The position numbers and the translations under genes were made by a program. Positions 1-64,000 of a stretch of 64,000 nt of DNA are shown one piece after another; position 1 is the stretch's first letter, and the number at the start of each line of letters is the position of its first letter. Under the pieces are notes generated by a model. The model ran no database searches. It saw only the letters and a program-made list of their open reading frames with translations, and was not told where the DNA came from. The DNA is from Rugalucina vietnamica (lineage: Eukaryota > Mollusca > Bivalvia > Lucinida > Lucinidae): NCBI GenBank assembly GCA_964017185.1, contig OZ024872.1, positions 41,794,188 through 41,858,187 on the forward strand, read 5' to 3'.

Positions 1-54
1 CAGCACAAAAAAATGAACACCAAGACATAAAACTAAAAGAACCACCACAGAAGT

Positions 55-241
55 CATGCGCGGATCCAGAAATTTTCATGAGAGGGGGTCCAACGAAAAT
101 GGTAATTTTTGGTCACAGACGAGGGGGGGGGGGGGGTTCTAACCCCCAAAAATCCCGAAATTACCTTTTTTAGGTAAAATTTTCAAATTCCAGGGGGGGG
201 GGGTCCGGACCCACGGTCCCCCCCTCTGGACCCGCGCATGG
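55..241. mobile_element. 187-bp TIR element (CATGCGCGG family), copy 1
   Basis: The ends are inverted copies of CATGCGCGGATCCAG. The element is flanked by AAGT on both sides (51-54 and 242-245), a 4-bp target-site duplication. The interior has G and C runs and no reading frame. A second copy at 38263-38439, in opposite orientation, has its own 4-bp duplication. It is a non-autonomous DNA element; superfamily not assigned. Confidence 0.8.
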
Positions 242-245
242 AAGT

Positions 246-759
246 ATCGCCTTGGAACGATCAGTAATATAAAATTACTGGCGGGCTTAAATCGATTTTA
301 CAGGTACCTAACCTCACCCTCAGCTTCTGCAGTGGTTCACAGCATTTAGTTAGCTGTTCGGTCCTCGAGGCGAATCTCTAGCTAGTCAATGAATCATCAT
401 GGACAAACATGTCATGATAAATACCATGATGAATCAAAAACGAGGACTCACACCTTGAGTAAGCTGCCCGACGATGGAGATCCCTGGGCGCCAAATAACT
501 TACTGAAACCTGGGGCAAAAAAAAACATCAGTTGAACCTCAACACCCTCTCGTTTACACCATCGATTACCGAAATCATTCAATGCAGATCTATGCAATCT
601 CCTCTTTACATTTGTCGAAATTAATGTAACAAGGGAATCTATATTTCGGACCTTTAGAAACAGTTTTGCGAATTCTAGAATCCGAAATAAGCATGTTTGT
701 ATGTTTAGTTGCCAATAAAGTGTGTTGTATTGTGTTGCATTGTATTGTTTTGTTTTGTA
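246..759. other. Non-coding stretch
   Basis: No splice-consistent coding exon or recognised repeat was seen. The long minus-strand open frame that reaches in from the right depends on the satellite at 760-1268. Confidence 0.4.
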
Positions 760-1268
760 TTGTAGTGTAGTGTAGTGTAGTGTAGTGTAGTGTAGTGTAG
801 TGTAGTGTAGGTGTAGTGTAGTGTAGTGTAGTGTAGTGTAGTGTAGTGTAGTGTAGGTGTAGTGTAGTGTAGTGTAGGTGTAGTGTAGTGTAGTGTAGTG
901 TAGTGTAGTGTTGTGTTGTGTAGTGTAGTGTAGTGTAGTGTAGTGTAGGTGTAGTGTAGTGTAGTGTAGGTGTAGTGTAGTGTAGGTGTAGTGTAGTGTA
1001 GTGTAGTGTAGTGTAGTGTAGTGTAGTGTAGTGTAGTGTAGTGTAGTGTTGTGTAGTGTGGTGTAAAGTAGGTGTAGTGTAGTGTAGTGTAGTGTAGTGT
1101 AGTGTAGTGTAGTGTAGTGTAGTGTAGTGTAGTGTAGTGCAGTGCAGTGCAGTGCAGTGCAGTGCAGGTGTACGTGTAGTGTAGTGTAGTGTAGTGTAGT
1201 GTAGTGTAGTGTAGTGTAGTGTAGTGTAGTGTAGTGTAGTGTAGTGTAGTGTAGTGTAGTGTAGTGTA
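760..1268. repeat. GTGTA pentanucleotide satellite
   Basis: About 500 bp of near-perfect 5-bp units, with occasional 6-bp (GTGTAG) phase shifts and a short run of GTGCA units at 1136-1167. A 5-bp unit leaves frames open, which creates a spurious 291-residue open frame on the minus strand. Confidence 0.95.
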
Positions 1269-1983
1269 TTTGAATTTTATATTGGTCCTTTTGGGGTACG
1301 TAGCTGAAATACTGGAAATTCATTTCAAACCATGTTTCATTCTATGCTTTCATTTTTAATCATTAGCTTTGTTTTTTAGTTTTGTTTATTCACCTGCGTT
1401 ACTTTCTATTTGTATGTAGCTTTAATTTTAGATTGTAAAAAAAAGAATAATTGAATGCGATAGTGGCTTTCTTTCACAAAGTTGAAAAAACATTTGTTTG
1501 GTCATTTGAAGCTTTGTATATTAAGATCCATTGACTTTTGTTTGCGGGTTCATAGATATGTAAAGAATAAATATCCGCTCGTAGCTTTTTGCATTTGCTG
1601 TTCTTTTCAATATATTAAGTTTAACTATTTGGTCTCAGTCTAACACCTATATAGGCATATAATACGTGTCCATTATATAGGGGTTTATGAAAATTATTTT
1701 CATATAGATAAAGACTTTAGAACCTTAATCCGATTTCTACTAATGTTACATTAAAAAGACTATATAAAGTGCTTTAGAATACTCTACATGTGTATGTGCA
1801 GATAATCACAAAATAATTTGGAGTATATTGACAGCTTCTACAAATATGGTAATTGTGTTTACATCCATTTTCATTTAAGATTCATTTCGCGCAGCGCTCA
1901 GACTTTATTATGTTTGTTATTCCTTTAAATGCTATTTTTTTTGTGTTCTATCCCACCCCATGAGATCGAAAAGTTAATATAAA
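1269..1983. other. AT-rich flank upstream of the EF-hand gene
   Basis: No coding exon or repeat unit was recognised. If the first exon at 1984 is right, this stretch contains the promoter. No convincing TATA or initiator motif was identified. Confidence 0.35.
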
Positions 1984-4900
1984 ATGGCGTTTTCGGGCGA
2001 AAAGGAAAGTACGGTGTATGTGGGCGAAAAACTTTGAGCCACAGTCTAAACATCAAGCACTTGTTGCAAAAACCTGGGCATCAGTAGAAGCTGGACTTTT
2101 CATCAGGAAAACATGTCCGTGAAATGTATACCCCCTTGAACCCCACTTTTATATAGCAAAACTGGGGTATGCAGGGGTATACCTATTTTTCTTATTTTTG
2201 ATCCAAAACATACATTGTGGGTAATCGTTAGAACCGCCTCGTCGAGGCGTTTCTAACGTGTACCCACAATGTATGTTTTGAGCAAAAATATTAAAAATAT
2301 CAATTTTTTTTCTAGTGAAATTTTCAATTCTTATGGCTGAAAAAATTCTCTGTATATTGCATGGGCAAGTTTTTGTAATGTGTCTCAGTTTGTAGCTAAA
2401 GATAAATATGGAACGTTTCTTATAGTGTTCCAGTATGTCTGGACCTGTTTGTTGGTGGGAATGTTGCGTTAAATATTCTAATTCCCGTGCAATGGCAAAT
2501 GCCAGTAGACTCCATATATTTGATTGAACCGTGTAAGATTTAAACAATAGAACTGACATAAATTATTTTGTACAGTGCATATACTGCATATTAAATATTT
2601 TAATTAACCCCGTATTATCATTCAAATGGCTAACCTTACTCGTATCTATTATATTAAGTTTTCAAGGGTTGGTGATTTCACGTATATTGAAGAATACCAC
2701 ATAACCAAAATAAGAGGCACATGGAGCTTCTTAAACAGGACATTTTTTCTGACCTTATCTAGGACGAAGATGAATGCCTTGACGAAACAGACCAGTTTGA
2801 ACAGACAGAACAAGGAGAGCTGTCAGAGTCACAGAAACAAAGTAGGCTTAAGTTATCTTTTTTAACGCAATGCATGAGCTGCCGCATCAGAAAACCAACA
2901 ATCTGCACTTTATGCGAAACAAAAGGTGCAGATCAGTGGCGCAGTAACTAATAGCATGACGCATCTTCTTTCTAAATCTGAAATGTGAAGCTTATAACTA
3001 TTGTGTGTGGCTGTACAGCCTGGTTTATGTTGGACCACGTCGGAGACCCAAAATTTTTAATGCGATTTTGCTAATTGAGTCGACCAATTCTTGACTATTA
3101 CTTGCTTAATGCAATGACCCGCGACACAGTTGAGATTCGATCGTCGAAGTCCTAGACCAAGCTTATGTCTGTTTATGCTGTCTGCCTCTCTGCTCGTCAT
3201 CATTGTTTTGACTGATGCTTGCCGGATACTTGTTCACTGGGAAACATCTTTCTCTTCAGGGTCAGTATTTAAAATGTATTAAAATTGTAATATTTTTTGG
3301 ACTTTTTTTTCTAACACATGGGTTAATTACTGCGTCGGACAATCTCTATTCCAGACATCACAGAAATATACAAACGGTTTGATTTGGATGGTAATGGAGT
3401 TCTAACAGGGAAAGAGCTGCGGAAAGGTTTACAGTTCCTTGGGCTTAATCCCACCAAAGATGATATCAAAAGAATAAAGAAAGAACACAATCTTAATACA
3501 AGTAGGTATACCCTGGAAACATGCATCACAAATATGTTCGAAATACAATACAGTAATATATCTATTCTAAAATACATACGCTGTAATTAGAAACATTTAA
3601 GCATTTACGGGAAGCTTACTGATGAACAGTGTCATTTGCGTCATGTTGGACTCAAGGCAGATATTGTCTTGGCATTTTATTAACACGGTTATGCAAAACT
3701 CAACAAATACATGACTACAAGACTTTTATGCACTTGTATAAAGGTTTTTCTACTGAGAAGACAAAAACTGGTGATGGTGCTAGCTTGTCAGCTGTTATAA
3801 AAATCAATTCTAGATTGTAAACTGAAAAAGACTTATTCTGTACATTTTATAGGATAGTTAGACGAAAATTGGTTGCATCACGAAAACATCTCCATGTAAT
3901 GAATACCCCCTTGAACCCCACTTTTATATAGCAAAACTGGGGTATGCAGGGGTATACCTATTTTTCTTATTTTTGCTCTAAAACATAGATTCAGGGTACT
4001 CGTTAGAACCGCCTCGCCGAGGCGTTTCTAACGTGTACCCACAATCTATGTTTTGAGCAAAAATAAGAAAAATATCCAATTTTTTCTAATGAAATTTTCA
4101 AATTTTACAAGTGAAAAAAATCCCTGTTTATTGCATGGGCACGTTTTCGTAATGAGAAGACAAAAACTGGTGATGGTGCTAGTTTGTCAGTTATAGAACT
4201 AAGTACGTTAAATTGTAAACCGAAAAAGACTTATTCTGTACAATTTTATAGGATAGTTAGACGAAAATTGGTTGTACTTTAGAAATTTTACCCAGTAATT
4301 TTACTAAGCAAAACGTGACAGTTTTTATGTACATCGTCTTTTTTCTGACATTTTCCGTTTATAGAGAAAATTTCCTACGACGAGTTCGAGGCAGTAATGA
4401 AGAAAGAGGTGCTCAGCAAGTCAGATCCACAGTTTGATCTTCTAGAAGCTTTTAGGTATACATGCTTTCTTTTTCAAAATTGCAGTCCCTTTACTGACTT
4501 TGGTCATTGCGCCTTTGTCATTTGAATTTTGGTATGCGTTCTTGATCATGGCGTAATTGAGTCGCCGCACCAGAAAACAAACACTCTGCTTAAGCGAAAA
4601 CAAAGCCGCAGATCAGGCTTTGCTGTTAGTGCCTTTGTTTTCGCTACACGGATAGTACAATTCCTCTTCTACTTAAATCCAACAAAATAAATTGAAAAAC
4701 AACATCTATCAGTAATTATTATATCAAACCACATTGTAAAGCTTGACGTGTTATAAGGAGGTTGAAGGGCTGCAGCAATGGATGGAAACCTGGGGCAATT
4801 TGTTCAAAACTTCGTTAGCATAACGTCATCGTTCCTACAACACGTGATAAATCTGTCTAAAGAATGACGTTTCTCTGTAACGTCCAATTGCTCAGTACCG

Positions 4901-5890
4901 TGCGCGACGCCTTTAAAGTAAATGCCGACTACATTAAGCAAATACACTGTTATTTTTGTTGATAAAATGTGAGAATCCTTTGCAATTCAAAGAATTCTCA
5001 CAGTACAAAAAATAACAGTGTATTTGTAATATTCATGTTTGAAATTTTAACAAATCGTTAGCTTAACGATGTCGTTAATTTTGAAAAACTGGGCCCATGT
5101 GATCACTAGATGCGTATACCGCAATAGTCAGAGACATTTATTAAAAATGCCAACAAGCCATACCAAATTAATGATTATATACTAAATGCTTAAGAAACGC
5201 GGAGATTTTACCATAAATTTGACTCCGCAGTACCGGGCTTTAAAGATTTTTAAGGTTGAAAGCTCCGCTAATCACCGGTCCCATTGGGACCGTTGATACA
5301 TATGACTGGTGCATTTATCACTGGATTTTCATTTCCAGAATATTTGACAAGGACAAAAGTGGAAAACTGAACAAACGTGAACTTGGCATAGCACTACGCA
5401 CTTTAGGAGAGCAACTGTCGGACGAGGAGGTGGACGAATTGTTTAAAGCTTTGGATACAAACAAAGATGGCGAACTAGACTATATAGGTAACAATTTATT
5501 TATTTATTTATTTATTTATTTGTTTATTTATTTATTTAGTTAGTTCATTAATTTTATGACATTTATTTTATTTTTAATTTATTTTACATTATTTTAAATT
5601 ATTGTATTGTATTGATTGATTGATTTATTTATTTTTTATTTGATTTGATTTGATTTGATTTGATTTAATTTAATTTAATTTAATTTAATTTAATTTAATT
5701 TAATTTAATTTAATTTAAATTTAATTTAATTTAATTTAATTTAATTTAAATTTAATTTAATTTAATTTAATTTAATTTAATTTAATTTAATTTAATTTAA
5801 TTTAATTTAATTCAATTTAAGTTAATTTAATTTAAGTTAAGTTAAGTATACACTTTTATCTTTACAGAGGCATCCAAGCTGCTGGCATGA
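1984..5890 (+). CDS. Calmodulin-like EF-hand calcium-binding protein, six exons
   Basis: Exons are 1984-2013 (inferred first exon, ATG in a good context, donor GTGTAT), 2763-2841, 3355-3501, 4365-4455, 5339-5487 and 5868-5890 (TGA). The last five have AG/GT borders and phases that join without a break. The product is about 172 aa. An acidic N-terminal extension (DEDECLDETDQFEQ) precedes four EF-hand units. Loop 1 is DLDGNGVLTGKE. Loop 2 is degenerate (HNLNTKKISYDE, lacking the Asp at positions 1 and 3). Loop 3 is DKDKSGKLNKRE. Loop 4 is DTNKDGELDYIE, whose position-12 Glu is encoded across the last intron. Three loops should bind calcium. The spacing is that of the calmodulin/troponin C superfamily, but the sequence is too divergent for an orthologue call. 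It is probably a cytosolic calcium sensor. The first exon is the weakest part; the real start could lie further upstream. Confidence 0.82.
2106..2386. mobile_element. Central-hairpin element (family B), copy 1
   Basis: The outer ends are imperfect inverted copies of CATTACGAAAACATGCCCAT. The centre (about 2209-2280) is a long palindrome around GCCTCGTCGAGGC, with arms that include TTGTGGGTA and GTTAGAA. It lies in intron 1 of the EF-hand gene. Confidence 0.75.
2875..3045. mobile_element. GAGCCGC-TIR MITE (family A), degenerate copy
   Basis: It starts TGAGCTGCCGCATCAGAAAA and continues with the GCGAAAACAAAGGYGCAGAT core and the TGTACAGCCTGGTT right part. It begins 34 bp after the donor of EF-hand exon 2. 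Confidence 0.6.
3878..4155. mobile_element. Central-hairpin element (family B), copy 2
   Basis: Full-length copy in EF-hand intron 3, with both CATTACGAAAAC-type ends and the central palindrome around 3985-4055. The sequence just after the insertion (4153-4265) repeats that just before it (3757-3872), so a host segment of about 110 bp is duplicated on the two sides. Confidence 0.75.
4557..4680. mobile_element. Family A MITE, truncated
   Basis: Carries the left TIR (GAGTCGCCGCACCAGAAAA), the central GCGAAAACAAAG hairpin and TAGTACAATTCCTCTTCTAC. The right TIR is missing. Confidence 0.6.
4789..5098. mobile_element. MITE with GGGCCCAGTT-type termini
   Basis: The left end CCTGGGGCAATTTGTTCAAA is inverted relative to the right end TTTTGAAAAACTGGGCCCA. 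Inside, AATACACTGTTATTTTTGTT pairs with its inverted copy 60 bp on. A related copy at 32873-34022 is split by a later insertion. Confidence 0.65.
5493..5850. repeat. TTTA and TTTAA microsatellite in the last EF-hand intron
   Basis: TTTA units (5493-5540), TTTGA units (about 5637-5665), then a long TTTAA array. It fills nearly the whole intron between exon 5 and the 23-bp last exon and ends about 17 bp before the acceptor. Confidence 0.95.
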
Positions 5891-7233
5891 AAATCGTTTA
5901 CAAATTATGAAGACATGGATGACTTGCATTATAAACTGACACGATTCGTTACATATGGGCACATAGCAGGCGCAGATTGTTTGGGTACCATAAACGAAAT
6001 TGTGTGAAATGCTCTACATGTTCATTGTTATAAACAGTTGTAAAGTTACGTGTAGTTATATGAATACAAGTTTACACTACTAATCTACTGACTTGTTTGC
6101 TCCCAAAATATGAATGGTTCTAAGTTATACGAATGGTCTGCTGACGAAACAGCAGTAGGTCCAATCGTTTTTATCATTAAATTAATTTTTAAAAGGAGCC
6201 TTCAGTAAATTCTAGCCTAAAGATTTGGTGTTTCGACAAACACTACAACCCTGCTTTGCCGACCTTGGTACTACATGCACGACCCTAGACTAAGCAGCCA
6301 AGATACTGGTACCACTACCACACGAATACACTATATTATAGTAACCACGAAGGCAAGTCTAGTCGGACTTGGTGTCAAGACTATGCAAGGCAAATTATTG
6401 GCAAGGAATATAACTTGTGCGATCGTATTTAAATTATCGGCAAGGTTGCTATTTTTGATGCTGTTCCCTGAAACACACGGTGACGGTTCCGCATGTAACC
6501 GGAAATTAAGCCCCACCTGAATTCCTTAGCAGAGTGTCAGCATGTGCAGTTTCTTTTTCCGTCGTGTTACTATAGTAATAATACGGGCCGGTATATTGGA
6601 CTCCGACCTGAAACTCGTTCCGGTATGTTGCGTAGTCCACCAGGGCTAAACCAATGATCCACCCAAGTTTGTTCCCTCTTAATGACTCCTCAGTGGATTT
6701 CAGCTGCGGATAGCACGGTATGCCGGTACCCGGGTGTGCATCTAGTCCTGTATTTTGCTTCATCATAGCTCACATGACCGAGGTCTTTCACACACAGAAC
6801 TGTGTGTCGCATCAGAATCATAGAGTGAGGTTGGCGCGATGTGAAATTTGATTTACCTCGGAGGCTAACTTGACCTAAGACAATTTTTCATTGGTGCCAA
6901 ATCGTTCATTGGGACCCAGATACGCAAAGAATTTTGTCCTCAAAGATAAACTCAATTTAGCACTATGAAAAAACAAATGCATGGTTTTCATGGTAGCCGT
7001 TAATGTGATTCTCGAGTATAGGGGTGTACATACAAACTGGTCATATCTCCACTGTTACTTATCCTAGACCACTGAATCTGGTAAGTAATGCAAAGTATCT
7101 CATTTACATATTCATGGATTTTAATGAAAACATTACAAATGACAGAAAAAATTATTATAAAATCCACAAATAAACAACTGTCATTTTTGACAAAGAATGG
7201 ATCAAACGTTTCTAGCGTAAGGTTTACGTGTGC
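5891..7233. other. Non-coding flank after the EF-hand gene
   Basis: No exon or repeat was recognised. An ATTAAA at 6176-6181 could be the poly(A) signal of the EF-hand gene, but the evidence is weak. Confidence 0.35.
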
Positions 7234-7399
<166 letters not shown>

Positions 7400-7559
7400 A
7401 ACCTCCTCAGAGGACTTCGGAAGGAATTCCGGTATACCAAGTGCTAAAGGGTGTTAGCTGAAAGAAAACAAAAGTGAAGTGGGTGAAATGAGTTCGTACA
7501 GATAAGGCAGTGTGCCTTTATTTCATATTATTATGCAGACGCACAGACCACACAAATGC

Positions 7560-8380
7560 GGTAGATCAGTCACATTTTTCAGGGTAGGTGTATTCTTTGT
7601 ACCAAAATATCAGTTGGACCACTTAGGGTATTCCTTGGACCAGATTTACCTGTTGGACTATGTATTACCTATTGGAAAATGCATTACCTGGACCAGTTCA
7701 GCTATAATGAGCTGTACCAAAAGGGTATTCCTTAGACCAAGTAAACTTGCTGGACCAGTCATAAAAAATGAAACTGCACTATCAGTCAACACAAATAATA
7801 AACAATAATACAAGAAAAAGAAAATAGTAATAGAAAATAGAAAAAAAATAAATAAATAAAATAACTAAGAAATGATTTAGTAATAGAATCGAAAACTCTT
7901 ATGAAATGCAGGCACAAACACTAATAAATGCATACAATATGAAGTCAATAACTTTATTTATTTTTCTTTATCTATTTATTTGTTCATTTATTTATTCTTC
8001 CCCCGCCCCCTCCCCAGTTTTATAACCATATAACATAAAACTAACCAGGCTGGCTCATTACTTACAATTCATTGCTTACAATTCATGTAACAAATTATTT
8101 TGATAGATTTGATAGCTTTCATATGGCCTGACTGAATAAACAGTTGTCACATTGATGATGTAAAATTGATTATTAGCCCAGAGTCCAGGTAATAAATGGT
8201 CTATCTATCTTCTGATTCTGAGTCGATCAATTTCTGGTCATCACCTCAGATGGTCCAACATGTAAATCTGGTCCCAGGAATACCCTGTTTGGTCTAACTG
8301 ATGATTGGTTGGACTGATCCAAGTCCAGCGGGTCAATGAATGCACATGGAGTCGAAATGACCAGTTATACAGTTTGCACG
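7560..8380. mobile_element. Inverted-repeat element with internal TGGACCA repeats
   Basis: The segment at 7605-7655 (ATCAGTTGGACC, AGGGTATTCC, GACCAGATTTAC) reappears inverted at 8248-8298. The arms contain several degenerate TTGGACCA units. The middle is AT-rich. The exact ends are not resolved. Confidence 0.6.
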
Positions 8381-8399
8381 ATCGCCGTACCAATAGTGC

Positions 8400-9024
8400 A
8401 TTTCAGGGGAAATAACTCGTCTGGCGTGAATGTCAAACGAAAACGCATTTTCATTTTGCGCAAAAACATATCATCTTGCAGATTTTACCACATTTGATCT
8501 GAAAAGAGAAGGTATGATAAATATATAGAGGTCATTTGTTCATATCGATTATGCACTCATTTGTAACTACGCCCCCACCCCCGGAAAATAGCCCTGATAG
8601 CCAGGACTATATAGTAAGTAAATTCTTTATTTTACGAGGGTTGCCCAATTGGCAGAGCCAATCTTCCTTGGGGCCCTCAATATCTTTCCTTCCAGCAATT
8701 CCCTGCCAAAAAGCCCTGCACTGCTCTGGCAACAGATGGTAAAATCTCCTGGGTCCCCCACCCCCACTATTCCTGACCCTCCCCCAGGGTTGGGGGAGCG
8801 GGGGTTAGGGCTGTGGAGTGTGGTTACAAATGACTAGTGCATTTATTGACTTTTTCACCTTTCTGAAAAAAGACAGTTGTAAAGCTCTGTCTGCTGATGT
8901 GGGGGTATTGGGTTGTTTTGGCCTTGAGGCGTTTCGGCCGTGAGGCGTTTTGGCCGCGGTCGTTTCGGCCGGAGTCTTTTCGGCCCTGGGTCATTTTGGT
9001 CTGAATTTTTTATCACTCATATAC
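8400..9024. other. Non-coding; contains a TTTCGGCC-type repeat array
   Basis: 8911-9000 holds five degenerate units of the form GGCGTTTCGGCC. This resembles one terminal array of the complex-TIR elements seen elsewhere in the window, but no inverted partner was found. Confidence 0.4.
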
Positions 9025-9379
9025 GGGTGCGTAGAATTACCAAAACACACCAAAACACCGGAACACACTGGTAATTACCAAAACACACTTATATTTTGTA
9101 TTATCATAATAATCTAGTACTGTAGTATATTTATGAGACTCAGATGATAAAAAGTTATATTCTCTTTTGATTGATGTCAGTTGTAAGTGTGATAAATATT
9201 ATTTATTTGGTGTGTTTTGGTCTGCCTTGCATATAATTAATTGTTATTGATTTTCACACCCTATCATCAAATTGTTGACATTATTAATGTACCGTGGTAA
9301 TTGGCTTACCTGATCAGATTGGCCTTACAACAATGAAACCTGTGCATGTAAGTTAGTAAAGTCAATACGTTAAACCAAA

Positions 9380-9645
9380 AAGACAAAACAAAATTTTGCC
9401 CATGCAATAATAGAGATTTTTAGCTGTAAAAATGATAATTTCATCGGAAAAACGGATATTTTATAACAAACATTGATTGTGGGTACTTGTTAGAACCGCC
9501 TCGTAGAGGCTGTTCAAACGAGTAGCCCATGACAAAAACCTCCATGCAATATACATATATAAGACACCTAAATACCATAAACAATTTTGTCTCAGCGTCT
9601 CGACGCGACTGAAAAAACTTGCCCATGTAATATACAGATTTTTTT
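9380..9645. mobile_element. Family B hairpin element, decayed
   Basis: Has the half palindrome ATTGATTGTGGGTACTTGTT, then AACCGCCTCG, plus CCCATGCAATA-type ends. The second palindrome arm is broken. Confidence 0.45.
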
Positions 9646-10365
9646 TTTAGCTGAAAATAAACAACAACAAAAAAAAAAAAACCGAATATATCATTGCAAA
9701 AATACGGCGCATACTCGCACACACAATGCACGAGTGCAAGATGCATGAGTATGATGAGATGAACTCTTTGATTAGAAATCATACTATTTCGTTAAATACT
9801 GTAGAAGAAAACGAGGATGTAAATTGTTGCGTTTCTTTTGCATTTAAGTATATATTAACATGTAAAATTTCATTTGGTTATTTAAAATATAAAATTTGAA
9901 TTCGGTAGACATCTAGAAATGTAAACGGTAGCTTTTTAAAGAATACCCATGGCTAAATCAGTGTCCTAAAATATAACTCCTTGGATACACACTAGTCACG
10001 TGCCAGGTAATAAACAGTCTGAGCTTGAATACACACAGGTAATAAATGGTCTGCAACACCTTTCAATAACTCGAATGACACCCAATACACATATTCAAGC
10101 ATTTATTTTTGATACAGATGGTTTTTGTGGTCAAGATAGAATTTTAAGACAGAATTTTAAGCTCAAGATGAATTATATGTTACAATATTTAAAGAAAGAA
10201 AGAAAGAAGGACAGACAGACAGACAGAAAAAAAGAAAGAACGAATCATTACGAAAATATGTCCATGTAATACTTGTATGTAAAGAAATAAGCATATGTAC
10301 AAGATGTGCATGTACCTAATATTCGTACATGCCTAAAGCGTCAAACGTTACTTGTGGTTCGAACA

Positions 10366-10500
10366 TTACAAAGAACATGCCCATGCAATATACAGAGAAT
10401 TTTTCATCATAAAAAATTGATATTTTTTAGCGGAAAATTTCTGATATCTTTAATATTTTTGCTTAAAACATAGATTGTGGGTTAGAACCGCCTCGCCGAG
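10366..10500. mobile_element. Family B hairpin element, half copy
   Basis: Runs from a CATTACAAAGAACATGCCCA end to the palindrome centre at GAACCGCCTCGCCGAG and stops. The other half is absent, as though broken at the hairpin tip. Confidence 0.6.
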
Positions 10501-10522
10501 AGAACATATATACTGTCATCTG

Positions 10523-10821
10523 CATTACGAAAACATACCCATGCAATAAACAGTTTTTTTAAGCTTTAAAAATTGAAAATTTTCAGCTAAAAATTTTGAT
10601 GTTTTTCTTATTTTTGCTCAAAACATAGATATTTTTGCTCAAAACATTGATTGTGGGTACACGTTAGAACCGCCTCGCCGAGGCGTTTCTAACGTGTACC
10701 CACAATCAATGTTTTGGAGTAAAAATAAGAAAAATAGGTAAACCCCTGCATCCCCAGTTTTGCTATAAAACTGGGGTTAAAGGGGGTATACATAACACGG
10801 ACATGTTTTCCAATCCTGATG
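10523..10821. mobile_element. Family B hairpin element, best-preserved copy
   Basis: The central palindrome covers 10641-10715: two arms of about 37 nt beginning AAAACATTGATTGTGGG and meeting at GCCTCGCCGAGGC, with one or two mismatches. The outer inverted ends are CATTACGAAAACATACCCAT and its inverted relative ending ACATGTTTTCCAATCCTGATG. Confidence 0.8.
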
Positions 10822-11033
10822 TGAAGCTGATATGCGCAAGTACCTAAGAAAGAAAGAAAGAGCAGCTTACAATCTAACACAGAACATATATTCTGTCCTC
10901 TGAAACTAATATGCGCAAATGTTCAAGATGTACATGTACCTAGTATTCGTACATGCATAAAGCGTCAAACGTTTACATGTTTTTCAAATGAATTAAAATA
11001 CACAACTTATTACAAATTTGATGCGCATGTACC

Positions 11034-11036
11034 TAA

Positions 11037-11079
<43 letters not shown>

Positions 11080-11128
11080 ATTAATTAAATAATTAATTAA
11101 TTAATAAATAAATAAATAAATAAATAAA
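11034..11128. repeat. AAAT microsatellite
   Basis: About 95 bp of AAAT units with an AATT-rich interruption at 11082-11104. Confidence 0.9.
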
Positions 11129-11587
11129 CATTGTCACCTTTAAAAAGCCAAAAATGCAGTGTACTAATGCGCACACATTCGCCACGCGGCATAGAATAAA
11201 CACAACCAAAAGAATCATGAATCAACAGACAAACTTCATAAGCAACCACAAAGTTCAAATAAATATATAATAAGCAAATAAATGCTTAATGCGGAAAATA
11301 TAGAAATTCTCGACGTGCATCATCTTAATGAGCGCAGGTTATAGGCCCATTTTTCATGCGATTCATTGAAATCAGTATTTTCTCGTTATGTAAATGCTTG
11401 CAATTACAACGCAGGACTGGTGTTGAATTTATGTTATTGATAACTTTCAGATATATATTGAACTTTTACAAGTGATTTTGAGGACCCATATTTAATAGAT
11501 TTGAAAAAAAAGTTGATGATAGGTTAAAAGGTACTGTAATATTAAATACATTTAATCAAATTATTATGTCAATCGTCATGTCCACAT

Positions 11588-11745
11588 CGGTGCACGACTT
11601 TTCGTCGAAAACCCTTTGGTCGAATTGACATTTGATAGAATACGTAAGACACTTGGTCGCAAAAACCGATCAACTACGACACTTCGTCGATTTTTTAAGA
11701 GTAAAAGTACGACACTTTGTCGAAACAAATCCGACCATACGTCGT
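11588..11745. repeat. Unpaired TIR-like array with CGACACTTNGTCG units
   Basis: Begins GGTGCACGACTTTTCGTCG and contains five degenerate ACGACACTTTGTCG units. The first ten bases match the right terminus of the 26208-26821 element. No inverted partner was seen, so it may be a one-ended remnant inside the 4.2-kb element. Confidence 0.5.
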
Positions 11746-12236
11746 ACTTTCATTGTTTTTTGTTTTTTTTTCAAATCGAGTTATTACCGTTATCTATGCT
11801 GGAAAAATACAATGGGATAAATAGGTAGGTATGCTAGCTGAAAAGGTATGAGTTACTGTTCAAAGAGTCTGTTCTTGGATTTCCACATAGGTGTCAGTTC
11901 GTATATCAAGGTAATTCATCTGTTTATTGTATTGGCATGTGCTTATCTATTAGATTACAGTATGTCGATAAATACACAGCGGCCATAAAGTAGGACTGGC
12001 ATGTGAAAGCTTTATTGTGCAATAGATAGAGGCGAAGCATGTGCGTTCATACATATACGAGATTGGTAACGTTGCGCAAATAAATTTATTAGATCTATAA
12101 CTTGATTCGTAAAATACTATAACGTTGATTTTTTGACAATTCCATAAGTTTCAAGAACAATTTAAAATTTTATTCAATTAAGGTTTCTTTGATGTATAGA
12201 ACTTCGTCCTAAACTAATTAATTTAAGTTCCAGTCT

Positions 12237-12339
12237 GATTGGGATCAATAATCACTCCTTCGTTGACGGATAATTACACCAATTAAAAGTCTGAGTACAT
12301 CTACTCGACTCAATAGGTGTCAACTGGGTATTATTTAAG
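12237..12339 (+). promoter_or_regulatory. Putative CCAAT/TATA promoter of the SGNH gene
   Basis: GATTGG (inverted CCAAT) at 12237-12242 and a TATA-like TATTTAAG at 12332-12339, 45 bp before the ATG. The positions fit a compact polymerase II promoter, but the motifs are short. Confidence 0.4.
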
Positions 12340-12376
12340 CCATTGTTTCTCAAACTTCAACATAACCACGATCGGC

Positions 12377-12906
12377 ATGGCTAGATTCTGTTTGATGGGC
12401 GACTCCTACGTCAAGAGGCTACAGAACTTCTGTGACGGCGACTTTCATTTTCCGGGACCTACAAGATTTCTTCGACAAGGGGGCTGCGCTGCGACGAACT
12501 CGACGATACTATGAAAAAAAAAATGAAACAAGCCGCTGCAAAATCTGACTACGTCTTCCTCTCCATCGGCGGCAACGACATCAGTCCCATCTCCCATCCA
12601 GAAGTCATCTTCAACAACATCCGTGACCTGGTAGAAAAGCTAGAAGAAACTGACGTGCGTCGAGTGTATATTTCAGAAATTCTACCACGAGGCGATTTTT
12701 CAAAAAGTAAACCCCGCGGTCTAACCAAAGCAAAGTTCAACAGCGACAAAAAAGCTATAAACAAGTTACTGTTCAAGGAATACGGCACGCGGGTCATCAA
12801 ATTCCATGACATACGATATCCTAGAGACTACCACAGCGACAAGGTCCATTTATCAGAACCAACGACAAGACAGCAAAAAATGTGGCCTTCGAAAATACTT
12901 CTTTAG
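12377..12906 (+). CDS. SGNH/GDSL-hydrolase-like protein with one frame break
   Basis: Intronless gene of about 176 codons. It starts MARFCLMGDSYVKRL, with the GDS nucleophile block at residues 8-10. It continues with FLSIGGNDI (the GxND block) and ends with DKVHLSE (the catalytic D-x-x-H block). All SGNH landmarks are present in order. The frame breaks near 12480 at a run of five G; the upstream frame stops at 12514, while the downstream frame carries the rest. This is a one-base indel or a sequencing error. SGNH/esterase domains are known in ORF1 of some CR1/L2 LINEs, but no reverse transcriptase lies nearby. The gene lies inside the 9025-13269 element, with a CCAAT/TATA-like promoter before it and a histone-type 3' stem-loop 47 nt after the stop. 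Substrate unknown; it could bind nucleic acid or act as an esterase. Confidence 0.75.
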
Positions 12907-12953
12907 AATAAGACTCATATTCTGCGGTTCCCGAGATTAAATGTCTCAAAAAC

Positions 12954-12969
12954 GGTCCTTTTCAGGACC
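12954..12969 (+). promoter_or_regulatory. Histone-mRNA-type 3' stem-loop
   Basis: GGTCCTTTTCAGGACC forms a 6-bp stem with a TTTC loop, followed by AC. It fits the metazoan replication-dependent histone 3' stem-loop consensus GGYYCTTTTCAGRRCCAC at every position. It lies 47 nt after the SGNH stop codon. Confidence 0.8.
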
Positions 12970-12980
12970 ACTATACATTA

Positions 12981-13118
12981 TGAAAGAAGCATTATAATGT
13001 CCAAAATAATTACACATGCACATTCAACCATTCACCTCATCCCTCCTCTTCATGAAAGAAGCCATATAATGTCAAAAATTAACACCTTATCATCAAGTTA
13101 TGACACTATGAAAGAAGC
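12981..13118 (+). promoter_or_regulatory. Three purine-rich elements resembling histone downstream elements
   Basis: TGAAAGAAGC occurs at 12981-12990, 13053-13062 and 13109-13118, each followed by TATAATGT-like sequence. The first is 11 nt after the stem-loop, where the U7-snRNA-binding histone downstream element normally lies. Three copies are unusual. Confidence 0.5.
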
Positions 13119-13307
13119 CTTATATAATGTTAACACCTCATACCTCTTCCCGTTCGCTATACTGACACCTGTGCCATTACACATTTCCAATTACCAATAA
13201 AATAAGTGTGTTTTGGTAATTACCAGTGTGTTCCGGTGTTTTGGTGTGTTTTGGTAATTCTACGAACCGCTCATATACTATGCTTTAATCAAGATAAATA
13301 TGTTATC

Positions 13308-13618
13308 AAGGTTTTCCCTCACTCTCGGATTCAAGGGGTCCCTTGGACTCTCACATTTGGTTTTTGAGAGTCCCTGTACAAATTCTACAAGTCCCCACTT
13401 AAATATTGACAATTTTATTGCTTAATTTTTGTTAAAATTAAATTAAAACAAACCATTAATTGCACACTTAGTCCAGTATTGTGCAAACTACATAATGACC
13501 CATGAAACTTTTTGGGGGTCCCATGGGACTCCTAGCATGTCATTTTGAGAGTCCCCGACACTGGCTGACAGTGTTTTGGGAGTCTAGGACTCAATATCCT
13601 GCCTCAGGGAAAACCCTG
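13308..13618. mobile_element. Foldback element with AGGGTTTTCCCT ends
   Basis: The left end AAGGTTTTCCCTCACTCTCG is inverted at the right end CCTCAGGGAAAACCCTG. GAGAGTCCC/GGGACTC-type units recur between them in both orientations. Confidence 0.6.
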
Positions 13619-13687
13619 TGTTATATCAGGCTAAACCATGCAGTCGGTCTTGCAAGGATACGGGGTATCTATTACAGTATCTAAAAC

Positions 13688-14311
13688 AGCAGTCACACAT
13701 TAGCGTATAAGTGAAACGCGCGCCGGGCGTGTTGAAAAATTGCAAAATTCCACATATGCCAGACACACGTCGGAGACACGTTCGAAACGCATTACGAGTA
13801 CGTTGTGTACGCTTGGTGTACGTCCGGCGCGCGTCGCTGTATGTCGCTAAAAATCATCGCGCATTTCGTGCGCGTTTGGGATCAAAAAATTTTAAACATG
13901 CTTAAAAATTTTCTAGAAGCTCGGCCTCCTTTTTCATACTGGTCTCCCATAGATGTTGTAAATAATTGGTATATTTTATTGCATTATCATATATATATAT
14001 ATGTTTATAGCCTGTGATATATTACATTTGTTAGTCGGTAGGAAAAGCTCCCTGGAGCTTGTGTTAACATGTTATATTGAAAACCGACGTAAAATAAATT
14101 TTACTTGACTTGACTTGGCGTGCCCCGGGCGTGTGACTTATACGTTTCGAATAAGTTCCATGCGCGCTACAGGCACGTTGAATACGCTTCGAACACGTTT
14201 GGCGCACGTTTGAGGCACGCCAGTGTACGCTCCATGCACGTTATCTTCAGCGTGTTGACATTTTTCATACGCCTGGCGCGCGTTTGGGTTATACGCTAAT
14301 GTGTGACTGCT
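13688..14311. mobile_element. Complex-TIR element with CACGTT/GCGCG units, with nested SINE tail
   Basis: AGCAGTCACACATTAGCGTA at the left is inverted exactly at the right end (GCTAATGTGTGACTGCT). The arms carry degenerate GAACACGTTTGGCGC-type units. The core contains TTTTAAACATGCTTAAAAAT. 13918-14110 looks like an inserted SINE 3' part ending in a TTGACTTGACTT tail. Flanks ATCTAAAAC and ATTTAATAG match at 6 of 9 positions, so a decayed 9-bp duplication is possible. Confidence 0.65.
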
Positions 14312-14611
14312 ATTTAATAGACATGACTTTGAACTCAAAAATTTGTGCTGTAATAACCAGATAACAGTGAGATTTTCCATAAAAAACTGTACAATAATTA
14401 GTTTTATGGTATCAGAAACTTCTTTTAACTTTCAGTCCTAAATTAAATCGAAAAACACGCGTTTTCACACTTTATTTCAGTAAATAAAAACAAATCACCA
14501 TAGATTAGCATTGATGATTAAAGACACACGTTTTCATGCCTTGATATTCACATTTACAATAAAATAGCCAACAGTGGCAGCATTGAAATTTTTCGCTTGG
14601 AACTGACCATA

Positions 14612-14613
14612 AG

Positions 14614-14652
<39 letters not shown>

Positions 14653-14653
14653 A

Positions 14654-14721
<68 letters not shown>

Positions 14722-14726
14722 ATATG

Positions 14727-14760
<34 letters not shown>
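14612..14760. repeat. TCTA/TGTC compound microsatellite
   Basis: ATCT units to 14722, then TGTC units at 14728-14760, followed by TAATC-type degenerate units to about 14830. Confidence 0.95.
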
Positions 14761-14761
<1 letters not shown>

Positions 14762-14829
14762 ATCTAAGCTAATCTAATCTTATCTTACCGGGTAATCTAA
14801 ATCTAAATCTAATCTAATTTAATTTAATT

Positions 14830-15475
14830 GATGTTTCAGGTTTCAACACCAAAACATCTTGAAGAGGTAAATATATGTGTAGATTTGATCAGTGGTTTGA
14901 ATTGGATATTTTATGTAAGGTTAAAATAAAGTTTTATTTGTTTGCAATTGCCTACTGAACCACACTTTTTCTGTCTACCTTTACAAACAATATTCATCAC
15001 AATATCCCACAACCAATCAACTAGTGTTTCAAGTTTTTGAAATGAAAGTTCTACTATACTTACAGTTACACTCTACCTGCACATAATCAATTTTACCGTA
15101 CCTCTGTTAAATCGATTATATATAATCACAATATGACCAACTTTTGTACATTTGTACATTTCCATTTTGTGAAGAAAAAAAATTCTGACCTTCCTACTCA
15201 CTCTAACCCAGTGGGTCAGCAGTTGCAAACAAATTTTTTTAAAGAAGGCCTAAGCTATTCAGTTCATTTTTTTTTAAGTTAGTACATGTACTGAGAAAAT
15301 GGCCAAATTGAGAAACAATCATCTAAAAATGATTGTTTCTCGGTTTTCAACACCCCCCTTTGGAAATAGTGAATGTTAATGAATGGAAAATCATGTTTGT
15401 TCCCTATATTATCTTCAGATACACCCTATTTACATGTATCTTGTCTGAATGATACATTTTCAATTTCAGACAAAG
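14830..15475. other. 5' flank of LPGAT1
   Basis: No clear promoter motif. TGTTTCAG at 14832-14839, then 27 bases and GTAAAT, could delimit a small 5' non-coding exon (very uncertain). A short hairpin TGAGAAACAATCAT / ATGATTGTTTCTC lies at 15307-15342. Coding exon 1 begins after the acceptor TTTCAG at 15469. Confidence 0.35.
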
Positions 15476-18400
15476 ATGGTCCTGTCTCAGCTTTACAAAG
15501 TTCTATACTACACACTACGTATAGTACACAATTTCGTTAACAATGTTATGGTAATTCCGACCTACTGCCTGTGGCATCTAGTCCTGTATCCCCTCCGCTT
15601 GCTGAGGCCTGAGCTGTTCTGGAGGATAGAGAACTGGCTGTTCAAATTAATGATGAGTTTTGTCGTGCAGTGGATGGATTCTGGGGGATACAAAAGTAAA
15701 TATTTGTGTTCTTACATATGAGCTGCATCATGAGAAAACCATTTATTTTGCTACACAGATAGAACAATCCGTCTTCTTGTTACGTCTGAAATTTCAAGCT
15801 TCTAGCCCTCTCCTGTGACTGCAGAGATCGGTTTGCTTCAGACCTGGTCAGAAACCCCAAAGACCAGTTTTCTGGTGTCGCGGCTCATATTTCTCTGGCA
15901 AATTACCTGGTCATAAAATAAAATACAAAACACCGTGACAGAGGTCATGTTTGTGAAAATTGCAGATCAGTGGCAGAACAGTTAAAATGTCTCTGATCTG
16001 ATCTTTACCATAATTTCAGAATAGAAAGTTTGACTGTTCATTATTCAGGTGAAGCGGGCTGACTCAGTCGGTAGCGCATCACACTTTAGACCAAGGGGTC
16101 CCTTATTTGAGCCCTGTCCTGGGAATGGGCTGTTGTGACCTTGAGCAGGTCACATTTCCACAGCTCAGTGTGTATATAGTGTACATATGTTCTTACTTAC
16201 CAGTAGTTGCAATAAAAGCTCTACAGAGCTTATGTTGACTTATGATTGTTGAAATTGAAATATATAGCATCTATAAATAAAGATTATCATTATTATTATT
16301 ATTATGATTGGTGGCACATTACCAGGATGCATCCACCTTTATTGCAGATCCTTTCAAATGTTTCACAGCTTAGTTCGCAGTTGTGCCTGTCACATTCCAG
16401 TGAGATAGGGTCCTTATTACTTAGGAGATATATGTCAGTTACAAATACACATGAACACTTGTTTTACAGTTATAGAATCTGGTGATGACCTCAGCAGTCT
16501 GGTTGATGAACACTGTCTGCTAATGGTAAATCACCAATCAACGGCGGATATCCCAATGACAATGACGGCACTGTATCCTAAAGGACTTGTCATTGGTCAA
16601 GTTATGTGGATCATGGACTATATTTTCGTGTACACTAATTTCGGCTGGGCTTCATACTTTCATCATGATTTCTTCATTCAACAGGTAAAGTTGTGTTGTT
16701 TTGTTTTTGTCCACTGGAATTAGTGTTTGAAAATTGATAAGGACTTCAGTCATTTTTTGTTGCTAAGCAATACTGTAGATTCTGAAATGTTCGCGAGTAC
16801 TTAATTTTCATTTCGTCAATTCAATGCCTCTGCCCTCATGTATTCAAAGTTCTCACTAATGAAATACTTACATAAGGTTTAAGAAGGCACAAGTACCCTC
16901 TCGCGAATTCAAAAACTTGCTAATACATTGTTATTTGGAAATAGTTAGTTCGCAAAATAACAGTCACACGAAAATTTCCGAATTTACAGTATACTGAGTA
17001 TAGAGAGAAAAGGGATGACTTTTCCTCTTTGAAGTTTCGTAGATGCATCCATGGAGCAGTGGTTCTAAGATACTTCCCTTGCTGACCAGGTATTAAGGGT
17101 TTGATCCAAGGTTTCACCAATTCTTTGGATGAGACTTTGAATTGAGATCTTGTTTTAATATGACCTTAGCTGCTGTTGGTGGGGCAATAAAAACCAAATC
17201 AACCTCTTTGAAGTTTCCCTGATTTGAACCTGTAAATGACATAAACATTTAATGACAAGGTGGACAGTCACATGACTAAAATAGATTTTTGTGTACTAGT
17301 ATGCGGACATAACCATATAGCAATTGGCCATATTTTTCGTAAAACTGAATGAAATTTCATGGGGTAAAGTGCGCATACCTCGGAATGATACACTCTAAAC
17401 TGCTGTACAACAGTCAGTATAATGCACGCTTTTGTTTACCAGACAATCCGGAGCAACCTCGGTGTTAAAATATAAACCCAGTTGCTTGGGGGAATCTATT
17501 AAATTGTAGAGCACACTAAACTGACTGTTTGTTGTATAGCAGTGTAGAGTGTACCATTCCGGGGTATGTGCATGTGCATTTTACCCCATGAAATTTCATT
17601 CAGTTTTAAGAAACTTATGGCCAATTTGCTTACTGGTTCTGTCCGAATACAAATACACAATAATTAATTTTTGTCAGGTGATTGTCCTCCTTGATGAAGA
17701 TGATACATGTATTTGTGCTTAAAATGGTTCTGATATGGCTGAAAGCCACATTGAAAGCATAAACAGTGTAATACAAAATAATTCTGCGTGACTTTTATTT
17801 CACAAATTTTCTATTTCCAAATTATTCGCGAGATCTTAAATTAGTGAACGACTACAATACAAGTGTCTGTGTAGTCTTTATAATCTTGAATTCAGGGGAC
17901 AACATCTTTTCGAATATTCGTGAAAATTAAGCTCTCACGAGCATTTCCGAACATACAGTATTTTACAGGGAAAGGAAGGCCGAGCCAATCAGCTACAGAA
18001 CCTTCAAGATCACTTGGTACAGCACTACATGAGTACTAACAAAAGATGGATAGTCTTGTTCCCAGAGGGAGGTTTTCTATACAAGAGAAGAAAAACTAGT
18101 CAAGAGTATGTATTGTGAAAATGCTGTTGGAGTAAAACAAGTATGCCGGTGGAGAATCAGATGAGCTTGTAGATCTATTTATCATAATAAGGACTAAGAT
18201 CCAAACTTATTCAGTTACCCTACTCTGGGTTTATTAGTATTGTGTTGTTCATTGAATTAAAGCATAAATACATGTTTTGTATGAGTATGAGCATCTCCTT
18301 GAGTCCAAGTATGATTTGAATGTGATCTGTTGTCATTTCACTACAGTACATTACGAAAACATGCCCATGCAATATACAGAGATTTTTTTTTCAGCTGAAA

Positions 18401-20761
18401 AAAATGAAAAATTCATTGGAAAAAATTTTATTTTGAATATTTTTGCCCAAAACATTGATTGTGGGTACACTTTAGAAGTTAGAACTGTCCCGGCGAGACA
18501 GTTCTAGCGACTACCCACAATCTCTGTTTTGGATCAAAACTAAGAAAAATCATATACCCCTGCATACTCCAGTTTTACTATATGTAAAAGTGTAGTTTAA
18601 AGGGAAACATTACTATTTAATTCTGGCATATGATTTTCATGAAACTTCCTATGCTTCAAGATAATTGTACCCTTGGACTAAAATCGAAATAAAAGTTGGG
18701 TGTCACCGGCCTCGTTTCCATGGTAGCAGAACTTTTTGGATGTTTCTCGTGCATTTCAGAAAACCGCACTCGTAGCGGACATGTGTTTTAATATATATGT
18801 TATTACTGCAAAAAAACAACTTAAACACACGATGAGTGTTATTTTCTTAAATTTTGATACTATTTGCTCTTAAATTGAGGAGATAACATGCAAAATTAAC
18901 TTTCCCGCCATCTTTTCAAACCTGGAAAAAGTACGTATTTTTGCGATATCTCCTAAACTACGCATAAGATTTTGATTAAATTACACCAACAGATAGGAAA
19001 CGTGGTAACCATTCGAAAGTTAAAATAAAAAGTGCGGGTCACCGGATTGCGTTGGAAGATATAGAGAAAAAAACATTCAATTTTCCCGCCTTTTTCGTTT
19101 TAACGCCAAACGTTGCACTGACGTCGCGTATATTTATGCGACATCATCAACAGCAAAATAAACGTTTTCACATATAATCAACATTTTACACGAATTTGAG
19201 TAAATCAATTGCCACAGAACTTCTTTTAAAATAAAAATGAACCATATGTATACCCGCTTTAGGACTTAATTATGCAGAAACAAACAGAATAAGATTCTAC
19301 AGCTTGCAGCATCATTGAGAAATCAAAACTAAACGACATTAAAAACTACGCGTAACATGCACGTACTAAACGCCGACGTTGCGCAAACGGTGTGCTCATA
19401 AACAAAAGTAATGTTTACCCTAAGGGGATATACATTATTCGGACAAGTTATCCTGATTATATTGACAGCCACAAGTTACAGAAAGTCTTGTCATCACCAC
19501 TGTATTCTTAATTATTATTATCAGTAAAATATGTTGGCCTGCTTTTGCAAAATACCTACACTAATTAATATCTGCCATAAATATTGCCATTTGTCCCTCC
19601 AGGTATGCCAAGAAACATGATCTTCCCGTGTTAACACATGTAACTCTACCTCGACTTGGTGCCTTGGATACTATACTGAACACAGTGGGAGATGTACAAG
19701 CAGCAAACGGATTTAAAGGTATGTACATAGGAGGTGGTTAGAAAAGATGTTGCAATACATTAATCATTTCAAAACATTTGGTCATGAAAATGTTCTACAA
19801 CTGTTCTTCAACTTCTGCTGATTCAGAGAGGATGTATTTTACATGTATGCATTTGTGAAAAAAATGTACTTTAATCGCTGGTATTTTGCCTCTGGGAGGC
19901 TTGCCGATAAACTAGTCAAAGTGTGGTTAGCATGTCAAAATATGACTCAGTTTACATGATCTTATTAAATAGGACATATTGACTTTTAGATTGTTCCTAA
20001 TTAAAAATTGCAAAAAAATAGAACATTTGTATTTAACTTAAATGACTCCAGATGCAAAAGTCAGGAAATGCAATAACTGTCATAGATAAATCTTAAAGGA
20101 GCCACCTCGTAAGAAAAGCAACAACATACATAGGCAAAAACCAAGGCACAGATCAGCTGTGCAGTAACTGCATCTTTGTTTTCGCTACACAGATAGTATA
20201 ATCTACTTATACATGTATCCACAATATTATTTCAAGCTTCTAGCCTTCTTCTGTGACTGTACAGACCAGGTGATAGAAATTCCAAATTGTTGGTTTTCTC
20301 ATGCGTAAGCTCATTAATTCGATATTTCAGAATCCAAATCAAGGCAGCATTGTGTCAAGTGGGTGATAGACATGACATTAGCATACCCAGACTATGAAGC
20401 CTTAGACATGCCGGGGATGATGGTCGGCTGGCATAAGCCAAGGGACATGAGGGTGCACTTCAGGGCCTACCCCGTGTCGGACATTCCCGCCGACATCGAA
20501 GGCCGAACAAATTGGCTGTATGATAGATACGTTGAAAAGGAGCACATTTTGGAACAGTTTTACAGTAAAGGAGCGGATTTGAATGATTCCGATTCACAGA
20601 AGAGACTTTTGCCACGGATCAAGACTAGTAAAGTGCCATTTGACACGATCTCGTATCTTTTTGCCTACGTCCTCTATGCAATTTCTGCCTTATTCTTCTG
20701 GTTGTTTATGTGTTGTCCAGTATGGAATGGAGTGTTATATCTTGTTGGTTTGTTGTTTTAA
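15476..20761 (+). CDS. LPGAT1: LPGAT1-like lysophospholipid acyltransferase, five coding exons
   Basis: Exons 15476-15695, 16470-16684, 17969-18105, 19603-19718 and 20331-20761 (TAA) have AG/GT borders and join in phase to 372 aa, matching the roughly 370 aa of vertebrate LPGAT1. The family is an ER-membrane acyl-CoA:lysophospholipid acyltransferase (PlsC/AGPAT fold) acting in phospholipid remodelling. Visible motifs: an N-terminal membrane segment at about residues 16-45; the catalytic HX4D block NHQSTAD at 94-100; the substrate-binding FPEGG at 176-180 within WIVLFPEGGFLYKRRKTSQ; and the LPGAT1-typical VTLPRLGA, IDMTLAYP and TNWLYDRYVEKE stretches. A hydrophobic C-terminal segment covers about 335-372. 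The start follows an acceptor by 6 bp and aligns with the conserved N-terminal region. Introns hold MITEs, a SINE, a 438-bp foldback element and a nested hairpin element. Copies of a MITE end 24 bp after exon 1 and 18 bp before exon 5. Confidence 0.93.
15719..15892. mobile_element. Family A MITE in LPGAT1 intron 1
   Basis: TGAGCTGCATCATGAGAAAA to GTGTCGCGGCTCA. The central hairpin is deleted. It starts 24 bp after the exon 1 donor. Confidence 0.7.
16050..16260 (+). mobile_element. tRNA-derived SINE
   Basis: The head GCGGGCTGACTCAGTCGGTA looks like a tRNA A box; the degenerate B box is TTATTTGAGCCCT at about 16102-16114. The tail includes AATAAAAGCTCTACAGAGCTT, shared with 14050-14090. Probably inactive. 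Confidence 0.6.
17045..17230 (+). mobile_element. tRNA-derived SINE, second type
   Basis: GGAGCAGTGGTTCTAAGATA (A-box region) and GGGTTTGATCC (B box) are spaced as in a tRNA. Confidence 0.5.
17256..17693. mobile_element. 438-bp foldback element in LPGAT1 intron 2
   Basis: The two halves are inverted copies over about 200 bp each (for example AAACTGAATGAAATTTCATG against its complement on the other side). Terminal CAAGGTGGACA and TGTCCTCCTTG are flanked by ATGA on each side (17252-17255 and 17694-17697), a 4-bp duplication. No open frame. Confidence 0.8.
18351..19455. mobile_element. Family B hairpin element split by a nested insertion
   Basis: The left part (18351-18600) has the CATTACGAAAACATGCCCAT end and a central palindrome at 18455-18530. 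The remainder (GGGGATATACATTATTCGG to about 19455) resumes after 19421. The undivided copy at 10523-10821 shows the uninterrupted order. Confidence 0.7.
18601..19421. mobile_element. TTAA-type MITE nested in a family B element
   Basis: The left end AGGGAAACATTACT is inverted at the right end AGTAATGTTTACCCT. TTAA precedes the left end (18597-18600) and TAA follows the right end, suggesting TTAA-target insertion as in piggyBac/Kolobok groups (inference). Interior AT-rich, non-coding. Confidence 0.6.
20098..20313. mobile_element. Family A MITE before LPGAT1 exon 5
   Basis: GAGCCACCTCGTAAGAAAAG to TCATGCGTAAGCTCA. It ends 18 bp before the exon 5 start at 20331. Confidence 0.7.
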
Positions 20762-20917
20762 ATTTCAGCAATTCTATTACACAGTACATCTTAGTTAAAC
20801 ACATATGGAAAATGTTCATGGTGACTGAAAAAGTGCTTTCCTTATTTCTATACAAATTATTTTTCTGCGTCAAAATTAAGACATGCTCGGTTTTGCATTT
20901 CAAGAGTGTTTAGCATT

Positions 20918-21102
20918 TGAGCCACCACATGGGAAAACCAACAATCTGCCTAGGCGAAAACAAAGGCGCAGATCAGCTTCGCAGCTTTGTTTTCGCTACT
21001 CGGATAGTACAGTTCCTCTTCTACTTAAATCCGAAATTTCAAGATTCTAGCTCAGACCTGATCTGAAACCACATTGTTGGTTTTCCCACGAGGCGGCTCA
21101 TT
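20918..21102. mobile_element. Family A MITE
   Basis: TGAGCCACCACATGGGAAAA to TTCCCACGAGGCGGCTCA, with GGCGAAAACAAAGGCGCAGA in the core. Lies just after LPGAT1. Confidence 0.85.
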
Positions 21103-21296
21103 TGTTTAGAAGATATTTTTGTCACTCAACCTTATGATCGTTTTGAAAAAGAAGAAAAAAAAACTAAAAAAAAAAACACATTGAGAAACATATTCCTACG
21201 GCAGCTGTTCCATATGATGGTGGTTATGTTAACACTACACTTCTGTCTGTCTCCACAATCCATGCTAATCTCACAATGCTTCCACATTTTTATATT

Positions 21297-21532
21297 TGAG
21301 CCGCCTCGTGGGAAAACCAACAATGTGGTTTTCGAACAGGTCTGACACAAAATGAGCTGCACAAGCACAGAAAAATGCTAGATGCTTGAAATTTTGGATA
21401 TAAGTAGAAGAGGAATTGTACTATCCGTTTAGCGAAAACAAAGGCGCTGATCAGCTTCGCGGTTACCGCGAAGCTGATCTGCGCCTTTGTTTTCGCATAT
21501 GCAGATTGTTGCTTTTCCCATGAGGCGGCTCA
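21297..21532. mobile_element. Family A MITE, full length, inverted orientation
   Basis: TGAGCCGCCTCGTGGGAAAA to CCCATGAGGCGGCTCA. The central palindrome GCTGATCAGCTTCGCGGTTA is well kept. Confidence 0.9.
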
Positions 21533-21623
21533 TGTTTTTTATATTCAAGCAAATTTCAAGCATAAACTAAACATAATTTTTATAAGTCAGTCTTATTTAG
21601 TGTGACTGAGCAAAACATCTATA

Positions 21624-21858
21624 TGAGCCGCGTAATGAGAAAACTTGATTTTTGCATATGCGAAAACAAAGATGCAGATCAGCTGTGCAGTAATTGCATA
21701 GCTGATCAGCACCTTGTTTTCACTTCATGGATGTACAATTCCTCTTCTTCAATGTGAAATTTTAAGCTTCTATCCATCCTCTGTGGCTGCAGTGGCCTGT
21801 TTGTGTCAGGCCTGGTCCGAAACCCAAAGTCAGCTTTTCTCGTGTCGCGGCTCATATG
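21624..21858. mobile_element. Family A MITE
   Basis: TGAGCCGCGTAATGAGAAAA to CGTGTCGCGGCTCA, with the central hairpin around GCAGTAATTGC. Confidence 0.85.
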
Positions 21859-22018
21859 ACTCGAGTTCCATATCTGTTCTTCTGGTCCTGCAGTTATCTA
21901 ACTTTTTTGTGTTAAATTCAGCTGAGCTTGAAATTTCTTTTCATAAATGTTTGAAATCGAGTCATTTTTTGGGCCTCCCATAAATGACTTCTGATTTCAA
22001 CCTGAATGCTCTATTAAT

Positions 22019-22834
22019 TATACCCCCGGCATTTATGCCGACGGATATATAGTTTTCGCTTTTCCGTTCGTTCGTATGTTCGTTCGTTTGTTCGTTAGTT
22101 CGTTTCTTCGTTCGTAATTCCGGAACGTTCGTAGAATTTATGTCAAAGTTTTGGTTAAAGTTTCTCTAGAGGTGTATATCTCATGAACCAATGGTCAGAA
22201 ACTATTCATATTTGGACCATAGGTACCCTATAGGGTTTGCTTTGTTTCCATGAGTTCGGACCCCAGGGTCCATGCCTGGGGGTGGGGCTGCAGGTCAAAA
22301 CCTAGGTCACCTTTAAAATGTGCTGTTTACAATGTTAATGTTTCTTCTCTTAAGTTCATATCTTAACAAACAATCATAGGAATGTATTCTTATATAGTTC
22401 ATAGATACCCTTTAGGGTTTGCTTTCATATTCAATGTCACCAAATCCTGGTTACCGTCCCCAGGGGTGGGGCTAGAGGTCAAAATCTAGGACACATTTTT
22501 ATATGATATATACCATGATAAACTTTCTGTAAGTCTGTTTTCTTGACTTCCACTAAGTCTTGCCAGAATGCATTCATACTTAGATCATATGTACCATGTA
22601 AGATTCAGACTTGTCTATGTGCAGGGGGGGGGGGGGGGGGGGCTAAAGGTCAAAATCTAGAACTTCTTTAATAATTGTATTTTCTGTACTTTTTTTTACT
22701 ATCATGTTAAGAAATCATTCATACTTGCCCCATAGGTACTCTATAAGGTTTGCCTTGTTTCTAATGACATTAGACACTAGGGTACATGCTGGGGGTGGGG
22801 CTAGAGGTCAAAATCTAGGACATCTTAATATCTT

Positions 22835-22884
<50 letters not shown>

Positions 22885-23330
22885 ATGACATTCTACTTTC
22901 ATTTCAATCTAGGACTGAGGACCTGACCCAAAATGTCCGCGCTTATGTCCTAGATTGGGTATACACGTCAGCTCTGTATACCGCTCTAAAATAGATATGT
23001 CATTCTAAAACTACACTTCCCCATGTTTGTATGTAAAGTACTTTACACTGCTTATTTCTAAAATGTACTTGATGAGGGTGCTGTCTTTCGTTGGTGATGT
23101 GAGGTTCAATGTCAGGGGTGAGCATGTGCCGGGTTGTTTAGGTAGGGGGTAGGGAAGGGGGCTTGGTGGTTTCTAAAATGTACTTGATAAGGGTACTGTT
23201 TTTTGTTGGTGATGTGAGGTTCAATGTCAGGGGTGAGCATGTGCCGGATTGCTTAGGTAGGGGGTAGGGGAGGGGGCTGGTGGCTATCAGCCGGGGGTAT
23301 ACGTGCCTCTCAAGGCACTTTTTCTAGTTT
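22019..23330. mobile_element. TATACCCCC-ended tandem-core element (family C), copy A
   Basis: Starts TTATACCCCCGGCATTTATG with a small hairpin, followed by TTCG/TTCGT units. Four to five tandem units contain CATAGGTACCCTATAGGGTT and GGGGTGGGGCTAGAGGTCAA. It ends at GCCGGGGGTATACGTGCCTC. 52660-53845 is an inverted relative. Contains a run of 17 G (about 22625) and a run of about 40 T (22838-22880). Confidence 0.75.
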
Positions 23331-23502
23331 TGGTTATACTAGTTCTTAAGAGCAGGTTAAGCTTCATGCTCAACTGAGTTAAGCATGAAAAAATATATTG
23401 AGACTTTGTCTGAAAAGCAAGTTTGTGATATACATGTATGTTACTTTTTGTTTGTTTGTGTTTGTTATGGATAATCAGGTTCTTTGATGTTAATTTCCTG
23501 CC

Positions 23503-23745
23503 CTGTGGTGGAGTGGTTAAGAGCGCTGATATTTCATTACAGCACTTAACCATTTGATCATCTCACCTCTGTCTGGTGTGGGTTCGAGCCTTGCACAGGG
23601 CAGATGTGAGACAAGCCAAGTTCTGCTTGTGGGTGTGCCAGGTGGTTTTTCTCGAGATTCTCTGGTTTTTGCCACACCTACTGATTGGCCGTCTCATATG
23701 AGCTGAAATAATCTTGGACGTTAAACTGAATAAATAAAAAATGAT
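23503..23745 (+). mobile_element. tRNA-derived SINE (type GGTTCGAGCC)
   Basis: A box TGGTGGAGTGGTTAAGAGCG, B box GGGTTCGAGCC (about 23580-23590). The body AAGCCAAGTTCTGCTTG and tail GACGTTAAACTGAATAAATA are shared with 38075-38475 and 55738-55935. Confidence 0.8.
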
Positions 23746-23951
23746 AAAAAAAATATTTGATACATGGCATTACCAAGAAAATGGCATAGGGCCTTGTAAA
23801 CCTCTATTTGGCCATGGTTATTTCCTGTTAATTTTACAATGCAATGTTTTTAGCAAAAATCCTTAAAAAAAAAATTAAAATGCTATCAAACATAAAGTAG
23901 AATAAAATCCGGCATTGGTGATTTAATAAAATATGTCCATTTTGATTATGG

Positions 23952-24136
23952 TTTAAGCGGAACATGAGAAAACTGGTCTTTGGGTTTCTTGTACAGTCAC
24001 AGACGAAGGCTAGACAGAAATTTGAAATTTTGGATATAAGTAGATGAGGCATTGTACAATCCGTGTTGCGAAAACAAAGAATGGTGCCTTTGTTTTTGCA
24101 TTGGCCAAAATCTTGTTTTCTCATGATGAGGCTCAT
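23952..24136. mobile_element. Family A MITE
   Basis: Has AACATGAGAAAACTGGTCTT and TTTTCTCATGATGAGGCTCA ends and a shortened central hairpin. Confidence 0.7.
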
Positions 24137-24433
24137 TTAATGAGCAGTTTGAAGCTTTGTGTTTAAATCAAGGTAAATGAAGTGTGTCTAGTCCTGCCAT
24201 TGTATTGGATTTGCCATACCGAGAAGAAGGGCAGCTCTTTACCCAGATGAAGGGCAGCTGTATATATGTGCGTTGTTATACTTATCAAAATTATAAGCTT
24301 TGTTTTGTAAAGGTCCTAGTCAGTAGATAACCATTGAACTTTATTGCATAAATACCTGTGTCACTCGATATTAACAGGTGTATAATAATGAGTTGATTTG
24401 TGGGAGCACATGCTGGTAATACACAGCTTTTAT

Positions 24434-24652
24434 TTGAGCCGCGACACGAGAAAACCAGTCTTCGGGATTTCCGACCAGGTCTGACACAAACCGACCTGTG
24501 CAGTCATAGAAGCAGATATAAGAAGAGGGGGTATTGCACTATCTGTGTAGCGAAAACAAAGGCGCTTATCAGCTGTGCACTTACTGCACAGCTGATCTGC
24601 ATCTTTGTTTTCGCATAGACAAAAATCCGGTTTTCTCATGACGCGGCTCATT
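24434..24652. mobile_element. Family A MITE, full length
   Basis: TGAGCCGCGACACGAGAAAA to TCTCATGACGCGGCTCA. The central palindrome AGCTGTGCACTTACTGCACA is intact. Confidence 0.9.
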
Positions 24653-25055
24653 TATCTCTTAACCGGGCATCACACAAAACACATGCTAATTATGAGTAAC
24701 CGAAATCTGCCTGGAACAAGCATAAAAATGAAAGTTTTTATGCTTATGAAAATGTGACAGGGCTATAAAATGTAGTGTGTCATTATATATTGTTGCAGAA
24801 TTTATGCAATGATAGTGATCAAAAGCGATCAAAAATGACTGTCATTCATTAACATTTGCAAGGTCCCTCAGCTAGTGTTAAAGACCTTGAGCTACACCCT
24901 CAGTTTTCAACACTCCTCTTGAGACCTGGCGAATGTTGATGAATGTAAAATCATGTTTGATCCCTCTATTGGTAGGATTTACTGTAGATTTAGACTGTAT
25001 TGAGCTGAAGCCATTTTATGAACAGTAGCAGTTTATTCCTTCCAAATTGTCTTAT

Positions 25056-25260
25056 TTGAGCTGGGACATGAGAGACACTAACCGGCCTGTGCAATCATTG
25101 AAAAAAGATAAGAAGCTTGAAATTTTGGATTGAAGTGGAAGAGGAATTGCACTATCCGTGTAGAGAAAACAAAGGCACTGATCAGCTGTTACTACACAGC
25201 TGATCTGCGCCTTTGTTTTCGCCTAGGCAGAAATCCGGTTTTCTCGCGTCGCGGCTCATT
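25056..25260. mobile_element. Family A MITE
   Basis: TGAGCTGGGACATGAGAGAC to CTCGCGTCGCGGCTCA. Confidence 0.8.
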
Positions 25261-25751
25261 TTGTCTATAATAGAATTGAACATAGACAATCATATTCATG
25301 TAAATAATATGGGAATTTGGTATTTGGCAGCATTGACAGTTCCACGTCATTCTTTCTTTGAAAACATGGTCATAGCAAACCTATGATCGTCCTTTGACTT
25401 CTAGATGAATTAGAGCAGTTGATATTTTAATTATGAAAGAATGTACACTGCATATTGGTAAAATGCATTAAGTAGTCTTGTCTAGAAATAGCATGGTTGA
25501 AGAAGCTGAAATGTTAAAAAGGTCGTAAATCCTTAGATTGGCTTAGGTTTTCAGCTATGATCAGCTATGATCTACTATGCTGATTGAAGAGCAGTATTAG
25601 GCGAAAGCCTGTGTTTGCCTTATATGTGCAATAAAAGAACAAGTCATAATATGCCGTATGTATATTTGATAACAAAGGTACAGAGGAACTGATTGTAGCT
25701 AAACCAATAATGTTTACTCTTAGTCGCGTAATTTGAATAAGAGTCTTCAAA

Positions 25752-26180
25752 GTTTCTGTCTAGGTCCGACATAAACTGGCATGTACAGTTGCAGGAAAAT
25801 GCTAGAAGATTGAAATTTCGGCTTTTAGGAGAGGGATTATACTATCGTGTAGCCAAAACAAAGGCGCTGATCAGCTGTGCAGTTACTGATCCGCAGCTTT
25901 GTTTTCACATATGCAAAATGTCGGCTTTCCTAGTGATGCAGTTAACAATGCTTTGAGTAACCTGTTACTAAATGAGCAGCCTCATGGTAAAACCAACAAT
26001 CTGCATATGCGAAACCAAAGGCGCAGATCACGCAGTAACTGCAAAGCTGATCAGCCGGTTTTCGCTACACAAATAGTACAATTTCTCTACTTTCTAATTC
26101 CAAAATTTCCAGCCTCTAGTCATCTTCTGTGGCGGCTGAGGCTGGTTTGTGTCAGACCTGTTCTTATAAGGTGGCTCAAA
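25752..26180. mobile_element. Two adjacent family A MITE copies
   Basis: The first, degenerate, copy covers about 25752-25942. The second (25973-26180) starts GAGCAGCCTCATGGTAAAAC and ends TATAAGGTGGCTCA, just before the 26208 element. Confidence 0.65.
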
Positions 26181-26207
26181 TTATTTTTGTTCTACTGTGT
26201 GTGTTTT

Positions 26208-26821
26208 GGGTCCGTGACACTTCGCAGAAAACCACTATGCCGAAAAGACACTTCGCCGAAACAACACTTTGCCGAATGCGACACTTCGCCGAAATATTGC
26301 CGAAATTCGGCAAAAATGCCGAAAAAGATGTTTTTAAGAGTATTTCATACAATGTGATTTTTTATAACTTTTACTTGAATCCACAGCATTATAACGATTT
26401 TAACAATTAAATTTGTATAAATCTATAAAAAGAGGCATTCTAAATTCTTAAGTAATTAAGAAATGATTAGGTACATCAATGACCAAATATGGCGATCAAC
26501 TAATTAATATATGACCAATTCAAAACATGGTGATAAACCTAATTAATTAATCGTATTATAATTGGCATGAGCACATTTTACTTCATAAATAAACAAACAA
26601 GGTAAAACAAACATAAAACGTAATTATAAGCCCAATTAAGACAATTAAGGCTCATCTAATAACGTTAATTTCCCTCAAGCATGACTCATTGTTAACCATT
26701 TAAAACTTTCGGCGAAGTGTCGCACCTGAGAAGAATTTTCGGCATTGTGTCGTTTCGGCGAAATGTCTTTTCGGCGAAATGTCTTTTCGGCGAAGTGGTT
26801 TACAGCAAAGTGTCGTGCACC
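26208..26821. mobile_element. 614-bp complex-TIR element with 9-bp TSD
   Basis: The ends GGGTCCGTGACACTTCGCAG and (inverted) GGTGCACGACACTTTGCTG are followed inward by four to five degenerate GACACTTCGCCGAAA units on each side, in opposite orientation. GTGTGTTTT flanks both ends (26199-26207 and 26822-26830). The middle is AT-rich and non-coding. Confidence 0.8.
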
Positions 26822-27035
26822 GTGTGTTTTCATGCATTGCCAGTTTTATTATATTTCTTGCCTAGCTTTAATTACTATCAAAAACATTAATAATTGATAG
26901 ATATTTGTTAATATATATGCTCTGTGTATTTGCTGCTTTTGTTGACTGGTTATTTTTGTTGATTTTTTAAACGAGACTAATTAATTGTAAAATATGAAGT
27001 TATAAGTGTACTAGAGCTTTAATATACTGCATATT

Positions 27036-27858
27036 TATACTTAAACGCAAAAGTTTCGCAACAATTTACTTTCTCTTTTTCTTCTACATTGCCTGCGTAT
27101 AATTATTTTTGAAAATATATTTTATGTCCCTACACAATGAGTAACGATTTGCCATAAACATGATTTGATTGCATGTTTTCGTTCTGACGTTAATGTGACG
27201 TTTGTGTTTTTTAACAATTTGCGTCTAAAATATGGATGTTTATTTTGAATAAAAAGTAAACACCATCAATCGATAGCGTGGCGTCTGTACAATCAGAAAA
27301 CAACAAAAACGTTTTGATTTTTTTTGTTTAGCAGCACTCTTAGTTGATGCGTTTCTTTGTTGACGTCAGCGTGTTTTTTCAAACAGCCATTACATGCTCA
27401 TTTTGCTTGACCAGGACGCGATCTTTTTGCCATTAGTACCATGCCCTTAGGGCTACAAAATGTCATTAAAAGATTTTGATTATTACTATTCGTTTGCCTA
27501 TTAACAGCCAATTACGTCAAAACTTTAACACGTCATACACACGTAATAAACGTCGACCAAGGCGTAAAAATTGGATATTTGCGTTTGTTTTCCTCTTTGC
27601 TATAGGAAACAAACATCGGTTTAAAAGTTTGTTTTCGCATACAATGTAAGGTATTGTACCCGTGACTTTTAAAAAACGGGATACCGTAATGTGTTGACGT
27701 TATCTCAGCAACCATACTCCGCAGCATTCTGATTTTCATGTTGTATGGAAGACAAAGAACAGGACTTGCCATACCATTTATCACCGAAAGAAATTTTGTA
27801 GTCGATAGGAAGAAATTTGCGTTTTATATGTGTTGCGGAACTTTTGCGTTTAAGTATA
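27036..27858. mobile_element. Non-autonomous element with Tc1/mariner-like ends
   Basis: TATACTTAAACGCAAAAGTT at the left and its inverted relative (AACTTTTGCGTTTAAGTATA) at the right, bordered by TA. No transposase is seen; the internal 83-residue open frame matches nothing recognised. Confidence 0.6.
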
Positions 27859-27945
27859 TATGATGGATTTTATGATAGCACGCTTTTCAAGACTCTACTG
27901 CATAAAGTATTACCTAATCCTTTAACACGGTACATGAATACAAAT

Positions 27946-30075
27946 ATAACCAGAGGACCATTGGTCCTGAGAACGCTCACCTGAAGCCTGATCTTGGAGT
28001 ATTAAGTCATCATGAAATGACCTTGACCTTGAATACTCACACACCTTTATTTACTTCACAAGTTGTCTGCATCTGCAGTTTCAGGTCTCAGGCTGCAATA
28101 GTTTCCAAACCCAGTGATAATTTCAATTTTGATATTTAAATGACCTTGGGTCAAGGTCAACAAATGACCTTGGCCTTCATTAATTACTTACCTTCATTGA
28201 CTCCATTAGTTGTCTGCATCTAGCAACTTTCAGGTCTCAGGCTGCAACAGTTTCCAAAATATCCATTGTTTTCGCCTTTTCCCATGTAATAGCCTATGTT
28301 TCCAAAATTGACCTTGCCGTAAAATAGGTCAAGGTCATCCTAGGGTATCATTTCAACAAACTATGATGGGCTGGAGTCCCAAATGCTACATACCAAGTTT
28401 CGCGTAAATCGGCCAGCCAGTTCTGGAGAAGAAGATTTTTGAGTGGTTTTTACCATAGTTGGGCAAGGCGGCCATCTTGGTCATGTGACCCAAATTTCAT
28501 GATCGCACTTTCGTTCCGCCTACCCATGGACGCTCCACATAAAATTTCACTTTGATTGGCCAAGCAGTTTCAGAGAAGAAGATCTTTGAAAAGTGTGTAT
28601 GGACGACAGACTGGGCAAGGTCAAGAGATGACCTTGACCTAAATTAATCACATACCTTCATCTACTCCATTGGTTGTTTGCATCTACCACTTTTCAGGCT
28701 CCAGACTGCAATAGTTTTCAAAAAATCCATAGTTTTCACTTTTTCCCACGTAAAAGCCTATGTTTCCAAAATTGACATTGCCGTAAAATAGGTCAAGGTC
28801 ATCCTATGGTCATCATTTGATCAAACTATGATGGGCTGAAGTCCCCGATGCTACATACCAAGTTTCGTGGAAATCGGCCCACCGGTTCTGGAGAAGAAGA
28901 TTTTTGAGTAGTTTTTACCATATATGGGCGTGGCGGCCATCTTGGTGATGTGACCTGAATTTTGCGATCAAACTTTCGTCTCCCCTACCCATGGATGCTC
29001 CACATAAAATTTCAATTTGATTGGCCAAGCAGTTTCAGAGAAGAAGATCTTTGAAAAGTGTGTATGGACGACAGACTGGCCGAGGTCAAGAGATGACCTT
29101 GACCTAAATTAACCATATACCTTCATCTACTCCATTAGTTGTTTGCATCTATCACTTTTCAGGCCTCAGGCTGCAATAGTTTTCAAAAAATCCATAGTTT
29201 CCACTTTTTCCCATGTAAAAGCCTATGTTTCCAAAATTGACCTTGCCGTAAAATAGGTCAAGGTCATCCTATGGTCATCATTTTATCAAACTATGATTGG
29301 CTGAAAACCCCAATGCTACATACCAAGTTTCGTGGAAATCTGCCCACCGGTTCTGGAGAAGAAGATTTTTGAGTAATTTTTACCATATATGGGCGTGGCG
29401 GCCATCTTGGTGATGTGACCTGGATTTTGCGATCAAACTTTCGTCTCCCCTACCCATGGATGCTCCACATAAAATTTCAACTTGATTGGCCCAGCAATTT
29501 CAGAGAAGAAGATCTTTGAAAAGTGTGTATGGACGACAGACTGGCCAAGGTCAAGAGATGACCTTGACCTAAATTAATCACATACCTTCATCTACTCCAT
29601 TAGTTGTTTGCATCTACCACTTTTTAGGCCTCAGGCTGCAATAGATTTCAAAAAATCCATAGTTTTCACTTTTTCCCATGTAAAAGCCTATGTTTCCAAA
29701 ATTGACCTTGCCGTAAAATAGGTCAAGGTCATCCTATGGTCATCATTTTATCAAACTACGATGGGCTGAAGTCCCCGATGCTACATACCAAGTTTCGTGG
29801 AAATCGGCCCACCGGTTCTGGAGAAGAAGATTTTTGAAGGGTTTTTACCATATATGGGCGTGGTGGCCATCTTGGTCATGTGACCCGGATCTCGCGATCA
29901 AACTTCAGTCCCTCCTACACATGGATGCTCCACATAAAATTTCACTTTGATTGGCCAAGCGGTTTCAGAGAAGAAGATCTTTGAAATTGTGGACGACGAC
30001 GACGACGACGGACGGACGCCGGATCATGGCCATCCTATAAGCTCACCTTGTGAGCCTTCGGCTCAGGTGAGCTAA
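27946..30075. repeat. 2.1-kb element with 465-bp tandem units rich in AGGTCA
   Basis: The left end is AGAGGACCATTGGTCCTGAG plus CTCACCTGA. The right end is the hairpin CTCACCTTGTGAGCCTTCGG, then CTCAGGTGAGCTAAAAA. The middle has about four units; the same point recurs at 28630, 29095 and 29560 (period 465). Each unit carries several GACCTTGACCT and TCAAGGTCA motifs. Confidence 0.85.
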
Positions 30076-30079
30076 AAAT

Positions 30080-31219
30080 GGGTTTAGGTTGAACATAAAA
30101 GGTCATGTGCATATTTCAATAAATGAAATGTTTGACTCAAACCTATCAGACACCAACCATGCTGTACAGCTTCTGAAATAGGTTAGTGGCTTCAAGGATT
30201 GGATTTAGCAGGAATAGAAATTGGATTTTTTTCCTAACCCAGATCATAACCTCCCCGCCCCTCTTCCCCCTTATATGTCTTCCCCTATTTTGATTGATGC
30301 AGCTCCTATATAAATAATTATTGCATGATTTTATGTGTTAATATTTTGTTATGTTTTTAATCAAGAGTTTTCTATTTATATGTCTTCACATTTGTTAAAT
30401 CAAGTCACATTTAGCCGATACTTACTGTTAGCTTTGTTTTCCATTGCATGTGTTAATATATTCAGTTATTAATGATCAGCATTATGTTCATGCTAAAAAC
30501 TATTACTTGGTTTTGTTTACCTTCACAGTCAACAATTTCTCATTCTTGATTTTGACCTCTGGCGGGTCAAAAGTCGGGTAAGTCCATAAAATAGCACATG
30601 AAAGGGTATTCAGATTGTAACAGAACAAATATTTATTGTGTGCAACTGAAGTGTAACAGAAAGTTTTCAAAATTTCGTCCTGATTTATCACATGCTACTT
30701 CATACCAGAGGTAAAAATCGAGCTATAGTGTAGCTCTCTGATTGACAGGATATTCTGTGGCATACAAGTTAGAATAGTTCCATTGATCATTGTTTGGTTG
30801 TATTGAAGTTGCAGCCTGATCAGTGTTTATGTAATTAAACAGGCAATCAAAATGTGTTATTATAGGTAAAATACTTTGACCATGCCCCTTGAACTCATGT
30901 TTTGTAAACATGGTAAAAGGGGCACCAATTTGTTTTACACATTTTTCCAGTGACATGTGAAGCACGTGGTCATAGATTGTTTTCCGTCATAGAGTCACAT
31001 TATTGAGAACAGTTATCTAAGCAGTCTGATCAACAAATGCATTTCTGTGTCAGAGGTTAAGCGGCACAGTCAAAATATTTTATCTATAAGTGTTAATGAA
31101 AAATTAGAACCAAAAATGTAAAAAGCAAAATAATTGAATCTTTTTATCATGTTTTTGAAAGATTTTGCTTCAAACTATTCAAGTAGTTATGGCTACCAAA
31201 GCTAGTATGGGTAGTGAAA
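30080..31219. other. Non-coding, nothing recognised
   Basis: AT-rich. No exon with splice borders, repeat family or RNA gene was seen. Confidence 0.35.
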
Positions 31220-31220
31220 T

Positions 31221-31411
31221 GAGCCATATCATGAGAAAACCAACATTTTGCACATGCGAAAACAAAGGCGCAGATCAGCTTCGCAGTAACTGTTCCTCTG
31301 CTTTCTAAATCAGAATTTTCCAGCCTCTTAGCCGTCTTCTGTGCTGGTACAGCTCAGTTTGTATGGGACCTGTTCGGAAACCTTGTTGGTTTTTTCATGA
31401 AACAGCTCATA
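31221..31411. mobile_element. Family A MITE
   Basis: TGAGCCATATCATGAGAAAA to TTTTTTCATGAAACAGCTCA. Confidence 0.75.
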
Positions 31412-31597
31412 TTTTTTCATGCTTGATACCAAAATACTTAATGCTTTAAAATACTTTATGTAAGTGCTTTAAAAACTTAATGCTTTAAAATTCAAGAGCT
31501 TTATAGCTACCAAAGCTGCTAGGATACAGTCTGCCATGTTGGAGCAAGAAGTGACATCCTATATAGGCAGTAATCAGAGAATAAACATGAGCCCCAT

Positions 31598-31855
31598 CAC
31601 CGACCAGGTCCCGAGGTTATAAAACTTTTCTCATGCTCAGCTCAGCTGAGACTAAAATTTATCCTGCTCGTAAATGTTAAAATGCCAATTGTTGGCATTT
31701 TAACATTTATTAGCAGGATTTACAGGCTTTAGCAATCTTACCCTGAAATTTCAACCAATTTTGGTTATTTCAGTAATTGTGGGCAGTTTAAATTTCATGC
31801 TCAACTGAGTTGAGCATGAAACAAGTTTTATAGCCTCAGGGCCAGGTCCCACACA
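31598..31855. mobile_element. MITE with CATGCTCAACTGAG arms, copy 1
   Basis: GACCAGGTCCCGAGGTTATA is inverted at the right end. Inner arms TCATGCTCAGCTCAGCTGAG and GCTCAACTGAGTTGAGCATG pair. The central palindrome is AATGTTAAAATGCCAATTGT and its complement. Copy 2 lies at 56827-57062. Confidence 0.7.
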
Positions 31856-32310
31856 AAATTTGCCTATACTCACAAAGGAAAAGGCTATAACATTGAAATT
31901 TTGGATTTGAGGAGAGGACTTGTACTATCTACTATCTGTGCAGCAAAAATAAAGGTGCTGATCAGCTGAGCAGTTTCTGTGCAGTACACTTCAGTCATTT
32001 AACAGTAAAGGAAGACAACGACTTGTATTATTTGTGCAGCGGAAAATAAAGGCACTGTCTAGCTGAACTGCAGCATTGTTTTTCTCGTGACACAGCTCAT
32101 ATGGTGAGAAATTCAGGACTAATGGTCTTGGTGTGATTTTATTTGATTTCTTTTTCATAAAGTTATACAGAAACTGCATTTATTAATGCATCTCCACAAA
32201 AGAATACATTAAACACAGAGTAGATTTTATTCACAGATTTGCCTTCAGAAATATGAAATACCAGTTAATGTTTAAGTGATAGGTATAAACATCCAAATCT
32301 TCCGTTGTAG

Positions 32311-32390
32311 ACACGCATCACAGATTTATGGTTTTCAATTTAAATGTGTTTGTCATTCATATGTATAACAGTAAATCTGTGATGCGAGTC
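32311..32390. repeat. Short inverted repeat
   Basis: CGCATCACAGATTTA and TAAATCTGTGATGCG, about 45 bp apart. Confidence 0.6.
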
Positions 32391-32872
32391 TTTGATGATT
32401 TTGCATTTATAACCAAACATGATCTACAGTACTCCTTGGTAAATTCTGAGTAAATCTGTTCTTGTTATTCTCATTTTATTTTGAAGGAAAAAAAATCACA
32501 TCAGGATTATTAACTCTTTTAAGCCTGACGTCCTTTTTATGGGACATAGGCAAACAGTAAAGCCCCAGAATGGATGCCGCAGAACGTGGCATCCTATCTT
32601 GGCCTATTCTGTTTGCTACGAGAAGTTTTTATCAAAAATTTATATGAAACTTTAAAATCACTCCTGATGTCCCTAAAAATGAAAGTGGGCTCACCCAAAT
32701 GATAATGATGGGGAAAATCCAGTCATCAAAATTGGTTTAAATCTTGGATACCAAAATAATTTCCAGATATAGAATACTACAGATTGCATTAAATCAGTAT
32801 ATCTTTGTTTACATGTTTCTATAAAAGGCAGGTTATTTTCCTGATCATGCTCAATTTCACATCTTGGTCAGG

Positions 32873-34022
32873 GCCCAGTTGTTCAAATCTGTGTTAGTTT
32901 AATGGTGTCGTTAAGCCCTCAATTTTATAACTATATATTGACTTCAAAAGCAAATACACTGTTATTATACCCCCGGCATACAAAGTATTAGGGGGTATAT
33001 AGTTTTTGCTTTTTCCGTCTGTCTGTCTGTAAACTTTTTTTGTGTCAAAGATTTCTCAGGAACCACTTAATCTAGAATTTTAAAATTTGGTACAAAGCTT
33101 GGGTATGTCAAGTTGTATTGTGTATTTGAGAATCAACAATCTCGGGCTTATCATTCTCTTTATTTATCCATTTTTCTCTCTATCCAAGAAAATTTTCCAT
33201 TATATCAGCTCAGTCTGTATAAGAGTTAGAGACTTCAAATTTTATATGCATGTTCAGAATAACCAACTCTGTTACTGAAAACAAGATTATGATTCTGTGG
33301 TTTACTTGTGTCTTCTTTTTTTTTTTCACTTTCTTTTCCCATCTGTCACTCCTATACAAATCTGCACCTTTTTGTGTCTACAAAGATTTCTTAGGTACTA
33401 CTTAACCTAGAATTTTGAAATTTGGTACAAAGCTTGGGTATGTCAAGTTGTATTGTGTATTTGAGAAGCAACAATCTCTGGCTTATCATTCCCTTTATTT
33501 ATCCATTTTACTCTCTATCCGAGAAATTTTTCCATTATATCAGCTCAGTCTGTATAAGAGTTAGAGACTTCAAATTTTATATGCATGTTCAGAATGGCCA
33601 ACTCTATTACTGAAAACAAGATAATGATTCTGAGGTTTACTTTTGTCTTCTTTTTTTACTTTGTTTTTTTTTCCATCTGTCACTCCTATACAAATCTGCA
33701 CCTTTTTGTCTGGCATACGAAGTAATAGGGTGTATATAGTTTTTGCTTTTTTATTTATGAATATATTTTTGTTGGATGTATAGTAACACTAGATGTGTAC
33801 CTTCTTCTGTAATCTGCTTTTTGTCTCGAAGTGGTATGACCTCTGATGGCTACCACCGGGGGTATGTGAGCTTTGCTCACTTTTGCTATATTTTTTTGTT
33901 GCAATGCAAGGGATTCTCACATTTTTTTCAACAAAAAATAACTGTATTTGTAATATTCATGTTTGAAATTTTAACTAATCGTTAACTAACGACATCATTT
34001 ATTTTGAACAACTAGTCCCAGC
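32873..34022. mobile_element. GGGCCCAGTT MITE interrupted by a family C element
   Basis: The outer parts (32873-32965 and about 33887-34022) match the 4789-5098 element on either side of AATACACTGTTAT. The inserted part starts TATACCCCCGGCATAC and ends after ACCGGGGGTATGTGAG. Inside, 33060-33330 and 33395-33665 are near-identical tandem copies (period about 335 bp). Confidence 0.65.
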
Positions 34023-34214
34023 TTCTTGTCTTGCTTTATCTCACTACAAGAGAACAAATAAAGCATTTTCACATTTTATGACATGGTTGTTAGATTGTTT
34101 TATCACCCCTGATTATGGCGAATTGGGATTCCAGTTCAGCTGATCACATCAAAATCTACACACCGGTTAGCCAGAGTGAACCAGTGCAAATTCACATCAG
34201 AATCTACACACCGG

Positions 34215-34400
34215 TTAGCCAGAGAGAACTTATTTAGACTGGCACAGTTGTAGAGTGTAGGACTTTGGTCCCAGAGGTCCAAGGTTTGACCCTCAGCCGG
34301 GGCGCCTTTTGCCGTGGCCTTCAGCAAGCCAGATTTCCACAGCTCCTGAGAAACAGGCCTGGCATTCATATTTAAAACAGTGAGCCTGTTACTTGAGTTT
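34215..34400 (+). mobile_element. tRNA-derived SINE
   Basis: GGCACAGTTGTAGAGTGTAG (A box) and CCAAGGTTTGACCCT (B box), then GCCTTCAGCAAGCCAGATTT. Confidence 0.55.
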
Positions 34401-34415
34401 ATTACAACACAAATT

Positions 34416-34623
34416 AGCCGTGTCCTGAAAAAACAACATTTTGGATATGCAAGAACAAAGGCGCAGTTGATCAGTGCCGTTGTTTCGCTACATGGATAGT
34501 TCAAATCTTCTTCCTAAATCTAAAATTTCCAGCCTCTAGTCATATTCTGTGCTTGTACAGCTCGCTTTGTGTTGGACCTATTCGGAAACCACCTTGTTGG
34601 TTTTCTCATGACGCCACTCATTT
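34416..34623. mobile_element. Family A MITE
   Basis: TTAGCCGTGTCCTGAAAAAA to CTCATGACGCCACTCA. The central hairpin is shortened. Confidence 0.75.
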
Positions 34624-35002
34624 ATGTTATTAAGAGTTATTTACCAATTACCAATAATGTGCATGTCAGATTTACAGCCTCAGCAAAATTACAAATGAAA
34701 ACTAAAAATGACGGCTCAAAACTTTAATTTATATATTTCACAAAGAAGCACTATTATTACAATTGACTGGATTTAACCACACCGTTTTACAGTTTCACAA
34801 TATAACATGGTGTTTCAATGGACCCCAAAAATAGTGTTTTACATGTCTTGAGGTTGACCTGTACCAATTTCACTTGACAAAATTGGAGTTAACATGGGTG
34901 GATTTATGTGTTTGGAAGATACACTATATAGACTTAGAAAGATAGAAAGGAAAGATAGGTAAAAGGACACAAAATACACAATAAATACATGTACATTCAT
35001 AT

Positions 35003-35106
35003 GACATCCTACTGTGATTGTCAACTTTTTCGTTCAAGTCCTTCCCATCGACAATAAATTATTGTCTGGTTTCTTCGGTTCAAGGTCAGGCATTTAAAAC
35101 TTCAGT
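35003..35106 (-). pseudogene. Decayed copy of the last CENP-E exon
   Basis: On the minus strand, about 100 bp match the 3' part of the terminal CENP-E exon (42762-42880), including the ACCTTGAACCGAAGAAACCA and GACTTGAACGAAAAAGTTGA blocks and the sequence around the stop. It has an in-frame TAA near its start, a one-base loss in the AATAAATTT run, and a 7-bp loss that removes the CaaX cysteine codon. It is a non-functional fragment about 7.7 kb beyond the gene. Confidence 0.85.
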
Positions 35107-35107
35107 T

Positions 35108-35168
35108 TATAGCAACCAACCAACCGAGTTGTTGTCGCGCAGCGACAACACGAGGTGTTGGTTGCTTT
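35108..35168. repeat. Hairpin AGCAACCAAC / GTTGGTTGCT
   Basis: The arms AGCAACCAACCAACCGAGTT and AACACGAGGTGTTGGTTGCT flank TGTCGCGCAGCGACA. It abuts the CENP-E exon copy and may be one end of the duplicated segment or an unrelated foldback. Confidence 0.55.
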
Positions 35169-36191
35169 ACGATTAGAAGTTCTGTTCTGTTCTATTCTGT
35201 TTTGCAGTATGAAGACGTCGATTTTTGTGAGTCATTCAACTTCCGGAAATTTTTACCGCAGTCGAATTCCGCCAAGCGAAACCATTTAATCTTACAAATA
35301 AAAATATGCTAGACTTGTGATAGTTGAAAATAAAATTATACAAGAACATACAAACGCTCGAAACTGCGTTTGAAATGCAAAACCTGTTTTTCTTTACTTT
35401 CGTTTTATCATTATTTTTCCTCTTACAAGCTGTGGTTCATTCTCTCCGTAATTGTTGCATAGCAACAGAAATCGTTCTTTGCTAGTTGGATGGCGGGAGG
35501 CAGTTGAAATGAGATATGCTTCTGAAATGCATGATAATGGTTCATTGAAACTAATTCATTCATGCTGACTTAGCCAATGTTAAGCCCTGTTTAACAGCCT
35601 GAACCGGTATGACATTACTTGGTACCGCTGATTAGCACTTCGGTGTTTAGTTGTCTCAAAGATAACTTTGTCAAGCGAAGAAGGACTCGAAATTTCACTA
35701 CCTAAATCGGTTTCCTCTATGATTATTTGGATATGCACCTTGTTTACTGCGAGTAGGTGGACATTGCACATGTTAAACATCGTCAACAAAATATTTATAG
35801 TCTCTAACATACAGAAGGTGTAAATTTAACAGATTAAAAACAATCCGAACCACCGCCACCAGTGGGTGGGGTAGCGTAAGACGACAAGTGATCGATCAAG
35901 GACCAGTGATCGATCATCCAGTGGTTCTCAAAGGATACGTGAAGTAAATCTTATGCTTACATGTACAGTTTTAATTTGTGTTTGTCGACAAAATAGCCAA
36001 TGGCTAATGTTATCCTGTTGTAAATTTGAAAGTCTTTAAATAAAGTTTCTTGTAATCTTGTAATCTTGCTTACAAACATTAATTGGAAAGGTCCTTATTT
36101 GGTTGAATGCAGTAAAATTTGAGCCGGTTTTGTTTTACATCTGTAGATTGTCCATCGCCGACATCGAAAAAAGATCCGATACGAGAAAAGC

Positions 36192-36832
36192 TAGTATCTC
36201 GCTGGCATGCGAATTTTGTCGCGGACTTTCGCACTACATTTTGTGCGAGTGTCGCACGAGTGTCGTGAGAATATTCATGTGTCGTGAGCTTGTCGCAAAC
36301 TGGTCCCGAAGGTTTTAAACATGTTTTAAAATTTTATGCGAATTTTTTAAAGTTGTTCCAAAATATTTTGCAAGAATGTCGTGCAACAGTCGTGCAAGTG
36401 TCGCGAACCTGTCGCCGCGAAATTTTGGCAAATTTACAATGCAAAATTTTTGCGACACTCGTAACAATGTCCTGCGAGTGTCTCACGATGGTTGCGCGAC
36501 AGTCTTATGAAAACATGCGAAAAACCTCACAACTATCTGGCGAGAAAATAAAACTAAGCGACATTCGTACGAATGTCGTGCAGCACTCGCACAAATGTTG
36601 TGCAACTGTCGTACGAATTAAAATGAAAATAAGCTACATTCCCGGGAAAGTCGTGCGACTATTGCATGACAGTCGCAAGATTTATTTTCAAAATAAGACC
36701 GAAATTTGCGAATTTGTCACATAAATGTCTGTTCAATGAGACAGCAACGTGAAACGGTGAAAGTTGTGTTTATATTGTCAATCTTTGTCGCGAAATAGTC
36801 TCCAGTTGTCGCATTCCAGTGAGATAGGGCTA
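36192..36832. mobile_element. Complex-TIR element with GTCGTGCGA units
   Basis: TAGTATCTCGCTGGCATGCG at the left is inverted at the right (GCATTCCAGTGAGATAGGGC). Many degenerate AGTGTCGTGCGACA units lie in both arms. The core GGTTTTAAACATGTTTTAAA is shared with the 13688-14311 element. Confidence 0.65.
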
Positions 36833-37004
36833 AACCAGTCCAAATTCAATACGCAGCAATACTGTAAACAATCGAGATAAGACAGTTCGCCAACAAGCCG
36901 CACCACCGACCCTGTATCATTTCTGATAGATTCAGAGTGATTTTTAAACAACGACAGTTAAAAGTCTTGGTTTTAAATCTGCCTATTATATAATAAATTA
37001 ATCA

Positions 37005-37240
37005 TCAGGAAAACATGTCCATGAAAAGTATACCCCCTCATACCCCACTTTTATATAGAAAAACTGGGGAATGCAGGGGCATACCTATTTTTCTTAGTTT
37101 TGCTCCCAAACATAGATTGTGGGTACTCATTAGAACCGCTTCGGTGAGGCGTTCTAATGTGTACCCACAATCTAGCAAAAATAAGAAAAATATCAAAGCT
37201 TTTCTGATGAAATTTTCAATTTTCAAAGCTGACAATTTTC
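37005..37240. mobile_element. Family B hairpin element
   Basis: CATCAGGAAAACATGTCCAT end, TATACCCCCTCATACCCCAC, and central palindrome at about 37115-37170. Confidence 0.75.
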
Positions 37241-37264
37241 TTTTCTTTTTTTTTTTTTTTTTCT

Positions 37265-37375
37265 TTTTTCTTCAAACCCGGCCACACAGATGCTTGAATG
37301 GTTAAGTGCGGTTATAAAATATCAGCGCTCTTAACCACTCGGCCTGTCGGCCACTAGGGCCACCCCCAATATTTC
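37265..37375 (-). mobile_element. tRNA-derived SINE head, reverse orientation
   Basis: Complement of a GGTTAAGAGCGCTGA-type SINE head, next to a run of T. Confidence 0.55.
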
Positions 37376-37809
37376 AAAGTTCTGGTTACACAATCAAATG
37401 CAAATATTAGTAAATCAAAAGTATGCCTGGCTTCTATGACACTTTTGCAAACATCTCTTTACCAAGGCAATTGATGCAAAACTGTTTCAAGTTTTGAAAA
37501 TAATTGGGTAATTATTTTTGTCTATCTTGTGACAAAACAAACTTAACAAACTTATTGTGAATGAAGTGAGATTGAGGCACTTTTACAAATTTATGTCTCA
37601 TGAATATTGTAAGAGTATCTTGCAAATAATCCAAATATTGCATAACATCCCAGAACTTTTACAATAGTATTGATCCCAGGAAATTGGAGGCCCCTACCAC
37701 TTGGTCAAAGAGCTTGCCTGTCTGAACTTAATTAAGTCATAAATGTTCAAGAACATCATGGATAGTGAAACTTGTTCTCTTTTTCTAAACCTACTTTTTA
37801 CGCCCTTAC

Positions 37810-37960
37810 AAGATTCTTTCAGCTCATATGAGATGGGCATATCAGTAGGCGGTGCGAAAACTGAAGTACTCTAAGACAAAATACTTTGTACACCCATAAG
37901 CACACTACCCAAGGCAAAGGGGGCTTGAACCCACATACACTGGACACAGTGGTGAGACAA
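37810..37960 (-). mobile_element. tRNA-derived SINE, reverse orientation
   Basis: GGGGGCTTGAACCCACATAC is an inverted B box; TCAGCTCATATGAGATGGGC is the inverted SINE body. Confidence 0.55.
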
Positions 37961-38074
37961 AGGAATGATTATGAGCAGTGTAAATGGAAAAAAAAAGTTG
38001 ACAAGATGAATATGAACCACTTTTCATATGAAATTGTTCTGCCAATACTCTATTGTCTGACACTATGGTCAATT

Positions 38075-38475
38075 TCATTTGAGGTGGCTCTGTGTTTCTT
38101 AATCACTCGATCATTTCACCGCTGTGTCTGGTGTGGGTTCGAGTCCCGCTCTGGCCACATGTGAGACAAGCCAAGTTCTGCTTGCGGGTGTGCCAGATGG
38201 TTTTTCTCGCGGTTCTCCCGTTTTCGCCCCACCTATTATTTCAGTCTCATATGAGCTGAAATCATGCGCGGATCCAGAGGGGGGGACCGGGGGTCCGGAC
38301 CCCCCCTGGAATTTGAAAATTTTACATAAAAAAAGGTAATTTCGGGATTTTTGGGGGGTTGGACCCCCCCTCGTCTGTGACCAAAAATTACCATTTTCGT
38401 TGGACCCCCTCTCATGAAAATTTCTGGATCCGCGCATGGAAATAATCTTGAAAGGGACGTTAAACTGAATTAGAA
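38075..38475 (+). mobile_element. tRNA-derived SINE interrupted by a CATGCGCGG element
   Basis: B box GGGTTCGAGTCCCGC, body AAGCCAAGTTCTGCTTGCGG, tail GACGTTAAACTGAATTAG plus a run of A. Interrupted at 38263-38439. The intact copy at 23503 gives the empty site. Confidence 0.8.
38263..38439. mobile_element. CATGCGCGG TIR element, copy 2, nested in a SINE
   Basis: TIRs CATGCGCGGATCCAGA and TCTGGATCCGCGCATG. AAAT at 38259-38262 and 38440-38443. Removing the element plus one AAAT restores the SINE consensus CTGAAATAATCTT. Confidence 0.85.
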
Positions 38476-38639
38476 AAAAAAAAAAAAAACACTTTCATTT
38501 GAATAAGTTTTACTGTTTCTTTGAACTGTATACATGCACTGTTTTATTTTCAGGTAAAAAACGAGCAGTGTGGTCATGAATCCATGGTCATTGAGGTGTT
38601 CTAAATTAGCCTTGGGTAAGACAAATAAAGTTTCTGTCT

Positions 38640-38780
38640 TTCTTGCAAATACTTATTCAGGGTGTCCATGGTCAGGGAAAAAGTCAGAGAGAAATCACTT
38701 TTTTCAAAGCCAAGGAATTGTCAGGGATTTTTGACATCAGTCAGGGAATTTTTCAGTTTAAGCCAAAATCAGGAAATTTT
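38640..38780. repeat. GTCAGGGA-rich dispersed repeat
   Basis: GGTGTCCATGGTCAGGGAAA followed by several GTCAGGGA units. A related inverted block (CATGATAATTCCATGA, TTTTCCATG) lies at 47125-47420. Confidence 0.45.
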
Positions 38781-39310
38781 GAAAAACAGGTTTATAAAAT
38801 GCCAAACTACAATGAACACAAACATTCTTTCACCTGTTGCTTGTCCTAATGAACACAAAACTGAAGTAAAGTAACTAGGATAAGCAAACTTGATGTAGAA
38901 ATTCAATATGTAGATCATAATAAGTTGATATTATTATTTTCAGCAACTGTAGATATTCATGGTGCTGTCCTGGACTGTGACCTTTGGACCAGGAGGGGCA
39001 TTAATTTCTGTTATTGTACAAGTCATAATTTCATAGGTAAGTGCTCCTCAAGTTATATGACCCAAGATTTACTCTTTCCCTAAACCCTCCTCTGGAAACC
39101 ACCATAACATTTTTTCAGAGTAGAATAAAATTTAGTGATTGACATGCATAAAATTTGCTTTCCAAATGTTTTGACATGCAAAAGTTTTCAAACTGTGTTC
39201 ACAAATTAATTTTATTTCCAAAAATATTCTTGAATTAAGCTCCATCCTGAAAATTAGATGGAATGTTTCTCACAACAGAAGTCCTGTGCTGAAATAATTG
39301 ATTTTTATCG

Positions 39311-40330
39311 TACCTGCTTATAGCAGGGTGCGATATAGGAGTCCAAATTTCCGTCTGTCTGTCCATCCATCCGTCCGTTCGTTCGTCCGTCCGTCAACAT
39401 TTACGTTGAAGTTTGGTTTTCTCTACATTAGTGAGAGCTAGGAACGTAAAACCTTGCAAAGTAATTATCCTTGACATACCCTTCAAGCACGCACCTTGAC
39501 CCGATGCCCTTGACCTATATTTTACGGTCCATTGACTTTGTTCATTTTTATGTCGAAGTTTGGTTTTCTCTGCATCAGTGATACCTGCGAGTGTGAAACC
39601 TTGCAAAGTAATTGTCCTTGACATACCCTTTGACATACCCTTCAAGCATGCACCTTGACCCGGTGCCCTTGACCTTTATTTTACGGTCCATTGACTTTGT
39701 TAATTTTTACATCGAAGTTTGGTTTTCTCTGCATCAGTGATACCTGCGAGTGTGAAACCTTGCATAGTAATTGTCCTTGACATACCCTTCAAGCACGCCC
39801 CTTGACCCAGTGCCCTTGACCTATATTTCAAGGTCCACTGCCTTTGTTCATTTTTATGTCGAAGTTTGATTTTCTCTGCATCAGTGATAGCTGCTAGTGT
39901 GAAACCTTGCATAGTAATTGTCCTTGACATACCCTTCAAGCATGCACCTTGACCCGCTGACCTTGACCTATATTTCATGGTCCATTGACTTGTTAATTTT
40001 TATGTCAAACTTTGGTTTTCTCTGCACCTGTGATAGCTGCGAGTGTGTAACCTTACACAGTAATTGTCCTTGACATACCCGTCAAGCATGCACCTTGACC
40101 CGCTGACCTTGACCTATATTTCATGGTCCATTGACTTGTTAATTTTTATGTCAAACTGTGGTTTTCTCTGCACCTGTGATAGCTGTGAGTGTGAAATCTT
40201 GCATAGTAAATGTCCTTGACATACCCTTTCAGAACATACCTTGACCTGGTCCCCTCGACCTATATTTCAGGTTTTTAGTTATTTTGCCCAGTGCAGGTGC
40301 GATATCGACCTCCGCGGTGTTCTTGTTAAA
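39311..40330. repeat. Element with about six 147-bp tandem units
   Basis: Starts CGTACCTGCTTATAGCAGGG with GTCCGTCCGT units. The unit GAAGTTTGGTTTTCTCTGCA recurs at about 39408, 39555, 39713, 39860, 40006 and 40152. Each unit carries ACCTTGACCC and CCTTGACCTATATTT. The end AGGTGCGATATCGACCTCCG relates to the start. Confidence 0.8.
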
Positions 40331-41718
40331 TTTTTGAAGTACCTCCCACCAGTGCATGTAAAATGCAAGGTTAACACTGCTATTCAGTACTATAATGTTA
40401 TGATTTTGTCAACTGATTTTCAAAATTTGTGTTGAACTTTTTAGGGATCGAGGAATGCATGGGAAAACAATATCAGATACATTTTTGAACTAGGTGAATA
40501 GCTAAAAAGGTAGGTTTTAAGAATGCTTGGTTGAAGTACAGTATGGTTATTCATGAAGATTTGGTCATGAAGATACTTCTTTCCTCATATTCTGCTTCCC
40601 CTGATCCAAGAACAGATCTCAGTAAAATATACTGGTAAAGCCCTGTATATCCGTGATGCAACCAAATTTCTTAAGCACAGATTGATGCAACATTCCATCA
40701 TGACAAAATGGAGTGTAGTGTTTGGAAGCCAGATTGATTTGAGTGCAACTTACCGTGAGGCATATACCTACAGAGAGACAATGACCTCTTTGCTGTAGGT
40801 TGAATCCCAATGGATCATTTAGCTTCCAATCACTGGACTGCATGTCATGTGTCTTGAAATGCTGCATCAGTCTGCACTGTAAGAATCACAGGTATACAGG
40901 ATGGTAATAACTGCCTCAGATTGATTTGTATATATCTGACCATCCTAATAACACAGCAATTGTCTGCGAATGTAAAACATTAAGTCAAGCAAATATGCAT
41001 CTAATAAATGTGTACTTATACATCTATGATTTAAAACTTAATCATAAGTATAAAGTTTTGGAATATCCATCTTAATTGCTAAAATATGAAATCTTTTACA
41101 GAATTAATTGTTATGAATATAGATTGAATTTATAGGCACTTTTCTCTTATAGAAGTTGATGCATTTTCCTTGATAAGGTTTCATGTAATTTATTAGAGGT
41201 GTTTAAATCTGTTTCAGATTTATTTACGGTTTGATCTTTTAAGTGGGAATACAGTATTGACCAGTGTCAAATGCATCACTGACCATGGAAACTGGAACAT
41301 TGTTAACACATTACCAGAGAAATTTATGCCCAGTCAGCATAAACATTATGGACTGATTTAGATTCAATTCTGAGACTCCCCATCTTGCCAGCAAGTTCAT
41401 TCATTCAGGATTCTGTCTTGTCAAAGCGCAATTACTACAGTTGAATCATCAAACTACTTTACTGTTTTTCAAATATTCTTAGTAAAAGTTAGCAAATACC
41501 ATCTTCTTTTTCATGTGAAAGTTGTCTGTTTTAGCTTAAGAAAATGCACTTTATTTATTAAATTGACAGACCTGTGAAGCTGTCACTTAAATATTAAAAC
41601 TTAACTTCAAGAATCTTAGTTTGAAAAGTGAGACATTAGAACTGAAAAATGCTTGGCAACATTTTCCATATAGGAGTTCTGTTAAATAAAATATTTCAGA
41701 AATGTAATAGACTATTAA
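40331..41718. other. Non-coding, nothing recognised
   Basis: AT-rich unique-looking DNA without splice-consistent coding exons. Confidence 0.35.
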
Positions 41719-41950
41719 ATGAGCCATGACACCAGAAAATTGGTCTTCAGAGTTTCCGACCAGGTCTTACACAAACCGGTCTGTTGAGTCACAGGAAAAG
41801 GAAAGAAGCTAGAAAGTTTAAGTAGAAAAGGGATTGTACTATATGTGTAGCGAAAACAAGGGCGCTAATCAGATGTACAGTTACTACTCAGCTGATCTGC
41901 GGCTTTGTTTTCACATTTGCAAATATCCTGTTTTTCTCATGTGGCTCAAA
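41719..41950. mobile_element. Family A MITE
   Basis: TGAGCCATGACACCAGAAAA to TTTTTCTCATGTGGCTCA. Confidence 0.8.
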
Positions 41951-42761
41951 TTATAAATGTTACATTTTAAAAGAATAAATTCTACACACCCATATACTTG
42001 CTGTGTTTATATACAGTTTGTACATGTGACTCTATGCCAGATATGTAACCCAAAATCATTTCCATTATGTTGACATACATGTACTTGTACATGTAGCTTA
42101 GCTCGATAGAAAGGTTGTAGTTCAAATCCTGCTTCTAAGACATAAGTACTAGGATGTGTTGTTGAACAACGCTTTTGTAACCATCAAGTATCCAAAAAAT
42201 GTGGCCTGTCTTGTAATAATGAAAAATGGTTGACTGTACTGTTCAGCCTGAATGCAAACAAAACTAAAACATGGCTTCTGTGAACACTGATGACGAATTT
42301 AAAATGGGAAGTAAAATAAATGGGAGGCCTGGTGGCGTATAGGCTCAATTTGCAACTTTTTAAGAGATCTATAAGTGTCTTGGAACAGAAAAGCTATAGA
42401 ATTGCAGACTGGTTATTTAATAATACATTTATTGATGCCTTGTTGAAAACTTCTGGTGCATATGGTGCATATCCGTAATCTGGTCATGTAAACCAGTTTG
42501 AAAGTCCATTTTGCATACAGTTAATGATGAGAGCCATACGTTTTTGTAAGTAAAGGTATCTAAGTTATGTTTACAAAAGGAAATTTGATGCTCAGATATG
42601 ACCATTGTCCAAAGTTGTTCATTTGGTTAAGCAACAAAACAAACTAATGTACACACAAAAATCATGAATTCAAGCGTGCGGTATCCTGATAGATTGGTTG
42701 GTTGCCCATTAGGTGTGCCTATTTCATATTATGTTTAATAGCTTGATACCGGTATGACATC
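41951..42761. other. 3' flank of CENP-E
   Basis: No repeat family recognised beyond a possible SINE fragment at 42095-42140 (GTTCAAATCC). TTTATT near 42428 would read AATAAA on the minus strand, about 330 nt after the stop; a weak poly(A) candidate. Confidence 0.35.
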
Positions 42762-43987
42762 CTACTGTGATTTACAATTGTCAACTTTTTCGTTCAAGTC
42801 CTCCCCGTCGACAATAAATTTATTGTCTGGTTTCTTCGGTTCAAGGTCTGGAATTTCAAACTTCAGCTTGGATATGTGTTTCGCCGGTGGATCTGGTCGG
42901 AATATACATTCTCCTGAGCTGTCTGCCTTTGGTTGAACACCTGCAATTATAATGAGCCTTAGCACAAGAAAACCAACAATATGAGTTTCCAACCAGATCT
43001 GACACATACCAGCCAGTAGTCACAGAAACAGGCTAGAACCTGAAATTTTGGATTTAAGAAGAGGGATTGTACTGAGTAGCGAAAACAAAGACGCTGATCA
43101 GCCATGCAGTTACTGCACACTGCATAGCTGATCTGTATCTTTGTTTTCGCCTTTGCATGCTGCTGATTTTCTTATGCGGTGGCTCAATTAGTCATAAACC
43201 CAAACTGTATAGATTTCACAAAATAAAACAAACATAAGATTGACTTTCACAGTGGAAATACTGACATTTATAAGCCACGTTTTGATAACCATAAAACTTG
43301 ACAGTCGCCAAAAGAAAAGTAGATAAAAGGTACCTTCTAATGCATGTCTTGGCTCGGAGTTCTGAGATGCCTTCTCTTCTAGTTTCTTCTTAAGTGAAGC
43401 AGCCCTGAAAAAATACAAAAAAAAGTATAGTAACAATACTTATCTGCGGTAATGAATAGTCCAACAGACAATATTCGCAAATTTGGTGCCTCGTGAATTC
43501 AAGATTATCGTTAATAAAGAATCTATTTAAGCCACAATTGTCAAAGATAATTTCTTTACATTATTCAGATTGTACAATTCCTCTTAAACTTAAATCCAAA
43601 ATTCGAAGCCTCTAGCCTGCTTCTGTGATGGTACAGGCTGGTTTGTGTCAGACCTGGTGACGAACCAAAATTGTTTGTTTCCTCTTGCGAAGGCTCATAT
43701 TTACTTTTCTAGCTGATCTTTCAATGTCATATTCTCCTTTTCCAATCCCTCCAACTTTTCTAGCCTGGCCTTCTGCTTTTCAATTTTTTCTGCCTGTTTT
43801 TGGTTCTCTTTCTTCAGCCGCTTGTTTTCTGTCTCCGTGACGACGACCTTGAAATGGTCGATAATGCCCCCACTGCTGCTACTCCCGCAGCCGGAGACGT
43901 CAGGCATGCTACTGTTGGACACATCGGCCTTTGATTTCTTGGTCGAGGACCCAGCGCCACCGCTGAAGTCTAGCTGACCAACTGGCA
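42762..43987 (-). CDS. CENPE: CENP-E C-terminal tail exons
   Basis: Three exons: 43987-43705, 43404-43334 and 42940-42762. The first has a Ser/Gly-rich segment (GCGSSSSGG) followed by a short coiled coil (NKRLKKENQKQAEKIEKQKA). The last is a non-coiled tail (FRPDPPAKHISKLKFEIPDL) ending NEKVDNCKSQ and TAG. CKSQ fits CaaX with Gln last, which favours farnesylation. The introns are 300 and 393 bp and each contains a family A MITE close to a splice site. Confidence 0.85.
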
Positions 43988-44033
43988 CTGTGAAGTAAAG
44001 ACAAAATTTATAGAAACAAATTATCTTTTACGC

Positions 44034-44067
<34 letters not shown>

Positions 44068-47000
44068 TGTTCGTTTCACTTTCAGTTTTTATAGTGGTTT
44101 GTTCTTTTCATGTTGTTCTTTTCATGTTTTATGTCCCACTTAACAACAAAGGTCATACTGAGATGGAACCTTGGTCGTCTCAACTCAGCTGAGCATGAAA
44201 TTAAAATTGCTCAGAAACACTTATTCAACCAAAAGTTTCAATATTTGTACACAAAGCTAGTCATTAATTCTGCTGATAAATGTTAATTGATAGTGTTGCA
44301 TATATTAGCTGCCAGACCAGAAAAGCAGATTTTTACATATGCCAAAACAAAGACGCAGACCAGCGGTGCAGATACTGCACAGCTGATCAGCATCCCATGT
44401 TTCTGTTACAGGCATCATACAATCCCTCTTCTTCTTAAATCGGAAGTTTCAAGATTTTAGCCATCTTTTGTGGCTGCACAGGTGGGTTCGTGTCAGGCAT
44501 GGTTGGAAACCCTGTGTCGGGACTCATATATTAACTCATATAAGCCTGGTGTCCTGTTTATGGGACATAGGCAAACAGTATAGCCCTAGATGTGACGCCC
44601 CAGAATATGGTGTCCCATCTGGGGCTATTCTGTTTGCATATAGAAATTTTATCAAAAAATGAGATAAAAATTTAAAATCACTCCTTATGCCCCTTAAAAT
44701 GAAAGTGGACTTGTTCAAATATTAATGATGGGTAAATCCATTCGACAAATAAGAGCTGTCGCAGGACAGCGTAGCTCGCCTGACTTGTGCTTTGCCACTA
44801 CATCTGTTAAAATCTATGACCCATGACCATGACCTCAAGGTCACCCAGGGTGGGTCATGATGGTACTGCGTACAACTTCAGACTAATTTCTAGCAACATG
44901 CAAAGTATCAACTTGATCCATCAATATGGTCAAGAGATATAGACTTACAAAAACATTAACCTAAAACTTAAACACAAAATTTCCAAGTCCATGACCTTGA
45001 CCTCAAGGTCACCCAGGGTGGGTCATTATGGTACTGCGTAAAACTTCAGACCAATATCTAGCAACATGCAAAGTATCAACTCAATCCATCAATATGGTCA
45101 AGAGATATAGACTTACAAAAACATTAACCAAAAACTTAAACACAAAATTTCTAAGTCCGTGACCTTGACCTCAAGGTCACCCAGGGTGGGTCATGATGGT
45201 ACTGCGTAAAACTTCAGACCAATATCTAGCAACATGCAAAGTATCAACTCAATCCATCAATATGGTCAAGAGATATAGACTTACAAAAACATTAACCAAA
45301 AACTTAAACACAAAATTTCTAAGTCCGTGACCTTGACCTCAAGGTCACCCAGGGTGGGTCATGATGGTACTGCGTAAAACTTCAGACCAATATCTAGCAA
45401 CATGCAAAGTATCAACTTGATCCATCAACATGGTCAAGAGATATAGACTTTTAAAAAAACTTTAACCGAAAGTGTGACGCGGACGCGGACGTGGACGCGG
45501 ACGCACACGTAAACGCGCACGACCGAGGTGACTACAATAGCTCTATGCACTTCGTGCAGGCGAGCTAAAAAGGGTTAATCATAGTAATACTAACATGTGG
45601 TATCCAAAGACTGAAGGCGTCTAATTTCATTCTTCAAGCTGGCCACATATCTCTCCTGCCTTTGTTCAAAATCTTGAAAATCTTTCGCTCTGAAACAGTT
45701 ACAAGATATGTTATAAAAGTCGATTTCATATTATCATACAATTCCCCAGTTTCAAAAAGTATTCTCTTTATTTCATCCTTCTCACTATGAAAAGAAAAAC
45801 TTCCTTCAGGCTTTGTTATCAATGAGGCTATTCTTGTGTCAGAGTACCCACAGACTTAAACTCCCCGCATACAAAATGCTGGTTTTCTGTCAGCATGACT
45901 CCAATTTTGTCAATGTGGCTACCACAAAAAACGCAAAAAGATTTGTTTTTCTCATGATGCAGTTCATTTTACAGTTACCTTTTCTGTATGCAATCTTCAC
46001 TTTCCTTCAGCTTTCTTTTGAGGATGTTCATTTCCAGCCTAAAGTCACAATTGTGGCTTCCTTCTATGAAACCTAGTCCGTTCCCAGGTCCTGCAAAACA
46101 GTTTAGTGATTAAATAATATAGGGATCAAACATGGTTTTCTGCTGGGCCCCCGAGGCAGGCGTTGAAACCCAAGCCTAAAAGGCGAGGGTTTCAACCCTC
46201 CCGGGGTGCCCAGCAGATGTTAATGCATTGGAAAGAACATGTTTGATTGTTATTATTGCATTATCAAACTATTTCATGCGAAAATTTGGAGAAATTTTCT
46301 AGATTTTGCAAAAAATCATGAACATTAAATGGCACGTAAAAATAATGTTAGCTAACGATGTTTTAAAAATGCTGCTTTCTGGGCAAACTTCAGCGTCATC
46401 ATGACGTCACAATATAATGTTAAATCAAATACATGTTAAGCGATGACGTCAACTAGTGTGAAAGGCCCTGTAACAAGCATAAGTAAAAGCCAAGTATTAA
46501 CAGCATGCGCTCTCAAGAATTGATACGGCTTTTATTTCATTAATATATGGCTGTTAATATGTGTGACACAGGTATTTATGCAATTATTTGGTATTAAACA
46601 TGAAACATGCCTAGTGCTTTACAATTTTCTGACCAGATGCCAGTTCATAAGCCTGTTAAGTACATCAACTAGATACATACCTGTAGAGGTCTTGGCATTC
46701 TTCTCCAGGTCACTGATTTTCTTTTGCAGCTCTTCTTTCACTTTTTCGACATCTGTCAGCCTCGTTTCCAACCGTTTTGATTTTGCTTTCTCGTCTTCAA
46801 GTTCAGTGTTCAATATATTTGCGTCATCATCAGCTTTCTTGTACAGCTCATTCAATTCTTTATACGCTTTGGAATTTCTGACCTCTACTTGCACACGCTG
46901 AAAATTAAAAGAGTCTTTAAAAAAGATTCAGACAAAAGCAGATAATTCACTGACCTCACTTTAACATCAGAGACATATGAATGTGTAAGCTATTTTCGGG

Positions 47001-50000
47001 AAAAAAATGTTACTGATCAAAACAGCCATAGCACACATTTACCTTTTTTGATTCTCTGATTCGAAACAGACCTTGCTCTGATCGATTTTCGTTCTCAGCA
47101 AGGTTCCCACAAACAAATGAAAAATAAAATTCTGTGACTTTTCCATGATAATTCCATGATCAGAGTTAAATTTCATGATAATTCAATGATCAGAGTTAAA
47201 TTTCCAGGACTATTCTTTCTGTTAATCTATTTTTTGACATACAACACTGTTTAAAAGGCAAGAACAGATGAAGAAAAATAAATTAGAGCCAATGACATCC
47301 AAACTGGCATCTCATAACAAAATTCCATGAGTTTTCCATATTTCATCATTTTTCAAATTCCATCACTTTTCCATGCATGGAATTATTTTCAGCCATTTTT
47401 CATGTTTTCCAGTGCACGTGGCAACCTGGTCTAAGCCAACGGTAGAGCATAGTGATTGGTAAGCGTGTTACACAGACATTGTTTTTCAACAGTAATAATT
47501 ACACGTCCATGAAAAGTATACCCCCTTGAAAATGTCCATGAAAAGTATACCCCCCTTGAACCCCAATTTTACATAGTGAAACTGGGGTGTGAAGGGGTGT
47601 ACATTTTTTCATTTTTGCTCCAAAACATAGATTGAGGGTAAAGTGTACCCAAAATCTATGTTTTGAGCAAAAATATTAAAACTATCTCATTTTTGTATTA
47701 AATGAAATTTTTACTTACAGCTGAAAAATGTTTGTTTATTACATGGGCAAGTTTGCGTAATGTTTCTCACCTTCATAGCTTCGGCTACAGCATTTTCTTT
47801 ACATGTCGTCTCTTTATTTAACTCTATTTTCATTTCTCGTAACTCTCGCATCAAACCAACTCGCTGTTAATGGAAAATATAATAAGACAGGCATTAAATC
47901 AGGCGCATCATGAGAAAACCAGATTTTTGACTATGCAAAAACAAAGGTGCACATCAGCTTCGCAGTAACTGCGAAGCTGATCAGCGCCTTTGCTTTCGCT
48001 ACATGTATACTATAATTTCTCTTCTTCTTAAATTAAAAATTTCAAGCTTCTAGACAAGTTTTCCCGTGTCGTGACTCAAATGTAAAGTTGCTACAAACAA
48101 AGTAAAGCTAAGACTCAAAGGAGTGAATTCTAATATTGACTTCAACTTTTTAGGGTATTGAGAAAAATTCATTGAACCTCTTAAAGAGAAAATGTGAACC
48201 TATTCTCAATCATTAAAAACAAAACGTAAAAACTTATCTAGATTTTATGTGTGTTTGTTTGTTATGAGGTTTTACATTCCACTCAACATTTTTTTCAGTC
48301 ATGTCGGGATGTTGCAATTGCTTCCAGGCTTTTAACCAGTACTTTAGGAATTAAATGTGTGGGCACAGCACCCAAGACCTCTCAAATCTGAGTCCAATGC
48401 TCTATCAATGGGGCACTGCCTGCCTATATAAAGGTTTAAATTATTAGGAAGCTTTTAAAGACATACAGATAGCTGCAAACAATTCAAAACATTATGTCTG
48501 CAGCCATTTTTTAGGTAATCTGAGCTGCCGCATCAGATACCCAGCAATCTGCATATGTAAAAACAAAGACACAGATTAGCTGTGCAGTACCTGCACAGAG
48601 AAAATCCCCAATTGTTAGTTTTCTCATGTGAAGGCTCGATCAATTTTTGGAAGTGACCTTCACCTACCTTTCTTTTCTCATCCTTCACGAATTGCTCCCA
48701 TTTTTCCTCAAATTCCTTGTTGCTTTCCTGTAAAAATAAGCTGATGTCAATTTCATAAAAAATTAAAACAAAAACATTTCTATTTATTCAAAGTGCATTA
48801 TTGTAAGCCTTCTCTAATCTGGAGTGTTATAATTTCAGGGTTGCCTCCTTGCCTGTCACAGGTTAAATTTGTTGGGGCCAAATAGAATTTAATGCTATCA
48901 AATCCTTACGAATGCCTTGCCATCATTACAAATGTCTTGCAATCAATAAGAATTGTTTACAATTATTTGAGCCGTCTCATGGGAAAACCAACAATCTGCA
49001 TAGGTGACAAAGACACAGATCAGCTTCGCTGTAACCGCAAAGCTGATCAGCGCCTTTGTTTTCGCTACCTGGATAGTACAATTCCTCTTCTACTTAAATC
49101 CGAAATTTCAAGCTTCTAGCCTGCTTCTATGAATGTACAGCCTGATTTTTGTCGGACCTGTTCTGAAACCACATTGTTAGTTTTCTCACGAGATGGCTCA
49201 TTTTATGAATATGTTTTGATTTCCTTTAAAATTTAGGGGCATGCTCCTAATATTCTCAACAACTTGAAATTTTCACCAAATGTCTACAAATGCTTACAAT
49301 CGCTACTGAATGCTACCAAATTTCTAGTGATTAATGCAAATTTGCGCAAAACTGCATTCGTAAGGGACATTCGGTATATGGGAGAGCAGTAGTAAGAGTT
49401 TTGATACATTACCACAATATTGATCCTCAGGCTGTTCTGTGGTCTATTCCTCACAGCCTGATACAGGTCTTCCTCTATCGAAGTTTTTTCTTCTTCAAAT
49501 TCCTTGGCTATCTGGAACATATATGTGTATTCATGATGTTAGACTCATTCTGATGCAGGAAAGTGAGCCGGGTAATGGGACTAGAGGACCATTGATCCTG
49601 TAGCTCACCTGAGAGATTATCACATTGTAAGCTCATGAGATTTAAATTAATTGAGAATCGACCAATGAAAGTCTATGCATGGACACTATTGACCCCCGGG
49701 GCATGGCCAAATTTGACCCAGGGGCATGACTGGCACAATTTATAATGGGGACTACCAAACATTGCTACATACAAAACATAGAAGCTCTGGACCTTTTGGT
49801 TTCAGAGAAGAAGATTTTTGTTAGTTTTTCCCATTGTAAGTCTAGATGGAGACTATCTACCCCCGGGGCGTGGCCAAATTTGATCCCAGGGGCATGGCTG
49901 GCACAATTTATGTAGAGGACCATTAGCCATTGCCACATACAAAATATCAAAGCTGTGTGCCCTGTGGTTTCAGAGAAGATTTTTGAATTTTTTTCCCATA

Positions 50001-53000
50001 GCAAGTCTATTGAGACTATCAACCTCCGGGGCCTGGCCAAATTTGACCCCAGGGGCATGAATGGCACAATTTATGTAGAGGACCATTAGCCATTGCTACA
50101 TACCAAATATCAAAGCTGTGGGCCTAGTGGTTTCAGAGAAGAAGATTTTTTAATTTTTTCCCATAGTAAGTCTATGGAGACTATCAACCCCCGGGGCGTG
50201 GCCAAATTTGACCCCAGGGGCATGAATGGCACAATTTATGTAGAGGACCATTAGCCATTGCTACATACCAAATATCAAAGCTGTGGGCCTAGTGGTTTCA
50301 AAGAAGATTTTTTTAGTTTTTCCTATTGTAGGTCTATGGAGACTATCGACCCCCGGGGCGTGGCCAAATTTGACCCCAGGGGCATGATTGGCACAATTTA
50401 TGTAGAGGACCATTAGCCATTGCCACCTACAAAATATCAAAGCTGTGGGCCCTGGTGTTTCAGAGAAGAAGATTTTTTAATTTTTTTCCCATAGTAAGTC
50501 TATGGAGACTATCAACCCCCGGGGCGTGGCCAAATTTGACCCCAGGGGCATGAATGGCACAATTTATGTAGAGGACCATTAGCCATTGCTACATACCAAA
50601 TATCAAAGCTGTGGGAGAAGTGGTTTCAGAGAAGAAGATTTTTCTAGTTTTTCCAATTGTAAGTCTATGGAAACTATCCACCCCCGGGGCGTGGCCAAAT
50701 TTGACCCCAGGGGCATGTCTGGCACAATTTATGTAGAGGACCATTAGCCATTGCCACATACCAAATATCAAAGCTGTGGGCCCTGTGGTTTCAGAGAAGA
50801 AGATTTTTTAATTTTTTTCCCATAGTAAGTCTATGGAGACTATCGACCCCCCAGGGCATGGCCAAATTTGACCCCAGGGGCATGAATGGCACAATTTATG
50901 TAGAGGACCATTAGCCATTGCTACATACCAAATATCAAAGCTGTGGGCCTAGTGGTTTCAGAGAAGAAGATTTTTTTAGTTTTTCCCATTGTAAGTCTAT
51001 GGGACCTATCTGTTGCCATGGAAACCACAATTTTGATACAATCTGCTCCAAAACCTAATGCCATCAATCCCCCAACCCAATTATGGTTCACATTAAATTT
51101 GATCAAGATCGGCCTACTAGCTTCAGAAATATTCTTCTTTGAAATTGTGGACGGACGACGGACGACGGATGCCTGCCTATCCTATAAGCTCACCTGTGAG
51201 CCTTCGGCTCAGGTGAGCTAAAAACAAAAGGTTTCCGAACAGGTTCGACACAAACCAAGCTGTACAAACACAGAAGATGGCTAGAGACAGGAAATTTTGG
51301 ATTTAGAAGGTCGAGGAATTGTTCTATCCATGTAGGCATGTAGTAAAACAAAAGGGCTGATCAGCTTCGCAGTTTTCGCATAGGTGGTCTGTCGGTTTTC
51401 TCATGACATAGCTCAAATGTTTTATTTACTATGTATCTAAATAGATTTTGTCCCATAGATTAACATTCCAGTCAACAAATTCCCAGTAAATTCGAGACAG
51501 AGCAGCTTACACTAGCATTATATGAAATATCTATTTTTTTTTTTTTTTTTTTTTTAATGTTAAAAATATTTTATGTACAAAGGCAGAGATTAGCAGCTCA
51601 GAAAAAGCACACACATAAATTTCGTCATTTATATCTAAAATTCAGGCACTAAGTCTTACCTTTTCAGCAGACATTTTTTCTGCCGCTAACTTTTCAATTC
51701 TTTCCTGTAATTTTTCAACCTCCGACTCGGATGACCTCAATCGCTCGGCCAGGTCAGCCACTTCTCTTGCTTCCCCATCTCTACTACTAGCCCTCTCATC
51801 TCTTAACTCTGATATCATCTTCACTAGTTTATTCTTTTCCATCTCCGCTGCACTAAGTCGGCCTTTTGTGTCTTCCACAATGTCTTTACTTACATTTATT
51901 ATTTTCAATTCTTTCTTTAAACTGGCAATTTCAGTTTCACTGACTACTAGTTTTTCTCTGAGTTGCACCAACTCTCCTTCGAGTCCTTCATTCTTTCCCC
52001 TGAGATCACTTACAGTTTCATCATATTTCTGTTTGGAACTTTCCAACTCTTCTCTGAAACCATTTTCTATTGCACTCAACCGCTCTGCTAAATTGTCCCT
52101 TTCAGTGACACATTTGTCAAACTTCTCCTGCCAGTCTATCCTGACCCTCTCACTATCCTCCCTCTTCCAAGCTTCTAAAGTTTCCAATTTATCCTTTAAC
52201 TGTTTCACTTCATTGTCATATTCACCTATCAGTTCAGCACTAACTTTAGCATCCTCCTCTAGTTCATTAACATGTGTCTTGAGTTGTGTTATTTCGGAAT
52301 TTGTATCTGATACTTCATCACTTCTCTGGGCCAATGTGTTCCGTAATGTCAGGTTTTCTTCCTCGATCACATTCAAGTCTGCTTTCAGCTCTTGGAGTGT
52401 TTCTTCATATACTTCAATTTTCTGAAATAAAAATTAATTTATGAAAACTTTTCCAAAGAATCAATGCAACTGACATAACCTTATTTAAAATAAAAGAAAT
52501 CCAAATATGGGAAAACAGGGAAGTAATTCAGCTATACACATTTATCAAGGTTGTTAAAAACTGTTTGAAATGATTCGTGTCACAATCAATATTTTAGTCA
52601 TACTGGGATAAAGCCAATACTTGGGACATAGCTAGTAATACATACATGTGAAACTAGAAAAAGTGCCTTGAGAGGCACGTATACCCCCGGCTGGTGGTCA
52701 CCAAGTCCTCCTTCTCCCTCCCACAACCACCCAGCACATGTACACCCCTGACATTGAATCACAAATCCCGAACAAATGACAGTACCCTTATCAAATACTT
52801 TATAGAAGTGTGCATTCTAAAGCACTTTGACCACAGACATGAGGGAGTGTAGTTTTTAGACTGACATATCTTCTTTAGAGCAGTACACAGAGCTGACTTG
52901 TGTACTCCATCTAGGACTTAATCACGGACATTGAGGGTCAGGTCCTCAGTCCTAGATGGAAAATGAAAATAGAATGTCAGTCTAAATTAAAAAAAAAAAA

Positions 53001-56000
53001 AAAATAGTAATAATAATGATGTCCTAGATCTTGAACTCAAGCGCCCCCTCCCCCCCCCACCCCCCCCCCCCCCCCCGCGACATGGACCCAACCCTATACC
53101 CTATAGGGTACCTATAGTCCAAATATGAATGGCTTCTGATGATTGGCTCATGAGATATACCCCACTAGAGAAACTTTAACCAAAACTTTGAAGCAAATTA
53201 AAGGTGACCTAGATTTTGAACTCTAGCCCCACCCCCGGGCATGGACCCTGGGGTCCAAAATCATAGAAACAAAGCTAACCCTATAGGGTACCTATAGTCA
53301 AAATATGAATGGTTTCTGATATATAGTTCATGAGATATACACCAATAGAGAAACTTTAACCAAAACTTTGACGCAAATTAAAGGTGACCTAGTTTTTGAA
53401 CTCTAGCCCCACCCCCGGGCATGGACCCTGGGGTCCAAACTCATAGTAACAAAGCCAACCCTATAGGGTACCTATAGTCCAAATATGAATGGTTTCTGAT
53501 ATATATAGTTCATGAGATATACACCAATAGAGAAACTTTAACCAAAACTTTGACGCAAATTAAAGGTGACCTAGATTTTGAACTCTAGCCCCACCCCCGG
53601 GCATGGACCCTGGGGTCCAAACTCATAGAAACAAAGCCAACCCTATAGGGTACCTATAGTCCAAATATGAATGGTTTCTGATATATAGTTCATGAGATAT
53701 ACACCAGCAGAGAAACTTTAACCAAAACTTTGACATTTTAACTGAACTAACGAACCAACGAACTAACGAACATACGAACGGACGAACGGACGAACGGAAA
53801 AGCGAAAACTATATACCCGTCGGCATAAATGCCGGGGGTATAATAAAGTGTCTTGTTCAACTTCAATCAAACAACTCAGTGGCACTAGGTAGTCCGATGC
53901 TCAGCCAATGAGCCATATTTTTTGTTCGTTTTGACGTTTAAAATGCCAGTTCCAATCCTTCAGTCATGTAAGGACTGAACCACTATTTCTTCGATATTAA
54001 CCATGTAGACTCGGCACCAGTGGTTCAACCACCAGACACAGAGCACAAATTACAACAAGAAACATTTAACTGAAAAAGACACTGGTCTCTTACACAAAAC
54101 AGTTAAAAGCCTTAATGAAAGTGCAAATGTATAAGTAAAACTCTTTACCCTTTCTGTTTCTTCTTTAATCAGCAGATTCTCTTCTTTCAAGCTACCACTG
54201 TCAGCTTCCAAACTTTCAACCTTGGCAGCAAACTTCTCTAACTCCTCCTTCAGGCCACTATTCACTGTCTCCAGTGCCTCTAGCTCACCCCTAATCTCTC
54301 CCTTCTCATGTATCACCATCTCATTCTCTTCTCTCAGAGCAGCTGTCAATTTCTCCAGTCTTTCAACACTGGCTGTGAGCTCTTGAGTCCGTTTTTCCAT
54401 ATCTGACTTCTGAATTTGGTATTTCTCAATCTCTGACCCGACTTCTGCTTTATGGCCATCAGATTCATATTTTTCTTGCTGAAGCTTAGTGTTCAGTTCA
54501 TTAAGCCTATCTGTTTCTAACTTCAGATTTTCGGTTTCAGATCTCAATTCTAAACACTCTGCTTCAACTTCTGAGTTTATCATAGTCATTCTATCAATTT
54601 CAATCTTTAATTCTTCTAACTTTTCATAAGTTTCATTCCTTTCATGTTGCAGCCTTTCATTTAGTTCTTTATGTTTTTCATTTTCTGATTTTTGGTTTTC
54701 AACTTCAGAGCTCAGTTCACTACACTTTTCTTCCAATTCTGATTTAATCTTACCAATTCTATCTATCTCACATGTACATTCCTGTACTTTTCTCTCTGAT
54801 TCCTCATTTTCATGTTGCAGTCTTTGATTAATTTCCTCTAAATTCTGTCTTTCCAACTTCTCCTTTTCAGCTTCTGTACTTAAGTCCTCACATTTTTCTT
54901 CCAATTCAGTTTTCATCTCATTCAAACTTAGAATCTCTGCCTCAAGCTTTCTCTCAAGAGTTTCTTTTTCATCTCTCAGTTTTTTCATTACTTCCAGTGA
55001 TTCACTGTCACTTTCTGAACTTTGTGTTTTCATTTCTAATTCATCAACTTTTTGCTCCAAGTCACATTTCTCATTCAACAAACTGATCTTGTCTTCTTTT
55101 AATGACTTATAAGCTTTTTGATAGTTTTCCATTTCTGTTGAAAGTTTTTGTATTTCTGAATGGAAATTATGAAGCTCATCTTCAGCATCTTTTATGGTTG
55201 TTTCATACACTTGCCTTTGCTGTGGAAAGAAAATGAGCCACTTCATAGAAAACCAACAAAATTTATAGACAAAAACAAAGGCGCAGATCAGCTGTGCAGT
55301 AACTGCACAGCTGATCAGTGCCTTTGTTTTCGCTACACAGATAATACAATCTCTCTTCTTCTTAAATCCGAAATTTCAAGCTTCTAGCCTGCTTCTATCA
55401 CCGTACAGTACAGGCTGGTTTGCCGCTGCATGGATGAAAGTTCCAAAAAATCTCAATAATGAAAAGCCTTTTTTCTAATACTGAAAACTAGGGTTTTCCT
55501 ATACCAATACATTGGGGAAAAATCTTCTAAATACTGAATTCAGTATTAATACTGAAAACCTTCACCCATATAATTGCGTGGGACCTGGTCGGAAATCCAA
55601 ATTGTTGGTTTTGTCATGCAAAGGCTCAAATATCTGACAATTGAACCAACAATTGAAGCTTTTTGCATGTGTGTAACAAACAAGCAGATCAATTGCACAA
55701 CTTGCATAAGCTATCAGCACCTTCATTTAAATTACAAGGTGGCTCCTGTGGCCGAGTGGTTATCATCATCAGCACGGTTAAGAGTGCTGAATTCATTAAC
55801 ATGCTTAATAATTCAATCATCTCACCACTATGTCTGGTGTGGTTTTGCGCCCCAGTGGCCCTACACTAGGCACAAGTGAGACAAGCCAAGTTCTGCCTGC
55901 GTGCCAGGCGTATTTTCTCAGGGGTTCATCGGTTTTGCAAGTGAAAATGAAGCTTTTTGTATGCGTAAAACAAATAAGCAGATGAATTGCACATGATGCA

Positions 56001-59000
56001 CAAGCTATCAGCACCATTATTTTTTACAAGGCGGCCTGTGGCCCAGCGGTTAAGAGTGCTGAATTCATTAACATGCTTAATCATTTCATCATCTCACTGC
56101 TTTGTCTGGTGTGGGTTCGAGCCCCCCATTGGGAAATGAGCCGTGTCATGAGATAACCAACATTTTGAATATGTAAAAACAAAAGGCGCAGATCAGCTTC
56201 ACAGTCACTGTGAAGCTGATCAGCGCCTTTGTTTTCGCTACAGGTCTTTCTAAATCTTAAATTCCAAGCTTCTAGCCATCTCCTATGACTGCACAGACAG
56301 GTTTTTGTCAGAACAGTTCGGAAACCACATTGTTGTTTTTCTCATGACACCACTCAAATCATTTTAATTTTACGGACAACAGTCTATACAATCTCACCTG
56401 TTCAAAACTGTGTTTCTCATCTCTTTTCTCCTCTTCTAGCCGACTATACCTGTGTTCTGCATCCTCCAGAAGCTGTCTCAGTTTCTGCATTTCTCCTTTC
56501 AATGCTTCCAAGCTTGTATCAATTCCTAAACAAAAAGACAGTCTTAACCTTTAGCATGCTGTAGGCAACTGTGATCGCCCGTGGAATATCTATCTGTGCC
56601 GACTAGAGGTGACTGTGGTCGCCAAGAAAACCCCTTTCAAATTTCCCGCAGTTTTTGACCACTGCCTACTTATGAATGTCAGTGTTCACCATATTGCTCA
56701 GCATGCTAAAGGTTAAAGGTCTTTTTTGTCATTTTAGTTCAGGTCATTCACAGAGGCCATGGCCTAGTTACTGTGCGAAAGACTTGAGATTGACAGGTCC
56801 ATGTTCAAACCCCAATGGCACCTGGACCCGAGTTTTACTTTTTTCATGCTCAGCTAAGCTGAGACTAAAATTTATCCTGCTCATACATATTAAAATGCCA
56901 ACAATGGTTGGCATCTTAACATTTATCAGCAGTATAATAAATTACAGGCTTCCATGATCTAAACCTGAAATTTCAATTCATTTGGGCTATTATGAGCAGT
57001 TTAAATTTTATGCTCGGATGAGTTGAGCATGAAAAGTTTTATAACCTTTGAAACTGGTTGTTACCTTGAGCACTTGACACATTATGTCCCCATTGTACAA
57101 GTTATTAATCCTCAAACAAAAAAATCCAAGTTCAAGTCATGAAATTCACGTTCGAAAAGTTATTGCTTCCCTAAAAAATGGCCGATTTTGAAGAAGTTCT
57201 AAGCTTTTTGATATTTTATATTATGTTGTTAATGTTACTTCCAGTATTTTAATAGATGAATCAATGAGTAAATGCAGGAATTTCAAGCAAAATGACACAT
57301 GCTTATTTCATTGCAAAAACATATGAGCTGCGTCTTGAGAAAACCAACAATTTGCATATGTGAAAACAAAGGCGAAGATCAGCTTCAGCTTTGCAGCAAC
57401 TGCGAAACTCATCTGCAACAGATCAGCTTCATAGTACTTCACAGTACTGCGAAGCAGCGCAGCGCCTCTGTTTTCGCTACAGGATAGTATAATTCTTCTA
57501 CTTTCTAAATCCAAAATTTCCAGCCTCTAGCCATTGTCAGTGCTTGTACAGCTGTGTTTGTGACAGACCTTGTTGGTTTTCTCATGATGCGGCTCATCCT
57601 CATATCGATATGTCATGTTTAAAAACTTCTTTGAGCCATGGCAAATTTTAAATACATGTAAAACAATAGAGTCTTCGTGTGAGTAAACAAACAATTTCGG
57701 TTTCCGATCAGGTCTGACACAAACCAGCTTGTACAGTCACAGAAGCAGGCTAGAAGCTCGAGATTTTGAATTTAAGAAGAAGAGGGATTGAACTATCTGT
57801 GTAGCAAAAAACAATGGCACTGATCAGCTTCATGGTTACCATGAAGCTGGTCTGTGCCTTTGTTTTCGCACATGCAGATTGTTCGTTTTCTAATGCGAAA
57901 GCTCATTTATGATTCCTTTTTTTACCTGCTGATTGACTTTCATCCACTATTTCACTGTTATCACCATTTTCTTCATTCTTATTATTCTGTTTCTCTTGCT
58001 CCAACAACTCCTTATATCTTTCCAGTTCCTCCCTTAATGATTCAATTTCAGTTTCATATTTCTGTCTCAGATTTTCCATTTCAGACGCAAGTAATTCTGA
58101 TTGTAAGTCGTCATGCTCAGCTTTATCAACTTTTTCAGACTGAGCCTTTAACAATTCAGACTGAAGGTCCATGTTTCCTTTTGAGTTGTCCAAACCTGTA
58201 AAATCTCTAAAATTATCTACTGTCAGATCGTTTTCTATCTCCATTACTGAATTCCTAGAATTCTTCTTTTGTTCTTCAATCAACAAATCTTTGTACATTT
58301 CCAAATCCTCTTCAATATCCTTCAGTTTTTGCTCATACTCAGCTTTAAACAGTTCACTATTCATATCCATGCCCTGGTTTGCCTTGACACAACCTTCATC
58401 AGCATCAACTAATTCCTTATACTGATCTAATTCATTTCTAAGCTCATTTATTTCAGCTTCATACTTTTGCCTTATTGTTTCAGTATCAGTATCTATGCTC
58501 TTCTCATAGTCTGAGCTTTCATTTGAAACAGTGTTTTTAACATCATTCCTTTCTCCATAATGTTTCAGCTCTGTTCTGACCTTTCCTAGTTCTTCATCAT
58601 ATTTCTGCTTGATCTTTTCCATTTCCAAGCTTTTCTCACATATGTAACTGTCTAACTCTTTCTTTAGATCTTCAACCTTTAGTCTCTCTTCAACAACACT
58701 TTCTTCATATTCATCAATTTTGTTTTGCAAACGCTGCACTTCTATCTCATGACTTTGTTTTAGAGCTTTAATTTCTGATTTTGCATTGTTTTCTGCATCT
58801 TCATTTTTAGGTGAACTTTCATTTTCAGTGTTTGATAATTTTTCACTTGCGTCTTTGAATTTCAATCTTTCTGCAGCAAGAACTACTTCACACTCATCTA
58901 ATTTGTCTTTCAAATTCTGAACTTCTACTTCATGAGCTTGTTTTAAAGTTTCAATTTCCAGTTCTGTTTCATTTTCTACACCACCATTTTTCTCCCTTTC

Positions 59001-62000
59001 AGAATATAACAACTCAACATACTTGTCATTTTCTGCCTTTAAAACATCTATTTCCTCTTGGTATTTTTCTTTCAATAATTCAATATCAGATGGATGATCA
59101 GTTCTTTGATTTTCAGTCTGTTCTTCCAGATCTTGTACTTTTTGTTTTTCAGTTGCTAATAAATCAATGTATTTTTTCAATTCTTCTTGTAATTCACTAA
59201 CTTCACTTTCATGAGATTGTTTTAAAGAATCCATATCTGTAATTATACCATTCTTGTTAGACAGTTTTTCAGATTCAGTTCTTTCAACTTCTAACAGCTC
59301 TGTGTATTTCGCCACTTCTTTCTTCAACTCGTTCATTTCTTTTTCATGAGTTTCTTTCAAACATTCAATCTGTGAATCATGTCCACTTTCTCTCTGCTGT
59401 TCACTTCTTTGTTTTTCTATCTCCAGTAATTCAACACATTTTTGTAGTTCTGTTTTCAAAGTTTGAATTTCATCTTCATATTTCATTTTCAAAGAGTTTA
59501 TTTCATCACTGGAACCAGCAGGAGTGTTTTCTCCAGTTTTAGCCATTTCTTCTTCAAACATTTTCCTGAAAACCTCTTTCTCATCTTCGATATCCTTAAT
59601 ATCTCTCTTGTATCTTTCATCTTGCTTCTCAATCTTAGCTTCATAATGTTCAATGATTTCTACCTGATTCCTTTGTTCAGCTTCCAGTTTCTGAACATAA
59701 CTGTCAACCTCATTTTGTAAGTCAGTGATTTCTTGCTCATGCTTGATTTTTAATTCATCTATATCATTAGGAACTTGTGAATCACTTCCCATTCTTTGTT
59801 TAATCAGCTCTGGACTCACACCCTGTTCTTCTAATAAATTTGTATACATTTCTAACTTTGTCTTCATTTGGGCTATATGAAACTCGTATCTTGCTTTCTG
59901 CACATCCATCTCCGAATTAAGTGAAATTACTTTTGTCTCTGCATCAGTCAGTTGTTTATTTCTCTCGGTAAGTCCAGAGCCATCCTCTACTGCCGTCAGT
60001 TGTCTGTTCTTTGTTTCAACTTCTGATCGCAATCTGTTCCGCTCCTGTTGGGTTTTCATTAGTTCTTCCTCCATCCAGACAACACTGGACTGCATATCTG
60101 ACATTTGCTTCAGTTCCTGAAAGGCATATTGAATGAATAATTGAGCCTGGTATAGATTGGACCCGTCTAAAGCACCGGTCCTTTGTAACCACATGCCCCC
60201 AAAGACCTCTAGAGGGTGGGGCATAGCCACTGAAATGAGCCACGGCTTTTCATTCACATTCTCCCTGCAGCGTGGGTGGGGGTGGGTGGGGGACTACAGG
60301 TGGTTTTCTTCTTTATATACACAATACACACATAAATGGATGAAGGGGGAATTACCTGGGGTTTAACCAATTGAATGTCTTGGCAGTGCAGAGCTTTGAG
60401 CAGGGTTTTACTGGTTAGAAAGTTAAAGTCACTGCTATTCCAAAAGGCAGGGCAGTGGGGGGAGTGGTTACATACAAAAAGTGCCTAACAAAAAGCGCTT
60501 AAAAGTAGTGATGTGGCTTATTCCTCACAGTACCTCCTCCTCTGCAAAGTTTTGCTCCTTATATAGTTCTATTTTTAAGACAATTATCATATTGTTCTAC
60601 TAAGCACATGCTCCAATAAATGCACCCCCTAATCTTAACCAACTAGAAATTGGCTGCAAGCAAGGCTTTCAGTATACCCCCCGCAAAATTATCTAAGGCC
60701 AATAACTTCCTTTAAGTCAAACATGCAAAACATTTGTCAAAAATATTTTTTCAGCATTATAATCCTTCATGAAAATCCTCCGTATGTCAGACTCATGTCT
60801 GTAAGGTATTAAATAATATACTGAAAGCTCAGGGAGTAAAATTATTGTTGATTTCACTGTACACTGTTGATCATTATTTATCATGAGAAATGGTCAAAAA
60901 TTGGCTATGCTAAAAAAAAGCTGTAAATTTGTCAAAAATAAATTATTCAGCATAAGAATTATTCATGCACATCTGAAATATATCTGGAACAAGTGTGCAA
61001 AGAATTCAAATGAAACAATGAAAGCACTAGGAGGACTTGATTTCATAAAGTATGCTCTACCAGCCGTATTGTATATTAGCGATGGTTGAAAAATGTCTAA
61101 GTTGAAAAATGCTGTAAATTTGTCAAAAATTATTTTTTCACCAATAAAATTCTTTATGCACATCTTCAATATGTCTGTAACATGTCTGCAAAGTATTGAA
61201 AAGAATTACTGAAAGCCCCAGGAGGAGTTGGATTTCACAAAGTATGTACTATCAACCATAATTGAATATAAGCAGAAATGGTCAAAATTGGCTAAGTTTA
61301 AAAAGCTGTAAATTTGTCAAAACTAAAATTTTCATCATAAAAATTCTTCATGCACATCTTCAATATATCTGGAACAAATCTGCAAAGAATTAAAAAGAAA
61401 CAATGAAAGCCCTAGGAGGAGTTGATTTCACAAAGTAGGCACTTCCAACCATTATTGTATGTAAGCAATAGTCGAAAAATGGCTAAGTTAAAAAATGCTG
61501 TAAATTTGTCAAAAACTATTTTTTCAGCATAATAATTCTTCATGCACATCTTCAATATGTCTGTATCATGTCTGCAAAGTACTGAAAAGAAATACTGAAA
61601 GCCCTAGGAGGAGTTGATTTCACAAAGTATGTATGTAAGCAATAGTCGAAAAATGCCAAAGTTAAAAAATGCTGTAAATTTGTCAAAAATTATTTTTTCA
61701 GCATTATAATTCTTCATGCACATCTTCAATATGTCTATAACATGTCTGCAAAGTACTGAAAAGAAATACTGAAAGCCCTAGGAGGAGTTGATTTCACAAA
61801 GTATGTATGTAAGCAATAGTCGAAAAATGGCAAAGTTAAAAAATGCTGTAAATTTGTCAAAAATTATTTTTTCAGCATTATAATTCTTCATGCACATCTT
61901 CAATATGTCTGTAACATGTCTGCAAAGTACTGAAAAGAAACACTGAAAGCCCTAGGAGGAGTTGATTTCACAAAGTATGCACTACCAACCATTATTGAAT

Positions 62001-63451
62001 ATAAGCAATTATAGAAAAATTTGCTAAGTTAAAAATGCTGTAAATTTGTCAAAAATGATTTTTTCAGCATGACAATTGTTCATGCACATCTGCAACATAT
62101 CTGAAACATATCAGCAAAATATTAAAAGGAAACATTGAAAGCTGTAAGAGGAGTTGATTTCACAAAGTATGTACTTTCAGTACTATGGCAAACATGTTAT
62201 AGGAAGACTTAAAAAGTCCCATAACTCTTGCAATACTGACCCTTTGGCCCCTAAATTCATACCACACATGTATTGTCTGATGGTGCAAGTGTGGTGAAAA
62301 TTTGAAACAAATCAGGCAAAAGCTACACAAGTTATTCAGCAAAGATGTCCAAATGTTGACGGAATGACGGAATGACGGAATCACGGAGTCACGGAATCAC
62401 GGAATGACGGAATGACGGACAGGCTGAAAACAGTATACCCCCCTAAAACTTCGTTTTGCGGGGGGTATAAAAATCTTGTGTGAATAAGAGCACTGTGACT
62501 AGCATATTGGTATTTTACACCTGTTTTGGTCACCCTGGATGTCATGATACCTTATTAGGTGCATTAATATTGAGTCATAAATGACCCGCAACACGAGAAA
62601 ACTTCCAACCAGGCCTGACACAAACCATCCAGTACAGTCACAGAAGAAGGCTAGAATCTTGAAACTTTGGATTTGAATAGAAGAGGGATTTTACCATCTG
62701 AGTAGCGAAAATAAAGGTGCTGATCAGCTGTGCATTTTACATAGTCTTTCTTATTTCAGACAATATGGGAAACCAACAATCTGCATAGGCGAAAACAAAG
62801 GCGCAGATCAGCTTCGCGGTAACCGCAAAGCTGATCAGCGCCTTTGTTTTCGCTACTCGGATAGTACAGTTACTCTTCTACTTAAATCCGAAATTTTAAG
62901 CTTCTAGCTCTTTTCTGTGACTGTACAGATCGGTTTGTGTCAGACCTGTTCCGAAACCACACTGTTGGTTTTCCCATGAGACAGCTCATTTATCAGCAGT
63001 TTTTTTGTTGTTGTTTTTTGTTCATACTGTGTCCTAATTAGAAAGAAAATTTTGGCAGCAGCGCACAATTCACTAGTTAGAACGAATGAGCTGCCGCATC
63101 AGAAAACCAACAATTTGCATATGCGAAAGCAAAGATGCAGATCAGGTAACTGCACAGCTGATCAGCATCTTTGTTTTCACTACATGGATAGTACAATCTC
63201 TCTTCCTCTTAAATCCTAACTTTCAAGCTTCTAGCCTGCTCCTGTGACTGTACAGCCTGGTCTGCGTTCGACCTGTTCAGAAACCACATTGTTGGCTTTC
63301 TTATGACGCGGCTCAAATATTGTTTACCTTTTTCAGACTGTCAATGGTCTCTTTCTCACACTGCCTCTCTAGCTCCGTAAACTCCTGTAGTTCTTGAAGC
63401 TCTGCCTTTGTTCTCTCATGTTCTTCTCGAAGACGTTCATGTCGGTCTTCA
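42762..63451 (-). CDS. CENPE: CENP-E-like kinesin-7, C-terminal 1,827 residues (14 exons; 5' part outside window)
   Basis: Exons in transcript order: 63451-63328, 60116-57926, 56525-56398, 55219-54149, 52421-51660, 49511-49413, 48727-48668, 47863-47771, 46897-46681, 46090-45979, 45689-45595, 43987-43705, 43404-43334, 42940-42762 (TAG). All have AG/GT borders and phases joining without a break. CENP-E is the plus-end kinesin that moves chromosomes and links kinetochores to microtubules. Support for the call: nearly continuous coiled coil; ERLREEHERTKAELQ then EFTELERQ, like the post-motor coil of human CENP-E; LKRKLKESEDCIQKRAKDF near the C-terminus; GGIIDHFKVVVTETENKRLK, matching the human GSGIVQNTKALILKSE region; and the final CKSQ, equivalent to the farnesylated CKTQ of human CENP-E. 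The motor domain is expected to the right of 63451. Golgin or rootletin would not explain the CaaX box. Many introns contain family A MITEs beside the splice sites. Confidence 0.85.
42953..43187. mobile_element. Family A MITE in the last CENP-E intron
   Basis: TGAGCCTTAGCACAAGAAAA to TCTTATGCGGTGGCTCA. Its edge is 13 bp from the terminal exon's acceptor; it fills 60% of the intron. Confidence 0.85.
43555..43698. mobile_element. Family A MITE, half copy, at a CENP-E donor
   Basis: ATTGTACAATTCCTCTTAAA to CTCTTGCGAAGGCTCAT. The left half is missing. The right end lies 7 bp from the exon end at 43705, inside or touching the donor consensus. Confidence 0.75.
44308..44529. mobile_element. Family A MITE
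   Basis: TAGCTGCCAGACCAGAAAAG to CCCTGTGTCGGGACTCA. Confidence 0.7.
44745..45568. repeat. Element with four 168-bp tandem units rich in AAGGTCA
   Basis: Starts AGAGCTGTCGCAGGACAGCG with CTCGCCTGA and ends TTCGTGCAGGCGAGCTAAAA, an inverted relative. The unit CATGACCTTGACCTCAAGGTC recurs at 44831, 44999, 45167 and 45335 (period 168). A GGACGCGGAC array precedes the end. Confidence 0.85.
46110..46255. mobile_element. GC-rich hairpin element in a CENP-E intron
   Basis: CTGCTGGGCCCCCGAGG pairs with CCGGGGTGCCCAGCAG, and GTTGAAACCC with GGGTTTCAAC. Flanking ATCAAACATG and CATGTTTGAT extend the arms. Confidence 0.65.
47125..47420. repeat. TTTTCCATGA-rich dispersed repeat
   Basis: Repeated TTTTCCATGATAATTCCATG and related units; inverted relative of 38640-38780. 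Confidence 0.45.
47498..47765. mobile_element. Family B hairpin element in a CENP-E intron
   Basis: TCCATGAAAAGTATACCCCC is present twice at the left end. The central palindrome has lost its CCGCCTCG tip. Right end ACATGGGCAAGTTTGCGTAATG, 6 bp from exon 47771-47863. Confidence 0.7.
47899..48071. mobile_element. Family A MITE
   Basis: CAGGCGCATCATGAGAAAAC to CCGTGTCGTGACTCA. The central palindrome CAGCTTCGCAGTAACTGCGA is well preserved. Confidence 0.8.
48522..48638. mobile_element. Family A MITE, internally deleted
   Basis: TGAGCTGCCGCATCAGATAC to TTCTCATGTGAAGGCTCGA, ending 30 bp from exon 48668-48727. Confidence 0.75.
48968..49202. mobile_element. Family A MITE, full length
   Basis: TGAGCCGTCTCATGGGAAAA to TTCTCACGAGATGGCTCA. 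Confidence 0.9.
49577..51225. repeat. Element with eight 165-bp tandem units
   Basis: Starts GAGGACCATTGATCCTGTAG with CTCACCTGA. Ends CTCACCTGTGAGCCTTCGGC, then TCAGGTGAGCTAAAAA, as in the 27946-30075 element, but the tandem core is unrelated (GGGGCGTGGCCAAATTTGAC, period about 165). It fills much of the 2.1-kb CENP-E intron. Confidence 0.85.
51226..51416. mobile_element. Family A MITE, left end cut by the 165-bp-unit element
   Basis: AGGTTTCCGAACAGGTTCGA to TCATGACATAGCTCA. The left terminus is replaced by the neighbouring element. Confidence 0.6.
51660..52421 (-). CDS. CENPE: CENP-E coiled-coil exon (254 codons)
   Basis: A single in-phase exon (KIEVYEETLQELKADL to KLAAEKMSAEK) with near-continuous heptads and no globular domain. 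Its start resembles that of the next upstream exon (QRQVYETTIKDAEDEL), suggesting exon duplication. A 185-residue open frame on the other strand is an antisense shadow. Confidence 0.85.
52660..53845. mobile_element. Family C tandem-core element, copy B (inverted)
   Basis: GTGCCTTGAGAGGCACGTAT, then ACCCCCGGC, to CGGCATAAATGCCGGGGGTA. CTATAGGGTACCTATAGTCC recurs at 53101, 53281, 53461 and 53643 (period about 180). Runs of C at 53047-53087. Confidence 0.8.
54149..55219 (-). CDS. CENPE: CENP-E exon with 56-residue coiled-coil repeats
   Basis: 357 codons, in phase on both sides. Three exact 56-residue (eight-heptad) units begin TELEEKCEDLSTEAE, SELEEKCSELSSEVE and SEVEAECLELRSETE, each with a middle motif like LNERLQHERNE. 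Degenerate units flank them on both sides. Internal duplication of a rod segment. Confidence 0.88.
55234..55627. mobile_element. Family A MITE with internal insertion
   Basis: TGAGCCACTTCATAGAAAAC starts 15 bp upstream of the exon 55219 acceptor. The right end is TTTTGTCATGCAAAGGCTCA. About 140 bp (55420-55570) without MITE similarity are inserted. Confidence 0.75.
55738..55935 (+). mobile_element. tRNA-derived SINE
   Basis: GTGGCCGAGTGGTTATCATC (A-box region), degenerate B box, body AAGCCAAGTTCTGCCTG. Confidence 0.65.
56030..56140 (+). mobile_element. tRNA-derived SINE head, truncated
   Basis: GTGGCCCAGCGGTTAAGAGT and GGTGTGGGTTCGAGCCCC. The body is cut by the following MITE. Confidence 0.65.
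56146..56356. mobile_element. Family A MITE
   Basis: TGAGCCGTGTCATGAGATAA to TCATGACACCACTCA, 42 bp from exon 56398-56525. Confidence 0.85.
56827..57062. mobile_element. MITE with CATGCTCAACTGAG arms, copy 2
   Basis: Same arms and central AAAATGCCAACAATGGTTGG palindrome as 31598-31855. Confidence 0.65.
57325..57594. mobile_element. Family A MITE with expanded core
   Basis: TGAGCTGCGTCTTGAGAAAA to TCTCATGATGCGGCTCA. The central AGATCAGCTTC segment is repeated, making a longer copy. Confidence 0.8.
57678..57906. mobile_element. Family A MITE next to CENP-E exon 13 of this window
   Basis: The right end TTTTCTAATGCGAAAGCTCA lies 20 bp from the exon end at 57926. Confidence 0.8.
57926..60116 (-). 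CDS. CENPE: CENP-E giant exon with about eleven degenerate coiled-coil repeats
   Basis: A single 2,191-bp exon (ELKQMSDMQSSVVWMEEE to DESQSAG). From about residue 125 it contains roughly eleven units of 35-70 residues following LKxxYExEIxxLxxELxxYxELLxxE. Examples: MKYEDEIQTLKTELQKCVEL, THEKEMNELKKEVAKYTELL, KYETEIESLREELERYKELL. No globular domain. The open frame continues about 47 codons upstream into the intron, but the TTTCAG at the 60116 border and the phase of the flanking exons set the true edge. Confidence 0.88.
60670..62470. mobile_element. Family C-type element with about eight 174-192-bp tandem units
   Basis: Starts AGTATACCCCCCGCAAAATT. Ends in the hairpin TATACCCCCCTAAAACTTCG, then TTTTGCGGGGGGTATA, preceded by GGAATGACGGAATCACGG units. 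GCTGTAAATTTGTCAAAAAT recurs about every 192 bp, two units being 174 bp. Lies in the 3.2-kb CENP-E intron. Confidence 0.85.
62580..62990. mobile_element. Two adjacent family A MITE copies
   Basis: A left degenerate copy (62580-62756) lacks its right half. A full copy (about 62764-62990) has the best central palindrome (GCAGATCAGCTTCGCGGTAA, then CCGCAAAGCTGATCAGCG) and ends TTCCCATGAGACAGCTCA. Confidence 0.8.
63087..63315. mobile_element. Family A MITE beside the first CENP-E exon of this window
   Basis: TGAGCTGCCGCATCAGAAAA to TTTCTTATGACGCGGCTCA. The edge is 13 bp from the exon end at 63328. Confidence 0.85.
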
Positions 63452-63499
63452 CTAGAAAATGGTACAAGAAAAGACAAATTAAATCATCATGCAGGGCTG

Positions 63500-64000
63500 T
63501 GAACAATATTTTTGCAAAAAAGAGGAAATCCATACCAAAACAAAAGTGCTGCAGGCATGCATGATACCCCACCACGCAAATTTAATTTAGCAAAAATGTT
63601 TCTCAATAAATTCTCAAGATAAAGAGCAGAATAAAATTTTGTCATAAATGAAGGACCATAACTCTGTATACATTGATAAAATTTACCCATCTTCAATCCC
63701 AAACCACTACTTCCTGATTTGAACTTTTATACAAAGTTTGAATAAAATTGGTTGATAAATGCACAAAACAGAGGCAGGAAACGAAATTTTAATGTAAATC
63801 ATGGGCCATAACTCTGTACTTATTTAACTAAATTTATTCATTTTCAATCCCAAACCACTCCTTCCTGATATGAACTCCTATACAAAGTTTGAAGAAAATC
63901 GGTCAATAAATGCTCAAGATAGAGTTCCGAAACAAAATTTCAATGTAAATCAAGGGCCATAACTCTGTACTTATTTGACAAAATTTACCCATCTTCAATC
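63500..64000. repeat. Tandem repeat, 149-bp unit, running off the window
   Basis: GGGCCATAACTCTGTACTTA and CATCTTCAATCCCAAACCAC recur near 63654, 63803 and 63953. Confidence 0.75.

Follow-up and report, generated by a model that had tools for sequence, protein, structure and literature searches.

The second gene of an OTU-MULE DNA transposon, which encodes an SGNH esterase, appears to end in the processing signal of histone pre-mRNAs; its transcripts would use SLBP and U7 and become replication-coupled mRNAs, a reading to which we assign a probability of about 0.78. Judged by sequence comparison, the signal is real, conserved and common to genes of two DNA-transposon superfamilies and to further multi-copy genes. 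Use of the histone machinery by these mobile genes is likely, and we infer S-phase timing of their expression. In histone pre-mRNAs, SLBP and the U7 snRNP direct a cut about 5 nt past the stem, and the resulting mRNA has no poly(A) and is both produced and retained during S phase. The central part of the original prediction, namely that a gene of a mobile element has a histone-type 3′ end, stands up, with compensatory changes in the stem and a kept spacing of the downstream element.

The stem-loop and its surroundings in the window

The window, which is the whole 64-kb stretch of DNA analysed, contains a histone-type 3′ stem-loop, GGTCCTTTTCAGGACC, at positions 12954-12969 of the forward strand, 47 nt 3′ of the TAG stop codon at 12904-12906 and followed by ACTATA. 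Its arms GGTCCT and AGGACC form a perfect 6-bp stem around a TTTC loop, and it matches the Rfam family RF00032 (Histone3) with 38.9 bits (E value 7.2e-8, curated gathering cut-off 34), confirming the predicted consensus hairpin 47 nt past the stop and followed by AC. It is the sole Rfam match above the gathering cut-off within the window; the bacterial RNA Spy1786666 was rejected at 18.7 bits against a cut-off of 64.

Alignment to the Rfam model, read by analogy to histone pre-mRNA processing, places the predicted cleavage region ACTAT at 12970-12974 (forward strand, as are the following elements). Further downstream, TGAAAGAAGC occurs three times, at 12981-12990, 13053-13062 and 13109-13118. 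The three copies reported at the outset are thus all present, but only the first lies at the distance of a histone element, and it includes GAAAGA (12982-12987), a putative U7-pairing downstream element starting 12 nt 3′ of the stem; the second lies off this distance in a degenerate tandem repeat. A second conserved downstream block, ATTATAATGTC, occupies 12991-13001, in line with an enrichment of AATG across contexts. At 13196-13201, AATAAA is followed by the GT-rich right terminal inverted repeat (TIR) and forms a possible back-up poly(A) site; since a poly(A)-signal hexamer lies within 320 nt downstream in nine of ten close copies scanned, a dual 3′ end is possible.

On the 5′ side, a TATA-like TATTTAA (12332-12338, forward strand) lies 45 nt and a CCAAT 99 nt upstream of the ATG. 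Both motifs had been predicted, and both recur in the two copies looked at (L040 and L041). TATA-like boxes are also found at -43 to -48 in four further hairpin-bearing SGNH lineages (L031, L033, L037 and L072), and the same pattern found none in L024 and L085. A Pfam scan covered ten translations of the window, namely P0001 and nine of the other 15 listed open reading frames. The claim that no histone coding sequence is nearby holds for these ten, among which there is none, and a nearby histone pseudogene was on this ground rejected as the source of the hairpin. Elsewhere in the window, an open reading frame at 20318-20758 matches the Acyltransferase C-terminus (PF16076, E value 5.7e-12) and is probably a host exon.

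The transposon and its SGNH gene

The hairpin lies within a MULE-type DNA transposon copy without transposase (9025-13269), whose SGNH gene is on the forward strand. The left TIR (9025-9095, forward strand) is 97% identical to the reverse complement of the right one (13199-13269, reverse strand), each being ~70 bp long, and homology among dispersed copies stops at the right end. The identical 9-mers CTCATATAC at 9016-9024 and 13270-13278 represent the left and right target-site duplications. Target duplications are also 9 bp long in the L088/L041 element and 9-10 bp in L089/L043, and inverted ends are also present in the related lineages L026 and L029. Just beyond the right end, an inverted repeat at 13677-14322, with 62-nt arms that are 82% complementary and 522 nt apart, is likely another small element.

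Search with the TIR revealed 40 scored matches including the two of the window itself; pairing some of these matches gave elements of between 0.56 and 9.4 kb. Two of the long elements were read, on C3 (52.48-52.49 Mb) and C4 (73.30-73.31 Mb). The former has a 962-residue open frame between its TIRs, matching PF10551 (E value 1.1e-6), PF00872 (1e-5) and the OTU domain PF02338 (1.5e-6), and the latter a 655-residue frame with MULE domains; in both, the SGNH gene sits at the far end from the transposase and on the opposite strand. A strict pattern found no histone-like hairpin in the 6.1 kb holding the transposase gene of the C3 element. Having lost its transposase, the copy in the window is non-autonomous; it belongs to an OTU-MULE DNA transposon of the Mutator superfamily.

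Genome-wide, a transposase locus is found no more than 12 kb away from 20 of the 75 SGNH loci, compared to a mean of 0.13 and a maximum of 2 in 1000 random runs; here 79 SGNH matches were merged into 75 loci and 77 transposase matches gave 60, with neighbouring fragments, and also the lone fragment C11:8251577, merged or dropped and the length of C16 assumed. The SGNH gene belongs to this transposon type. OTU-domain MULEs such as the cnidarian MuDR-6_HM likewise combine a MULE transposase with an OTU domain; the second, SGNH gene is a feature of the present elements, and the main text of that source contains none of the words GDSL, esterase or hydrolase (PMC6446971). Similar to the present case, the Texim genes of fish Helitrons are SGNH hydrolases spread by DNA transposons; they differ in having introns and in their Helitron association, and the words “histone” and “stem-loop” are absent from the text (PMC4021074). 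An esterase is also described, in the portion consulted, for a mobile element that is a non-LTR retrotransposon (PMC3905857).

In the window copy, the SGNH hydrolase gene (12377-12906, forward strand) is a remnant with a broken frame, the ATG at 12377 being out of frame with the open reading frame at 12436-12906. The remnant matches Lipase_GDSL_2 (PF13472) with 32.1 bits and an E value of 2e-7 (curated cut-off 32.9 bits), compared to 8.6e-11 for L037. Its C-terminus differs from that of intact copies, in which the stop lies 13 nt 5′ of the hairpin, and open frames of 207-208 residues are kept in nine other copies. An alignment of 23 SGNH proteins shows the catalytic blocks GDS, G, GxN and DxxH intact in 20, the exceptions being L085, which is without the catalytic serine, L075, which is without the histidine, and L023. 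Between L012, which represents the lineage of the window, and L024, dN/dS is ~0.13; among recent copies it is 0.75, a rough value based on those pairs, 11 of 21, whose dS exceeds 0. The latter value fits mostly non-autonomous copies, whose constraint looks relaxed. At L071 (C10:43048700-43051700), repeated GGTCCTTTTCAGGACC hairpins with CGAGAGAAGACC downstream accompany SGNH-like frames, with an Rfam match short of E 0.05.

Carriers of the signal across the genome

In the one genome searched (1.09 Gb), the exact 16-mer hairpin occurs 71 times and its reversed control 0 times, and composite sites, defined as the hairpin consensus followed by A, 6-24 nt and GAAAGA, occur 136 times compared to 0 for the reversed pattern. 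Among the 100 composite sites listed, ten are histone sites (nine identical to the H1 or H3 strings of L070, plus the H2A gene of L106) and 90 do not have those histone strings; many of the other 36 are probably in the C29 histone array.

The genome’s own histone genes provide the reference. L070 is a 6.58-kb tandem unit of H3, H4, H2A and H1, all with hairpins; exact GAAAGA follows H3 and H1, and variants follow H4 and H2A. In three of five own histone ends the exact motif lies 13-14 nt after the stem, compared to 12 nt in the window. Four own histone ends score 35.5-37.2 bits against RF00032, similar to many of the carriers: among 20 chosen sources, one of which is L070, 19 match at E ≤ 0.05 (L071 being the one unmatched) and 14 exceed the cut-off, the 13 non-histone sources among these reaching 34.1-39.4 bits and five below it 24.2-31.2 bits. 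The carriers resemble replication-dependent histone 3′ ends (RF00032; SLBP/U7) in the six-bp stem, the TTTC or TTTT loop, the AAAC-like 5′ and ACC-like 3′ flanks and the purine-rich element 12-14 nt on, and many of them also in their scores. They differ in encoding SGNH, transposase or unknown proteins, in the possible poly(A) back-up, and in that their processing is predicted. The histone cluster and the gene content point to an animal source.

Since the own histone genes carry the signal set, the processing machinery is expected in this genome. An Rfam search of the genome gave no U7 snRNA match, its control being equally silent; a U7 pattern occurred at seven places compared to nine for its reversed control, with no U7-like match in the two fetched; and PF15247, a single 70-residue domain, gave no SLBP match at E ≤ 0.001, again with an equally silent control.

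The phenomenon proved wider than the SGNH case first described, as unrelated genes and a transposase share the signal. The latter carries DDE_1 (E value 6.4e-26), HTH_Tnp_Tc5 (8.9e-14) and CENP-B_N (4e-5) domains, computed on two pieces of one broken copy, and we take it to be pogo-type; L098, L110 and L090 are among the loci that hold this gene with a hairpin. At least 16 of its 34 protein matches are followed, 36-41 nt past the matched C-terminus, by a hairpin among the sites listed; the 34 matches were set against 20 of the 100 sites, chosen as the two string types of the family and near variants. Five of these 16 have open frames of 473-484 residues. Two other open frames, 473 and 497 residues long, lack a hairpin among the sites listed.

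Another carrier family, RxCxQI..LN..RYxxA..EGxRNMFYEFA with acidic tails, is found both dispersed and in arrays and is helical-looking by eye. Further carriers are the MYHNAHRGRG genes and L102, and at eight places (L076, L078, L081, L093, L094, L096, L101 and L103) no open frame was listed beside the hairpin. One array, at C5:38.08-38.20 Mb, has 74 Rfam histone stem-loop matches at a spacing of ~1.4 kb; the one unit read (L069, C5:38106000-38107200) encodes a small acidic-tailed protein and scores 39.4 bits, most others scoring 30.2 bits, below the cut-off. The L069 protein has no match in Pfam, PHROGs or PDB searches, and searches of solved structures with two carrier proteins gave nothing at E ≤ 1. 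Of the 75 candidates that an RF00032 profile search of the genome itself scored, 74 belonged to the C5 array and none was the window site; the count of this search was therefore left aside. A viral source was rejected, as searches with P0001, one other carrier protein and two hairpin-plus-GAAAGA patterns gave nothing confirmed in viral contigs.

At the promoter, AGTAGGTCAATCC and a TATA box are common to L108 (an SGNH gene), L102 (an unknown gene) and the H2A gene of L070, a block that would add S-phase transcription. In many non-histone carriers, TGTCA/TGACA, often as GTGTCAA, tends to sit slightly 5′ of the TATA box.

The carriers could alternatively have been host genes first, that is, SGNH and other multi-copy genes with S-phase expression and histone-type ends that later became transposon cargo. 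The H2A promoter block of two carriers would fit such an origin, as would the histone-gene-like tandem arrays or clusters of some carriers (L069 in the C5 array; C4 51.33 Mb; C1 83.53 Mb). Nevertheless, the proximity of SGNH genes to OTU-MULE transposases greatly exceeds random expectation, SGNH copies possess both TIRs and target duplications, and the pogo-type carrier is itself a transposase; we thus regard a host origin as unlikely. That unrelated mobile elements of one animal genome, namely the OTU-MULE with SGNH, the pogo-type transposase and the multi-copy genes, with the H2A promoter block in two of their carriers, convergently adopted the histone mRNA pathway, with transposition functions produced only during replication, is in our estimate an even chance.

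Conservation of the signal and its predicted use

Among 15 aligned close copies, one of them that of the window, 14 have the exact hairpin and L051 (at the same place as L019) differs from it by two changes. A hairpin is also present in diverged SGNH lineages, at ~60% protein identity (L024-L026) and ~40% (L031, L033 and L035-L038), several of them with other stems. By contrast, the sequences read of lineages L028-L030, L032 and L034 lack it. The core of the original prediction passes the refuting condition that had been named for it, absence of the hairpin from other copies, in the close copies and in the diverged carriers.

Changes in the stem are compensatory: 44 distinct 3′ ends, drawn from the 100 of 136 composite sites listed, together have 132 variable cells, of which 131 pair (123 Watson-Crick and 8 G-U), compared to a mean of 12.5 and a minimum of 7 mismatches in 2000 shuffles, which ignore relatedness. 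Anchored at the hairpin, ten SGNH contexts show an identity of 0.90 in the hairpin and 0.28 across the 20 bases from -25 to -6. Among young copies the contrast is slight, with a variability of 0.9% in the hairpin, 2.0% in the rest of the 3′ region and 1.6% in the coding region.

The downstream elements follow the same trend. The distance from the stem to the start of GAAAGA is 12-14 nt in seven of ten SGNH contexts, in all 11 other non-histone contexts and in three of four histone contexts, these four being H2A, H1 and H3 of L070 and H2A of L106, with H4 left out. Of 25 contexts, 16 (three of five histone ones) have AATG between +19 and +50, compared to a shuffled mean of 2.5 and maximum of 9, and a second, CCTTATAATGTC-like block is frequent after the GAAAGA element.

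At least 35 of 79 SGNH matches have a hairpin within 700 nt downstream, a tally from 100 of the 136 composite and 44 of the 71 exact sites that omitted 17 sites on C29, nine on C10 and C11:36124874. Another 30 matches reach the C-terminus without a detected hairpin, and 13 of these were read: the hairpin was not found in L111-L117 and L032; L029, L030 and L034 lost the 3′ part; L019 has a damaged hairpin; and L031 has one that the pattern missed. In some hairpin-less SGNH genes (L113 and L115), AATAAA lies shortly past the stop. As SGNH lineages without the hairpin exist, SGNH function does not need it.

The hairpin might instead be a relic of capture, in which MULEs took up a histone 3′ end, as pack-MULEs take gene pieces, and left the hairpin unused, with polyadenylation at the TIR. 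Such a relic would agree with the AATAAA and GT-rich tail in the right TIR, with the several SGNH lineages that manage without the hairpin and with the weak conservation contrast among young copies. A histone hairpin in a MULE also has published precedent: the Tm1-HH/Cg-1 elements of the nematode Meloidogyne are, in the available part of the source, MULEs with 9-bp duplications, a histone hairpin and no obvious coding potential (PMC3169594). They share with the window element the Mutator-like type, the 9-bp target duplications and the hairpin between TIRs, and the text consulted describes the hairpin outside histones only in this non-coding Cg-1/Tm1 element (PMC3169594). However, Tm1-HH is described there as non-coding and its family as Phantom-type (PMC3169594), whereas here the hairpin follows protein-coding genes, is joined by a GAAAGA element and occurs in more than one superfamily. 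The matches listed at E ≤ 0.1 for the transposase of L089 include none to FLYWCH (Phantom). The compensatory changes in the stem and the constant spacing across lineages with high or saturated synonymous divergence, and the position of the signal 13-41 nt past the coding ends of unrelated genes, render an unused relic distinctly improbable.

A role of the hairpin at the level of DNA or transcription, as a terminator, boundary or transposase-binding hairpin with no part for SLBP or U7, has in its favour the location near the element end and an association with gene orientation. SGNH genes on the strand opposite to the transposase have the hairpin in 8 of 8 elements, compared to 1 of 10 on the transposase’s strand, where it is present in L031, was absent on reading L032, L115 and L116, and has no counterpart among the listed sites for the remaining six; two pairs resembling separate neighbouring elements, both hairpin-bearing, were left out, and the pairs are not independent by descent. 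We consider that the hairpin probably goes with SGNH as its own transcription unit. Loop, flanks (AAAC-like and ACC-like) and strand-specific GAAAGA all agree with the RNA signal of histone genes, and non-MULE genes have the same signal, making a DNA-level role very improbable. A chance hairpin is refuted by the counts, with 0.01 hits to the hairpin consensus (at most one mismatch) expected in the window and 71 exact and 136 composite sites compared to 0 reversed.

Based on the preferred reading, use of the histone processing pathway, we propose that SLBP binds the hairpin of carrier pre-mRNAs and the U7 snRNP pairs with GAAAGA, so that the pre-mRNA would be cut about 5 nt past the stem. The non-polyadenylated mRNA so formed would be stable and its translation largely confined to S phase, in proliferating cells, the germline or the early embryo, and the AATAAA of the TIR may provide a back-up 3′ end. 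Being expressed while DNA is replicated would help a cut-and-paste element to gain copies.

According to PMC2642717, no cellular mRNAs other than those of replication-dependent histones are known to lack poly(A), and a hairpin combined with a poly(A) signal is described, in the portions consulted, in worm histone genes and rotifer H2A variants (PMC1924863, PMC2642717). A literature search, with subscription-journal papers and preprints mostly outside its scope, turned up no protein-coding transposon gene for which a histone-type end was reported. If true, the present reading would define a replication-coupled class of non-histone, non-polyadenylated mRNAs, which would break the rule that histone mRNAs are the sole cellular mRNAs without poly(A) and would be invisible to poly(A) RNA sequencing. 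It would also explain how a cut-and-paste element times itself to replication, and the lineages with and without the hairpin would be natural test cases for the role of the signal.
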